NCBI GenBank assembly: GCA_017431465.1
Contig: JAFRLA010000021.1
Location: 1 to 45,984, forward strand
From: Candidatus Saccharimonadota bacterium
GTDB taxonomy: Bacteria; Patescibacteriota; Saccharimonadia; Saccharimonadales; Saccharimonadaceae
Length of the DNA: 45,984 bases
Direction: 5' to 3'
Each line of letters opens with the position of its first letter. Position 1 is the first letter of the stretch. The translations under genes and the position numbers were made by a program. Positions 1 to 45,984 of this stretch are shown in pieces. A model generated the notes under the pieces. The model had not been told where the DNA came from, did not search any database, and was given only the letters and a program-made list of their open reading frames with translations.

Positions 1-116
1 AAAATGGGCGATAGTGTGTCAAAATTGTGCGTCAAAGCAGTTTTATCAACATTTAATCGACCATATTACCCCAGTTATTTTAGCCAAAATGAATCCATTG
101 AGACCGTATCTTCGGA

Positions 117-154
117 ACAAGGGGTCGTGGGTTCGAATCCCTCAGGCGGTACCA
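117..154 (+). tRNA. 3' half of a tRNA gene (anticodon-stem 3' strand to CCA), 5' half not found
   Basis: Reading back from an encoded ACCA (151-154), the acceptor 3' strand is 144-150. The T arm is 127-143, with loop TTCGAAT (132-138) and one T-T mismatch in the stem. A five-base variable loop (GGGTC, 122-126) and a plausible anticodon-stem 3' strand (117-121) precede it. The matching acceptor 5' strand would read ACCGCCT and is absent from positions 1-116, so this is not an ordinary 75-nt gene. Either an intron interrupts the anticodon loop, with the 5' exon beyond the window start, or this is a tRNA remnant such as an attachment-site copy. The tRNA identity cannot be read because the anticodon position is uncertain. 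Confidence 0.6.
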
Positions 155-170
155 CGGTAGGAGCCGAGCC

Positions 171-192
171 AAAAAAGAGCTTGCTCTTTTTT
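171..192. terminator. Terminator-like hairpin after tRNA half
   Basis: An A6-GAGC run faces GCTC-T6, giving a 9-10 bp stem with a tiny loop and a T run on either strand, so it could end transcription from both sides. It sits inside a larger inverted repeat, CCACGG (152-157 region) with CCGTGG (about 206-211). A second hairpin (AATCCGC...GCGGATT, about 217-236) lies just past the queH stop codon. Confidence 0.6.
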
Positions 193-236
193 GTGAGGCG
201 ACGCCCCGTGGAAGAAAATCCGCGCCAGCGGATTCT

Positions 237-863
237 CTACCATGAGGAGATAATCTTCCGCACGTTTTTATTTGTCGGCTTAATGCCGGCCTTTTTTAAC
301 TCCCGGCTCATTTCTCGCCCGATCATTGCTTCTTCCTCGGAAAAAATACAGCCGCAGTATTTCTGCATATAAAGCCCAGCCGCACGTGCCTCTTCTTGGC
401 CCTCGCGAAACCCCTCGCGGAAGTCCCGGTACAAAAACTCGACCCCATATTCGCGCGATAGTCGCTCCATCAAATCGCGGAGAAAATCGTGCTGTTGGTA
501 AATGCTATAAAGCAGCGTCGTTGACACCGCGTCATACCCGTTATCTCTAGCATATTCAAAAACTTTGCGCATCCGCAAAGGATAGCAATACTCCTGACAC
601 CGATTCAAAAGCGCATCCGCCCCCGCGCCATTTTTCAAAACCCCACAAACAAACTTATCTAGCCCGTATTCATCTTCCAAAATCAGCGCAACATTTTGCT
701 CTTTCGCATATTTTTTCAAACAATCGCGCCGCGCTTTATACTCAGTATATGGATGAATATTTGGATTATACCAAAAAAGCGTCGGCTCTATTTCTTCGCT
801 ACGCAATTTTTTGATACAATACACGCTGCATGGTGCGCAGCAGGTATGAAGCAGCAGTTTCAT
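237..863 (-). CDS. queH: Epoxyqueuosine reductase QueH
   Basis: A 208-residue protein of the QueH (formerly DUF208) family, which reduces epoxyqueuosine to queuosine in tRNA as the non-cobalamin alternative to QueG. The N-terminus MKLLLHTCCAPCS carries the family's adjacent-Cys plus CxxC start. A second Cys pair lies at CQEYC, and YCGC follows near the C-terminus; these fit the Fe-S/metal ligands known for the family. I chose ATG 863 rather than the upstream in-frame ATG because an extended -10 (871-876 on this strand) lies only 7 nt away. It diverges from queA, the enzyme making its substrate. Confidence 0.93.
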   Translation of the reverse strand: MKLLLHTCCAPCSVYCIKKLRSEEIEPTLFWYNPNIHPYTEYKARRDCLKKYAKEQNVALILEDEYGLDKFVCGVLKNGAGADALLNRCQEYCYPLRMRKVFEYARDNGYDAVSTTLLYSIYQQHDFLRDLMERLSREYGVEFLYRDFREGFREGQEEARAAGLYMQKYCGCIFSEEEAMIGREMSRELKKAGIKPTNKNVRKIISSW

Positions 864-870
864 GAGGAGA

Positions 871-890
871 ATTATAGCATATGGTATAAT
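871..890. promoter_or_regulatory. Palindromic bidirectional -10 promoter between queH and queA
   Basis: ATTATAGCA-TA-TGGTATAAT reads as an extended -10 (TGnTATAAT) on both strands. The minus copy ends 7 nt before the queH ATG and the plus copy 8 nt before the queA ATG, so both mRNAs should start at or next to the start codon. No -35 is evident; each would fall inside the opposite gene. Confidence 0.75.
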
Positions 891-898
891 TATACACA

Positions 899-3080
<2,182 letters not shown>

Positions 3081-3113
3081 GGGCTTTTCTCCCTGCAGAA
3101 ACAAGAAACTTAT

Positions 3114-3121
3114 GCTATAAT
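3114..3121 (+). promoter_or_regulatory. Extended -10 promoter for pilB
   Basis: TGcTATAAT upstream of pilB with about 50 nt of leader. No TTGACA-like -35 is seen at 17 nt, and no strong Shine-Dalgarno precedes ATG 3173. Confidence 0.6.
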
Positions 3122-3172
3122 ATATATAACCCACCTCACACAAGGGTCATAAAAGGGCATCAAATCTAGAAA

Positions 3173-4804
3173 ATGGACGAACAAGAAATCCAGAGAAAGC
3201 GTAGGGATAACGAGGAGCTTGCGACCAAAAATCGCGCTCGTATTTTGGGCTTTCCATATCTTGATACGCGCGAATTCGAGGATACGATCCCGCTAGTTAA
3301 GGGTGTTCTCACAAACGAAGAGATGCACAAAAACTTCATCATCCCAATTCAGAAGGGTGAGAACGGGGAGCATTATCAGTTCATTATCACTTCCCAAGCT
3401 CCGCGCACGATGATTACAGATATGCGCAAAGAGTATGAAGATCGCGGCCAGCGCATTGACTTTTTCTTAGTGTCAAATTCTGCTTATCAGGTTTTCATGC
3501 TTCGCCATGACCCGCCACAAGACGTTCACTACGATGACATTAAAATTGCTGATGAGGGCGATTCCGAAACGATCGAATCGGTCTCGAAGACCCTCGAATC
3601 CGTCTCCACGGAAAAAGTTTTTGATTTTCTCTTAGACCAAGCCGACAAATTAAAAGCCTCGGATATCCATATTGAAAATCTGAGAAACGAGATTCGCATC
3701 CGCATGCGTGTTGATGGTATTCTCCATCCAGTCGCCAATTTAAGTCGCGATCGTTACCGTATTCTAATGGGCGAGTTATCTTCTCGTGCGGGTGTTTCTG
3801 CCGCGGCGAACACCCCGCAATCTGGCCATATGCAGAAAGACGTCTTTGTCGATGGCTCGTCACATCTTCTGAATATCCGCGTCGAGACCGTCCCGACTAT
3901 GTATGGCCAAGATGCGGTCTTGCGTCTTTTTAACTTCGACGAGAGTCTCTTAAACCTTGATCTTCTCGGTCTTGCCGACGAAGAGCGCGCCGAGATTAAC
4001 GAAGTAATTAAGCATCCGCGCGGCCTCGTTCTGATGGTTGGTCCGACTGGCTCTGGTAAATCGACCACTCTTTACTCAATTTTGAATGCTCTAAACACCA
4101 CCGACCGCAAAATCATCACGCTTGAGGATCCAGTCGAATATGGCATTACCGGCATTTCCCAAATTCCAATTAACACAACTGGCGGCCAGAACTTTGCTGA
4201 CGGGCTTCGTTCGGTTCTTCGTCTCGACCCAGATGTCGTGATGGTTGGCGAAATTCGCGATGGCGACACCGCGAAAACCGCGATCCAGGCTTCAATTACT
4301 GGCCATTTAGTCTTAAGTTCCTTCCATGCAAACTCAACTTCCGCGGCGTTCTCGCGTATGATTGATCTCATTGGCACAAACCCAATTTTCGCTAGTTCAA
4401 TTCGCTTAGTCATCGCTCAGCGCCTTGTGCGCAAACTTTCGGACACCAAAGAGGCCTATGAGCCAGACGAAGCCACGAAGAAATATATCCGCGAGGCATT
4501 TGAAGGCGTGTCTGAGGAGCTGCTGAAGAAGCATAATATCGATCTTGATAATATCACTTTATACAAGCCTGTCCCGAAGGGCGAAGAAGATCCGTTTGGT
4601 TATAAAGGCCGAACAGTTATCATGGAGCAGCTGCTTGTTTCGGATGAAATCCAAAAATTCATCAAAGGCGACGTGGCGGACATTGATACGAAAAACATTG
4701 AGAAGACCGCTAAATCCCTCGGGATGTTGACCTTGGAGCAAAAAGGATTGATCGCCGCTCTCCATGGCGAAACCACCATCGACGAAGTCTCTCGAGTAAT
4801 CTAG
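3173..4804 (+). CDS. pilB: Type IV pilus assembly ATPase PilB (GspE family)
   Basis: A hexameric cytoplasmic ATPase that drives pilin polymerisation; 543 residues. Residues ~1-130 are the variable N-terminal domain; the ATPase core follows, with Walker A GPTGSGKST (~residue 286), an Asp box (ITLEDPVEY), Walker B (DPDVVMVGEIRD) and the His box (TGHLVLSSFHA). PilB/GspE proteins usually carry a tetra-Cys zinc motif after this point; here the region reads LVRKLSDTKEAYEPDE with no Cys, and I see none in the whole protein. It stands alone, with no pilC, pilT or pilin neighbour. PilT is less likely given the N-terminal domain and length. Confidence 0.9.
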   Translation: MDEQEIQRKRRDNEELATKNRARILGFPYLDTREFEDTIPLVKGVLTNEEMHKNFIIPIQKGENGEHYQFIITSQAPRTMITDMRKEYEDRGQRIDFFLVSNSAYQVFMLRHDPPQDVHYDDIKIADEGDSETIESVSKTLESVSTEKVFDFLLDQADKLKASDIHIENLRNEIRIRMRVDGILHPVANLSRDRYRILMGELSSRAGVSAAANTPQSGHMQKDVFVDGSSHLLNIRVETVPTMYGQDAVLRLFNFDESLLNLDLLGLADEERAEINEVIKHPRGLVLMVGPTGSGKSTTLYSILNALNTTDRKIITLEDPVEYGITGISQIPINTTGGQNFADGLRSVLRLDPDVVMVGEIRDGDTAKTAIQASITGHLVLSSFHANSTSAAFSRMIDLIGTNPIFASSIRLVIAQRLVRKLSDTKEAYEPDEATKKYIREAFEGVSEELLKKHNIDLDNITLYKPVPKGEEDPFGYKGRTVIMEQLLVSDEIQKFIKGDVADIDTKNIEKTAKSLGMLTLEQKGLIAALHGETTIDEVSRVI

Positions 4805-4835
4805 AAAATACCCCTTTTCTTTTGGGCGAAAGTGT

Positions 4836-4843
4836 GCTATAAT
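4836..4843 (+). promoter_or_regulatory. Extended -10 promoter for rplS
   Basis: TGcTATAAT about 30 nt before the rplS ATG. A modest AAAGGT (about 4864-4869) could act as ribosome binding site. No clear -35. Confidence 0.65.
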
Positions 4844-4873
4844 AACAGGCAAGTGTTTAAATAAAGGTAAATT

Positions 4874-5344
4874 ATGAGTTTTTCTATTCTAAAGAAAATC
4901 GGTGACGAACAGAAGAAAAAGGCTGTTGTCGATGTTCGTTCGGGCGATACCGTTAAAGTCACCCAAAAGATTAAAGAGGGCGAGAAGTTCCGTCTTCAGG
5001 TTTTTGAAGGCGTTGTAATCCGCACAGATCGCAAAGACAGCCATACAGCCCGTATCACTGTCCGCAAAATCGCTTCTGGCGTTGGCGTCGAAAAATCTTT
5101 CTTGATCCATAGCCCGCTAGTCGAGAAAATCGAAGTCGTTAAGCGCGCGAAGGTCCGCCGCAAGAATCTTACCTATCTCCGTGAGCGTTCCGGTAAATCC
5201 GCCCGCCTTTCTGGCAAAGATTTTGATCGCGCCGCGGTAAATGATGTCGCCGTTCCTGAAGAAGAGGAAGCCCCTGCCACCGAAGCTCCAAAGGAAGAAG
5301 CTCCGAAAGAAGAGCCAAAAGCTGAAGAAGCCCCAGCTGAGTAA
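4874..5344 (+). CDS. rplS: 50S ribosomal protein L19 with acidic C-terminal tail
   Basis: Residues 1-~112 form the L19 core: a GDTV segment near residue 24, FEGVVI, a KIASGVGVEKSF stretch and KVRRKNLTYLRERSGKSARL near the end. The remaining ~44 residues are a low-complexity acidic tail rich in Glu, Ala, Pro and Lys (repeats of EEAP/KEE). Bacterial L19 is usually about 115 residues, so the tail is an extension. It is probably disordered and solvent exposed; its role is unknown. The gene stands alone rather than in an rpsP-rimM-trmD-rplS cluster. Confidence 0.95.
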   Translation: MSFSILKKIGDEQKKKAVVDVRSGDTVKVTQKIKEGEKFRLQVFEGVVIRTDRKDSHTARITVRKIASGVGVEKSFLIHSPLVEKIEVVKRAKVRRKNLTYLRERSGKSARLSGKDFDRAAVNDVAVPEEEEAPATEAPKEEAPKEEPKAEEAPAE

Positions 5345-5346
5345 TC

Positions 5347-5397
5347 TTTACAAAAACGCGCTCCTGTGGTATAATATAGACATAGGAGCGTTTTTGT
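5347..5397 (+). promoter_or_regulatory. Promoter embedded in the rplS terminator hairpin
   Basis: TTTACA (5347-5352), a 17-bp spacer and TATAAT (5370-5375) preceded by TGg form a full promoter. The same stretch is an inverted repeat: 5350-5365 pairs with 5384-5397 (one 2-nt bulge) and ends in TTTTTG, making a terminator for rplS with the -10 in its loop. Read-through and initiation should therefore compete here. Confidence 0.65.
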
Positions 5398-5409
5398 AAC
5401 CTGTTAACA

Positions 5410-5436
5410 GAGGGCAGGACGCCCTCGTATTTTTTG
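5410..5436 (+). terminator. Attenuator-like hairpin in the leader of the 5451 gene
   Basis: GAGGGC-aggac-GCCCTC is followed by GTATTTTTTG, a rho-independent terminator shape. It lies inside the transcript leader, immediately before the GAGGAGGTGG ribosome binding site and ATG 5451. Such placement suggests transcription attenuation. Confidence 0.6.
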
Positions 5437-5450
5437 AGGAGGTGGTGTTT

Positions 5451-6113
5451 ATGTATGTCAACCCAAAATTGTTAGAAGCTGCTAATCATCATGCGCAATT
5501 ATCTTGTACGAGGTGGAACAAAAAGAAAGGGCGAATAGGCAAGTTAAGCCGGCGCCATCATCGCAACCGTTATCGCGGATATGCGAGAAGAACCTTTGCT
5601 TCGCCAGAACACCAGAGATTAATTGCCAAATACAACCAGGGCGATTACGAGATCAACACGTATCCTTGGCCGTATTGCGACATTGGGTTTGCCCAGTGGC
5701 GCGAGTCAGACAGGGACGAAGACTATTCGTTGATTTCAGACCAATCCGGCTTCGTAGTCAGATATGCAACGTCATATGTCGCATACAAGATCTTCGAGTA
5801 TGTCGGGACTTGGCCGCAGCGCAAAACCAGGCGGCGTTATGATGCCTGGGACTGGGTTGAGTTTCTGGAACAGGCCGGCTACAACCAAAAAACAACCTGC
5901 CTGGTAAACGGTCAGAGATTCGTCGGAGTTCTTAAGAAAACTGATGTTTTTGAGAAGTTCTATGAGTGGGGGCTGGTCGTTTGGTTGGAAGAGGTTAGCT
6001 ATGATAAAACCGAGGCGAAAGTTACGACTTATCTTGATAAGAAGTATAAGATTCTAACGGTTAATCCCGACAACTATACCTGGGTTAGGATTCCCGAATT
6101 GACCGCACTCTAG
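5451..6113 (+). CDS. Uncharacterised 220-residue protein with structured leader
   Basis: I do not recognise this protein. It begins MYVNPKLLEAANHH; a very basic segment of Arg, His and Lys follows (residues ~25-47), then an aromatic-rich body with many Trp and Tyr (YPWPYCDIGF, DAWDWVEFLEQAGY) and no signal peptide or membrane segment. ATG 5451 is preferred over upstream GTG 5442, which lies within the strong Shine-Dalgarno GAGGAGGTGG. Codon choice (more CTG, CAG, AGG) differs from neighbours and matches the genes at 31616-34921. The leader segment GGAGCGT (5385-5391) is complementary to ACGCTCC just after the stop (6116-6122). A nucleic-acid-binding role would be a guess from charge only. Confidence 0.75.
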   Translation: MYVNPKLLEAANHHAQLSCTRWNKKKGRIGKLSRRHHRNRYRGYARRTFASPEHQRLIAKYNQGDYEINTYPWPYCDIGFAQWRESDRDEDYSLISDQSGFVVRYATSYVAYKIFEYVGTWPQRKTRRRYDAWDWVEFLEQAGYNQKTTCLVNGQRFVGVLKKTDVFEKFYEWGLVVWLEEVSYDKTEAKVTTYLDKKYKILTVNPDNYTWVRIPELTAL

Positions 6114-6122
6114 ACACGCTCC

Positions 6123-6152
6123 AAAAGACCACGCAATTTGCGTGGTCTTTTT
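6123..6152 (+). terminator. Rho-independent terminator of the 5451 gene
   Basis: AAAAGACCACGC pairs with GCGTGGTCTTTT across a 5-nt loop and runs into T5. The near-perfect 12-bp stem also has an A-run on its 5' side, so it could work on the other strand. Confidence 0.85.
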
Positions 6153-6168
6153 CATGCGCCGAGGCCCG

Positions 6169-6177
6169 TGCTATAAT
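6169..6177 (+). promoter_or_regulatory. Leaderless extended -10 promoter for rnhB-yraN
   Basis: TGcTATAAT ends 6 nt before ATG 6184, so the transcript is expected to begin at the start codon. Confidence 0.7.
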
Positions 6178-6183
6178 TATAAA

Positions 6184-7158
6184 ATGAAACTAATTCTCGG
6201 TATCGACGAAGTTGGTCGCGGTCCTTGGGCGGGGCCATTAGTTATCGGTGCTTGCGCGCTAAAGCCGCGCTTTGATGAATCTGGAAATTCAGTAGAATCC
6301 GAAAAATGGCAAGAGAAACTTGCCGACTCAAAAAAGTTAACCGCAAAAAAACGCGAAGAATTAAACGAAGAAATTCAAGAAAAAGCCGTAAGCTTTGGAC
6401 TCGGTTGGGTTCCGGCAAACGAGCTGGACGAAATCGGGCTAAGCGAAGCCTTAAAACTCGCTGCGCGCCGCGCTGTTGCAGAAATTAAAATCGAACCTAC
6501 TGAAATAATTATTGACGGTACTCAAAATTTTCTAAAAGGTACTGAGCACGAAGAAAAAGTCACGGTTTTAAAGAAAGCTGACGATAAGATCAAAGAAGTT
6601 TCCGCCGCCAGCATTATCGCGAAAGTTGCGCGTGATAATTATATGGTGGAACTTGCTAAAAAATATCCAGAATATGGTTTCGAAAAACATGTCGGCTACG
6701 GCACCGCGAAGCATAAGGCTGCGCTCGAAGCTCACGGACCCTGCCCGGAACATCGTTTCAGTTTCAGGCCGGTGGCAGGTCGAGCGGACGCGCGTCGTAA
6801 AAACATTTCCACGACTGCCATCGGCAGAAAAGCCGAGGGAATCGTCGCAAAAGAACTAACCCGCCGCGGCCATAAAATCCTCGCCAGAAATTATAAAACT
6901 AAGTTTTACGAGATCGACATCATTTCCGCGACGAAAGATCACATCTATTTCACTGAAGTGAAATACCGCAAGACAAAAAACTATGGCGATCCGCTCGAAT
7001 TTGTCGATAAAGAAAAAATGACTTTCGCCGCTGAACTTTTTATGAAAACTTTGGCCAAAAAACTTCCGGGAAAAACTATGCCTAGTCCAATTCTCGCCGC
7101 CGCTTCTGTTTTGGGCGAAGATTTTACGCTCGAAAACTGGCTCGAGCTAGAAAGCTAA
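6184..7158 (+). CDS. rnhB: RNase HII fused to a YraN (UPF0102) nuclease-like domain
   Basis: A 324-residue two-domain protein. Residues ~1-200 are RNase HII, which cuts RNA in RNA-DNA hybrids and at single ribonucleotides: the catalytic GIDEVGRGPWAGPLV, ADSKKLTAKKR, IIDGTQNF, SAASIIAKVARD and HVGYGTAKH are all present. Residues ~215-324 match the YraN family (GRKAEGIVAKELTRRGHKILARNYK, EIDIISA, YFTEVKYRKTKNYG), a restriction-endonuclease-like fold with the E-D-ExK pattern. In many bacteria rnhB and yraN are separate neighbours; here they are one reading frame. I chose ATG 6184, not the longer frame, because of the -10 placement and the GIDEVGRG start. Confidence 0.93.
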   Translation: MKLILGIDEVGRGPWAGPLVIGACALKPRFDESGNSVESEKWQEKLADSKKLTAKKREELNEEIQEKAVSFGLGWVPANELDEIGLSEALKLAARRAVAEIKIEPTEIIIDGTQNFLKGTEHEEKVTVLKKADDKIKEVSAASIIAKVARDNYMVELAKKYPEYGFEKHVGYGTAKHKAALEAHGPCPEHRFSFRPVAGRADARRKNISTTAIGRKAEGIVAKELTRRGHKILARNYKTKFYEIDIISATKDHIYFTEVKYRKTKNYGDPLEFVDKEKMTFAAELFMKTLAKKLPGKTMPSPILAAASVLGEDFTLENWLELES

Positions 7159-7198
7159 ATTGCCCTGAAATTTTAAGGATTTTTTAAGGAAACTCATA

Positions 7199-7222
7199 TA
7201 TAATATATAGTGTAAGCAGGAG
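7199..7222 (+). promoter_or_regulatory. Promoter and ribosome binding site of the 7229 gene
   Basis: TATAAT (7199-7204) followed by AGGAG (7218-7222) six nt before ATG 7229: one of the minority of genes here with a short leader and a Shine-Dalgarno. Confidence 0.55.
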
Positions 7223-7228
7223 CAGAAT

Positions 7229-8527
7229 ATGGAAAATCAGAACCCAGAAACTACAATAAATCTCGAGGCGAAAAAGCCAGCGCCAGAGCAGCCGCCTCGT
7301 CGTCAGAACAATAAGCCAGACCATAAAATGCGCAATATTTTTCTGATAATTATCGGCGCGGTCGTACTTATTTCCGCCGCAATAATTATTACTCTGCTTT
7401 TGACGCGTTCCGATGAACAAGAAGTCGAAGTTGTTGAAGAGACTGTAGTCGAGGAGGAAGAAGAAACTCTGTCGAATACTCCTTTACAAGCCGGTTCGGT
7501 CACGACGACGATCGACGGTAAGTCGATTACTTATAACGCCGCTTATGTCGTTGACGGCATCGAGGCGACGATTGGCTCCGGAACTTACGAGGCGGCCGAA
7601 GACGATCAAGTTGCGATTCTAGTCATCAACGGTGGCTCGCTGAAAATCAAAGGCGAGGGCGTGGAAATCAGCAAGACCGGATCGACCGGCTTCCAAGGCC
7701 GTGGCGACAACTACAGTTTCTACGGCACGAACTCCGCCATCGTAGTCGTTGGCGAAGGTAGCAAACTGGAAATTGATGGGCCGACGATCAAGACTAGCAC
7801 TTCCGGCGCAAACGCTATCGTCGCAACAAACGGTGGCGAAGCGACGGTTAAGAACGTCGACATCTCTACAACCGAAGACAACTCTCGCGGTCTCCACGCT
7901 ACTTATGGCGGCGTGATTTCTGCTGATACCGTGAAGATTAATACGCTTGGCGGCTCTTGCGCAGCGCTCGCAACCGACCGTGGCGAGGGAACAGTAACCG
8001 CGAAGAATATGGCGCTTTCTACCGCTGGGGCTGGTAGCCCACTGATCTACTCAACCGGGAAAATTACCGTCGAAGATTCGAAAGGTACCGCAACTGGTGC
8101 GCAAATCGCCGTTGTTGAAGGAAAAAATTCGATCACGCTGAAAAACGATGATTTTAAAACCAACGGCGTCGGTAACCGTAACAATGTCGATAACGCCGCG
8201 GTAATGATTTACCAGTCCATGTCTGGCGATGCTGGCGAAGGTACGGGTACTTTCACCGCCGAAAACTGCGAATTTACCGTGCTTGAGGATTCGCCAGTAT
8301 ATGCGAATGTCCCGTTCTTCTTTGTCACGAACACGACCGCAAGCATCAATCTCACGGACGTAACCGCGAAGTTTAGTAGCTCCCAGAAATTCATCTCCGC
8401 TAAAGGTACTTCCGAATGGGGTCGCTCCGGCCGAAACGGCGGCACGGTCAATCTCTCCGTTTCTGGTTTAACCGCTACGAATGAGAATGTCGAAACCGAC
8501 AGCATCTCCATCGTGCGCAAAGTCTAG
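7229..8527 (+). CDS. Membrane-anchored beta-helix surface protein
   Basis: A 432-residue protein: a cytoplasmic Pro/Lys-rich tail (1-~35), one hydrophobic segment (~36-60, NIFLIIIGAVVLISAAIIITLLL), a Glu-rich linker, then ~350 residues of short repeating strands (TVKNVDISTTEDN, TVTAKNMALSTAG, SITLKNDDFKTNG) typical of right-handed parallel beta-helix proteins. With no inverted topology signal, the helix should lie outside the cell. Such domains act as adhesins or polysaccharide lyases; I see no catalytic motif, so a binding role is more likely. Strong terminator follows. Confidence 0.8.
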   Translation: MENQNPETTINLEAKKPAPEQPPRRQNNKPDHKMRNIFLIIIGAVVLISAAIIITLLLTRSDEQEVEVVEETVVEEEEETLSNTPLQAGSVTTTIDGKSITYNAAYVVDGIEATIGSGTYEAAEDDQVAILVINGGSLKIKGEGVEISKTGSTGFQGRGDNYSFYGTNSAIVVVGEGSKLEIDGPTIKTSTSGANAIVATNGGEATVKNVDISTTEDNSRGLHATYGGVISADTVKINTLGGSCAALATDRGEGTVTAKNMALSTAGAGSPLIYSTGKITVEDSKGTATGAQIAVVEGKNSITLKNDDFKTNGVGNRNNVDNAAVMIYQSMSGDAGEGTGTFTAENCEFTVLEDSPVYANVPFFFVTNTTASINLTDVTAKFSSSQKFISAKGTSEWGRSGRNGGTVNLSVSGLTATNENVETDSISIVRKV

Positions 8528-8541
8528 GCCTCTTGTTAGAT

Positions 8542-8569
8542 AAAAGCCCTCGCCAGCCGGGGGCTTTTA
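8542..8569 (+). terminator. Terminator after the beta-helix gene
   Basis: AAAAGCCC and GGGGCTTTT pair around a 9-10 nt loop. The next promoter (-10 at 8573-8578) starts within 4 nt of its end. Confidence 0.75.
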
Positions 8570-8578
8570 TGGTATAAT
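8570..8578 (+). promoter_or_regulatory. Leaderless extended -10 promoter for ychF
   Basis: TGgTATAAT ends 7 nt before ATG 8586 and directly abuts the upstream terminator. Confidence 0.7.
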
Positions 8579-8585
8579 AACAGAT

Positions 8586-9575
8586 ATGAATTTGAAAATT
8601 GCAATTGTTGGCTTGCCTAATGTTGGGAAATCCACGCTTTTTAACGCCCTAACAAACGGCGGGGCGCTTTCCGCGAATTATCCCTTCGCGACCATAGAGC
8701 CGAACGTCGGCATCGTACCGGTTCCGGACGAACGCCTAGATGTCCTCGCGAAAATGTATGAAACCGAAAAAGTCGTGCCTGCGACGGTCGAGTTCGTCGA
8801 TATCGCTGGCCTAGTCGGCGGCGCATCAAAAGGCGAAGGCCTCGGCAACAAATTCCTCGCAAACATCCGCGAGTGTCAGATTATTTGCCACGTTGTCCGC
8901 GCGTTCGAAAATGATGACATCATGCACGTCGCCGAGGACGCAAACACCGCCGCAAAAGTCGATCCGAAACACGATATTGATATTATAAATACCGAACTTG
9001 AGCTTGCTGATCTCGAAACGCGCGAGAAAGTCGAGGCTAAGCGAAAGAAAGATCCAAACGATGAGCACATCCCATACCTGACCGAAAAACCAGTAATTTA
9101 TATGTTCAATGTTGATGAGTCCCAACTGATTGATAACGACAAAAAATCCGAGCTTGCGAAAATGGTTGCGCCATCGCAGGCAGTTTTCGTAAACGCGAAA
9201 CTAGAAGAAGAAATGGCTGGAATGTTGCCGGACGAAAGAAAAGAATTCTTAAAGAGCTACGGCGTAGAAGAAGACGCACTTTCTGAATTAATTAAAGCTG
9301 CCTATAAAACTCTCGGGCTCCAGTCATTCTTAACGGCAGGGAAGAAGGAAGTCCGCGCCTGGACGATTAAGCAGGGTTCGACCGCTCCCGAAGCCGCCGG
9401 CGCGATTCATACCGATTTCCAACGCGGTTTCATCGCGGCGCAAGTCTGTAAGTACGACGACCTGGTCCGCCTCGGCTCCGAAAAAGCCGTCAAAGAAGCC
9501 GGCCTCATGCGCACCGAAGGCAAAGACTACATCATGCAAGACGGCGATGTCGTCGAGTTCAAATTCAACGTCTAA
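8586..9575 (+). CDS. ychF: Ribosome-binding ATPase YchF (Obg-like, short form)
   Basis: A conserved P-loop NTPase that binds ribosomes and hydrolyses ATP. G1 is GLPNVGKST (residues 8-16), the G3 region is VDIAGLVGGASKGEGLGNKFL, and YMFNVDE replaces the G4 NKxD, consistent with ATP preference. A TGS domain ends the protein (AWTIKQGSTAPEAAGAIHTDFQRGFI). At 329 residues it is about 35 shorter than typical YchF (~363), the loss falling in the helical coiled-coil insertion around residues 140-170. Its stop interlocks with the convergent neighbour's stop (CTAA). Confidence 0.96.
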   Translation: MNLKIAIVGLPNVGKSTLFNALTNGGALSANYPFATIEPNVGIVPVPDERLDVLAKMYETEKVVPATVEFVDIAGLVGGASKGEGLGNKFLANIRECQIICHVVRAFENDDIMHVAEDANTAAKVDPKHDIDIINTELELADLETREKVEAKRKKDPNDEHIPYLTEKPVIYMFNVDESQLIDNDKKSELAKMVAPSQAVFVNAKLEEEMAGMLPDERKEFLKSYGVEEDALSELIKAAYKTLGLQSFLTAGKKEVRAWTIKQGSTAPEAAGAIHTDFQRGFIAAQVCKYDDLVRLGSEKAVKEAGLMRTEGKDYIMQDGDVVEFKFNV

Positions 9576-10225
9576 TCTTCTTCAGCATATGAGCTAGCTT
9601 CAGTTCCATCGTCAAGAGTGTCGTAATAGTCTTCCTCCGGCTCGACTGTCTCTATTTTAATATTTTCCGCCATCTGATTATTCTTCAGCCAGTCCCGCAC
9701 AATCGAAAGGTCACCTTCATCTTCGCTGGAGGCTAATACAATAATCTCATCAGAATTAGCTCGCTTAACAATAGTAGATAAGAATTCCACAGACTCGCCT
9801 TCTACATCCCTTCGTACTAGTATCCACACCTTATAATTACGACCATCATCTGTGCTTAAATCAAAAGAATAGATCTCTGGGTTTTCGGAAATCATTGCGA
9901 ATGTGCCATCGACAATTGTAGCTATGGTCAGGGCGGTTTCGTCAAGTCGATTGGGAGCTGTTGCAATCTCAGACTCTTTAGTAAGGGCTGTTTCAATTTG
10001 AGAAGTAGCAAGGCCTGAACCATACGCCGCTAAAGAATAATCAAGTTGAAATCCGTTTTCGAAACTGACCAGATTATCCCAAGTCTCTTCGTAGCCTGGG
10101 ACCATTGCCGGATCTTCGCCGAGCCCACCCTTCAAAAACACAAATACTGCTGAAACAATTGCTACTAGTGACGCAAAGATCGCTGCTATTATTGCTAACT
10201 GTTTAATCTTAGTTTTATCGTGCAT
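9572..10225 (-). CDS. Single-pass membrane-anchored protein, function unknown
   Basis: 217 residues: a short basic start (MHDKTKIK), one hydrophobic segment (~residues 10-32) and an acidic outer domain ending in an Asp/Glu-rich tail. I recognise no family. A good Shine-Dalgarno (AGGAGG, 4 nt before ATG) and an 8-nt gap from the upstream wall-enzyme gene suggest a two-gene operon with it, and so a possible role at the cell surface. Confidence 0.78.
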   Translation of the reverse strand: MHDKTKIKQLAIIAAIFASLVAIVSAVFVFLKGGLGEDPAMVPGYEETWDNLVSFENGFQLDYSLAAYGSGLATSQIETALTKESEIATAPNRLDETALTIATIVDGTFAMISENPEIYSFDLSTDDGRNYKVWILVRRDVEGESVEFLSTIVKRANSDEIIVLASSEDEGDLSIVRDWLKNNQMAENIKIETVEPEEDYYDTLDDGTEASSYAEED

Positions 10226-10233
10226 ATTACCTC

Positions 10234-12063
10234 CTACTTATTTGGATCCTTACTACCTTTTTCAAGATATGAGAAGTGCATAGCATCGAACCTGCCATTG
10301 CCGAAATAACCCCCCCAGTTCATCCCATGCTTCCTCCATATCTCGATCACTTCGTCGGTAACCGCATATTCATTTACCCCAGGTTTATACCCGCTAGGAT
10401 TTTGGAAAGGATTATCACTAGCGTTCACATCTATAGCCACGCCGTATGAGTGTATCGACCTACTAGATCCACCGCGAACCTGCCTCCAGTTATAGCTGCT
10501 TGTGTCACTTTTCTTGATCTTAAAACCAATCGCCACCATTTCATCGAATATCGCCTTGATTTCTGAAGCTAATTTTTTATGCACGCGCAAGGTCATTGTG
10601 TCGTTCTTACCTTTTTCATTTAGGATATTTAGTTTGACAGTCGTAAGATATTTTTCCATCTGCGACGAAGATGTAGGAATGCCGTCTGGGAATAAATATT
10701 TCCATCGATCACCCATTGTTATACCTGCGGCTTCGCCTGGAGGGATGTCAACACCGCACCCACTGCTACTTTTGCTCCCCAATACATCGCTGAGCAGTTT
10801 TACCCACAAATCGACGCCCTCGGTATTTGGGTGAGTGCCGTCACTAAGATATTTGTCAGGACTACCCTTGACCGCGCTAGCCCAGTCGACAACATCGACA
10901 TTTGAATGGTCAGCCTTCATTTTTTCGAACACATTATTGTTATTAGTAAAGTCTTTACCTTTCTCGTAGTTTGTGATGAAGACAACTGATCTATTGTCTC
11001 CAGCCAAGGATATCACCTCTTCGGCTTGTTTCTTCTTTAAGCCACTACTGTTAGTCCCTAATGCATAAACTAGAGTTCTCCGTAGTTTTCCATTATCGAT
11101 TAGCTCCTCTAGGATGGTAATACCGGCCGGGTTATTCTTTGGGCTTGGCGCGTAGAATTGTTTGCTGACTTGAGTATGCACATCTGCTTTTGGATATTTC
11201 TCTAGGAACTTGCTTTTTGCAGTATCAGCAATCGAGTCTCCAATCAGCGTGATATTTTCACCATTTTCCGAGCTCCCGCTGCTGCCTTCTCCACTCTGAC
11301 CGTTTATCCGACCATTAAGATATACTAGCATAGTGAGGAATCCGACATTGGCGTCCTTACGCCCTCGCGTGCTACTTGGTTCTATAGAGCTATTTGGGAA
11401 ACGCATGTTCATGTGATTGGCATCAAAGAAGTTAACAACATACGGCGATTCAGTATACGGCACGGGCTTGGAAGTATAAGGTTGTTTTGAATACATAAAT
11501 CCGCGGTTATACGCTAATGCCGCCCAAGCCAATGATTCTAGATCGTGATCCTTGCCAATATTGACTTTGTAAACCATTTTACCCATATCAATAAGGTGCT
11601 TAGCAGCATTTACGGCATCCTTATTAGGGTCAGCGGAAACATGATGGCCGTCACTATTCGTGTGTTCATAAAGACCTTCTCCGTTCAAGATTGTTTTTTT
11701 AGGATCCATGCCGCCTTCACGATAATGGATAGCTGCTAGCACCAACCACGGAACACCAGTCTCTGACTCTGCATGTTGATAGCGCCCCTTGTTTTTGTTA
11801 GCTTTTTCTACCCATTTTTCGTTGTCTAACTTATCAACGATGCTCTTTGGAAGGTCGCCAACTGTCGCACTAAGGTTCAATTCTCCGCCAGAGAAGCAGT
11901 TGTCTGATAATTTTTCATCAGGATCATAGTATAAGATGTTGTTTTCTGCAAACTCAGTCAAACGGCTCTCGTCAAGCGCGAGCGACGTCCCAACGAGTGA
12001 ACCACTAGCGGCGACTACCGCCGACAAGAAACAAAACACCGAAGTCAAGAAACGTCTAACCAT
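10234..12063 (-). CDS. Secreted three-domain wall enzyme: lytic transglycosylase-like + SGNH + M15 peptidase
   Basis: 609 residues. A signal peptide (~1-30) is followed by a goose-lysozyme/SLT-like region (~85-255; GVPWLVLAAIHYREGG supplies the candidate catalytic Glu, then LAWAALAYNRG), a Ser/Gly linker, an SGNH/GDSL-like domain (~278-435; IGDSIAD block I, LGTNSSG, DGTHPNTEG block V) and a C-terminal VanY/M15-type carboxypeptidase (~450-609; zinc ligands expected in SIHSYGVAIDVN and DAMHFSY). The three activities would attack glycan, acyl and peptide bonds of peptidoglycan. ATG 12063 is chosen over the longer frame because a TGgTATAAT ends 9 nt upstream. Domain calls are from motifs; the SGNH domain could bind rather than cut. 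Confidence 0.82.
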   Translation of the reverse strand: MVRRFLTSVFCFLSAVVAASGSLVGTSLALDESRLTEFAENNILYYDPDEKLSDNCFSGGELNLSATVGDLPKSIVDKLDNEKWVEKANKNKGRYQHAESETGVPWLVLAAIHYREGGMDPKKTILNGEGLYEHTNSDGHHVSADPNKDAVNAAKHLIDMGKMVYKVNIGKDHDLESLAWAALAYNRGFMYSKQPYTSKPVPYTESPYVVNFFDANHMNMRFPNSSIEPSSTRGRKDANVGFLTMLVYLNGRINGQSGEGSSGSSENGENITLIGDSIADTAKSKFLEKYPKADVHTQVSKQFYAPSPKNNPAGITILEELIDNGKLRRTLVYALGTNSSGLKKKQAEEVISLAGDNRSVVFITNYEKGKDFTNNNNVFEKMKADHSNVDVVDWASAVKGSPDKYLSDGTHPNTEGVDLWVKLLSDVLGSKSSSGCGVDIPPGEAAGITMGDRWKYLFPDGIPTSSSQMEKYLTTVKLNILNEKGKNDTMTLRVHKKLASEIKAIFDEMVAIGFKIKKSDTSSYNWRQVRGGSSRSIHSYGVAIDVNASDNPFQNPSGYKPGVNEYAVTDEVIEIWRKHGMNWGGYFGNGRFDAMHFSYLEKGSKDPNK

Positions 12064-12072
12064 ACAACAATA

Positions 12073-12081
12073 ATTATACCA
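12073..12081 (-). promoter_or_regulatory. Leaderless extended -10 for the wall-enzyme gene
   Basis: On the minus strand TGgTATAAT lies 9 nt before ATG 12063; it decides the start of this gene against the longer in-frame ATG that overlaps the promoter. Confidence 0.7.
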
Positions 12082-12107
12082 CAACCGCTTTCCCTGTACT
12101 ATAAATG

Positions 12108-12116
12108 TGCTAAAAT
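12108..12116 (+). promoter_or_regulatory. Leaderless -10 for the exported nuclease gene
   Basis: TGcTAAAAT ends 7 nt before ATG 12124. It is a weaker -10 match than most in this window. Confidence 0.6.
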
Positions 12117-12123
12117 ATTAGAC

Positions 12124-12867
12124 ATGGAAAAATCCGCGAATTATCGACTCAAACGCACAATAATTTTCTTGTTGACGCTTGCCGGAGTTGGCGTCTGGCT
12201 AATTGTTAATCCTGCGAGCTACGAATCGGCGCCGGCTGCCGAAACGCCGGCCGCGGAGACACCTGCGTCCGCCAGCGGGGAATCGCAGTCGACTGTTGCC
12301 TCTGAAAATTCTGCCCTTACCATTTTAGCGAAACTTGAAATCAAGGGTCGCGCGCCAAAAACCGGATACAAACGCACCGAGTTTTACGATGGCTGGCCGA
12401 ATATCAACGGCTGTTCTTTAAGGCAAATCATCATCAAGCGCGAAGCTGGCGATTCCGCCGAACTAAGCGGTTGCGACGTCATTAAAGGAAAATTCACGGA
12501 GCCTTACACTGGCAAAATTTTTGAAGCTTTTGCGAAGTCCGATTTTAGCAAACACATCCAGATCGACCACGTCGTCGCGCTTTCTGACGCCTGGCAAAAA
12601 GGCGCGCAATATAAAACCAAGGAAGAGCGCTTTCAGCTCGCTACTGATCCGTTAAATCTACTCGCTGTCGATTCTAGTGCGAATCAGCAAAAATCAGACG
12701 GTGACGCCGCAACTTGGCTTCCGCCGAATAAATCTTTCCGCTGCCAATATGTCGCCCGCCAAACTTCCGTGAAATATAAATATGGACTCTGGGTTACACA
12801 GGCTGAACACGATGCCATAGCTAAGGTACTTGAAACTTGTCCAAGCGAGCCAGCCGTCGGAATCTAG
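12124..12867 (+). CDS. Exported HNH nuclease (DUF1524/GmrSD C-terminal-like)
   Basis: 247 residues. One hydrophobic segment near the start (~10-28) serves as signal or anchor; an Ala/Pro/Thr linker follows (~30-60). The C-terminal half carries the HNH pattern: a Cys region (NGCSLRQIIIKRE, SGCDVIKG), the core HIQIDHVVALSDAWQKGA with the paired Asp-His, then DPLNLLAVDSSANQQKSD and WLPPNKSFRCQYVARQ. This layout matches small secreted actinobacterial HNH proteins. It probably degrades extracellular or incoming DNA, which would suit a nucleotide-scavenging host-dependent cell; that role is inference. Confidence 0.85.
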   Translation: MEKSANYRLKRTIIFLLTLAGVGVWLIVNPASYESAPAAETPAAETPASASGESQSTVASENSALTILAKLEIKGRAPKTGYKRTEFYDGWPNINGCSLRQIIIKREAGDSAELSGCDVIKGKFTEPYTGKIFEAFAKSDFSKHIQIDHVVALSDAWQKGAQYKTKEERFQLATDPLNLLAVDSSANQQKSDGDAATWLPPNKSFRCQYVARQTSVKYKYGLWVTQAEHDAIAKVLETCPSEPAVGI

Positions 12868-12934
12868 TCGCGAGAGCCGATTCGCAAACTCGCCAAGGAA
12901 TCTAACCATAACCGTTTGACCATGCAAAAAATCT

Positions 12935-12989
12935 TTGCTAGAATAAACTTACTCTATTTATCGCAAATCTTTCTAAAATCGTTTATAAT
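12935..12989 (+). promoter_or_regulatory. recA upstream region with two -10-like elements
   Basis: TGcTAGAAT (about 12935-12943) and TATAAT (12984-12989) lie in the 144-bp gap before recA. The second is followed by AAGGAGGTCC, a strong Shine-Dalgarno, just before ATG 13012. I see no LexA/SOS-type palindrome. Confidence 0.5.
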
Positions 12990-13011
12990 ATATAGTATAT
13001 AAGGAGGTCCT

Positions 13012-14073
13012 ATGTCTAAGAAATCAGATGACACTACTAACGAAAGCGGCAAAAACCAGGCACTAGACCTTGCGATTGCCCAAATTACCAAACAATTCGG
13101 CGACGGCTCGATTATGAAACTTGGCGAAGCCAAGAAAATTGATGTTGAACTTCTGCCTTCCGGCTCTTTGAGTCTTGATTTGGCGCTCGGCGGCGGTTAT
13201 CCAAAAGGCCGTATTATCGAAATCTATGGCCCAGAAAGTTCTGGTAAAACTACTCTTGCGCTCCATGCGATTGCTGAAATCCAGAAGCAAGGTGGACAGG
13301 CGGCGTTCATTGACGCCGAGCATGCGCTCGACCCAGCTTACGCTAAGAAAATCGGCGTAAAGACTGAAGACCTGTTAATCTCCCAGCCAGACAACGGAGA
13401 ACAAGCTCTCGAAATTTGTGAAACTCTCGTTCGCTCCGGCGCGGTCGATTTAATCGTGGTCGACTCGGTCGCCGCCCTCGTCCCACAAGCTGAAATTGAC
13501 GGCGATATGGGCGATGCCCAGATGGGTCTTCAGGCCCGCCTGATGTCCCAGGCCATGAGAAAACTTACCGGCATCATCAGCAAGTCCAAAGCAACCGTAA
13601 TCTTCATCAACCAAATTCGTATGAAGATTGGCGTTATGTTTGGCAACCCTGAAACTACGACCGGCGGTAACGCTCTTAAATTCTACGCTTCCGTTCGCAT
13701 GGATATCCGCCGCATTGGCCAGATTAAAGACGGTGATAATATTGCCGGAAACCGCACGAAGGTCAAGATCGTGAAAAATAAGATTGCCGCGCCGTTTAAG
13801 GTTGCCGAGTTTGATATCATGTACAACGAAGGTATTTCTAAGACCGGTGATATTCTCGACCTCGCTGTCGCGAACGGCGTAATCGAAAAATCTGGCGCGT
13901 TCTTGAAATACGGTGGCGAAACTCTTGGCCAAGGTCGTGAGAACGTAAAGAAACTTCTCGCCGAAGATCCAAAACTCATGGCAAAACTCGAGAAAGAAGT
14001 TCGCGCAAAAGCGATGCCGTCTGACGAATCCGCGAAAAAATCCGCTGACACAAAAACTGCCGCCGACAAATAA
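13012..14073 (+). CDS. recA: Recombinase RecA
   Basis: A 353-residue strand-exchange ATPase. Walker [10 protein letters not shown], the catalytic-Glu [10 protein letters not shown] segment, Walker [23 protein letters not shown], loop L2 ([20 protein letters not shown]) and the [12 protein letters not shown] stretch are all intact. The last ~25 residues are Lys/Ala/Asp-rich. Its TAA stop overlaps the recX ATG (TAATG), so RecA and its regulator are co-translated. It is preceded by a strong Shine-Dalgarno, unlike most genes here. Confidence 0.98.
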
Positions 14074-14810
14074 TGGAAATCCATAGCCTAGAAGAAAATG
14101 AGCATAATCGCAGTGGACTAAAAATCACTGCGATTAAACCTGCCGTAAAAAACGAGAATCGCGTAAATATTTTCGTAAACGAAGAATACGCATTCTCGCT
14201 TGATCTCGCCCAGGTGGTTGATTATAAAATCAAAGTCGGAAAAAACCTGAGCTCCGAGGAGCTGGACGAGCTAAAACATGCTTCCGAATTCGGTAAATTA
14301 TATCAGAGAACTTTAGAATGGGTTTTGACTCGTCCGCATTCCGAGAAAGAAACTCGCGATTATCTCCGCCATAAGCGCCAGAAGCGCGAAACTGAAAATC
14401 GCCAGGCGATTAGGAATCGTGAGCGCACGAAAGAAGAGCGCGAGAAATATAAGTTGAGGACGAAAGAGCTCCCACTTTTTTCCGACGATGATATCGAAAA
14501 AATCATCACGCGCTTAATTGAAAAAGGATATCTAAACGACTATGAGTTCGCCAAATATTTTCTAGAAAATCGCAACGCAAAAAAAGGTACGAGTATAAAG
14601 AAGCTAAAACTCGAACTTATTAAAAAGGGAATTAGCCAGACTGTGATTGACGAGCTACTAAACGAAAATTTAAGAACCGACGAGGAAGAGATTCAAAAAA
14701 TCATCAAGAAAAAACGTAAAAAATACGATGATGAAAAACTTATTCAGTATCTGGTTCGTCAAGGGTTTGACTTTCAGCTTGCGCGAGCGGCTGTTTCCGA
14801 AACGGATTAA
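14073..14810 (+). CDS. recX: Regulatory protein RecX
   Basis: RecX binds RecA filaments and limits recombination. The 245-residue protein has three-helix repeats: residues ~75-95 (YQRTLEWVLTRPHSEKETRDYL), a charged insertion, then ~140-175 (DIEKIITRLIEKGYLNDYEFAKYFLENR) and ~175-245. The N-terminal ~65 residues form a beta-strand-rich extension (VNIFVNEEYAFSLDLAQVV). Start overlaps the recA stop. The last 71 nt are also the 3' coding end of the convergent PRC-barrel gene. Confidence 0.9.
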   Translation: MEIHSLEENEHNRSGLKITAIKPAVKNENRVNIFVNEEYAFSLDLAQVVDYKIKVGKNLSSEELDELKHASEFGKLYQRTLEWVLTRPHSEKETRDYLRHKRQKRETENRQAIRNRERTKEEREKYKLRTKELPLFSDDDIEKIITRLIEKGYLNDYEFAKYFLENRNAKKGTSIKKLKLELIKKGISQTVIDELLNENLRTDEEEIQKIIKKKRKKYDDEKLIQYLVRQGFDFQLARAAVSETD

Positions 14811-15342
14811 CGAAGCTCGGTGTGAAATCTTCCGCGGCGTGTTCCTTAATTTTCGCTTCCTCGTCGCGAACAATAACTTTGTCATCATCGACCGAGACCA
14901 CCTCGCTCCGCCCAATCAAAAGCTCCGGATCGACAAACGCCTTAAGAATCGGTCGCTGGACGGTCATCTGCTGAATCATAAAATCGTCAGAATTCACCGT
15001 ATAGTCAATAACTTTTCCGAGCTTCGTGCCTTTTTTCGTAACAACTTTTTTACCGACTAAAGAAAAATTAATTTTCCGAACCTCGTCCAGGCGAATTACA
15101 TCACCCGGATTTACAAAAACGTCAATTGAATCTACGATCATCCCGATATCGGAAAACTCGCGGACGTCACGCGTTTCCAAAATCGTTCCCGCATCGCGCC
15201 CGACCAACGGACCATTAAGTTCAAAAGCGACAATCTTCAAATCGTTCGGGTCAATAATCGGCGAAACCACGCGCGCGATTTCGTCGCCGACATGAAGGCT
15301 CATAACCGGGCAATTCGTCAACCTCGAACTAGTAACTAACAT
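14740..15342 (-). CDS. PRC-barrel domain protein
   Basis: 200 residues with two PRC-barrel-like beta units: ~1-75 (SLHVGDEIARVVSPIIDPNDLKIVAFEL) and ~85-155 (FSLVGKKVVTKKGTKLGKVIDYTVN). PRC barrels occur in RNA-processing (RimM) and membrane- or division-associated proteins; the exact role here is unknown. ATG 15342 is set by TGcTATAAT 6 nt upstream (15349-15357, minus), which lies inside the tilS stop region. The 3' end overlaps recX by 71 nt on the opposite strand. Confidence 0.82.
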   Translation of the reverse strand: MLVTSSRLTNCPVMSLHVGDEIARVVSPIIDPNDLKIVAFELNGPLVGRDAGTILETRDVREFSDIGMIVDSIDVFVNPGDVIRLDEVRKINFSLVGKKVVTKKGTKLGKVIDYTVNSDDFMIQQMTVQRPILKAFVDPELLIGRSEVVSVDDDKVIVRDEEAKIKEHAAEDFTPSFVNPFRKQPLAQAESQTLDEPDTE

Positions 15343-15348
15343 ATTATA

Positions 15349-15357
15349 ATTATAGCA
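15349..15357 (-). promoter_or_regulatory. Leaderless extended -10 for the PRC-barrel gene
   Basis: TGcTATAAT on the minus strand; it overlaps the last codons and stop of tilS. Confidence 0.65.
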
Positions 15358-16195
15358 CAAAACTGCTTTTGGTAAATCGAACTAGACGGTCACCGGGTAG
15401 ATTAAATTTTTTCCCAGAATCATAGGTTCGAATTGCCGCCAAAAAGTCTAAAATCTGCGGACGCGTCGCCGAAATTCCGGCGCGAAGTAAAGCCGCACGC
15501 AAAATTTCCAGCGCGACCGAGTCGTCCAAATCAGAAAACCAAGCCCGCTCATATCGTCCATCCTCCGGCAAAATCTCAGTCAGGATACTATCAACTTCAT
15601 CTCTTAAATTATTCATCTCATGATATATTTCAAGCAGTTTAGCTTGGGTCTCGGAAAGTAGATTATTCACGCCGTGGCGTAGCCGATTACGCAAATATCG
15701 CTCGTCCGTATTCGTCGGATCTTGTCGAAAAACGATCTCATGCGATGCGGCATAGCGCAAAATATCTTGTTTGCTCATGGCCAAATCTCCAGAGATAAAT
15801 GGCCGTCTAATCGCTAAATTACCAAACGGTGCCAGTCCGCGCCAGCCCGTTCCGCGAACGAGATTGATCGCCATGCTTTCGATTAAATCATTGGTATGAT
15901 GTGCCGTATAAATCTCGCCACCGTACTTAGCGGCAACCGAAGAAAAAAACTCATAGCGTGAATATCGAGCCTCTTCTTCTGAGGCGTTAGGTCCGAGCTC
16001 AGCTCGGCCTAAAACGAACGGCAAATCATAACGAGCAGCGGCGCGCCGGACGAACTCTGCGTCATCCGAAGAAGATGGCCGAGTGCCGTGATCAAAATGT
16101 GCGACGATGATGTCCGCGCCGCCGAATTCCCGATAAATTCGGTCGAGCAGCACCATAGAATCCACCCCGCCAGAAATTGCCAAAATCAGCTTCAT
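15350..16195 (-). CDS. tilS: tRNA(Ile)-lysidine synthase TilS (short form)
   Basis: TilS adds lysine to C34 of tRNA-Ile(CAU), switching it from AUG to AUA reading. The 281-residue protein has the PP-loop ISGGVDSMVLLD at residues ~7-18, the AHFDHGTRPSSSDDAEFV segment and YTAHHTNDLIESMAINLVRGTGWRGL. The large C-terminal substrate domains of E. coli TilS (432 residues) are missing, as in other short TilS proteins. Start ATG 16195 lies 8 nt from its -10. It is divergent from lepA across only 20 bp. Confidence 0.95.
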   Translation of the reverse strand: MKLILAISGGVDSMVLLDRIYREFGGADIIVAHFDHGTRPSSSDDAEFVRRAAARYDLPFVLGRAELGPNASEEEARYSRYEFFSSVAAKYGGEIYTAHHTNDLIESMAINLVRGTGWRGLAPFGNLAIRRPFISGDLAMSKQDILRYAASHEIVFRQDPTNTDERYLRNRLRHGVNNLLSETQAKLLEIYHEMNNLRDEVDSILTEILPEDGRYERAWFSDLDDSVALEILRAALLRAGISATRPQILDFLAAIRTYDSGKKFNLPGDRLVRFTKSSFVL

Positions 16196-16199
16196 ATTA

Positions 16200-16209
16200 T
16201 ATAATTATA
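16200..16209. promoter_or_regulatory. Overlapping divergent -10 elements of tilS and lepA
   Basis: The palindrome TATAATTATA contains TATAAT on the plus strand (16200-16205) and on the minus strand (16209-16204). The plus copy is 10 nt before the lepA ATG (16216), the minus copy 8 nt before the tilS ATG (16195). The minus copy has TGt in front; the plus copy lacks TG. Confidence 0.7.
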
Positions 16210-16215
16210 ACACAT

Positions 16216-18006
16216 ATGAACACCGAAAAAATCCGCAATTTTTGTATTATCGCGCATATTGATCACGGCAAATCGACCCTTGCCGATCGCATGATGGAGC
16301 TAACCGGGACTGTCGAAAAACGCGAAATGAAATCGCAACTTCTAGACAGCATGGAACTTGAGCGCGAAAAGGGGATTACGATTAAACTCGCGCCGGTCCA
16401 GATGCATTACAAAGGCTACGAGCTGAACTTGATTGATACGCCGGGCCACGTGGACTTTTCTTATGAAGTTAGCCGCAGTCTCCAAGCAGTTGAAACCGCG
16501 GTTTTAGTTGTTGATGCGACTCAGGGCATCCAGGCTCAGACTCTCGCAAATGTCTATCTCGCCTTGGAGCAAGATTTAAAAATCATCCCGGTTATTAATA
16601 AAGTCGACCTCCCGGCCGCCGAGCCAGAAAAAGTTACGAAAGAAATCGTGAATCTACTCGGCTGTGATCCAGACGAAATCATCGGCGTCTCCGCCAAAAC
16701 CGGCCTAAACGTTGATAAGGTTTTAGACGCAATAATCAACGACGCGCCCGGCCCTGCTGAGCCAGAAGAAGATGGTGAAAATTTGCGTGCGCTGATTTTT
16801 GATTCCTACTTTGACGACTATCGCGGCGTCGTCCTCTATGTTCGCATTTTTAACGGCACTTTGGAGAAAAACGCCAATATTAAAATGATGGCGGCAGACA
16901 AAAACGGCATCGCTTTGGAGGTCGGAACTCTGACTCCGAAAATGTCGCCAAAGCCGGAACTAAAAGAAGGCGAAATCGGCTACATCGTTACAAACTTGAA
17001 GACCACTCGCGAGGCGAAAGTTGGTGATACGGTTACGCTAGCGAAATCCCCAGCAAAAGAACCTTTGCCTGGTTATAAAAATGTTTTGCCATTTGTCTAT
17101 GCCGGATTTTTTCCAGTGTCAAACGAAGACTACAAGACCTTAAAAGAAGCGATTGAAAAACTAAGTCTTTCCGATTCTGCGCTCCAATACGAGCCGGAAA
17201 ATTCACCGGTCCTAGGCTTCGGCCTAAGAATCGGCTTCTTAGGGCTTCTTCATATGGATATTATTAAGGAACGTTTGGAGCGCGAGTTTGATCTTGACCT
17301 TGTCGTGACGAATCCATCTACGAATTACGAAGTAACACTAAATGATGGCGAAGATCTAGAGATTAAATCTGCTGCTGATCTTCCAGACGCTACGACTATT
17401 GCCGAGATTCGCGAGCCATGGGTCAAAGGCGAAATCATCGTTCCGAAAAACATGATTGGCAATGTCCTAAACCTCATTACCGAAAAGCGCGGTCACCAAA
17501 CGAACTTGTCTTATATTGAGGATCGCGCGGTGATTGATTTTGAAGCTCCGATGGCAAATCTCCTGACCGACTTTTACGACCAACTAAAATCTAACACCTC
17601 CGGTTACGCAAGCTTCAACTACGAGCTGAGCGATTATCGTCCAGAAGATTTGGTGCGCGTAGATTTTCTGGTCGCTGGCCAGAAGATTGATGCTCTCGCG
17701 ATTATGTGCCACCGCAGCGAGTCGGAAAAAATCGGCAGGGAAGTGACGAAAAAACTAAAGGAAGTTATCCCGCGACAATCGTTTGAAGTTGCTCTCCAGG
17801 CCGCTATCGGCGCACGCATCATTGCTCGCGAAACCATCGGCGCTTACCGAAAAGATGTTACCGTAAAGATTCATACCGGCGATCGCGACCGCAAAGCGAA
17901 GCTCTTGAATAAACAAAAACGTGGTAAGGCCCGTATGAAACGCTTCGGCAAAGTGGATATCCCATCCGAAGCTTTCACGGTTATGCTAAAACGCGACGAC
18001 AATTAA
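16216..18006 (+). CDS. lepA: Elongation factor 4 (LepA)
   Basis: A ribosome-bound GTPase of 596 residues. G1 is AHIDHGKST, G3 DTPGHVDFSYE, G4 NKVD, G5 SAKTG. The LepA-specific C-terminal domain is complete and ends in the family block KLLNKQKRGKARMKRFGKVDIP. ATG 16216 matches the family N-terminus (MNTEKIRNFCIIAHIDHGKST) and the -10 location; the longer frame would begin inside tilS. The stop interlocks with the convergent kinase-like gene (TTAA). Confidence 0.97.
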   Translation: MNTEKIRNFCIIAHIDHGKSTLADRMMELTGTVEKREMKSQLLDSMELEREKGITIKLAPVQMHYKGYELNLIDTPGHVDFSYEVSRSLQAVETAVLVVDATQGIQAQTLANVYLALEQDLKIIPVINKVDLPAAEPEKVTKEIVNLLGCDPDEIIGVSAKTGLNVDKVLDAIINDAPGPAEPEEDGENLRALIFDSYFDDYRGVVLYVRIFNGTLEKNANIKMMAADKNGIALEVGTLTPKMSPKPELKEGEIGYIVTNLKTTREAKVGDTVTLAKSPAKEPLPGYKNVLPFVYAGFFPVSNEDYKTLKEAIEKLSLSDSALQYEPENSPVLGFGLRIGFLGLLHMDIIKERLEREFDLDLVVTNPSTNYEVTLNDGEDLEIKSAADLPDATTIAEIREPWVKGEIIVPKNMIGNVLNLITEKRGHQTNLSYIEDRAVIDFEAPMANLLTDFYDQLKSNTSGYASFNYELSDYRPEDLVRVDFLVAGQKIDALAIMCHRSESEKIGREVTKKLKEVIPRQSFEVALQAAIGARIIARETIGAYRKDVTVKIHTGDRDRKAKLLNKQKRGKARMKRFGKVDIPSEAFTVMLKRDDN

Positions 18007-18641
18007 GCCCGTTGTTGGCTAAACTCGTATAGTGCATCGACAACGGCATTAAATACTGTTTCGCGATCCGCGCCTCCGCTAACCGTGATCAAAAGTCCAA
18101 GTCCTTGGTACGAACGCAAGACCGGCAAAGTTTTTTCATTAAACTCCGAGATCCGCTTCTCAAAAGTTTCTTCATGCGCATCATCTACGCGCTTTTCAAT
18201 CTCATGGCTTACATCACGTTTACCAAGCTCTTGGACAGTTCGCCATCGCTCCAAAACTTCAGACTCAGAAGTATTTAGAAGTATGACTGCCTTGATCGGA
18301 TGCCCAGCCGCCTCAGCGGCTTCCATAACTCGTGTTTCCTCGCCGGACCATCGCCCAACTGAAGAAAGCACCAAGGCTGAACTTTTTAAATCTTCTCGTG
18401 CAAAATACGGCAAAATCCAGTCGTAGAATAAGTCAGTTGGCAAGAGTTCTCCCCCGTCAGTATAGTGAGTCTTCCGCTCTTTTTCCATTTCCCGAATAAT
18501 CATACCTGAGGACAAAAACCGCGCGCCAATAGTCTCCGCCAGTCTAACTCCAACGGTATCTTTTCCGCTCATTGGCAGTCCAAAAATATTGATACTCCCC
18601 GTCCCGAGCCATTCGCGAATTTTTAGAATCTTCTCTTCCAT
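18003..18641 (-). CDS. Adenylate-kinase-like nucleoside monophosphate kinase
   Basis: 212 residues. The P-loop reads FGLPMSGKDTVG (residues ~20-31); SSGMIIREMEKE then fits an NMP-binding helix. ERWRTVQELGKRDVSHEIEKRVDDAHEETFEKRISEF fits the lid and following helix, which carry Arg residues in this family. The P-loop second Gly is preserved but the sequence is divergent from classical Adk, so it may use another nucleotide. Minus-strand TGtTATAAT is 6 nt upstream of the ATG. Confidence 0.8.
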   Translation of the reverse strand: MEEKILKIREWLGTGSINIFGLPMSGKDTVGVRLAETIGARFLSSGMIIREMEKERKTHYTDGGELLPTDLFYDWILPYFAREDLKSSALVLSSVGRWSGEETRVMEAAEAAGHPIKAVILLNTSESEVLERWRTVQELGKRDVSHEIEKRVDDAHEETFEKRISEFNEKTLPVLRSYQGLGLLITVSGGADRETVFNAVVDALYEFSQQRA

Positions 18642-18677
18642 GGTTCCATTATAACATATCGCTAAGGCCCAGCATAA

Positions 18678-18704
18678 TTAGCACTCTTGCATTTCGAGTG
18701 CTAA
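18678..18704 (+). promoter_or_regulatory. CIRCE operator (HrcA binding site)
   Basis: TTAGCACTC, a 9-nt spacer and GAGTGCTAA form a perfect CIRCE inverted repeat. It ends 5 nt before the hrcA -10 (18710-18715), so HrcA bound here should block its own promoter. The divergent kinase-like promoter (-10 at 18648-18653, minus) is 25 nt away and might also be affected. Confidence 0.97.
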
Positions 18705-18706
18705 AG

Positions 18707-18715
18707 CGGTATAAT
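18707..18715 (+). promoter_or_regulatory. Leaderless -10 promoter for hrcA-grpE
   Basis: TATAAT (18710-18715) ends 6 nt before ATG 18722. The preceding triplet is CGG rather than TGn, so it is a plain -10 and may rely on the overlapping operator context. Confidence 0.65.
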
Positions 18716-18721
18716 AGAAGC

Positions 18722-19471
18722 ATGAATATTACAGAACGTCAGAAAGAAATTCTTTTCGCGATCATTGAAGAATATGCCGAACTTGCGACTCCGGTCGGCT
18801 CGGTTACGCTCGCGAAACTTTTTGGAGTTTCTAGCGCTACGATTCGAGCCGAGATGGCGAAGCTCGAGGAAGCCGGCTTGATTGCTCAGCCGCATACTTC
18901 TGCCGGGCGTATCCCGACCGACGCTGGCTATCGTTTCTATGTAAATTCGCTAACAGAAAATCCCGAATCGCTAGAAAAAGGGCTAGAGCAAAATCCCCTG
19001 CGTTTATTGGAAGATAAAAACTACGATCGTAATGCTCACGCTTTGGAAATTCGCGTCTCCTCGCAGTCTCGCGCGGACCACGCAATCAGAAGCGCGGTCG
19101 ATTCACTCGTTGATATGACTGGCAACCTTGGTTTGGCTACGATCGGTGACCAGCTTTATCTTGCTGGTATGTCGCGACTCTTTACTCAGCCTGAATTTTC
19201 CGACACTTCGCGAGTCCAAGCCGTCGCAAAACTCCTGGACGACTTAGAGCCGTGGTTGCGTGAAGCCGCGCCTGGCGATCCGCTGAATATTTTTATCGGC
19301 CAAGAAAACCCAATTGGTAAATCTTCTGGAGTTTCGTTAATTATTTCTAAATTCCGTTCGCCGTATTCGGACAAAAGTTATATTGGCGTGCTCGGGCCTA
19401 CTCGCCAGAACTATAGCCGGGTAATGTCGCTTGTCCGCCACGCCGGTTGTATGCTAGAGGAGGCGCTATAA
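18722..19471 (+). CDS. hrcA: Heat-inducible transcription repressor HrcA (short)
   Basis: HrcA represses chaperone genes by binding CIRCE. The N-terminal winged helix is clear (MNITERQKEILFAIIEEYAELATPVGS... FGVSSATIRAEMAKLEEAGLIAQPHTSAGRIPTDAGYRFYV). The middle GAF-like domain is shortened: 249 residues against ~340 in Bacillus. The C-terminal end GPTRQNYSRVMSLVRHAG matches the family. The perfect CIRCE upstream makes autoregulation near certain. grpE starts immediately at the next base. Confidence 0.96.
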   Translation: MNITERQKEILFAIIEEYAELATPVGSVTLAKLFGVSSATIRAEMAKLEEAGLIAQPHTSAGRIPTDAGYRFYVNSLTENPESLEKGLEQNPLRLLEDKNYDRNAHALEIRVSSQSRADHAIRSAVDSLVDMTGNLGLATIGDQLYLAGMSRLFTQPEFSDTSRVQAVAKLLDDLEPWLREAAPGDPLNIFIGQENPIGKSSGVSLIISKFRSPYSDKSYIGVLGPTRQNYSRVMSLVRHAGCMLEEAL

Positions 19472-19900
19472 ATGGCCGGTAAAAAAGACGACACTAATTC
19501 TGCTCGTATTGCCGAGCTAACAAATGATCTCCAGCGAACCCGTGCTGATTTTGAAAATTATCGTAAACAAATGGACGCTAGAAACGCCCAAACTGCCACT
19601 TACGCGAGGTTAGAAATAGTGAAGAAATTTTTGCCACTTTTAGATGATATGGCTCGTGCTATCGCTGTGACTCCAGATCTAAAGCCTCTAGAAAAAACTC
19701 TAGAGAAAACTTTAAAAGACCTAGGTCTCACAAAGATTGATGCTAAGCCCGGCACGCCGTTTAATCCGGATCTTCATGACGCCGTAATGATGAACGATGG
19801 CGAAGGCGACCAAGAAGTTGTCGAGGAAGTTCTGCGCGACGGTTATCTCTACGAGGGCGAGACTCTCCGTCCAGCTATGGTCAAAGTGACGACAAAGTAG
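19472..19900 (+). CDS. grpE: Nucleotide exchange factor GrpE
   Basis: GrpE releases ADP from DnaK. The 142-residue protein has a coiled-coil start (ELTNDLQRTRADFENYRKQMDAR), a four-helix part (FLPLLDDMARAIAV) and the beta-wing end (FNPDLHDAVMMNDGEGDQEVVEEVLRDGYLYEGETLRPAMVKV). Short N-terminus compared with E. coli (197). It abuts hrcA with zero gap and an upstream AGGAGG inside the hrcA end. dnaK and dnaJ do not follow; the operon is cut short by the phosphoketolase genes. Confidence 0.96.
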   Translation: MAGKKDDTNSARIAELTNDLQRTRADFENYRKQMDARNAQTATYARLEIVKKFLPLLDDMARAIAVTPDLKPLEKTLEKTLKDLGLTKIDAKPGTPFNPDLHDAVMMNDGEGDQEVVEEVLRDGYLYEGETLRPAMVKVTTK

Positions 19901-19906
19901 TATAAT
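19901..19906 (+). promoter_or_regulatory. -10 promoter for the phosphoketolase genes
   Basis: TATAAT begins one base after the grpE stop codon and ends 7 nt before ATG 19914; a second ATG (19923) is a possible alternative start. Confidence 0.6.
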
Positions 19907-19913
19907 ATATACT

Positions 19914-20825
19914 ATGCATAGGATGGGCGCTATTGATTATGACGAGATAAAAAACCGTGTGCGAATCTGCGACTATCTCGTCGTGGCTCAACTTTTTTTG
20001 CAAGATAATTTCTTGTTGGAACGGCCCCTAACTCCGGACGACATCAAACCGCGCTTACTCGGTCATTGGGGTACTTGCCACGGGATTAATGTTGTTTACG
20101 CCAGTTTGAAGGCCGCCTTTGGCGACAAGTTTATCGTATCACGCCCCGCAGATCACACTACTGAGACAGTTGAATTTATTCTTGGGCCAGGCCACGGCTT
20201 CCCAGCGCTCCAGGCTAACTTATTTATTGACGGGGAATTGAAAGGGGATTTAAGAGACGTCTGTCGCAACTTTTCTTGGCCTGGCGGGTTTCCATCGCAC
20301 GCCAGTCCGATTACGCCTGGCGTTATTTGCGAAGGTGGCGAGCTCGGCTATGCTCTCGGTATCGCCTATGGCTCAGCACTTGGGCATCCGGAAAAGACAG
20401 TGGCGGTTTTAATCGGCGATGGAGAATTCGAGACTGCGACTGCGCTCGCTTCCATGAACCTTGTTAAACTACTTGGTGACCAAACCAGTAATGGCCGCGT
20501 GATTCCGATTCTGCATTTGAACGGCTATAAAATTTCCGGCCCAACTATTTCTGGTCGTAAATCCGAAAGGGAACTAGCACAGTTGATCCGCGGCTTTGGC
20601 TATACTCCAATCGAAGCGACGGAAGAGAATCTGGCCGCCAAACTAAGGACCGACATAGCCCACCCATTTATTATTTTTCGCTCTGAAAAGGGAGAGGGTG
20701 GTCCAGTAAAACACCATCTTGCTCACCAAATTCCGCTAAAAAACCCGAAAACTGATCCAGCCGAATTAAAAGCGCTCGAGCGTTGGTTAAAATCGTATAA
20801 CGTCACGAAGGAGGATTTAGCATGA
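19914..20825 (+). CDS. Phosphoketolase, N-terminal (thiamine diphosphate-binding) half
   Basis: 303 residues equal to the first part of Xfp-type phosphoketolase (usually one chain of ~790-800): a cofactor-binding half with WGTCHGINVVYA, GPGHGFPALQANLFIDG, FSWPGGFPSHASP, ELGYALGIAYGSALGHPEK, IGDGEFETATA and HLNGYKISGPT. The reading frame ends cleanly after a charged linker and overlaps the next gene by ATGA, so the two halves are probably translated together and assemble. Phosphoketolase cleaves xylulose 5-phosphate and/or fructose 6-phosphate to acetyl phosphate plus a smaller sugar phosphate. N-terminal residues before the ThDP domain are fewer than in whole Xfp. Confidence 0.9.
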   Translation: MHRMGAIDYDEIKNRVRICDYLVVAQLFLQDNFLLERPLTPDDIKPRLLGHWGTCHGINVVYASLKAAFGDKFIVSRPADHTTETVEFILGPGHGFPALQANLFIDGELKGDLRDVCRNFSWPGGFPSHASPITPGVICEGGELGYALGIAYGSALGHPEKTVAVLIGDGEFETATALASMNLVKLLGDQTSNGRVIPILHLNGYKISGPTISGRKSERELAQLIRGFGYTPIEATEENLAAKLRTDIAHPFIIFRSEKGEGGPVKHHLAHQIPLKNPKTDPAELKALERWLKSYNVTKEDLA

Positions 20826-22048
20826 AAAAAATGCCTACCGAGATAAAAAACCCAGGGACGAAGCGTGCTTCTTCTGCCGAACGCATTGGCGAATTAATTG
20901 CTGAAAAAATGAAAAAAGACAAAACCTTCTATCTTTTCTCACCCGATGAAACGACAAGCAACAAACTCGACAAGGCCTATGAAACCGGCGAGGCCCGGGC
21001 CTGGGATGCTCCGAAAAAACCATACGATCTTCCAGAGCAAGGCAACGGTCGTATTGTCGAACTGCTTTCTGAGAACACTTTATTTGCTACAATGGTCGGC
21101 CATATCTTAGGAAGTCGTGAGCCGGCGATGATGACTAGTTACGAATCGTTTTTCAACGTTGTCACTTCTCAAATTATCCAGCACTTAAAATTTCTAAAAC
21201 AAGCCGACAATGCCAAAGACCGAAAATCTTACCCAGCTTTAAACCTGCTGTCTACTAGTACCTGCTGGCGCCAGGATCATAACGGCTTTTCGCACCAATC
21301 CCCAGCCTTGATTTCTACGCTACTTAGTATCCCTAACGCAAAAGTGAACTGCCTTTTCCCAGTTGACGACGTAGCCGCGACCGCAACTTTCGATTATATG
21401 TTAGCCACTAAAAATGTTGTCAATCTTACAACATTTAACAAAACCGAGGAGCCGCGCTGGATCGATATTAATCACGCGAAATTCCAATTTGTAAACGGCG
21501 GCGCGAGTCTCTTCGGCTTTGCTAGTACCGATCAAAACGGTAATCTTGTCGATGCCGACTCTGCTGATTATATTTTTACCGCCGCCGGCGACATCCCTAC
21601 TCGTGAAGCAATTTATGCAGTAAATATTTTGAAGGAAGATATTCCGGAAATCAGGATCCGTTTCGTCGGGATTAACGCATTGACTCCTGGCGCAATCGGC
21701 ACCTACGGCAACAAACTAAGTCATCAAAATTTCGCAGAACTTTTTGGTCGTGATGAAAACATCCCAATTGTTGCAAATTTCCATGGCTATCCAGAGACCC
21801 TAAAAACTATCCTCGGAAATTACACGAATAGTTTTCGTGTTCGTGCCCACGGTTTTGTTGATGAGGGGACAACAACTACACCGTTCGAGATGTTAAGCTT
21901 GAACCATGCTTCGCGTTATGATCTCGCGCTTGAAGTCGCAAAAGACTTAAACCGCACCGACTTAATCGAAAAGTACCAGGGTATTCTCATGGCGAATTAC
22001 ATCCACGCCAATAAATACGGCGATGATTTGGCAGAACTAGTGGTATAA
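20822..22048 (+). CDS. Phosphoketolase, C-terminal half
   Basis: 408 residues that continue the Xfp sequence: a variable linker (~1-60), then a pyrimidine-binding-like domain (EQGNGRIVELLSEN, GSREPAMMTSYESFFNVVTSQIIQHLKFLK, STSTCWRQDHNGFSHQSPALI), and the C-terminal domain ending PFEMLSLNHASRYDLALEVA. Together with the upstream gene it totals ~711 residues. Start ATG 20822 overlaps the upstream TGA by four bases, with GGAGG just upstream. No frameshift is needed to explain the split: both ends carry a proper stop, start and Shine-Dalgarno. The stop codon lies inside the next gene's -10. Confidence 0.9.
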   Translation: MKKMPTEIKNPGTKRASSAERIGELIAEKMKKDKTFYLFSPDETTSNKLDKAYETGEARAWDAPKKPYDLPEQGNGRIVELLSENTLFATMVGHILGSREPAMMTSYESFFNVVTSQIIQHLKFLKQADNAKDRKSYPALNLLSTSTCWRQDHNGFSHQSPALISTLLSIPNAKVNCLFPVDDVAATATFDYMLATKNVVNLTTFNKTEEPRWIDINHAKFQFVNGGASLFGFASTDQNGNLVDADSADYIFTAAGDIPTREAIYAVNILKEDIPEIRIRFVGINALTPGAIGTYGNKLSHQNFAELFGRDENIPIVANFHGYPETLKTILGNYTNSFRVRAHGFVDEGTTTTPFEMLSLNHASRYDLALEVAKDLNRTDLIEKYQGILMANYIHANKYGDDLAELVV

Positions 22049-22049
22049 T
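22041..22049 (+). promoter_or_regulatory. Leaderless extended -10 overlapping the phosphoketolase stop
   Basis: TGgTATAAT: the TAA stop of the upstream gene (22046-22048) is part of the hexamer, and ATG 22057 follows 7 nt later. Confidence 0.7.
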
Positions 22050-22056
22050 AGTTGTT

Positions 22057-22755
22057 ATGGAATTATTTATTTTAATTATCGTTTTAGTAATTTTGACGGA
22101 GACGACCGTAATTCTAATTAAGAACCGCATCTCGATTTTCGCCTCGACTAAAAATGCCCGGCGCAAAGTTTTCGTCGATACTTCCGCTCTGATCGACGGG
22201 CGAATTTTAGCCGTTGCGAATACTGGCTTTCTCGCCGACAACTTAATCGTTACTAGAAGTGTCCTCCACGAGCTCCAGCTGCTTGCGGATGGCAAAGATT
22301 CTGAAAAACGCGCCCGTGCTCGCGCCGGCATGGATGTCGTTAAGGAACTCGAACGCGTGGTCTATTGCGATGTTGCAATTTACGAAGACGAACTTGATCG
22401 CACGCCGGTCGACGATCGCCTAATCGAATTGGCAAAAGAAAACCCGGGCTCAGCGATCTGTACGACCGATTTTAATCTCGGTAAAGTCGCCGAAGCGGAA
22501 AAGATCGATATTCTGAACGTCAACGAGCTCGCGCTTGTTCTCCAGGACAGCTACAAAAAAGGCCAAAAGTTCACAATTAAAATTGTCGAAAAAGGCAGTA
22601 ATCGTGGCCAAGGCGTTGGTCACCTTGACGATGGCTCGATGGTCGTAGTCGACAAAGCCTCGACCAAAATTGGCGAAACCGTAAAAGTCGAAGTGTTGCG
22701 TTTTGTCCAAAACGCTTCCGGACGAATTGTCTTTACGAAGCTCGCGAAAGATTAA
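22057..22755 (+). CDS. PIN-TRAM domain membrane protein (YacL-like)
   Basis: 232 residues. One N-terminal hydrophobic segment (~2-25), then a PIN nuclease domain: VDTSALIDGRI with the first catalytic Asp, VLHELQ with Glu, and DDRLIELA...ICTTDFNLGKVAE with the later Asp residues. A TRAM RNA-binding domain closes it (GQGVGHLDDGSMVVVDKA...GETVKVEVLR). YacL-type proteins usually have several membrane segments before the PIN domain; here only one remains. Likely a membrane-tethered ribonuclease. Its stop is directly adjacent to the convergent PBP stop. Confidence 0.9.
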   Translation: MELFILIIVLVILTETTVILIKNRISIFASTKNARRKVFVDTSALIDGRILAVANTGFLADNLIVTRSVLHELQLLADGKDSEKRARARAGMDVVKELERVVYCDVAIYEDELDRTPVDDRLIELAKENPGSAICTTDFNLGKVAEAEKIDILNVNELALVLQDSYKKGQKFTIKIVEKGSNRGQGVGHLDDGSMVVVDKASTKIGETVKVEVLRFVQNASGRIVFTKLAKD

Positions 22756-25464
22756 TTAGTCATTGTCGCTGTTATCGTCTAGCCCGCTAGCGGTGACAGA
22801 CGCTTCGTCGCTGGCCTCGAAGCCATACTCATCCGTAACGACGATACGCATTGTGCCGGTACTAGTTACTTTGACCGTGAAGTCTTTCTTAGTAATCGCG
22901 CCGCTTTCAATAGTCTTATCGCCAATCGTAATTGTATAATTTGCTAGGTTGACACTACCCGGAGAAATCACAATCCGGTAAGACCCGCCGACTCCGCCGC
23001 TTCGGATAGAAACAGACGGCGCCGAGTAAGAACAGTCGTCCTCGACATCGCGATTGTATGGCTCTGGCACATCCCAAATCTCTTGGTTCGTGATTGGGTC
23101 TAGAGTCTTAGTCGCCTCGACCGAGATCTTAAAGCGCTCATCGGTACATTCTGTTGCAAGAGCGTGGGTATACTTATTGAACATCAGGCTAACTTTCTGT
23201 ATGCCAGAGTTTTTCGAGTTATACCAGCTTGGCCAAATATCGGTCTGGCCATTAATCGTCAGGGTCTGAATCCCGCTTGGCCGTTCGATTGGCTGGTTTT
23301 TAGTCCAACGACCATCCGGCTCGTAAACATTCAGATGCACACCGCTCATGTAATCATTGGTTACGCGACGGACGACGGTTTTGTCCGAACTGCGCAGACC
23401 TTTACCATCATGGTTACCCGACCAAGCTACAGAAACAACTGACGGGGAATAACTAACCATCCAAGAGTCCTTAGCAGTCGAGCTTTTTGCGGTCGTCGTC
23501 GTACCAGACTTAGTCGCGGTCCAGACATTCGGGACTACAAAGCCGTAACCAGTCGCCATCGAACCGAAGATGGTACGTGCGTTTGGATCATGAAGGATAT
23601 CCGAAACCATGTACGCCACCTGATCATCAACTACGCGTTCGCCCTCAGCATCTTCCCACTTTTCAATCACCTCGCCGGACGAGTTCTTTAGCTCCAAAAT
23701 GTACGTCAACTCTTTTCTCACGCCGCCGCGCGCCAGGGAAGCATAGGCATTTGCGTGTTCAATCGGCTTTACCGCACAACCCGAGCCAATCGCTGCGGAC
23801 AAGACTGCTGGCGAATCTTTACAGTAGTTCTCGTCGCCAAGCTTATGCGCAATTTCCAAACTATTCTCGACACCGTTGATATACAGAGCCTTTACCGCGC
23901 CGATGTTCAGCGACCCACCGAGCGACTTACGAATTGTAATATCGCCGTAGAACTGACCAGACGAGTTGCGTAGCTGGCATTTACCGCCACGATATCCGGC
24001 ACAATAAATATTATCGATGTTTTCATCCTTCAAAATTGAACCCGGACCATAGTTCACGCCTTGGCGTTGCATAAATAACGGCGCGTAATCTAGGATCGGC
24101 TTAATTGAGGAGCCAGGCTCAAGCGGGGAAGTAGCGGCGTTCACCTGACCATAAATATCGGCATCCCAGTTTGCTGAGCCAACCATTGCAATAACTTGCG
24201 AAGTTTCAACATCGACTGACGCGAGCGCGATATTGTCTGCGCCGTTTATGTAAAGATACTTCGCGCCTTCGGCAACTGCCTGCTCGGCATACTGTTGTGC
24301 ACGCCAGTCTAGCGAAGTCTTGATCGTAAACCCGCCAGCGCGCATCGTCTTAACACCATATTTTTCCTCAAGTTGTTTCTTGACCTCTAGGACAAAGTGC
24401 GGAGCTTTAATATTATCATACTGCTGCTGCTCCGGCTGTAATTTTCCAAGCACATCTTCCTTCTTTGCCGCATCGGCCTGCTCTTGGGAAATATAGCCCA
24501 TCTCGACCATCGAGTCTAGCGTCTTCTGTTGGCGCGCGATCAGAGCCTTATTACCAGCAGTGTTGTACGGGTTCAGAACTGCCGGATTATTCGGGATTGC
24601 CGCCAGAAACGCCGCTTCGGCAAGCGTCAAATCTTTCGAACTCTTCTTAAAGTAAGTTTGCGCGGCACTCTCGACCCCGTTTCGACGACCGCCATAAGGA
24701 GACTCATTGAGGTACATCGTAATAATCTGCTCCTTGTCGTACATCTTCTCGATCTCAAGCGCAAGGATCGCCTCCTTGATTTTACGCGGAATACCAGAAA
24801 TGCCACGATCCTTTGCCTCATCAGCAAAGTAAACCTGCTTAATCAACTGTTGGGTCAAAGTCGAACCACCCTGAACGCCTTTACCGCTCAAAGTCGAGAA
24901 ACCTGCGCGAATTAACGCCCAGAAATCTACGCCAGAGTGATTATAGAAGTTCTTATCCTCGATCGCTACAGTCGCTTGGCGCATATAAGTCGCAATCTCG
25001 TCACCCTCAACAACTAATCGGTAATCGCCATCGCCCTTATCTTCCCAAAGCACCTCGCCATTACGATCAAGATAGGTATTTACAGTCTCTGAAACTTTAA
25101 GTTCATCAAGCTTAATCGCATCGAGATCTTTTTTGTAATACAAGAATAAACCGCCGATCGCAATAATCGTCAAAAGCACGATTGCCGCGACAGTTTTCCC
25201 GAGCGTCTTTAAACCGCGCATCGAGAACCAGTATTTAGCAACACGCTTCGGATGAAGGTGTGCAAAAAACCGCTTCACCGGATCTTTCGGTAGGGAAGCA
25301 AGGTCCTCGGCACGCTTTCGTGCCTTTTTATCTCGACGAACGCGTGATTTATAAACCAAACTAGAGTAAGTCTTCATCGATTTTGATGAAGCCAATCGTG
25401 CTCGTTTTGGCTTTTTTGCCACACTCTTCTTCGAGAGTTTACTATTCTTCGCAGTTTTTTCCAT
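22756..25464 (-). CDS. Class A penicillin-binding protein (PBP1A type)
   Basis: 902 residues. A long basic cytoplasmic tail (1-~95, Lys/Arg/Ser rich) precedes one membrane segment (~100-120). The GT51 glycosyltransferase follows: EDKNFYNHSGVDFWALIRA, GGSTLTQQLIKQVYF and KEAILALEIEKMY. The transpeptidase domain shows SSIKP (SxxK), the SLN triad and KSGTTT (KTG). A Ser/Thr-rich C-terminal region may be Ig- or fibronectin-like. The start is placed at ATG 25464, 10 nt after a minus-strand TGgTATAAT; the earlier ATG lies within the promoter. It polymerises and crosslinks peptidoglycan. Confidence 0.95.
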   Translation of the reverse strand: MEKTAKNSKLSKKSVAKKPKRARLASSKSMKTYSSLVYKSRVRRDKKARKRAEDLASLPKDPVKRFFAHLHPKRVAKYWFSMRGLKTLGKTVAAIVLLTIIAIGGLFLYYKKDLDAIKLDELKVSETVNTYLDRNGEVLWEDKGDGDYRLVVEGDEIATYMRQATVAIEDKNFYNHSGVDFWALIRAGFSTLSGKGVQGGSTLTQQLIKQVYFADEAKDRGISGIPRKIKEAILALEIEKMYDKEQIITMYLNESPYGGRRNGVESAAQTYFKKSSKDLTLAEAAFLAAIPNNPAVLNPYNTAGNKALIARQQKTLDSMVEMGYISQEQADAAKKEDVLGKLQPEQQQYDNIKAPHFVLEVKKQLEEKYGVKTMRAGGFTIKTSLDWRAQQYAEQAVAEGAKYLYINGADNIALASVDVETSQVIAMVGSANWDADIYGQVNAATSPLEPGSSIKPILDYAPLFMQRQGVNYGPGSILKDENIDNIYCAGYRGGKCQLRNSSGQFYGDITIRKSLGGSLNIGAVKALYINGVENSLEIAHKLGDENYCKDSPAVLSAAIGSGCAVKPIEHANAYASLARGGVRKELTYILELKNSSGEVIEKWEDAEGERVVDDQVAYMVSDILHDPNARTIFGSMATGYGFVVPNVWTATKSGTTTTAKSSTAKDSWMVSYSPSVVSVAWSGNHDGKGLRSSDKTVVRRVTNDYMSGVHLNVYEPDGRWTKNQPIERPSGIQTLTINGQTDIWPSWYNSKNSGIQKVSLMFNKYTHALATECTDERFKISVEATKTLDPITNQEIWDVPEPYNRDVEDDCSYSAPSVSIRSGGVGGSYRIVISPGSVNLANYTITIGDKTIESGAITKKDFTVKVTSTGTMRIVVTDEYGFEASDEASVTASGLDDNSDND

Positions 25465-25474
25465 AAACACTTCC

Positions 25475-25483
25475 ATTATACCA
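25475..25483 (-). promoter_or_regulatory. Leaderless extended -10 for the class A PBP gene
   Basis: TGgTATAAT on the minus strand, 10 nt before ATG 25464. The upstream in-frame ATG overlaps this element and is therefore unlikely to be used. Confidence 0.65.
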
Positions 25484-25504
25484 TATTTGGGACAAAAATA
25501 CTAC

Positions 25505-26785
25505 TTATTTTACGGTTGCAAAGCGGTTTTTCCCGCGCTTCAAAAGCGCCGGTTCAGATAAAATCGTAGTCTCATCGGTAATTTTTGTCGATTCAGCGGC
25601 GGATTTACCCTCAGTAACAGCGGAAATTGCCCCAGACTTTAGGAAATTCCGCGCCTCTGTTTTAGAGGCTGCCAAACCAGTCTCAACTAGCGCATCAACG
25701 ACGTTAATTCCTCGTTCTACGCTCGGGAAGGCCGTTTTCGCGGCTTCAAGGTCAGACTGGGCTAATACGGCACTTTTATCGAAAAGTTTCATAGAGAGGC
25801 TCTCTACGGCTTCTGCAGCCTCTTTCCCGTGTACTACCTCTGTTACGCCTCGCGCTAAAGCCTTCTGCGCTAGCCGTTTTTCAGGGGCTGCGGCATGGTC
25901 TGCCGAAATCTGCTCAACCACTTCACGCTCATAAACAGTATAAATTTTCAAGAGGTAGTCAACGCTCTCATCTGGCTGGTTTAGCCAAAATTGGTAAAAA
26001 TCGAAAACAGGGGTGAAATTGCCTTGGCCGTTATCAGTCGCGGCCAACCAGACCGCATTTCCCTCAGATTTTCCGAATTTACGACCAGTAACCGGGTCGA
26101 TTACAAGCGGCGTGGACCAAACATTCGCCTCGGCATTCTCAAATCGTCGGATCAGATGAATCCCGCTTGAGGCGTTGCCATACTGGTCAGCGCCACAAAT
26201 CTGCAAATCAATCCCATAATTCCGGTACAGATGCCAAAAATCATACCCCTGGATCAAGGTATAACTAAATTCAGCGTAAGAGATTCCGCTCCCGCCTTCG
26301 CCGATGCGGCTCTGGATGAACTTGCGATCTAGAAGCTGGGTCATCGAAAACGATTTACCGACATTCCGCAAAAAATCCAGATACGATATATCTTTAAACC
26401 AAGAATAATTATCAAAAACTGGCGCTTCGGCCGCATTTTCAATCCCGCTAGCCTCCGCCGCTAGCTTCCAAACTCGCTGCATCTGCTCCGCAATGCACGC
26501 TTTGTTATGTTCAATCTCCTCGATCGACTTTAACTCTCGCTCCCCATTTTCTTTCGGATCACCAATTTGGCCAGTCGCCCCGCCGACTAAGAGGTGCGGC
26601 TCATAACCATGTCGCGCAAAACACGCACACATCATCAACGCCGCGAGATTCCCAATAGTCAGAGAATCTGCCGACGGGTCTGCGCCCAGATAGAATTTGT
26701 GCGTTTGTGTGTCCAAAATTGCCGGGTCTTTTACCGTAGTTTCAGCATGAAACCCGCGCCAAAGTAATTCTTCGGATAATTTCAT
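25505..26785 (-). CDS. tyrS: Tyrosyl-tRNA synthetase
   Basis: 426 residues, class Ic synthetase charging tRNA-Tyr. The HIGH-like region is FYLGADPSADSLTIGNL (~residues 31-47), the tyrosine pocket is QGYDFWHLYRNYGIDLQICGADQYGN, and KFGKSEGNAVWL is the KMSKS loop. A C-terminal S4-like domain (GINVVDALVETGLAASKTEARNFLKSGA) binds tRNA. The start at ATG 26785 is given by minus-strand TGcTATAAT 6 nt upstream; the longer frame would run through the divergent gene. Confidence 0.97.
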   Translation of the reverse strand: MKLSEELLWRGFHAETTVKDPAILDTQTHKFYLGADPSADSLTIGNLAALMMCACFARHGYEPHLLVGGATGQIGDPKENGERELKSIEEIEHNKACIAEQMQRVWKLAAEASGIENAAEAPVFDNYSWFKDISYLDFLRNVGKSFSMTQLLDRKFIQSRIGEGGSGISYAEFSYTLIQGYDFWHLYRNYGIDLQICGADQYGNASSGIHLIRRFENAEANVWSTPLVIDPVTGRKFGKSEGNAVWLAATDNGQGNFTPVFDFYQFWLNQPDESVDYLLKIYTVYEREVVEQISADHAAAPEKRLAQKALARGVTEVVHGKEAAEAVESLSMKLFDKSAVLAQSDLEAAKTAFPSVERGINVVDALVETGLAASKTEARNFLKSGAISAVTEGKSAAESTKITDETTILSEPALLKRGKNRFATVK

Positions 26786-26791
26786 ACTATT

Positions 26792-26811
26792 ATTATAGCA
26801 CATGATATAAT
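26792..26811. promoter_or_regulatory. Palindromic bidirectional -10 promoter between tyrS and the HAD gene
   Basis: ATTATAGCACATGATATAAT: extended -10 elements on both strands share a 2-bp centre, the same 20-bp arrangement as at 871-890. The minus side is leaderless for tyrS. The plus side gives a ~17-nt leader with GGAGGACC (26821-26828) before ATG 26835. Confidence 0.75.
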
Positions 26812-26834
26812 AAAGAAAACGGAGGACCTCTAAT

Positions 26835-27602
26835 ATGAAAAAAGTACTAGCTTTCGACATCGACCAGACTTTAAACATCGCAAAAACCCCGATTCCGGAC
26901 GAAATTGCCGATGTTCTGATAAAATGCCTGGACCATTTTGCCATTTGTCCAATTTCCGGTCAAAAATTCGACCAGTTCCTGATCCAAATCGTTAACCGGT
27001 TAAAAGAACGCGGGGTAACCGATGACCAACTAAAGAATCTCCATCTTTTCGTTGCGCAAGGTACACAGTATTATCGTTACGACGGTAAAGATTGGGAACA
27101 AGTCTACAATTATCCTCTAACCGACGAGCAAGTTGCAAAGATCACGAACGCTATTGAGACTGCCGCCAGGGAACTAAATTACTGGGAAGAGGACAAGCTA
27201 AAGGAAGGCGACGAAATTATCGAAAACCGTCTCTCCCAGGTTACTTTTTCCGCTCTCGGCCAGACCGCTGGAACCGAGGAAAAATATGCTTGGGACCCAG
27301 ATTGCAAAAAGCGCGAAAAAATCGTCGCGCGCGCGAAGGAGCTCGCCCCTGAATTTGAGTACGAAATCGGCGGCACAACTTCTATCAACGCCTTCATTCC
27401 TGGTATGAATAAGGAATTTGGCATGACGCATCTCCTAGAAGAATTGAACGTCAAAAAAGAGGACATCCTCTATTTCGGTGATATGACTCAACCTGGCGGC
27501 AACGATTATCCGGTCGTCAAGATGGGAATCGACACAATCACCGTCCGCAGTCACGAAGACACCTGTTATGCTTTACAGGGCATTATTGGCGTGATAGAAT
27601 AA
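26835..27602 (+). CDS. HAD-IIB phosphatase/phosphomannomutase-like (PMM2 type)
   Basis: 255 residues. HAD motif I is LAFDIDQTLN with the nucleophile and acid Asp pair; the central cap holds DCKKREKIVARAKEL; GGTTSINAFIPGMNKEFGMTHL and FGDMTQPGGNDYPVVKMGI match motif III-IV of eukaryotic-type phosphomannomutases. It would interconvert mannose 6- and 1-phosphate for sugar-nucleotide supply, but a phosphatase of the same fold cannot be excluded. It is followed 4 nt later by tpiA, forming an operon. Confidence 0.85.
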   Translation: MKKVLAFDIDQTLNIAKTPIPDEIADVLIKCLDHFAICPISGQKFDQFLIQIVNRLKERGVTDDQLKNLHLFVAQGTQYYRYDGKDWEQVYNYPLTDEQVAKITNAIETAARELNYWEEDKLKEGDEIIENRLSQVTFSALGQTAGTEEKYAWDPDCKKREKIVARAKELAPEFEYEIGGTTSINAFIPGMNKEFGMTHLLEELNVKKEDILYFGDMTQPGGNDYPVVKMGIDTITVRSHEDTCYALQGIIGVIE

Positions 27603-27606
27603 AAGC

Positions 27607-28380
27607 ATGAAAACTTTCATCGTGGGCAACTGGAAGATGAATTTCACCGTTGGTGAATCATCCCTTTATCTACATAAATTACTAAAACGTATCAAGCCGG
27701 CCAAAAACTTAGAAATTGCCGTTGCCCCATCTACGATTGCGCTCCAGCCTCTGTCGCTGCAGACTGACCGTAAGAAAATTAAACTTGCAGCCCAAAACTT
27801 TTATTTCCGCGACTATGGAGCCTATACTGGCGAAGTCTCGATTTCACAGCTTAGAAGTCTTGTCGACTATGCTTTAGTTGGCCATTCTGAACGTCGTTAC
27901 ATTTTTCACGAAACCGACAAAGACATTCGCGAAAAAGTCGCCGCCGCGATAAGAGGCGGGATCCGTCCGATTCTCTGCATCGGCGAGACTGAAACTGAGC
28001 GCGATTTCGGCGAGACCGAGGGAGTTTTAAAAGATCAGTTATTCGGCGGGCTCCAAGACGTCTCCGAAGAAGATTTAAATAAGGTCATTGTTGCTTACGA
28101 GCCAGTTTGGGCTATTTCCAGCGTAAAAGGCGCAAAATTGGCCTCTCCAGACGACGTCCAAAAGTCCATTAATATCATCAGGAAACATCTTGCCGCCAAA
28201 TTTGGCAAGGAACGCGAGGAAAAAATCCCAGTTTTGTATGGGGGCAGTGTGAATCCTCAGAACGCCGAGGCCTACTTGACCCTAGATGACGTAAATGGGC
28301 TTTTGATCGGCGGTGCGTCCTTGATTGCAGACCAATTTGATGATATAATAGAAATCGCTAAAAAGGTAACTAATAAATGA
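27607..28380 (+). CDS. tpiA: Triosephosphate isomerase
   Basis: A 257-residue TIM barrel interconverting dihydroxyacetone phosphate and glyceraldehyde 3-phosphate. Catalytic residues are in VGNWKMN (Lys), LVGHSERR (His) and VIVAYEPVWAI (Glu). The phosphate-binding end is VLYGGSVNPQNAEAYL and LIGGASL. It overlaps the following gene by ATGA. The glyceraldehyde phosphate made by phosphoketolase would feed here. Confidence 0.98.
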   Translation: MKTFIVGNWKMNFTVGESSLYLHKLLKRIKPAKNLEIAVAPSTIALQPLSLQTDRKKIKLAAQNFYFRDYGAYTGEVSISQLRSLVDYALVGHSERRYIFHETDKDIREKVAAAIRGGIRPILCIGETETERDFGETEGVLKDQLFGGLQDVSEEDLNKVIVAYEPVWAISSVKGAKLASPDDVQKSINIIRKHLAAKFGKEREEKIPVLYGGSVNPQNAEAYLTLDDVNGLLIGGASLIADQFDDIIEIAKKVTNK

Positions 28381-29303
28381 CAAAGCAGCAGGCTCCAGCT
28401 CCAAAACCGAAGAAAGTAACGCGAAACTTGCCTTCTCGCGGTAAGTATATTGATTTTATACCACAAAATGCTAAGCCCGCGATGTCAAGGCCGAAAAAAC
28501 CGGCGAAAAAACTAGCTGAAGTCGACCAGCCGGTTAGGCCGGTTAAGCCCGTAAAACCGGCTCGACCGACAGAGCCCGACAAGCCGCTCTCGGTTCGAGT
28601 TTCCCGTACTACTGTTATTTCTACGACCAAACAGAAAGCCCCAGAAAAAGAATATCTTCCTCCAGCCAAAGAAGAGGATTTTGATGAAGATCTGCTGTCT
28701 GAGCTAGATTTTGAAGAAGAAGGCGCGCCGATTTTTACTAAGGACGAGCTCGCCGCTCTAGATAGCGCTTTTTCTCCAGAAGAGGAAGCTCCGGAAGAGA
28801 CCCCAGAAGATTTTATGTCTGAAAAGTCTGTCGATGAGTACGCCAGCGCCCTGACCGCGCTCAAAGTTACCTCGGTCGACGAGTCGCCGTTTATCTCCTC
28901 TGTTAGTGTTGACAAACGGCCGCTTTCAGAGGGTCGCCGCCTAGTGGAAGAGGACGACAATGCCGTCCCGGCCGATATCAGGGAAGAAAACTTCCATAGC
29001 CCAGTAAGAAATGTCTATACTCGTCGCCATACTCCTGAAAAAACCGGCGAGACTTACGATCCGTTGAGCCGTTCCCAGGCCCCGCGTCGTCATTCTAATG
29101 TTGAAGACATCGAGCCAAACCTTAAGAGCCTTAAATCTAGAGAATTGCGCGAGAAAGAGGCCAAAATCAGCGGTCACGATACTCGTATAGTTTCTCCAAG
29201 AGATGGCCATTCTGGCCCATTCGCCCTGGTTATTGCAATCATCTTAATGGTCATCTTCGGCGGCGTCTTTGGCGCAGTCATCTACCTTGCTTTCTTCCAA
29301 TAG
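28377..29303 (+). CDS. Tail-anchored charged protein, function unknown
   Basis: 308 residues with no family I recognise. Residues 1-~95 are Pro/Lys/Arg-rich (repeats of VKPVKPARPTEP type), ~95-150 strongly acidic, the middle polar; the last ~30 residues form one membrane helix (GPFALVIAIILMVIFGGVFGAVIYLAFF). The topology points to a cytoplasmic protein anchored at its C-terminus. Start overlaps tpiA by four bases, so it is translationally coupled to glycolysis genes, perhaps only for expression reasons. Confidence 0.75.
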   Translation: MTKQQAPAPKPKKVTRNLPSRGKYIDFIPQNAKPAMSRPKKPAKKLAEVDQPVRPVKPVKPARPTEPDKPLSVRVSRTTVISTTKQKAPEKEYLPPAKEEDFDEDLLSELDFEEEGAPIFTKDELAALDSAFSPEEEAPEETPEDFMSEKSVDEYASALTALKVTSVDESPFISSVSVDKRPLSEGRRLVEEDDNAVPADIREENFHSPVRNVYTRRHTPEKTGETYDPLSRSQAPRRHSNVEDIEPNLKSLKSRELREKEAKISGHDTRIVSPRDGHSGPFALVIAIILMVIFGGVFGAVIYLAFFQ

Positions 29304-29310
29304 GTTCAAT

Positions 29311-29332
29311 AAAAAACACCCCAGAAAGGGGT
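29311..29332 (-). terminator. Terminator of tRNA-Gly
   Basis: ACCCC-tttct-GGGGT followed by G and T6 on the minus strand, directly after the tRNA 3' end. Confidence 0.75.
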
Positions 29333-29338
29333 TGCTAT

Positions 29339-29413
29339 TGGTGCGGGTAGACAGAATCGAACTGTCATCTCGAGTTTGGAAAACTCGCATACTAACCGCT
29401 GTACTATACCCGC
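29339..29413 (-). tRNA. tRNA-Gly(UCC)
   Basis: On the minus strand: acceptor GCGGGTA pairs with TACCCGC, the anticodon arm is CGAGT-TTTCCAA-ACTCG giving anticodon TCC, the T loop is TTCGATT, and discriminator A plus CCA are encoded. It reads GGA codons and also, by wobble, GGG. Confidence 0.95.
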
Positions 29414-29486
29414 AAAAGGCCTCACGGCTAACATAATTATACCGAAAATTGCCGAAAAATCAAGGGTTGAATACGCCAAAAACTCA

Positions 29487-29495
29487 TGCTAAACT
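29487..29495 (+). promoter_or_regulatory. Leaderless -10 for the 29502 membrane protein
   Basis: TGcTAAACT ends 6 nt before ATG 29502; a degenerate hexamer but with the TG extension and the usual spacing. Confidence 0.5.
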
Positions 29496-29501
29496 AAGAA
29501 T

Positions 29502-30848
29502 ATGGATAAATTGCGAGGTAAACTTAAATCTGCCCTTAGGGGTGACAAAAATTTTAAACTTTGGCAAAAGACTATCGTTATTATTTTGCTCTTAGGCGTG
29601 GCCGTTTCTTCGGCGTTTTTGTTCTATAAACAAGCTGAAGGCATCTATTACAGGCACCTAGATTGGCATTTCGAGCTCCCGCATGAGGTTTTTTATCCGG
29701 ATACCCCGCAGACAACTTATCTTTCCGATCTCTCTGGCCATATTGAATCTGCGCTTAACACCGACATCCCGGCCTATACGATTACAAAACCGCTCTACCG
29801 TTTTGTTTTCTGGCACCTCGGCGGAATTAAGGGAATTGCGATTCTGCTCGCCGCCTTTGTCGTCGGCGCCATCTGGGCAACGAAACTACTCCTTGATTAC
29901 TATTTCCAGGGGAAAGGGAAGCGGAAGAACGGTTTTCGCTCTTGGATGTGGGCGATCATTTTGAATTTCAATATCGCGATCCACTTACCGTTTATTACCC
30001 ATAATTTCAATGTTGGGCTTCAAGAACCGAATGAATGGCATAACTCGACCTATACGATTATGAAATTCTTCGCTCTGCTTGCGATGCTCCTCTATTTCAA
30101 GATCGAAAAGACTTACCTTAAGAAAATCGAAGCGAAAAAATATATTCTCTTTACTCTACTGCTCCTGCTCGTCAACGCAGTAAAACCGAGCTTTATCATC
30201 GCGCTTGCTCCGGCCATGTTGGTATTCTTCATCATCGATTTCTTCAAAAACATTAAAAACAAGCGTGCGATTTTAAATATCATCATCTTCGGCTGTTCCG
30301 TCCTGATTTCGCTCGGCGTATTATATTACCAGAGCAAAGTCCTCTATGGCACAGGGGAAGGGAGTGACGGTAGTGGCATCGGTTTCTCGCCGTTTACTGC
30401 TTTGAGTCAGTACCATCCATACCCGGTCATCTCTATTCTTCAATCCGCCGCCTTCCCGCTATTCATTTTAATTACTAATTTCAAAACAATTATTCGCGAT
30501 CGCCGGCACTCCGTTGTTCTGGCGATGTGTGTGGTTTCGCTGGCCCTTTATCTATTTGCTATCGAAACTGGCCCGCGCGCCAGCGATGGCAACTTCGACT
30601 GGAGCTATACTTTTGCCCTGATGATGGCGTTCATTTCTACGGTCAGTATTCTCCGCGCGCGGACTCATGCCGCTCTGGAAGCTACTTATACCGAAGCTGG
30701 CGCCCAGAAGGCTCTCCCTGTTGCCGCGACCAAATCTCTCCGTAAAGAAAAAGCCTACCTCGCGGTAGCCTATACAATCCTCGCTGCGCACGTCGTCTCC
30801 GGCCTTTACTACTACGGCATCCTCCTGACCGGCGCTTCCTATAACTAA
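29502..30848 (+). CDS. Polytopic membrane protein, possibly GT-C-like
   Basis: 448 residues with about nine or ten hydrophobic segments (first ~23-42, then ~105-130, 150-165, 185-200, 215-260 paired, 270-290, 325-345, 355-375 and a final one ~425-445). The first outer loop contains charged and aromatic residues (YYRHLDWHFELPHEV). The shape resembles GT-C/EpsG-type glycosyltransferases or O-antigen polymerases, but I see no decisive motif such as DxD in the first loop. The gene ends one base before a repeated tRNA-His fragment that forms its terminator. Confidence 0.7.
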   Translation: MDKLRGKLKSALRGDKNFKLWQKTIVIILLLGVAVSSAFLFYKQAEGIYYRHLDWHFELPHEVFYPDTPQTTYLSDLSGHIESALNTDIPAYTITKPLYRFVFWHLGGIKGIAILLAAFVVGAIWATKLLLDYYFQGKGKRKNGFRSWMWAIILNFNIAIHLPFITHNFNVGLQEPNEWHNSTYTIMKFFALLAMLLYFKIEKTYLKKIEAKKYILFTLLLLLVNAVKPSFIIALAPAMLVFFIIDFFKNIKNKRAILNIIIFGCSVLISLGVLYYQSKVLYGTGEGSDGSGIGFSPFTALSQYHPYPVISILQSAAFPLFILITNFKTIIRDRRHSVVLAMCVVSLALYLFAIETGPRASDGNFDWSYTFALMMAFISTVSILRARTHAALEATYTEAGAQKALPVAATKSLRKEKAYLAVAYTILAAHVVSGLYYYGILLTGASYN

Positions 30849-30877
30849 TGGGGCGGGTTACTGGAATCGAACCAGCG
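30847..30877 (-). repeat. Duplicated 3' end of tRNA-His
   Basis: A 31-nt segment identical to 30926-30956, covering CCA, acceptor 3' strand and T arm of the intact tRNA-His next to it. No 5' portion accompanies it. It starts right at the stop codon of the membrane-protein gene. Confidence 0.95.
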
Positions 30878-30912
30878 TTTACCCCTTGGGACGTTCCGCT
30901 GGTTCGATTTTT
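30866..30912 (+). terminator. Terminator built from the tRNA-His T-arm copy
   Basis: ATCGAACCAGCG (30866-30877, tRNA T arm) pairs perfectly with CGCTGGTTCGAT (30897-30908), followed by T5. The 19-nt loop sits between. It would end transcription of the 29502 gene before it runs antisense into tRNA-His. Confidence 0.75.
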
Positions 30913-30927
30913 CTCAAAGCAACGAAA

Positions 30928-31005
30928 TGGGGCGGGTTACTGGAATCGAACCAGCGACCTTCTGGACCACAATCAGACGCTCTAACCAACTGAGCTAAAC
31001 CCGCC
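30928..31005 (-). tRNA. tRNA-His(GUG)
   Basis: On the minus strand: acceptor GCGGGTT pairs with AACCCGC, with the His-specific extra G at -1 (31005) opposite C73 (30931) and an encoded CCA. The anticodon loop TTGTGGT gives anticodon GTG; the closing 31-39 pair is an A-C mismatch. D arm TAGCTCAGTTGGTTAGAGC and T loop TTCGATT are standard. Confidence 0.97.
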
Positions 31006-31059
31006 ATAAATAATAAGGTGCCCCTAAATTATACCACACTCCTAGAAAACAGGGAAGAC

Positions 31060-31455
31060 CTATTTTAGTCGCACGCCTGCCGAACGCCGTGTCGGCGGCG
31101 CAATCGGCCGCGGCGACGAGGCTAGCGAAGCCGGCGCAGCTGGTTGTATTGAGCCCCCTGTATTCGCCCCTACTGCCATTTGTCTTGCCGCGCTGGAACC
31201 TTCGATCTTTCCGGTCCGCGGCACATATTTTCGCGCACGCTCAACCCCGTAAGCGCTGCTCAAAATCCGCGAGTTATTATATCCGCGCACAAACTTCCGA
31301 TTCTCGTCAACAGACCGCCGCTCGGCAAAACTCTCCGTACTAGCTGCCCCAAAATTCGCCCCATTTTGCGAAGCTGCGTACCCCGAAGTATGAAAGACCT
31401 TCGATTTATCTCGCACATTCATCAGTCGGTTCGTCAACTTCAATTTGTCAACCAT
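31060..31455 (-). CDS. Small basic protein, function unknown
   Basis: 131 residues, rich in Arg, Ala, Ser and Pro, with no signal peptide or membrane segment. The middle (ERRSVDENRKFVRGYNNSRILSSAYGVERARKYVPRTG) is basic; the end is low-complexity (AAPASLASSPRPIAPPTRRSAG). ATG 31455 is chosen because minus-strand TGtTATAAT (31462-31470) ends 6 nt away. Probably disordered or nucleic-acid-binding, but nothing decides this. The promoter is the main evidence that it is real. Confidence 0.6.
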   Translation of the reverse strand: MVDKLKLTNRLMNVRDKSKVFHTSGYAASQNGANFGAASTESFAERRSVDENRKFVRGYNNSRILSSAYGVERARKYVPRTGKIEGSSAARQMAVGANTGGSIQPAAPASLASSPRPIAPPTRRSAGVRLK

Positions 31456-31505
31456 AACCTGATTATAACACACTTGGACAGCGCGAAGAACTTATGTTAA
31501 TGCTA

Positions 31506-31534
31506 TTGACAAATTAGCAAAAGTGTGATACAAT
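31506..31534 (+). promoter_or_regulatory. Full promoter of the 31616 gene
   Basis: TTGACA (31506-31511), 17-bp spacer and TACAAT (31529-31534) with TG one base before. The block from -35 to just past -10 closely resembles the promoter at 32573-32601 (shared TTAGCAAA and AGTGTG). Confidence 0.8.
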
Positions 31535-31540
31535 GGAACA

Positions 31541-31560
31541 TACAATCGTATGGAGGAGCG
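31541..31560 (+). repeat. 5' arm of the UTR-UTR inverted repeat around the 31616 gene
   Basis: TACAATCGTATGGAGGAGCG. Its first 11 nt are perfectly complementary to 32428-32438 after the gene, and pairing continues to 32417 with a 2-nt bulge and two mismatches. Confidence 0.85.
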
Positions 31561-31575
31561 TGCAGCGCTCTTTTT
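31556..31575 (+). terminator. Attenuator-like hairpin in the 31616 leader
   Basis: GAGCG-tgcag-CGCTC followed by T5G, about 20 nt into the transcript and 40 nt before the start codon. The segment GGAGCG...TTTTTGTAAC is shared with the leader of the 5451 gene. Confidence 0.65.
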
Positions 31576-31602
31576 GTAACTATTAGTACTTTAAAAAACA
31601 AC

Positions 31603-31613
31603 AGGAGGTGATC
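31603..31613 (+). promoter_or_regulatory. Extended Shine-Dalgarno with inverted copy after the stop codon
   Basis: AGGAGGTGATC, three bases before ATG 31616, complements 11 nt of the bacterial 16S rRNA 3' tail. The exact reverse complement GATCACCTCCT is at 32397-32407, beginning inside the gene's own stop codon. Confidence 0.9.
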
Positions 31614-31615
31614 TT

Positions 31616-32398
31616 ATGAAGAAAAGATCAAGCGTCTTTGCCGACGCCACTCTCAATGTAACCGGCTTGAATAATCTAAGGGCCGGCAGTGTCCGTGAAG
31701 CAAATGCTGACGAACTCGGTCCGGATGAGCTCGTCAGCGTTGACGAGATGGAAGACGAGTTTGTCGACGTTGGCGACACGGAAAGCGAAGAGTCTGTTAG
31801 TACAGACAGCGCCGAAGATTCTAAGGCAGATGATACCGCAGACAAGATTGCAGACGAGGTAGTTGCTGAAGTCCAGGCTGAGACAGCCGAGAGCGTGCAG
31901 AACCTCGAGAAAGGCAATTCGCAACCTGTCAAAAAACAGGAGGAGAAAGGGGGCGGTACTATGAGAAAGTACCCGATCTCATTTTATGATAACATCCGCG
32001 ATCAGGCCTATGCCGCGGTCAACGATGGGAAACTGTCCGAAGAGTTAGAGGGATTTGTTATGGACATCATCCGTAGCTATCCCAAGGTCCGCGCTCAGGC
32101 TGCCGACTGGATTGATGCCTATGAGGCAGAAAACACAGTTCCGGATTATGGCTGGCGCTACAAGGCCAAAGGTATACTCGACGGAGCAACGTTCGACTCT
32201 AAGGACGAGGCTGAGAAAGAGGCTAAAGACTTCATCGGCCTCGGACATACATTCGAGGAGCTGTTCGTTGCGACTCCGTTCTACAAGAACGCGGATGGCG
32301 GCTTTGGTGAGCCTATCCCTGAGGATTCTCGTCACTGGGAGCTCATTATGGACCAGATAGAGTTAGCAAGCGGTCAACAGAGTGCCAGTGTTGACTGA
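31616..32398 (+). CDS. Uncharacterised acidic protein flanked by complementary UTRs
   Basis: 260 residues, no recognised family. Residues 1-~35 are polar, ~35-100 a strongly acidic, Ser/Glu/Asp-rich, Val/Ala-spaced stretch that looks disordered, ~100-115 Lys/Gly-rich. The rest (from MRKYPISFYDNIRDQAY) is a folded-looking domain with helices (GFVMDIIRSYPKVRAQAADWIDAYE) and aromatic residues. A second ATG (31961, Met116) follows an internal purine-rich AGGAGG, so the C-terminal domain might also be made alone. No signal peptide. Codon use (CTG, CAG, GAG) departs from housekeeping neighbours. The leader, long Shine-Dalgarno and its matched 3' copy make expression control the most striking feature. 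Confidence 0.78.
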   Translation: MKKRSSVFADATLNVTGLNNLRAGSVREANADELGPDELVSVDEMEDEFVDVGDTESEESVSTDSAEDSKADDTADKIADEVVAEVQAETAESVQNLEKGNSQPVKKQEEKGGGTMRKYPISFYDNIRDQAYAAVNDGKLSEELEGFVMDIIRSYPKVRAQAADWIDAYEAENTVPDYGWRYKAKGILDGATFDSKDEAEKEAKDFIGLGHTFEELFVATPFYKNADGGFGEPIPEDSRHWELIMDQIELASGQQSASVD

Positions 32399-32407
32399 TC
32401 ACCTCCT
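32397..32407 (+). repeat. Anti-Shine-Dalgarno-like copy at the stop codon
   Basis: GATCACCTCCT equals the conserved 3' tail of 16S rRNA and is the perfect complement of this gene's own Shine-Dalgarno (31603-31613). Confidence 0.9.
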
Positions 32408-32416
32408 AGCGGGAGT

Positions 32417-32438
32417 CGCTCCCGCATATACGATTGTA
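32417..32438 (+). repeat. 3' arm of the UTR-UTR inverted repeat
   Basis: Complementary to 31541-31560 (11 perfect pairs, then 8 of 10 after a small bulge). Its 5' part also belongs to a local hairpin GCGGGAG-tc...GCTCCCGC (32409-32425), so local and long-range pairings exclude one another. Confidence 0.85.
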
Positions 32439-32463
32439 CCCCGGGCTTCATGCCCGGGGTTTT
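32439..32463 (+). terminator. Terminator of the 31616 gene
   Basis: CCCCGGGC-ttcat-GCCCGGGG followed by T4; an 8-bp GC stem. Confidence 0.9.
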
Positions 32464-32572
32464 GCATTGCCGATATTATAGAATAAAACATCAAAAATGA
32501 CAAAACAGAGAAAACGCTTATGCTCGGGAAAATCCACCCCAAGAAAATAAGCACAAAAACATTATATTGCTA

Positions 32573-32601
32573 TTGACTTTTTTAGCAAAGTGTGCTATAA
32601 T
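32573..32601 (+). promoter_or_regulatory. Full promoter of the 32808-34921 operon
   Basis: TTGACT, 17-bp spacer, TATAAT with TGc. The spacer and flanks (TTAGCAAA, GTGTG) match the 31506 promoter, showing common descent or common regulation. Confidence 0.8.
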
Positions 32602-32807
32602 GGAATTAGTCTATGCAATTGGGAGGAAATAGCCTAATTCCGCATCAGACGACCATTAAAATCAGATCATCTCAGGTACAATTTGTACCTGATTTTGTGT
32701 ATTGCGCTTTTATCTTTTTTCTCAGGGAAGGCGTAGTGCACCTTCTCTGTTTTATATATGAAACTATAGTTTTCCGATAGATAAAACACAAACGAGGAGG
32801 TGTTACT
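32602..32807 (+). promoter_or_regulatory. ~200-nt structured leader of the 32808 operon
   Basis: The gap between 32399 and 32807 holds the upstream terminator, the promoter and this leader. The leader has three inverted repeats: GGAATTAG/CTAATTCC (32602-32641) with an internal GGGAGGAAAT, TCAGGTAC/GTACCTGA followed by TTTT (32672-32697), and CAGGGAAGG/CCTTCTCTG followed by TTTT (32723-32754). The last two are terminator-shaped. An ORF from ATG 32613 to 32780 runs through them but is probably fortuitous. A Shine-Dalgarno GAGGAGGTG ends the leader. Confidence 0.6.
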
Positions 32808-33407
32808 ATGGAAATGACAGGAATGAACTTAGCGTCGATGCTCGGGATTATGCTGGCTTCGACCATTGCATTTATCCTGATAGCAACTCCGCTATCAAAG
32901 AGAACCGTTGGTCGGGATCTTTATCCGGCAACGCAGATTGCTTGGCTGATTGGCGCGCTGGTTATACAGTTCGTCATTGTTAAGTGGGCTTTCCACCCCT
33001 TAAGTTATATCATCTTTATAGGTGTTATTTGCTTTATGGAGTGGCTCACTATCAGGATCCCGGAACGCCGAAAAGCAGAAGAAATCGAGCCGCCTTTAAT
33101 GAGGTTTTTGGCTTGGTTTTTCTTTAGTTTGGGCCCGATAGTCAGTATGGCTATCGCCGCCGTAGCACAAAAAGGAGCTTGGGCGTTCGAAGGCAAAACA
33201 ATCATTTTGTACTGCCTTGCCCCGGTCGCTGTTCTTGGAATTGGCCTGATCAGAGTCGCAATTTGCGGCGATGTCTCAGAGGCCGAAGACGAGGATGACG
33301 AAGAAGAAACTGTTGACGAGCTCGATATCGAAGAAATCGATGAGGCTGACCTCGAAGATTCTGAAGAAATCGACCTGAAAATTGACGGCGCCGAGAGCGT
33401 CGCCTGA
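32808..33407 (+). CDS. Multi-pass membrane protein with acidic tail, function unknown
   Basis: 199 residues. Four or five hydrophobic segments (~7-28, 42-62, 67-84, 103-122, 130-150) are followed by a ~45-residue tail almost wholly Asp/Glu with Ile/Leu. No known family. It is the first gene of an SD-led operon; a GAAAGGAGTGATG block links it to the next gene 17 nt later. The acidic tail is probably cytoplasmic and could bind a basic partner. Confidence 0.75.
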   Translation: MEMTGMNLASMLGIMLASTIAFILIATPLSKRTVGRDLYPATQIAWLIGALVIQFVIVKWAFHPLSYIIFIGVICFMEWLTIRIPERRKAEEIEPPLMRFLAWFFFSLGPIVSMAIAAVAQKGAWAFEGKTIILYCLAPVAVLGIGLIRVAICGDVSEAEDEDDEEETVDELDIEEIDEADLEDSEEIDLKIDGAESVA

Positions 33408-33424
33408 GAAAGGAGTGATGACCT

Positions 33425-34921
33425 ATGAAAAAGTACATGAGAGTCATCGCAGCAAGCCTCTCGGTTGTAGCCGTAATTGGTTTGCTGACTACCCTCTACT
33501 TCGTATTGCCCGGGGGCAGTACGGGGGCAGAGGCTGATACGGTAGCGGCGTCTGGAGATGCTGCTACGGCTGATACTGAAGAAGCGGTAGCCAAAGCCGC
33601 AGCGAAGGTCCAGGAGTTTGAAGACTTCCATACAAAAGGAAGAATCCAGACCGAGGCCATTGCTGGTTGGCTCGACAAGTACGGGGTTCCGTACAAGAAG
33701 AACGCTAACGGTAAAATTATCGTCGACACGACCAGAACGCTGGGGACTTTGTTCCCGGCTAACGACGAGTCGAGGACTAATTCAGCTAAGAAGGCCGGAC
33801 TCTCGAATCATGCCATTTCGGATGCTCCGGAGTATGTCTTTGACAGCTTGACCGAAAAGGATGTCAAGAAAATCCTTGAGGCCGAGAAGAAAGGCATCGG
33901 TACTAAGGTCGATCTTTCAAAGAAGAAGATCAAGGCCTTAAAGAAAGAAGATGCTCAGACAATGATTGAGAATATCATTGTCGGGCTCGCGCATACTGAG
34001 CAGATCTCCGGTATGTTCTATGGAGATTCCAAGACCGTTTATCAGTGTTCATCAGCGGTTAAATACCTGATTGACGAGACTGACAAAGCTTGGAAAACAA
34101 AGGACGACGCTGGCGAGATTATCGGTATTAACCGTTGGCTCGAGTATGACGAGACCGAGAAAAAGTGGTATGCGAATGAAGATTGGGTAGCGAACATCAT
34201 CGCCGTAGTTAATCAGATTGTAGATGGTTGCGAGCCTGAAGTTCGAGTAATCCACGCGGATTACAACTGGGGCTTAAAACGTAACGATCAGATTCAGCTG
34301 CGTCGCTGCTATCTCTCGACTGAGCCGGATAATTTAACGGCAATTGTTTATGTACATCGCTTCAAAGACGGCGAGATCATGGAACAGCCGGCAACGAACG
34401 TTCGCGATCGTCGCCCGGAAATTCCGTCGAATCCGAAGCCACCAAAGAAGACGAGTAAACCGGATCCGAATCCGACCCCGACTCCGGGGTACGACCCGAC
34501 TCCGGGTAAGCATGAGAAGCCGGATCCGAAGCCTGGCACTAAGGATAAACCGAAGCCGACTCCAACGATTAAACCGAAGGACCCGGACGCAAGGCCGACC
34601 GAACGGCCGAGGGACGACAAGGGACCGGGCGAACCGGAACCGACTCCGAAAGTTCCAAAAAGCGATAGCGAAGAGGTTGACGAGAGTCAGCATCAGCCTA
34701 TCGCCGACCAGCAGACTGGTGGCACTTCCACTCCGCGAGAATCAATACAGAACGATCCGTCAGCGACTACTTCTCCTGGCGGACAGATTGTAACTGACCC
34801 ACACGGGGATGGATGGCGCATTGAGAACGATCGAGCCTCGACCGATCCGATCGAGACGAGGCCGTCTGACACTGGTGGCAGAGAAGGTAGCAATAATGGC
34901 GCAATATCTGCGCCAGACTAA
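33425..34921 (+). CDS. Anchored or secreted protein with proline-rich C-terminal half
   Basis: 498 residues. Signal/anchor ~5-30 (VIAASLSVVAVIGLLTTLYFVLPGG); a folded region ~60-320 with Cys pairs (VYQCSSAV, DGCEPEV, LRRCYLST); then ~335-430 Pro/Lys/Asp-rich repeats (PNPTPTPGYDPTPGKHEKPDPKPG) like wall-spanning stalks; a polar end. No LPxTG. The folded part is not a family I know. It follows the membrane gene with a good Shine-Dalgarno (AAAGGAGTGAT) and probably works with it at the surface. Confidence 0.75.
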   Translation: MKKYMRVIAASLSVVAVIGLLTTLYFVLPGGSTGAEADTVAASGDAATADTEEAVAKAAAKVQEFEDFHTKGRIQTEAIAGWLDKYGVPYKKNANGKIIVDTTRTLGTLFPANDESRTNSAKKAGLSNHAISDAPEYVFDSLTEKDVKKILEAEKKGIGTKVDLSKKKIKALKKEDAQTMIENIIVGLAHTEQISGMFYGDSKTVYQCSSAVKYLIDETDKAWKTKDDAGEIIGINRWLEYDETEKKWYANEDWVANIIAVVNQIVDGCEPEVRVIHADYNWGLKRNDQIQLRRCYLSTEPDNLTAIVYVHRFKDGEIMEQPATNVRDRRPEIPSNPKPPKKTSKPDPNPTPTPGYDPTPGKHEKPDPKPGTKDKPKPTPTIKPKDPDARPTERPRDDKGPGEPEPTPKVPKSDSEEVDESQHQPIADQQTGGTSTPRESIQNDPSATTSPGGQIVTDPHGDGWRIENDRASTDPIETRPSDTGGREGSNNGAISAPD

Positions 34922-34944
34922 GCGTAATATACAAAGCACTTTGG

Positions 34945-34970
34945 AGGGAGGGCCATCTGGCCCTCCCAAA
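34945..34970 (+). terminator. GC-rich hairpin after the 33425 gene
   Basis: GGGAGGGCC-atct-GGCCCTCCC, a perfect 9-bp stem, with no real T run after it (AAATCC), so termination would need another factor or it protects the mRNA end. Confidence 0.6.
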
Positions 34971-35130
34971 TCCAAGAAATCGGGAATTGTAGTTGAGATG
35001 ATCTGGTTTTGTGGCCCAGACGAAAATTAAAAATTCGGCTAGCAAAAACCTAAATGAGGAAGCCTTTTTGTATGAAAAGACGCCTCGAATATATTATCAA
35101 AGCAGATTAATTTATAATAAGGAGTTTATT

Positions 35131-36375
35131 ATGAAGAAATTTAACGCTGTTCCGATGGCTGCCGCTGTTGCAGTTCTCGGTACCACTCTCGCCACTGCTG
35201 CGAACGTCGTAGCTTATGGCCCAGTAGATCGCATGGTCTACAAATATGAAGACACCACTACTCCAGGTACTAAGGCTTACAAAGCTTTAGTCGAAGAGAA
35301 GAAAATTATCTTCAACTCTATCACCAACAACCCAGATGGTGACGAGCGTAACTTCGTTTCCGCTCGCGCTGAAGGCGACACTGGCCTTTGGAAAGCAAAC
35401 GAAATTACTGTCGAAGAGGGTAAAACCTACGACATCAGCTTGTACATCCACAACAACAGCCCACTTGGGACTGCTGCAACTGCTAAAGATGTTCACGCCA
35501 CCTTCGCTCTTGACCAGGGTTATGGTAAAGAGCTTAACGTAGAAGGTTACATTGACGCTACTAACGCTACTCCGGCTCAGTACTGGGACTACGTTACTTT
35601 CAAGAGCGCCAATGGCCAGAACTTCTACCTTGACTACGTTGAAGGTTCTGCAACTGAGACCTACAACGAAGTTGACGCAAACGGTAACCCGACTAAGAAA
35701 GGGCTTGTCAAATCTATTTCTGACAAGGTCATCACTAAGAGCGGTGTTTCCGTCGGCGATATGCCAGGTTGCTATGCTTACTCTAAGTATGTAACCATCA
35801 AAGTCAAACCAGTCTTCACCGACGCCAACTTCTCCGTTGAGAAAGTTGTTCGCAAACACGGTGATAAAACCTGGTCTGAATCTGTGAATGCTAAGGTCGG
35901 CGACAAAGTTGACTACCGCATCCACTACAAGAACACTACCGAAGGCAAGACCGAGAACGTTATGTTCAAAGATGTTCTTCCTTCCAACATGAAGATCGTT
36001 TCCGAGGTTAAACTTGTTAACGGTACTAACCCTAACGGTCTTGTTGAGCCAGGCGATATCGTCAAAGACGGTATCAACATCGGTGGTTATGACGTCAACG
36101 GTGACGCATGGATTTACTTCACCGCTGAAGTTATCGACAACAACCTGATCTGTGGTAAAAACACTCTCCGCAACTGGGGTCAGATCGGTGTGGGTAAAAT
36201 TACCCTCCAAGACTCCGCTGATGTTGTGGTCCAGAAGAGTTGTACCAAAGACGAAAAGACCCCTTCGGCTTTGCCGAAAACCGGTCCTGAAGCTATCGTT
36301 GCTGGTGTCTTTGGCGCAGGCTCGATCGTAGCCGCTGCTGGTTACTACATTGCTAGCCGTAAACAACTTCGCTAA
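35131..36375 (+). CDS. LPKTG-anchored surface protein
   Basis: 414 residues. Signal peptide ~1-25 (NAVPMAAAVAVLGTTLATAANVVA); N-terminal beta domain ~30-235; a DUF11-like domain ~235-370 (VVRKHGDKTWSESVNAKVGDKVDYRIHYKNTTEGK...FKDVLPSNMKIV); a sorting signal LPKTGPEA (~378), a hydrophobic stretch and a basic end (ASRKQLR). This is a Gram-positive-type sortase substrate. Codon use is very uniform, as in abundant proteins. ATG 35131 follows TAAGGAG; a TATAAT at 35113-35118 would place the mRNA start at or after the Shine-Dalgarno, so a further upstream promoter is likely in use too. Confidence 0.9.
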   Translation: MKKFNAVPMAAAVAVLGTTLATAANVVAYGPVDRMVYKYEDTTTPGTKAYKALVEEKKIIFNSITNNPDGDERNFVSARAEGDTGLWKANEITVEEGKTYDISLYIHNNSPLGTAATAKDVHATFALDQGYGKELNVEGYIDATNATPAQYWDYVTFKSANGQNFYLDYVEGSATETYNEVDANGNPTKKGLVKSISDKVITKSGVSVGDMPGCYAYSKYVTIKVKPVFTDANFSVEKVVRKHGDKTWSESVNAKVGDKVDYRIHYKNTTEGKTENVMFKDVLPSNMKIVSEVKLVNGTNPNGLVEPGDIVKDGINIGGYDVNGDAWIYFTAEVIDNNLICGKNTLRNWGQIGVGKITLQDSADVVVQKSCTKDEKTPSALPKTGPEAIVAGVFGAGSIVAAAGYYIASRKQLR

Positions 36376-36420
36376 TAGACCGCTCCACGAAGTTATCTTC
36401 GGGTGGTCAGTTAGCCCAAC

Positions 36421-36457
36421 AAAAAGTCTCCCCTCCGGGGGAGGCTTTTTGTTTTTC
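36421..36457 (+). terminator. Strong terminator of the LPKTG protein gene
   Basis: AAAAAG(T)CTCCCC pairs with GGGGAGGCTTTTT and is followed by GTTTTT. Confidence 0.9.
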
Positions 36458-36480
36458 TCTTGCATTTTTGGTCCTGCTTA

Positions 36481-36489
36481 TGCTATAAT
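36481..36489 (+). promoter_or_regulatory. Leaderless extended -10 for the 36499 operon
   Basis: TGcTATAAT ends 9 nt before ATG 36499; the longer frame would begin in the previous terminator. Confidence 0.7.
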
Positions 36490-36498
36490 AAAAGCATA

Positions 36499-37221
36499 AT
36501 GGATCCAAATCAGACTCCGCCTCAGGTGGGCGTAAATTCTGGGAGTACGGGAGCTTCAGCAACAGGGAAGTCTATTTTTGCGAACCCCCAGAATCGTTTC
36601 AAGGATACGAACCCGAACGGCGATATTATTATCCCGCCATCTGGCGGCTCTGGTTCCGGCGGTTCCGGCCCAAAAAAGCCGCTAAATAAAAAGTTTATTA
36701 TTGGCATTGTGGTTGCGGCTGTTTTAGCGGTTGCTGCAATTGTACTTGTTGTCATCAACTTGAATAAAGGATCATCCACTAGTACTTCTACTTCTTCTGG
36801 CGACGAAGTTTCCGCCGACGTCTCCGCCGATGTCGCTGAGGCTTTTAATAAGTATGTCAACTTCATCATTTCTGGCGAGGCTTCGACCGAACGCATACCG
36901 AGTGAAGATGAGCTGGACGGCTTCCTGATTGTTAGTAAAATCATCGATGGCGATATGGAATTTATGAATGAAGCAAAAAGCTTATTTGACAGTTTCTACA
37001 ACGCATTCGAAGAAAACGCCGATGATTATCCGCCAGAGGTGACTGGCATCATCGATAACTATAAACAATTATTTGATGCTATGTACAAATATGCTGAAAC
37101 GGGAGTTTATCCGGAGGACGCTAGCCAATCTGAACTTGAAGACGTTTTATTTGATTGTTATGACATTGAAGAGAGCTTCGAGGCTATAGACCAGGAAGAT
37201 GGCGAGGAGGACGAATCGTGA
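36499..37221 (+). CDS. Single-pass membrane protein upstream of the VirB6-like gene
   Basis: 240 residues: a Gly/Ser/Pro-rich cytoplasmic part (~1-65), one membrane segment (~68-93, KFIIGIVVAAVLAVAAIVLVVINL), and an acidic outer domain of helices (~115-240). No family recognised. Its TGA stop overlaps the next gene's GTG start (GTGA), so it is probably translated together with, and may be a partner of, the VirB6-like channel protein. Confidence 0.78.
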   Translation: MDPNQTPPQVGVNSGSTGASATGKSIFANPQNRFKDTNPNGDIIIPPSGGSGSGGSGPKKPLNKKFIIGIVVAAVLAVAAIVLVVINLNKGSSTSTSTSSGDEVSADVSADVAEAFNKYVNFIISGEASTERIPSEDELDGFLIVSKIIDGDMEFMNEAKSLFDSFYNAFEENADDYPPEVTGIIDNYKQLFDAMYKYAETGVYPEDASQSELEDVLFDCYDIEESFEAIDQEDGEEDES

Positions 37222-40200
37222 AACGTATCAGACTCAAATATCTTGTTGCCGGAATCCCAGTTTTGTTAACGTCCGTTCTTGCTAATTTTATCTTGCCATC
37301 CAATGCTTCTGCCGCTACGACTATCGAGGATCAAGAATATAAGTATGTTGCGGAGGCGATATACAATTGTTACACTAAAGGGAAAGTCAAGGACAACGTC
37401 AGGGCTGTAGATGTCAAGAGTTTGACTGATCTAGTTGACGACAGTACTCCTATGGTCGGCCTGCCTCCAAGCATGTTTGATAAAGATGAGTATACCTGCG
37501 CAGGGCTAATGGAAGTTTTGCCAAATCCTGTGAGTAGCGACGTATTTGCGAGCACTGATCAGGCAGTAGCATTATTAAACAAGCTTGGTTACAGTTACAA
37601 CAAGGAGGCTACTACTAACGGAACACGAAAATGCGAGACTTTTAGTTTCGAGTACACGGACGATAGTCAGATTAGGAATAAAAACGCCGTAAACCCTACG
37701 ATTTGTGCCGACGTGTCTAGCTCGGGGGTTGTTTCCAGGCTTGGAGCAAAGGAATCTAAATCTACTACTGGAGATGACGCCGTTTTTGCGTTGACTCCGT
37801 ATGTCGACGGTAAAGTCATTTTAGCAATCAATGGCAACCGAATTGAAATCGACGGTAACTACTTAGAAGTTGGAGTAAAAAGCGGAGAAACTAAATGGGA
37901 CGATTTAATTAAGAGCCTGAATAATATGTTGAGCGCTTATGCTTACGGGAAGCAGCGCATTTATTCTCCGACAGTCCCTCAAATCTCATATCATTATCAA
38001 GGGCATTCTCTCGCATCGTCCGAGACAAATGACTCAGAGACTGTTTATAAGTTGGACCTTTCGTATTCCGACAAGTCTAGCTATAAGAACGCCTATAAAA
38101 ATCTGACAAATAGGGAATACCCAAATCTAAATATTAGCTCAGAAGAACGGTTGGCTCTCTATCAACACTATCTCGTGTCGTACTACGGGATGGCTGTTAC
38201 GGGTTGCGCCGACAAGGAAAGTGATGTGCCAAAAGATACTGTAGTCGAGGGCGATGCCAGTGACCCATCCGCATGGCATTTGACAAGGCTGTTTACCGGA
38301 GAAGATGGCAAAGCCCAGTATTGTTATGCAAAGGCTACTGCCCATTTCAACGATGAGATTTATGGCGTAGAAGGGGGGCCTTCTAAAAATCTAGCTTCTA
38401 TGCCTAATGCTCCTGGCCGTATCGGGTTTTTGAGTATTCTTGATGTCATGAAAAATAGCAAGCTAAGTAAGATTTCCGCCGATCTCGTTAGTCAAATCGG
38501 CCAGGCCAGCGAGCAGGCTGCACAGACCGAGGACGAAACTTCCTGTTACGATAAAGCCGGCGCGCTTGGCTGGATCCTTTGCTCTGCGCTTGAAGCTTTA
38601 GAAGGTGCCGTTCAGGGCCTGTACGACAAGGTTATTGCGCCGTTTTTGACAATTCGCACAGAAAATTTTGACGAAAGCAGGGGACTCTATAAAAGCTGGC
38701 AAATTTTCCAGACCTTTGCAAACATCGCTTTCGCGATTATGATTTTAGTAGTTATCTTCTCCCAGCTTACTGGTATCGGCATCGATAACTACGGAATCAA
38801 ACGCATTCTTCCGCGACTTATTATCGCGGCATTGCTCATCAATTTGTCATTTATAATTTGCCAAGTCGCCGTGGACGTCTCCAATATTCTGGGCTTCAGC
38901 TTCAAAGGACTGTTCGACAATCTCGCTAAGAATATCGACTTCTCGTCAGTAACAAGCAAAGGCTCGGGCGCAGTGACCGACGGTGCCGTTGTAGTTACTA
39001 CGGTCATTGCTGCTTTCGTCGGCGGCGCTGCAATTTTCAGCCAAGGCCTAATCGTCATTATCCCGCTACTACTCGGTGTGCTTGGTGTCTTTATCTCAAT
39101 CTTCTTCCTGTTCTTAATCCTCGGCGTTCGTCAAGCCGGTGTGGTCGTTCTCACGGTCATCGCCCCGTTAGCGCTAGTCTGCTACATGCTCCCGAATACC
39201 AAAAAATATTTTGACAGTTGGGTTAAAATATTTGTATCGCTACTTATAGTATACCCACTTTGTGGCCTGTTAATTGGCGGCGGTAATTTCGCTGGTGCAG
39301 TTTTGCTGAGCGTGAATAGCGAAGATTTCTTCTTCCAGCTTGCCGCTATGTTAGTCAGCGTTGTTCCGTATTTCTTCGTTCCAACCCTACTTCGTCGTTC
39401 ACTAGCCGCGCTCGGCAATGTTGGCGCGACGATCAACGGTATTGGCGGACGCATCCGTGGCGGCGCAACCAGAAGAGCCAACGACAGAATCCGTAACTCT
39501 GATCGCGTTAAAGACTATCAAGAACGCACCCTCCAACGTCGCCGTGCCGGAGTCAATCGCAATGGTGAGGTGACCAAGTTTGGCCAATTCCGTCGCCGAA
39601 TTGCCAGCGGAGATAGCCGCCTAAGTAGGTTCACTACTCAAAGTGGGCGCGAACGCATGATGCGGTCTATGGGCGAAGCCCAATCCTCGGTACTAAAGTC
39701 TCAGGCTGCTCTAAGTGGCGCCGAACGCATGCTTGATGATAGTCACGTTAAAGCCGCTTATGCTGGTATGGAAGCGGCGGATATGGCGCAGGCAGTTAAG
39801 GACCAGGAGGCCTTGATCGGTAGCATGAAAGATGAGAATGGCAACCTTGTTGTAGATAACATGGGTAAAGGTGGTCAGGCACTTACGACCGGTATTGGTA
39901 AAGAATATCGTCAGGCTTTAGCAGCATTAAATGCTGATCCAAACAACGCTGAAGCTAAGAGCCGCGTGTTCGCCTTCCAAAACAAACTTGCCACGACTGA
40001 TGGTGGACGCAATATTATTCAAACTGCTATGCAAGATGCATATAGCAAAGGCGAAACAGCCGGGATTTCTAGCGCGGCCAGCCATCTCGTCAACGAGCAT
40101 GCTGGTGATATTAAAAATGTTAACCGTGGTCTCTTTAACTGGGCTAATGCCGCGGCTGGTGGCGACCTTACTTCTAGCCCAGACTCACACGGTGGCGACG

Positions 40201-40580
40201 GTGCGATGAAATACACCGCCCAGACGCTTGGTGCCGCAGACGATGGTGCGATCCAACGCCTTGTTCAATCCTACAATAGCAATATGTCAGAAGCCGAAAA
40301 GAGCGCGATTTCTCAAACTGCATACGAGGCTATCAATAACGAGAATATTCAGCTCAAGCCTGAGGTTAGAGAACAACTCGAGAAAATGGCAAAGGATTAC
40401 ACTCCTCCTGTTACCACTCAACAAACCGAAGCTCAAGCTCAGACGCAGGCTCTAAATGACATCAACGATACCCTTCGCGAGATTCACGCTAATCAATCGT
40501 CCCCAACTCCTCCACCTCAACCAAAACCAGAAGGTCCATCTACTGAAGATTGGGACGACTATATCAACGGCAATCTCTAA
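37218..40580 (+). CDS. VirB6/TrbL-like type IV secretion membrane protein, 1120 residues
   Basis: Signal peptide ~1-33, a large outer domain (~34-450) with scattered Cys, then five to seven membrane segments between ~495 and ~730 (IFQTFANIAFAIMILVVIF, LIIAALLINLSFIICQVA, GLIVIIPLLLGVLGVFISIFFLFLILGVRQAG, VVLTVIAPLALVCYML, FVSLLIVYPLCGLLIGGG, FFFQLAAMLVSVVPYFFVPTLL). An Arg-rich junction and a helical cytoplasmic tail (~745-1085) follow, ending Pro-rich. The membrane core resembles VirB6/TrbL of type IV secretion channels as found in Saccharibacteria. The GTG start is set by the GTGA overlap and GAGGAGG upstream. VirB4 and other channel parts are not in the window. Confidence 0.75.
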   Translation: MKRIRLKYLVAGIPVLLTSVLANFILPSNASAATTIEDQEYKYVAEAIYNCYTKGKVKDNVRAVDVKSLTDLVDDSTPMVGLPPSMFDKDEYTCAGLMEVLPNPVSSDVFASTDQAVALLNKLGYSYNKEATTNGTRKCETFSFEYTDDSQIRNKNAVNPTICADVSSSGVVSRLGAKESKSTTGDDAVFALTPYVDGKVILAINGNRIEIDGNYLEVGVKSGETKWDDLIKSLNNMLSAYAYGKQRIYSPTVPQISYHYQGHSLASSETNDSETVYKLDLSYSDKSSYKNAYKNLTNREYPNLNISSEERLALYQHYLVSYYGMAVTGCADKESDVPKDTVVEGDASDPSAWHLTRLFTGEDGKAQYCYAKATAHFNDEIYGVEGGPSKNLASMPNAPGRIGFLSILDVMKNSKLSKISADLVSQIGQASEQAAQTEDETSCYDKAGALGWILCSALEALEGAVQGLYDKVIAPFLTIRTENFDESRGLYKSWQIFQTFANIAFAIMILVVIFSQLTGIGIDNYGIKRILPRLIIAALLINLSFIICQVAVDVSNILGFSFKGLFDNLAKNIDFSSVTSKGSGAVTDGAVVVTTVIAAFVGGAAIFSQGLIVIIPLLLGVLGVFISIFFLFLILGVRQAGVVVLTVIAPLALVCYMLPNTKKYFDSWVKIFVSLLIVYPLCGLLIGGGNFAGAVLLSVNSEDFFFQLAAMLVSVVPYFFVPTLLRRSLAALGNVGATINGIGGRIRGGATRRANDRIRNSDRVKDYQERTLQRRRAGVNRNGEVTKFGQFRRRIASGDSRLSRFTTQSGRERMMRSMGEAQSSVLKSQAALSGAERMLDDSHVKAAYAGMEAADMAQAVKDQEALIGSMKDENGNLVVDNMGKGGQALTTGIGKEYRQALAALNADPNNAEAKSRVFAFQNKLATTDGGRNIIQTAMQDAYSKGETAGISSAASHLVNEHAGDIKNVNRGLFNWANAAAGGDLTSSPDSHGGDGAMKYTAQTLGAADDGAIQRLVQSYNSNMSEAEKSAISQTAYEAINNENIQLKPEVREQLEKMAKDYTPPVTTQQTEAQAQTQALNDINDTLREIHANQSSPTPPPQPKPEGPSTEDWDDYINGNL

Positions 40581-40590
40581 CCCCGAAAGA

Positions 40591-41445
40591 CTATTTTCCG
40601 GCCGCGCGAATTACATTATCAAACAAGACACTGACCGTTAGCGGACCAACGCCGCCAACTTTTGGCGTAATCGCACGAAGATCATCGCGCTCGCGGATCT
40701 TATCATCAATATCGCCGACTAGAACTCCGTCCTCGCTTGCCGTCCCAGCATCAACAACTACTGCCCCCGGCTTTATCATCGAATCAGAAATCAGGCGCGG
40801 CTTGCCTGTCGCTGTTATGATTATATCATACTGGTTAAGTTTTGTCAAGTCAGAATCGTGGCCGAAAACATCGAAATCGTAGCCAGACACCTCAAACATC
40901 CGAATCAGTGGCCCGCCGACTAATCTTCCTCGCCCGACAAGCGCAATCTTGGCTGGCGGCGCCAGGGAGATATCATAGCCAGTAAGCAGCCAGTTTATCG
41001 CCGTTGCTGTTGCCGAATCAAATTTCGACGAAGCTCCCGACAGTCCATCGACGTCTTTTTCTGGTGCAATAAGCGAAACGACCTCATCGGTCTTGGTCGG
41101 GTCTTTCAATGGTAATTGCACGATCATTCCTGAAATCGCAGGATCCTCGTTTGCCTCTAAAATTCGTGCGCGGACTTCCTCGATTGACTTGGCGCAAAAA
41201 TCTTCGACTAAGACTCCGATATCCTCACCGTAGCGGGCCTTTAACCCGACGTATTTCGTAATCACCAGGTTGTCGCTATCTCTAATAATCAAAAGCTTCG
41301 GCGGCCGCCCAAGATTATCGACGCCACCTCGCCCCATGATGCTCCGAACTTCTGCTGCCTGACGTTCTTTTACGAAACCGGCAAGCTCTCGTCCATCTAA
41401 AATTTTCACACGTCTGCTGGAATCACGCCCATCAGAACCACTCAT
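40591..41445 (-). CDS. folD: Bifunctional methylene-THF dehydrogenase/cyclohydrolase FolD
   Basis: 284 residues, interconverting methylene-, methenyl- and formyl-tetrahydrofolate with NADP. The catalytic Lys lies in KYVGLKARYGEDIG; the GMIVQLPLKDP block replaces the usual QLPLP; PEKDVDG, ALVGRGRLVGGPL (nucleotide loop) and TPKVGGVGPLTV (usually TPVPGGVGPMT) complete the family pattern. Several normally invariant prolines are changed, so activity may be altered. The start overlaps the murB stop (ATGA). Confidence 0.93.
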   Translation of the reverse strand: MSGSDGRDSSRRVKILDGRELAGFVKERQAAEVRSIMGRGGVDNLGRPPKLLIIRDSDNLVITKYVGLKARYGEDIGVLVEDFCAKSIEEVRARILEANEDPAISGMIVQLPLKDPTKTDEVVSLIAPEKDVDGLSGASSKFDSATATAINWLLTGYDISLAPPAKIALVGRGRLVGGPLIRMFEVSGYDFDVFGHDSDLTKLNQYDIIITATGKPRLISDSMIKPGAVVVDAGTASEDGVLVGDIDDKIRERDDLRAITPKVGGVGPLTVSVLFDNVIRAAGK

Positions 41446-42512
41446 GCGACAATCTCCACTGGCTCTTGCGAGAGTTTGAACCCAAATTTATCAAACACTG
41501 CTCGCACAATCTCGGCGCGAGCTTGCTCTAGATCCTTATATGATTTCGCTGAGTCATTAATTAAAATCAGCGCCGCTTTATCGGAAATATGAAAACCGCC
41601 AGGAAGCGCCTTGCCTTTAAGCCCGGCCGCTTCGATTAACCAGCCAGCATTCAAGACATGATCGCCGTTTGGTTTATCGTAAATCTTCAGACCTTTAAGT
41701 TTGGCTTCCTCGGCTTCCTCATCCGACAGATGGATATTTTTGAAGAAGCTCCCAGCGCTTGCCTCGACCGCTGGGTCTGGCAACTTCTCGGAACGAATCG
41801 CGCTGACTGCTGCTCGAATATTCGCCGGCGAATAATCCGAAATTCCATGCTCATCTAAGTATTTTTGTAAAGAATTATAGAACGGCGGCTCAAGTTTTTC
41901 ATCATTTTCAAGACGTAGAGTTACGGCTGTGATAAAATAGCGACCTGCGTCAGCGCCAGTGTTGAAAATTGTTGACCGATAGCTCATTTTCATTTCATCT
42001 CGCCCGATTACTACCATCTCATGAGTCTTAGTGTCATACGCTTCGACATTATCAATCGTTTGAGAAATGTCCTGGCCATATGCACCAATATTCTGAACCG
42101 GCGCCGCACCAACCGTCCCTGGAATTGCCGACAAGCATTCGATTCCTGAGTATCCGCGCTCCGAACAAAATCCGACAAATGCGTCCCAATTCTCGCCGCC
42201 CATCGCTCGAACCAAAACATCGTCCGAAGTTTCTTCAACAACTTCCATGCCTTTGAGGCGATTTAAAATAATCAAACCAGGAAATCCCTCGTCGCGCCCA
42301 ATAGTATTTGCGCCATCGCCAAGGATAAACACCGGCAGAGGCTTTTTCGTGTCGCTAGTTTTAGCTGAAGTATCGCTTATGCCGCCATTTTCTGCGAATT
42401 CATACGCCTCGCGTAAATCTTGCAGGCTTGAGACTTCCGCAACGAATCGAGCAGAGCCGCCCAGTCGCATAGTTGTAAGCTCGGAAATCGGTACATTTTC
42501 TCGCAATTTCAT
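41442..42512 (-). CDS. murB: UDP-N-acetylenolpyruvoylglucosamine reductase MurB
   Basis: Reduces the enolpyruvyl group to make UDP-MurNAc for peptidoglycan, using FAD and NADPH. 356 residues: MRLGGSARFVAEV and LGDGANTIGRDEGFPGLI bind FAD; SGIECLSAIPGTVGAAPVQNIGAYGQDI is the core signature; AGSFFKN holds the catalytic Ser and the C-terminal GGFHISDKAALILIN matches type I MurB. ATG 42512 is set by minus-strand TGaTATAAT 7 nt upstream. It is co-transcribed with folD. Confidence 0.96.
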   Translation of the reverse strand: MKLRENVPISELTTMRLGGSARFVAEVSSLQDLREAYEFAENGGISDTSAKTSDTKKPLPVFILGDGANTIGRDEGFPGLIILNRLKGMEVVEETSDDVLVRAMGGENWDAFVGFCSERGYSGIECLSAIPGTVGAAPVQNIGAYGQDISQTIDNVEAYDTKTHEMVVIGRDEMKMSYRSTIFNTGADAGRYFITAVTLRLENDEKLEPPFYNSLQKYLDEHGISDYSPANIRAAVSAIRSEKLPDPAVEASAGSFFKNIHLSDEEAEEAKLKGLKIYDKPNGDHVLNAGWLIEAAGLKGKALPGGFHISDKAALILINDSAKSYKDLEQARAEIVRAVFDKFGFKLSQEPVEIVA

Positions 42513-42519
42513 GCCTATA

Positions 42520-42543
42520 ATTATATCATATTTCTGATATAAT
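42520..42543. promoter_or_regulatory. Palindromic bidirectional -10 promoter between murB and the DUF362 gene
   Basis: ATTATATCA (42520-42528) and TGATATAAT (42535-42543) are exact mirror complements around a 6-bp centre. The minus side ends 7 nt before the murB ATG, the plus side 6 nt before ATG 42550. Confidence 0.75.
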
Positions 42544-42549
42544 AGAGGC

Positions 42550-43449
42550 ATGAGCGAAGTGTTTTTTACCAAAGAAATTACTCCAGAAAGTCTACGAAGA
42601 ATTTATGATGCTCTTGACATAAAATTGAGTGGCAAAATCGGCGTCAAAGTCTCTACCGGCGAGGAAGGCTCAAAAGGCTATCTTAAAGCCGACTTGATCG
42701 GCCCATTTGTAAAATCTCTAAACGGCACAATCGTCGAATGTAACACTGCCTATCCTGGCGCGCGGAATAATGAAAAGGATCATTTAAAAACCGCTGCAGA
42801 TCATGGCTTCACGGAGTTTGCCGAGGTCGATATTATGGATGCCGACGGCGAGAAAGAGATTCCGGTTCCTGCCGGTGCGAAACATCTGAAGTATGATTTA
42901 ATTGGTACACATTTTGATAATTATGATTCGTTTGTAAATCTCGCGCATGCTAAGGGCCACATCATGGGCGGTTTTGGCGCGAATTTGAAAAACCAGAGTA
43001 TTGGTTTTGCCTCTAGAAACGGTAAAGCCTATATCCACTCTTGTGGCAAGACCAAAAGCCCGAAGCTTTGCTGGGTTTCGAAACATCAGCAGATTGATTT
43101 CATCGAGAGCATGGCTGAGGCCGCGACCGCAGTTGCAGATTACGCAAAAGCGGAAGGGAAGCAGATTGTTTATATTACGGTCATGAACGCGATTTCGACT
43201 TTGTGCGATTGTGCTTCGGACCAGGACGACCCGGTCATGCCAGACCTCGGCATTGTCGCTTCGCTCGACCCGGTCGCCAACGACCAAGCGTTTATCGACA
43301 TGGTCTGGCAATTTGCCGCTGAAAATCCAGAACACGAAGGCGTGAAGGCTTTAATCGAGCGTATCGACTCGCGCCTCGGCCGCGAGATTTTGCCGTATGC
43401 CGAGTCGCTCGGCCTCGGCTCACGCGAGTATGAACTCGCCGAAATCTAG
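42550..43449 (+). CDS. DUF362 domain protein
   Basis: 299 residues matching the DUF362 family, usually [4Fe-4S]-associated proteins of unknown function. Seen are KIGVKVSTGEEGSKGYLKADLI, ECNTAYPGARN, NLAHAKGHIMGGFGANLKNQSIG and a Cys-bearing segment (HSCGKTKSPKLCWVS) plus TLCDCASDQDD. A typical C-terminal ferredoxin-like double Cys cluster (CxxCxxCxxxC) is absent. Leaderless, sharing its promoter with murB. Function is uncertain. Confidence 0.85.
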   Translation: MSEVFFTKEITPESLRRIYDALDIKLSGKIGVKVSTGEEGSKGYLKADLIGPFVKSLNGTIVECNTAYPGARNNEKDHLKTAADHGFTEFAEVDIMDADGEKEIPVPAGAKHLKYDLIGTHFDNYDSFVNLAHAKGHIMGGFGANLKNQSIGFASRNGKAYIHSCGKTKSPKLCWVSKHQQIDFIESMAEAATAVADYAKAEGKQIVYITVMNAISTLCDCASDQDDPVMPDLGIVASLDPVANDQAFIDMVWQFAAENPEHEGVKALIERIDSRLGREILPYAESLGLGSREYELAEI

Positions 43450-43493
43450 CCTGCGGAAAACTTTTAGCCTGTTGTAAATTACATGAAAACCAC

Positions 43494-43522
43494 TTGCCTT
43501 TTCATTTTGTTTATGCTAATAT
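43494..43522 (+). promoter_or_regulatory. Promoter of the FISUMP surface-protein gene
   Basis: TTGCCT (43494-43499), 17-bp spacer, TAATAT (43517-43522) with TGc before it. About 55 nt of A-rich leader and AAAGGAACT precede ATG 43585. Confidence 0.65.
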
Positions 43523-43584
43523 GAAACCATAATAGGTCATATTAAAATAAAAAAAGAAAATAAAAGAAAGGAACTCCATACTCT

Positions 43585-45006
43585 ATGAAAACTAATACTA
43601 AAATATTTGCCACTCTCGGCGTAGTAGCTGGCCTAGGTCTCGCCGCTTTCCCAGCCTTCTCCTATGCTCTTGATGTCTCTGGTGATGTAGAAGTAGAAAC
43701 AGAAGTAACCCCATCTCTTGCTATGCGTATTCATTCTAACGCAGACGCCACCGGAGAGTATGGCTTCATAGGCTATAACCCAGCCACTGCAGAAGGCTCA
43801 GGCGACCCAGCTGCCGCTGCTGGCCCATCTCAGGCTACTGGCCTTTCTCTTTCTTCTAACCAAGCTGATACGACCACTCTTTATTCTAACATTTCTATCC
43901 GTTCCAACACTGGCAAATTCAAACTAGAAGTCACTGATGCCGATACAGACAATGCTCTAAGAAACGAAGCTGGCTCTACTACAGAAAACCAATACATCCC
44001 AGCTGGTATCACCACTACCACAGATGGAACTTCTGGTGATACTATTATCGACCCAACTGTAGCTGGCTGGGCCTTCAAAGGCGGAGATATCACTTCCTGG
44101 ACTACTATGCCAATCAGCACTGCTACCCCAGCCACTATCGCTGCCCTAGGTACTAATACTACTAACCCACTAAGCTACAGCACCGATATTACCGTAAACT
44201 ACGCCGTCTCCTCCGGCCTTACCAAGACCGATACTTACAGCGACATCATTACCTACACTGCTACTGCGCTAGATAGTGATTATAGCCTAAATGATGGCAA
44301 TATGCAAGACTTCTCCGCTGCCGAACACGCAGGCGATGAAGCTGGCACGACCTACGTCCTCGTAGATTCTCGTGATGGTCAGGAATACACCGCCGCTAAA
44401 CTCGCAGACGGCAACATCTGGATGACCCAAGATCTTAAACTCGGCGGAGATAGCGCTCTTACCTTAACTTCCGCTGACTCCGATGTCTCTTCTAATTTCA
44501 CTCTCGCCACTGAGAATACCGGTGAATGGTGTAAAGAAAACAGCTCCGCCTGCGACGATCAATCTCTAATGCGTAAAACTGGTGCGCCTAACGGTTATCT
44601 CTACAACTGGTATGCCGCCACGGCTGGCTCTGGCACCTACAGTACCGCAGCTAATGTAAACGTAAACTCTTCCATCTGTCCAAAAGGCTGGAAACTCCCA
44701 ACTGGTGGTGCTTCTGGCCAATTCGCAGGTCTAGACGTAGCTTATGGCGGAAATGGCTCTGACCGCTCTGATGCTACCCAGAGAGATAAATTCATGGCCG
44801 CCCCACTAAACTTCAATTATACCGGCTACGTGAGCGGCGGCTCGGTCGTCAACCATCCGTCAGACTACGCCCACTATTGGTCGTGTACGGCCAATTCCGA
44901 GACGTACGCGTACGGCTTGCGCTTCGACTCTAATGGCAACTTCAACCCTCAGCACGGCAACCGCAAGTGGTTCGGATTTGCAGTGCGCTGCGTAGCCGCG
45001 TCCTAG
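43585..45006 (+). CDS. Exported FISUMP/C-type-lectin-like protein with a probable DGR variable C-terminus
   Basis: 473 residues. Signal peptide ~1-28 (IFATLGVVAGLGLAAFPAFSYA). A beta-rich domain follows (~30-240). The last ~220 residues match the Fibrobacter succinogenes major paralogous (FISUMP) fold: NIWMTQDLKLGG, GYLYNWYAATA, SICPKGWKLPTGG, YWSCTANSETYAYGLRF, KWFGFAVRCV. This C-type-lectin-related fold is the usual carrier of diversity-generating retroelement variable regions. Codon use changes sharply near 44825: earlier codons are uniform, later ones mix TCG, ACG, GCG, CAC and CAG. The template repeat and reverse transcriptase are not in the window. Confidence 0.85.
   Translation: MKTNTKIFATLGVVAGLGLAAFPAFSYALDVSGDVEVETEVTPSLAMRIHSNADATGEYGFIGYNPATAEGSGDPAAAAGPSQATGLSLSSNQADTTTLYSNISIRSNTGKFKLEVTDADTDNALRNEAGSTTENQYIPAGITTTTDGTSGDTIIDPTVAGWAFKGGDITSWTTMPISTATPATIAALGTNTTNPLSYSTDITVNYAVSSGLTKTDTYSDIITYTATALDSDYSLNDGNMQDFSAAEHAGDEAGTTYVLVDSRDGQEYTAAKLADGNIWMTQDLKLGGDSALTLTSADSDVSSNFTLATENTGEWCKENSSACDDQSLMRKTGAPNGYLYNWYAATAGSGTYSTAANVNVNSSICPKGWKLPTGGASGQFAGLDVAYGGNGSDRSDATQRDKFMAAPLNFNYTGYVSGGSVVNHPSDYAHYWSCTANSETYAYGLRFDSNGNFNPQHGNRKWFGFAVRCVAAS
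44826..45006 (+). other. Candidate variable region (DGR target) at the 3' end of the FISUMP gene
   Basis: About 60 codons with different codon choice and many NNC/NNT codons (GTC, AAC, GAC, TAC, CAC, GCC, GGC) at surface positions of the lectin-like fold, as expected if AAY codons in a template were mutagenised at adenines. It ends at the stop codon, the usual VR position. Confidence 0.5.
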
Positions 45007-45032
45007 CCTTAGCATCCCGCTAGATCCAAAGA

Positions 45033-45055
45033 ACCGCCCCACCCGGGCGGTTTTT
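45033..45055 (+). terminator. Terminator of the FISUMP gene
   Basis: ACCGCCC-caccc-GGGCGGT with T5. Confidence 0.9.
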
Positions 45056-45095
45056 GCTCGTTTCCCAAAACCCCGAAAGTCTCACCGCCCAAGCA

Positions 45096-45104
45096 TGCTA
45101 TAAT
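45096..45104 (+). promoter_or_regulatory. Extended -10 for the mini-ORF and the 45154 gene
   Basis: TGcTATAAT ends 6 nt before ATG 45111, as for other leaderless genes here. Confidence 0.65.
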
Positions 45105-45110
45105 AAGTCT

Positions 45111-45152
45111 ATGGATATCTTAAATTACGCTAAGTGGCGTCAAAAAGGTTAA
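45111..45152 (+). CDS. 13-codon leader ORF (MDILNYAKWRQKG)
   Basis: ATG 45111 sits at the expected leaderless position. The ORF ends TAA at 45150-45152, one base before ATG 45154 of the next gene. Its last codons (CAA AAA GGT) include AAAAGG, the only ribosome-binding candidate for that gene. It probably acts as a translation-coupling leader; the peptide itself may have no function. Confidence 0.5.
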   Translation: MDILNYAKWRQKG

Positions 45153-45153
45153 A

Positions 45154-45345
45154 ATGAGCAAGATAAACACAGGCGCATACGAGCCAAAACGCTGTTGGGT
45201 CGGCGAAACCCAGAAAATCTGCTATGCTACGCGCGAAGAAGCCGAAGTCGCCGCCCGTGTCGCCGAATACGACCACGCCGCGCCAGAGCTCACGGTCTAC
45301 AAATGCGAATATGGCGACCATTGGCATTTGTCGTCAAGATCCTAA
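45154..45345 (+). CDS. Small 63-residue protein with C-terminal HWHLSS motif
   Basis: Residues 1-45 form a charged helical part (CYATREEAEVAARVAEYDHAA); the end VYKCEYGDHWHLSSR resembles the YxCxxCxxWHLTS close of small zinc-finger-like proteins common on plasmids and phages, though one Cys is Gly/Asp here. Remaining Cys at ~15 and ~23. Function unknown; it may bind metal or nucleic acid. Confidence 0.65.
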   Translation: MSKINTGAYEPKRCWVGETQKICYATREEAEVAARVAEYDHAAPELTVYKCEYGDHWHLSSRS

Positions 45346-45386
45346 TTTCGTCCGTTTTTGTATCATCGCATTAAAAAGGAGAGGCA

Positions 45387-45749
45387 ATGCAGATTAATAA
45401 AATAATTGAGCATATCAAATCTGAATACGGCGCCGGGCCAGAATTCTTATGGCCCGGACGTTACCCTGGCTATGCAGTCTTTCGTCATGGCGATAATCGT
45501 AAATGGTTTGCACTAGTTGCGACTATATCCAGCAAGAGTTTAGGCCTAAAAGAGGATAAAGAAATCGACGTTATCAATCTCAAGTTCGATAAAAATCAGA
45601 CTTATGATTTTGCTGAGACAAGTGATCATATCTTCCCGGCTTATCACATGAATAAGAACAACTGGATCACTATTTGGCTTGATGGGACTTTGCCGAATGA
45701 GGTGGTGTTTGAGCTGATTAAGAAAAGCTACTTGCTCTCAGCCAAATAA
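45387..45749 (+). CDS. MmcQ/YjbR-family protein
   Basis: 120 residues matching the MmcQ/YjbR (CyaY-like fold) family: FLWPGRYPGYAVFRHGDNRKWFALV, INLKFDK, IFPAYHMNKNNWITIWLDGTLPNEVVFELIKKSYLLS. Members are predicted to bind DNA but roles are unclear. AAGGAGAGG before ATG 45387 is a clear Shine-Dalgarno. Usually a standalone gene, as here. Confidence 0.9.
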   Translation: MQINKIIEHIKSEYGAGPEFLWPGRYPGYAVFRHGDNRKWFALVATISSKSLGLKEDKEIDVINLKFDKNQTYDFAETSDHIFPAYHMNKNNWITIWLDGTLPNEVVFELIKKSYLLSAK

Positions 45750-45984
45750 AAACACCGCCTTTCGACGGGTTCAATATTTTCTTCGTTTGGTGAGGGGCGA
45801 CCAGACGTTGTTGCTCGGCTTTGCATGGTTGTGGACTGGTGTATTGACCACCCCGAATACACAGCAAAGATCAAGGTTATACCTAAAAAGGATTACCCTA
45901 TTCTGATGCCATGCGAGTTCTGAGGTATACTTTTGCAGGCAAAGAGATGTGGACGCGTCCCAAGGGGCGTTCGAACTTTTAAGG
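45750..45984 (+). other. Unassigned tail with two short overlapping ORFs
   Basis: No tRNA, terminator with clear T-run or known gene seen. An open frame in phase with the upstream gene runs from its stop to TGA 45920-45922; from ATG 45835 it gives a 28-residue peptide beginning MVVDWCIDHPEY. A second ORF (45911-45982, 23 codons, MRVLRYTFAGKEMWTRPKGR...) overlaps its end. They might be real small genes, a decayed gene, or non-coding RNA; no promoter decides. Confidence 0.3.

Follow-up and report, generated by a model that had tools for sequence, protein, structure and literature searches.

The window, by which we mean the whole stretch of 45,984 nucleotides analysed here, is included as one contig in a 656-kb assembly; the named relatives closest to it are MAGs of Candidatus Saccharibacteria from the ruminant gut. 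At 31616 it carries a gene for an acidic protein, with a promoter in front and an intrinsic terminator behind, and the untranslated regions of its predicted transcript contain two nested pairs of complementary segments, which we call the outer and the inner arms:

31506-31534 (+): promoter, with the -35 box TTGACA at 31506-31511 and the extended -10 box TACAAT at 31529-31534 (11/12 matches; TG precedes the -10 box)
31541-31552 (+): outer 5' arm, at the predicted mRNA 5' end, paired in the MFE fold
31553-31573 (+): 5' hairpin adjoining the outer helix in the MFE fold
31576-31586 (+): GTAACT-type 5'UTR element (GTARYT is present in 28/56 5'UTRs)
31603-31613 (+): inner 5' arm, the ribosome binding site (RBS) AGGAGGTGATC, matching 32397-32407 at 11/11 positions and paired in the MFE fold
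31616-32398 (+): gene for a 260-aa acidic protein of a family without assignment, apparently genus-restricted
32397-32407 (+): inner 3' arm GATCACCTCCT, an anti-SD that begins within the stop codon; its helix covaries in 15 loci
32409-32425 (+): local 3'UTR hairpin GCGGGAG/CTCCCGC, formed in the MFE fold
32427-32438 (+): outer 3' arm, abutting the terminator, assigned from complementarity and fold
32438-32463 (+): intrinsic terminator of the transcript, with a 9-bp stem of which 8 pairs are G-C

Transcription usually starts 7 nt past the -10 box; the mRNA is therefore predicted to begin at about 31541, which would make the outer 5' arm its very terminus. Orthologous loci have a promoter of the same type. 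The outer arms, 31541-31551 (TACAATCGTAT) and 32428-32438 (ATACGATTGTA), are complementary at 11/11 positions, and the inner helix spans the entire ribosome binding site, with its 3' strand starting inside the stop codon TGA (32396-32398). Both of the nested 11-nt complements that the original prediction had placed at the two gene ends are thus present. The outer pairing had also been thought to continue with 8 of the next 10 positions; the core of 11 pairs stands, but this extension competes with the hairpins at 31553-31573 and 32409-32425, which the MFE fold prefers. Folding of the full transcript (923 nt) against shuffled controls, proposed as a check at the outset, bore out both helices: the MFE structure contains the complete outer helix (31541-31552/32427-32438, 12 bp) and the inner helix along with the two hairpins, at a z-score of -10.6 (20 shuffles) or -7.1 (10 shuffles), compared with -3.6 for the coding sequence alone. 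As main helices and local hairpins coexist in the predicted fold, the mutually exclusive states originally envisaged find no support in it. The same applies to a leader attenuator, which we rejected as a common feature, since a hairpin followed by a T-run was not general among the orthologous 5'UTRs read by eye. Between 31000 and 33500, no Rfam match exceeded the gathering score.

The protein belongs to no family in Pfam or NCBIfam, and the C-terminal domain of its AlphaFold model found no significant match in the PDB or BFVD. While a first scan of genome contigs with the 260-aa protein as query yielded no match, protein searches recovered two clear homologues in the genus, with 33% and 27% identity; orthologues range from 137 to 497 aa in length. 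The family samples searched outside the genus contained no member of the protein family and no copy of the following transcript's leader RNA; the one exception is a weak match to a single protein from another genus (E = 9e-4). Codon adaptation of the gene is average (rank 249/554, against a very small reference set of EF-G and one rpsL-like match) and therefore, as far as this weak reference set goes, gives no sign of high expression. In six orthologues (L011, L012, L052, L056, L061 and L103), an in-frame ATG with a possible internal SD lies at the border of the C-terminal domain, corresponding to 31940-31965; in the window, the SD-like AGGAGGAG is located further upstream of the ATG at 31961 than in these six. 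A shorter second product from the internal ATG is possible.

The leader of the next transcript (32602-32760, +) contains the element GACCATTAAMAnCGAATCATCYCAG with flanking hairpins, which recurs at about 38 loci within the genus, never more than once in a genome, is absent from the other genera sampled and has no Rfam match. We regard it as a candidate for a new cis-regulatory RNA in front of a membrane-protein gene; RNAalifold gave no consensus for the leader alignment, which is probably poor. Later in the leader (32700-32808; about 5690-5775 in L012), a terminator-like hairpin, AGGAGGCGTAGTGCACCTCCTGTTTTT in L012, carries CACCTCCT, which could alternatively pair with the downstream ribosome binding site AGGAGGTGCA, suggesting a second SD-sequestering switch. 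The GTARYT(T)TAA element of 28/56 5'UTRs of the upstream gene is mostly situated past the 5' hairpin or close to the 5' end. It is similar to the CATTAAMA core of this leader, and a binding site common to both is conceivable. The secreted or surface protein genes further downstream (33425-34921 and 35011-36375) are unusually structured, with coding-sequence z-scores of about -7 to -8, whereas most other genes tested fall between about -4 and +1; the second of them, encoding an LPxTG-like surface protein, ranks 5/554 in codon adaptation by the reference of EF-G and one rpsL-like match.

The inner 3' arm had been equated with the 3' tail of 16S rRNA. This holds for the usual textbook tail, GGATCACCTCCTTT. 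The assembly contains no 16S rRNA, and the only 16S found in the genus, in one of ten genomes searched (L253, G181:C4:51268-52802), ends in GGATTACCTCCTTT, with one mismatch, so that identity of the arm with the tail of the host's own 16S is unconfirmed.

How unusual the nested complements are within this genome was assessed over 539 genes (~94% of the genome), among which the 31616 gene has the highest nested-complementarity score, 22, followed by a gene with 19; the maximum among 1614 swapped UTR pairs was 21. Taken by itself, this single-genome score is only moderately significant, and the original assertion that such an arrangement is very unlikely by chance becomes secure through the homologous loci described below. 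The remaining genes score like swapped pairs; the feature is therefore specific to the 31616 gene, and panhandles as a genome-wide device are ruled out here. Neither arm recurs elsewhere, the outer having no second occurrence in the ~94% of the genome read and the inner none across the whole assembly.

Covariation of the arms in homologous loci, the comparison on which the original prediction was to be judged, was found: in related ruminant-gut Saccharibacteria, the syntenic gene has arms that differ between species and still match each other. Both clear homologues have matched outer arms of different sequence, TACACTTTT/AAAAGTGTA and TACTTAGTCG/CGACTAAGTA, and retain the anti-SD at the stop codon. 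A fourth locus, reached via the conserved leader RNA of the next transcript, combines ACAATACCG/CGGTATTGT with AGGAGGG/CCCTCCT, and a neighbouring marker gene used as lead gave 40 more loci. Across 20 curated loci, the longest perfect match between the two UTRs averaged 10.25 for own and 7.5 for swapped partners (p < 1e-5), the outer and inner regions each being significant on their own. To avoid selection on the feature itself, we assembled a set of 33 non-redundant genes for which the criteria were the downstream leader RNA, a promoter and an SD preceding the gene; the set includes most of the 20 curated loci. Here, the longest perfect match was 9.36 for own against 7.13 for swapped pairs, a difference reached in 0/200,000 permutations; at least 9 perfect pairs occurred in 25 of the 33 loci, compared with 11.5% of swaps. 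The result was replicated in 23 further, previously unseen loci obtained through the leader pattern (8.09 versus 6.76; again 0/200,000). A perfect helix of at least 9 pairs is absent from about a quarter of the 33 loci and from most of the replication set. The loci all belong to a single genus and are hence related; the swaps control for composition and not fully for phylogeny.

Of the best helices formed by own UTRs, 32% have their 5' arm at the predicted start of the transcript (swaps, 10%), and 41% have their 3' arm no more than 12 nt from the stop codon (swaps, 18%). In many loci the 3' arm starts in or near the stop codon, as in TAAACTACAT, TGATCAGCTAA and GATCACCTCCT, while in one group, the CAATACC clade, the outer 3' arm lies 60-120 nt past it. 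Across the 33 transcripts, 18.7 UTR-UTR pairs are expected from folding when the 3'UTR is the gene's own, as opposed to 8.9 after swapping (Wilcoxon P = 5e-9). RNAduplex energies were a weak discriminator for single loci, since pairing of the GC-rich terminator swamps them.

Compensatory change was counted in three helices. Since the helix itself guided the choice and alignment of the rows, shuffling and sliding serve as the appropriate controls. In the RBS/stop helix (15 loci), 20 cells were changed on both sides, against 9.4 after shuffling (0/500), with a covariation of 0.204 against 0.101. In the CAATACC clade (7 loci), the outer helix had 9 double changes against 3.7 (0/500). In a third class of 15 loci, the partner of the 5' element (GTAGTTTA or GTAACTTA) is located at the stop codon or close to it and reads TAAACTAC or TAAGTTAC; 91% of cells are paired, with 23 double changes against 7.5 (0/500), and sliding the partner by one column lowers pairing to 25-44%. 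One class of loci thereby pairs a GTARYT-type 5' element with the stop-codon region. These comparisons show that, throughout the genus, compensatory changes preserve 5'UTR/3'UTR complementarity, both at the mRNA 5' end and, in many cases, at the stop codon. Because this covariation coincides with a predicted fold that contains both helices, a conserved mRNA panhandle at genes of the 31616 type is well supported.

Could the arms owe their complementarity to something other than RNA pairing? Within the window's genome, where 22 barely exceeds the best of 1614 swapped scores, coincidence would be an obvious suspect, but it is rejected by two independent locus sets at 0/200,000 each and again by the compensatory-change counts of all three helices, and we regard it as practically negligible. 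The original prediction had also considered a DNA-level feature, with the inverted repeats as ends of a mobile gene cassette or as recombination sites. Such an origin would account for repeats flanking a gene whose protein diverges fast, and it is in line with G-U and A-C mismatches being equally common in the helices (18 versus 16), a count that is uninformative as independent proof of the RNA strand. Against it, the gene keeps a fixed position across the genus, followed by the leader RNA and with the marker gene in its vicinity, its arms vary between orthologues as a fixed terminal repeat would not, and no further copy of them exists (outer arm, 94% of the genome; inner arm, whole assembly). 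Since the arms furthermore coincide with transcription start, ribosome binding site, stop codon and terminator, we read the feature at the RNA level and consider a cassette highly improbable.

The co-change of arm sequences between species suggests that the message is looped and controls its own translation or stability. In the mechanism we propose, the 5'-terminal nucleotides would pair with the segment adjoining the terminator on its upstream side, while the ribosome binding site would pair with the sequence that begins in the stop codon. A completed, ribosome-free mRNA would then be closed, its 5' end shielded from 5'-end-dependent decay and initiation hindered wherever the RBS is paired; translation would proceed on nascent transcripts or on mRNAs that have been opened. 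Candidate openers are transcription-coupled translation of the nascent RNA, the arrival of a ribosome at the stop codon, trimming of the 3' end and a factor acting in trans. The closed loop hiding its RBS, as originally proposed, is borne out by covariation as far as the loop is concerned; masking of the RBS by a stop-codon arm is supported for the window's gene and some 15 further loci but is not universal. Several classes pair the 5'UTR elsewhere, upstream of the RBS, without masking it, and masking therefore cannot be the whole function. Most likely, the panhandle both shields the 5' end and gates initiation, a function we infer because the experimentally studied icaR, AapA3 and hok mRNAs follow the same logic. 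We thus consider it probable that the panhandle is a cis-acting gate on the expression of a genus-specific protein.

Two narrower functions deserve consideration. The panhandle might serve mRNA stability only, with 5'-terminal pairing blocking 5'-end-dependent decay and the pairing of the RBS being incidental, a reading compatible with the many loci whose 5' arm sits at the predicted start of the transcript and with those that lack RBS pairing. The RBS/stop helix, however, covaries by itself, including flanks beyond the SD core, and the average codon adaptation, by its weak reference set, gives no hint that a very abundant message is needed; we rejected high expression as the cause of a very stable message on the same ground (EF-G and one rpsL-like match as reference). 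A role in stability alone therefore seems rather unlikely to us. Alternatively, initiation might be coupled to termination: with the stop codon beside or inside the 5'-3' helix, a terminating ribosome would mechanically reopen the start region and recycle onto the same mRNA. The many 3' arms that start in or near the stop codon point in this direction, but arm position is all that speaks for it, and the outer 3' arm of the CAATACC clade lies well beyond the stop codon. We see such coupling as an outside possibility which, if true, would link initiation and termination within one cistron by RNA pairing alone and constitute a base-paired counterpart of the eukaryotic closed loop. For the gate that we favour, the dozens of species in which the arms of a single orthologous gene have covaried provide ready-made natural compensatory mutants with which end-to-end loop control of bacterial translation or decay can be tested. 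To our knowledge, only few bacterial mRNAs with paired ends have been described, chiefly single genes or toxin systems, and gene regulation in the Candidate Phyla Radiation has been little studied.

The closest parallel is icaR of Staphylococcus aureus, in which pairing of the 3'UTR with the SD blocks initiation, as established by toeprinting and compensatory mutation; its UCCCCUG motif lies 260 nt past the stop codon, and RNase III cleavage is involved (PMC3868564). As in icaR, a protein-coding, non-toxin mRNA has a 3'UTR that is complementary to its own 5'UTR and SD region beyond chance, the pairing in the RNA being predicted by folding. Unlike in icaR, the arms occupy the mRNA 5' end, the stop codon and the stretch preceding the terminator, and they co-change between species. 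In the AapA/IsoA systems of Helicobacter pylori, a 5'-3' long-distance interaction and an anti-SD render the full-length mRNA translationally inert until 3' trimming activates it; this fold is reportedly conserved among related loci, and the mRNA encodes a small toxin countered by an antisense antitoxin RNA (PMC6733600). The full-length hok mRNA of plasmid R1 is likewise inert, with a downstream anti-SD sequestering the SD and 3'-end processing activating it (PMC6733600). The 31616-type genes share long-distance 5'-3' pairing with an anti-SD with the former and, as predicted in the window, an SD paired to a downstream anti-SD with the latter; SD-sequestering 5'-3' pairing of this kind is found in about 16 loci, though not in all classes. 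In contrast to both toxin systems, the proteins are large (137-497 aa), the window encoding an acidic protein of 260 aa in place of a small hydrophobic toxin, and no antisense RNA gene was found in the region scanned, from the stop codon to the leader. A promoter-like site at 32503-32475 (-), considered as the source of an antisense partner, is not conserved, minus-strand promoters in this region occurring in 3/56 loci against 3.1 expected; we therefore rejected a type I toxin mRNA. The pairing principle is thus already known from a handful of mRNAs, while what appears to be new, as far as the open-access literature goes, is the arrangement of the arms, the part played by the stop codon and the covariation across a single bacterial genus.
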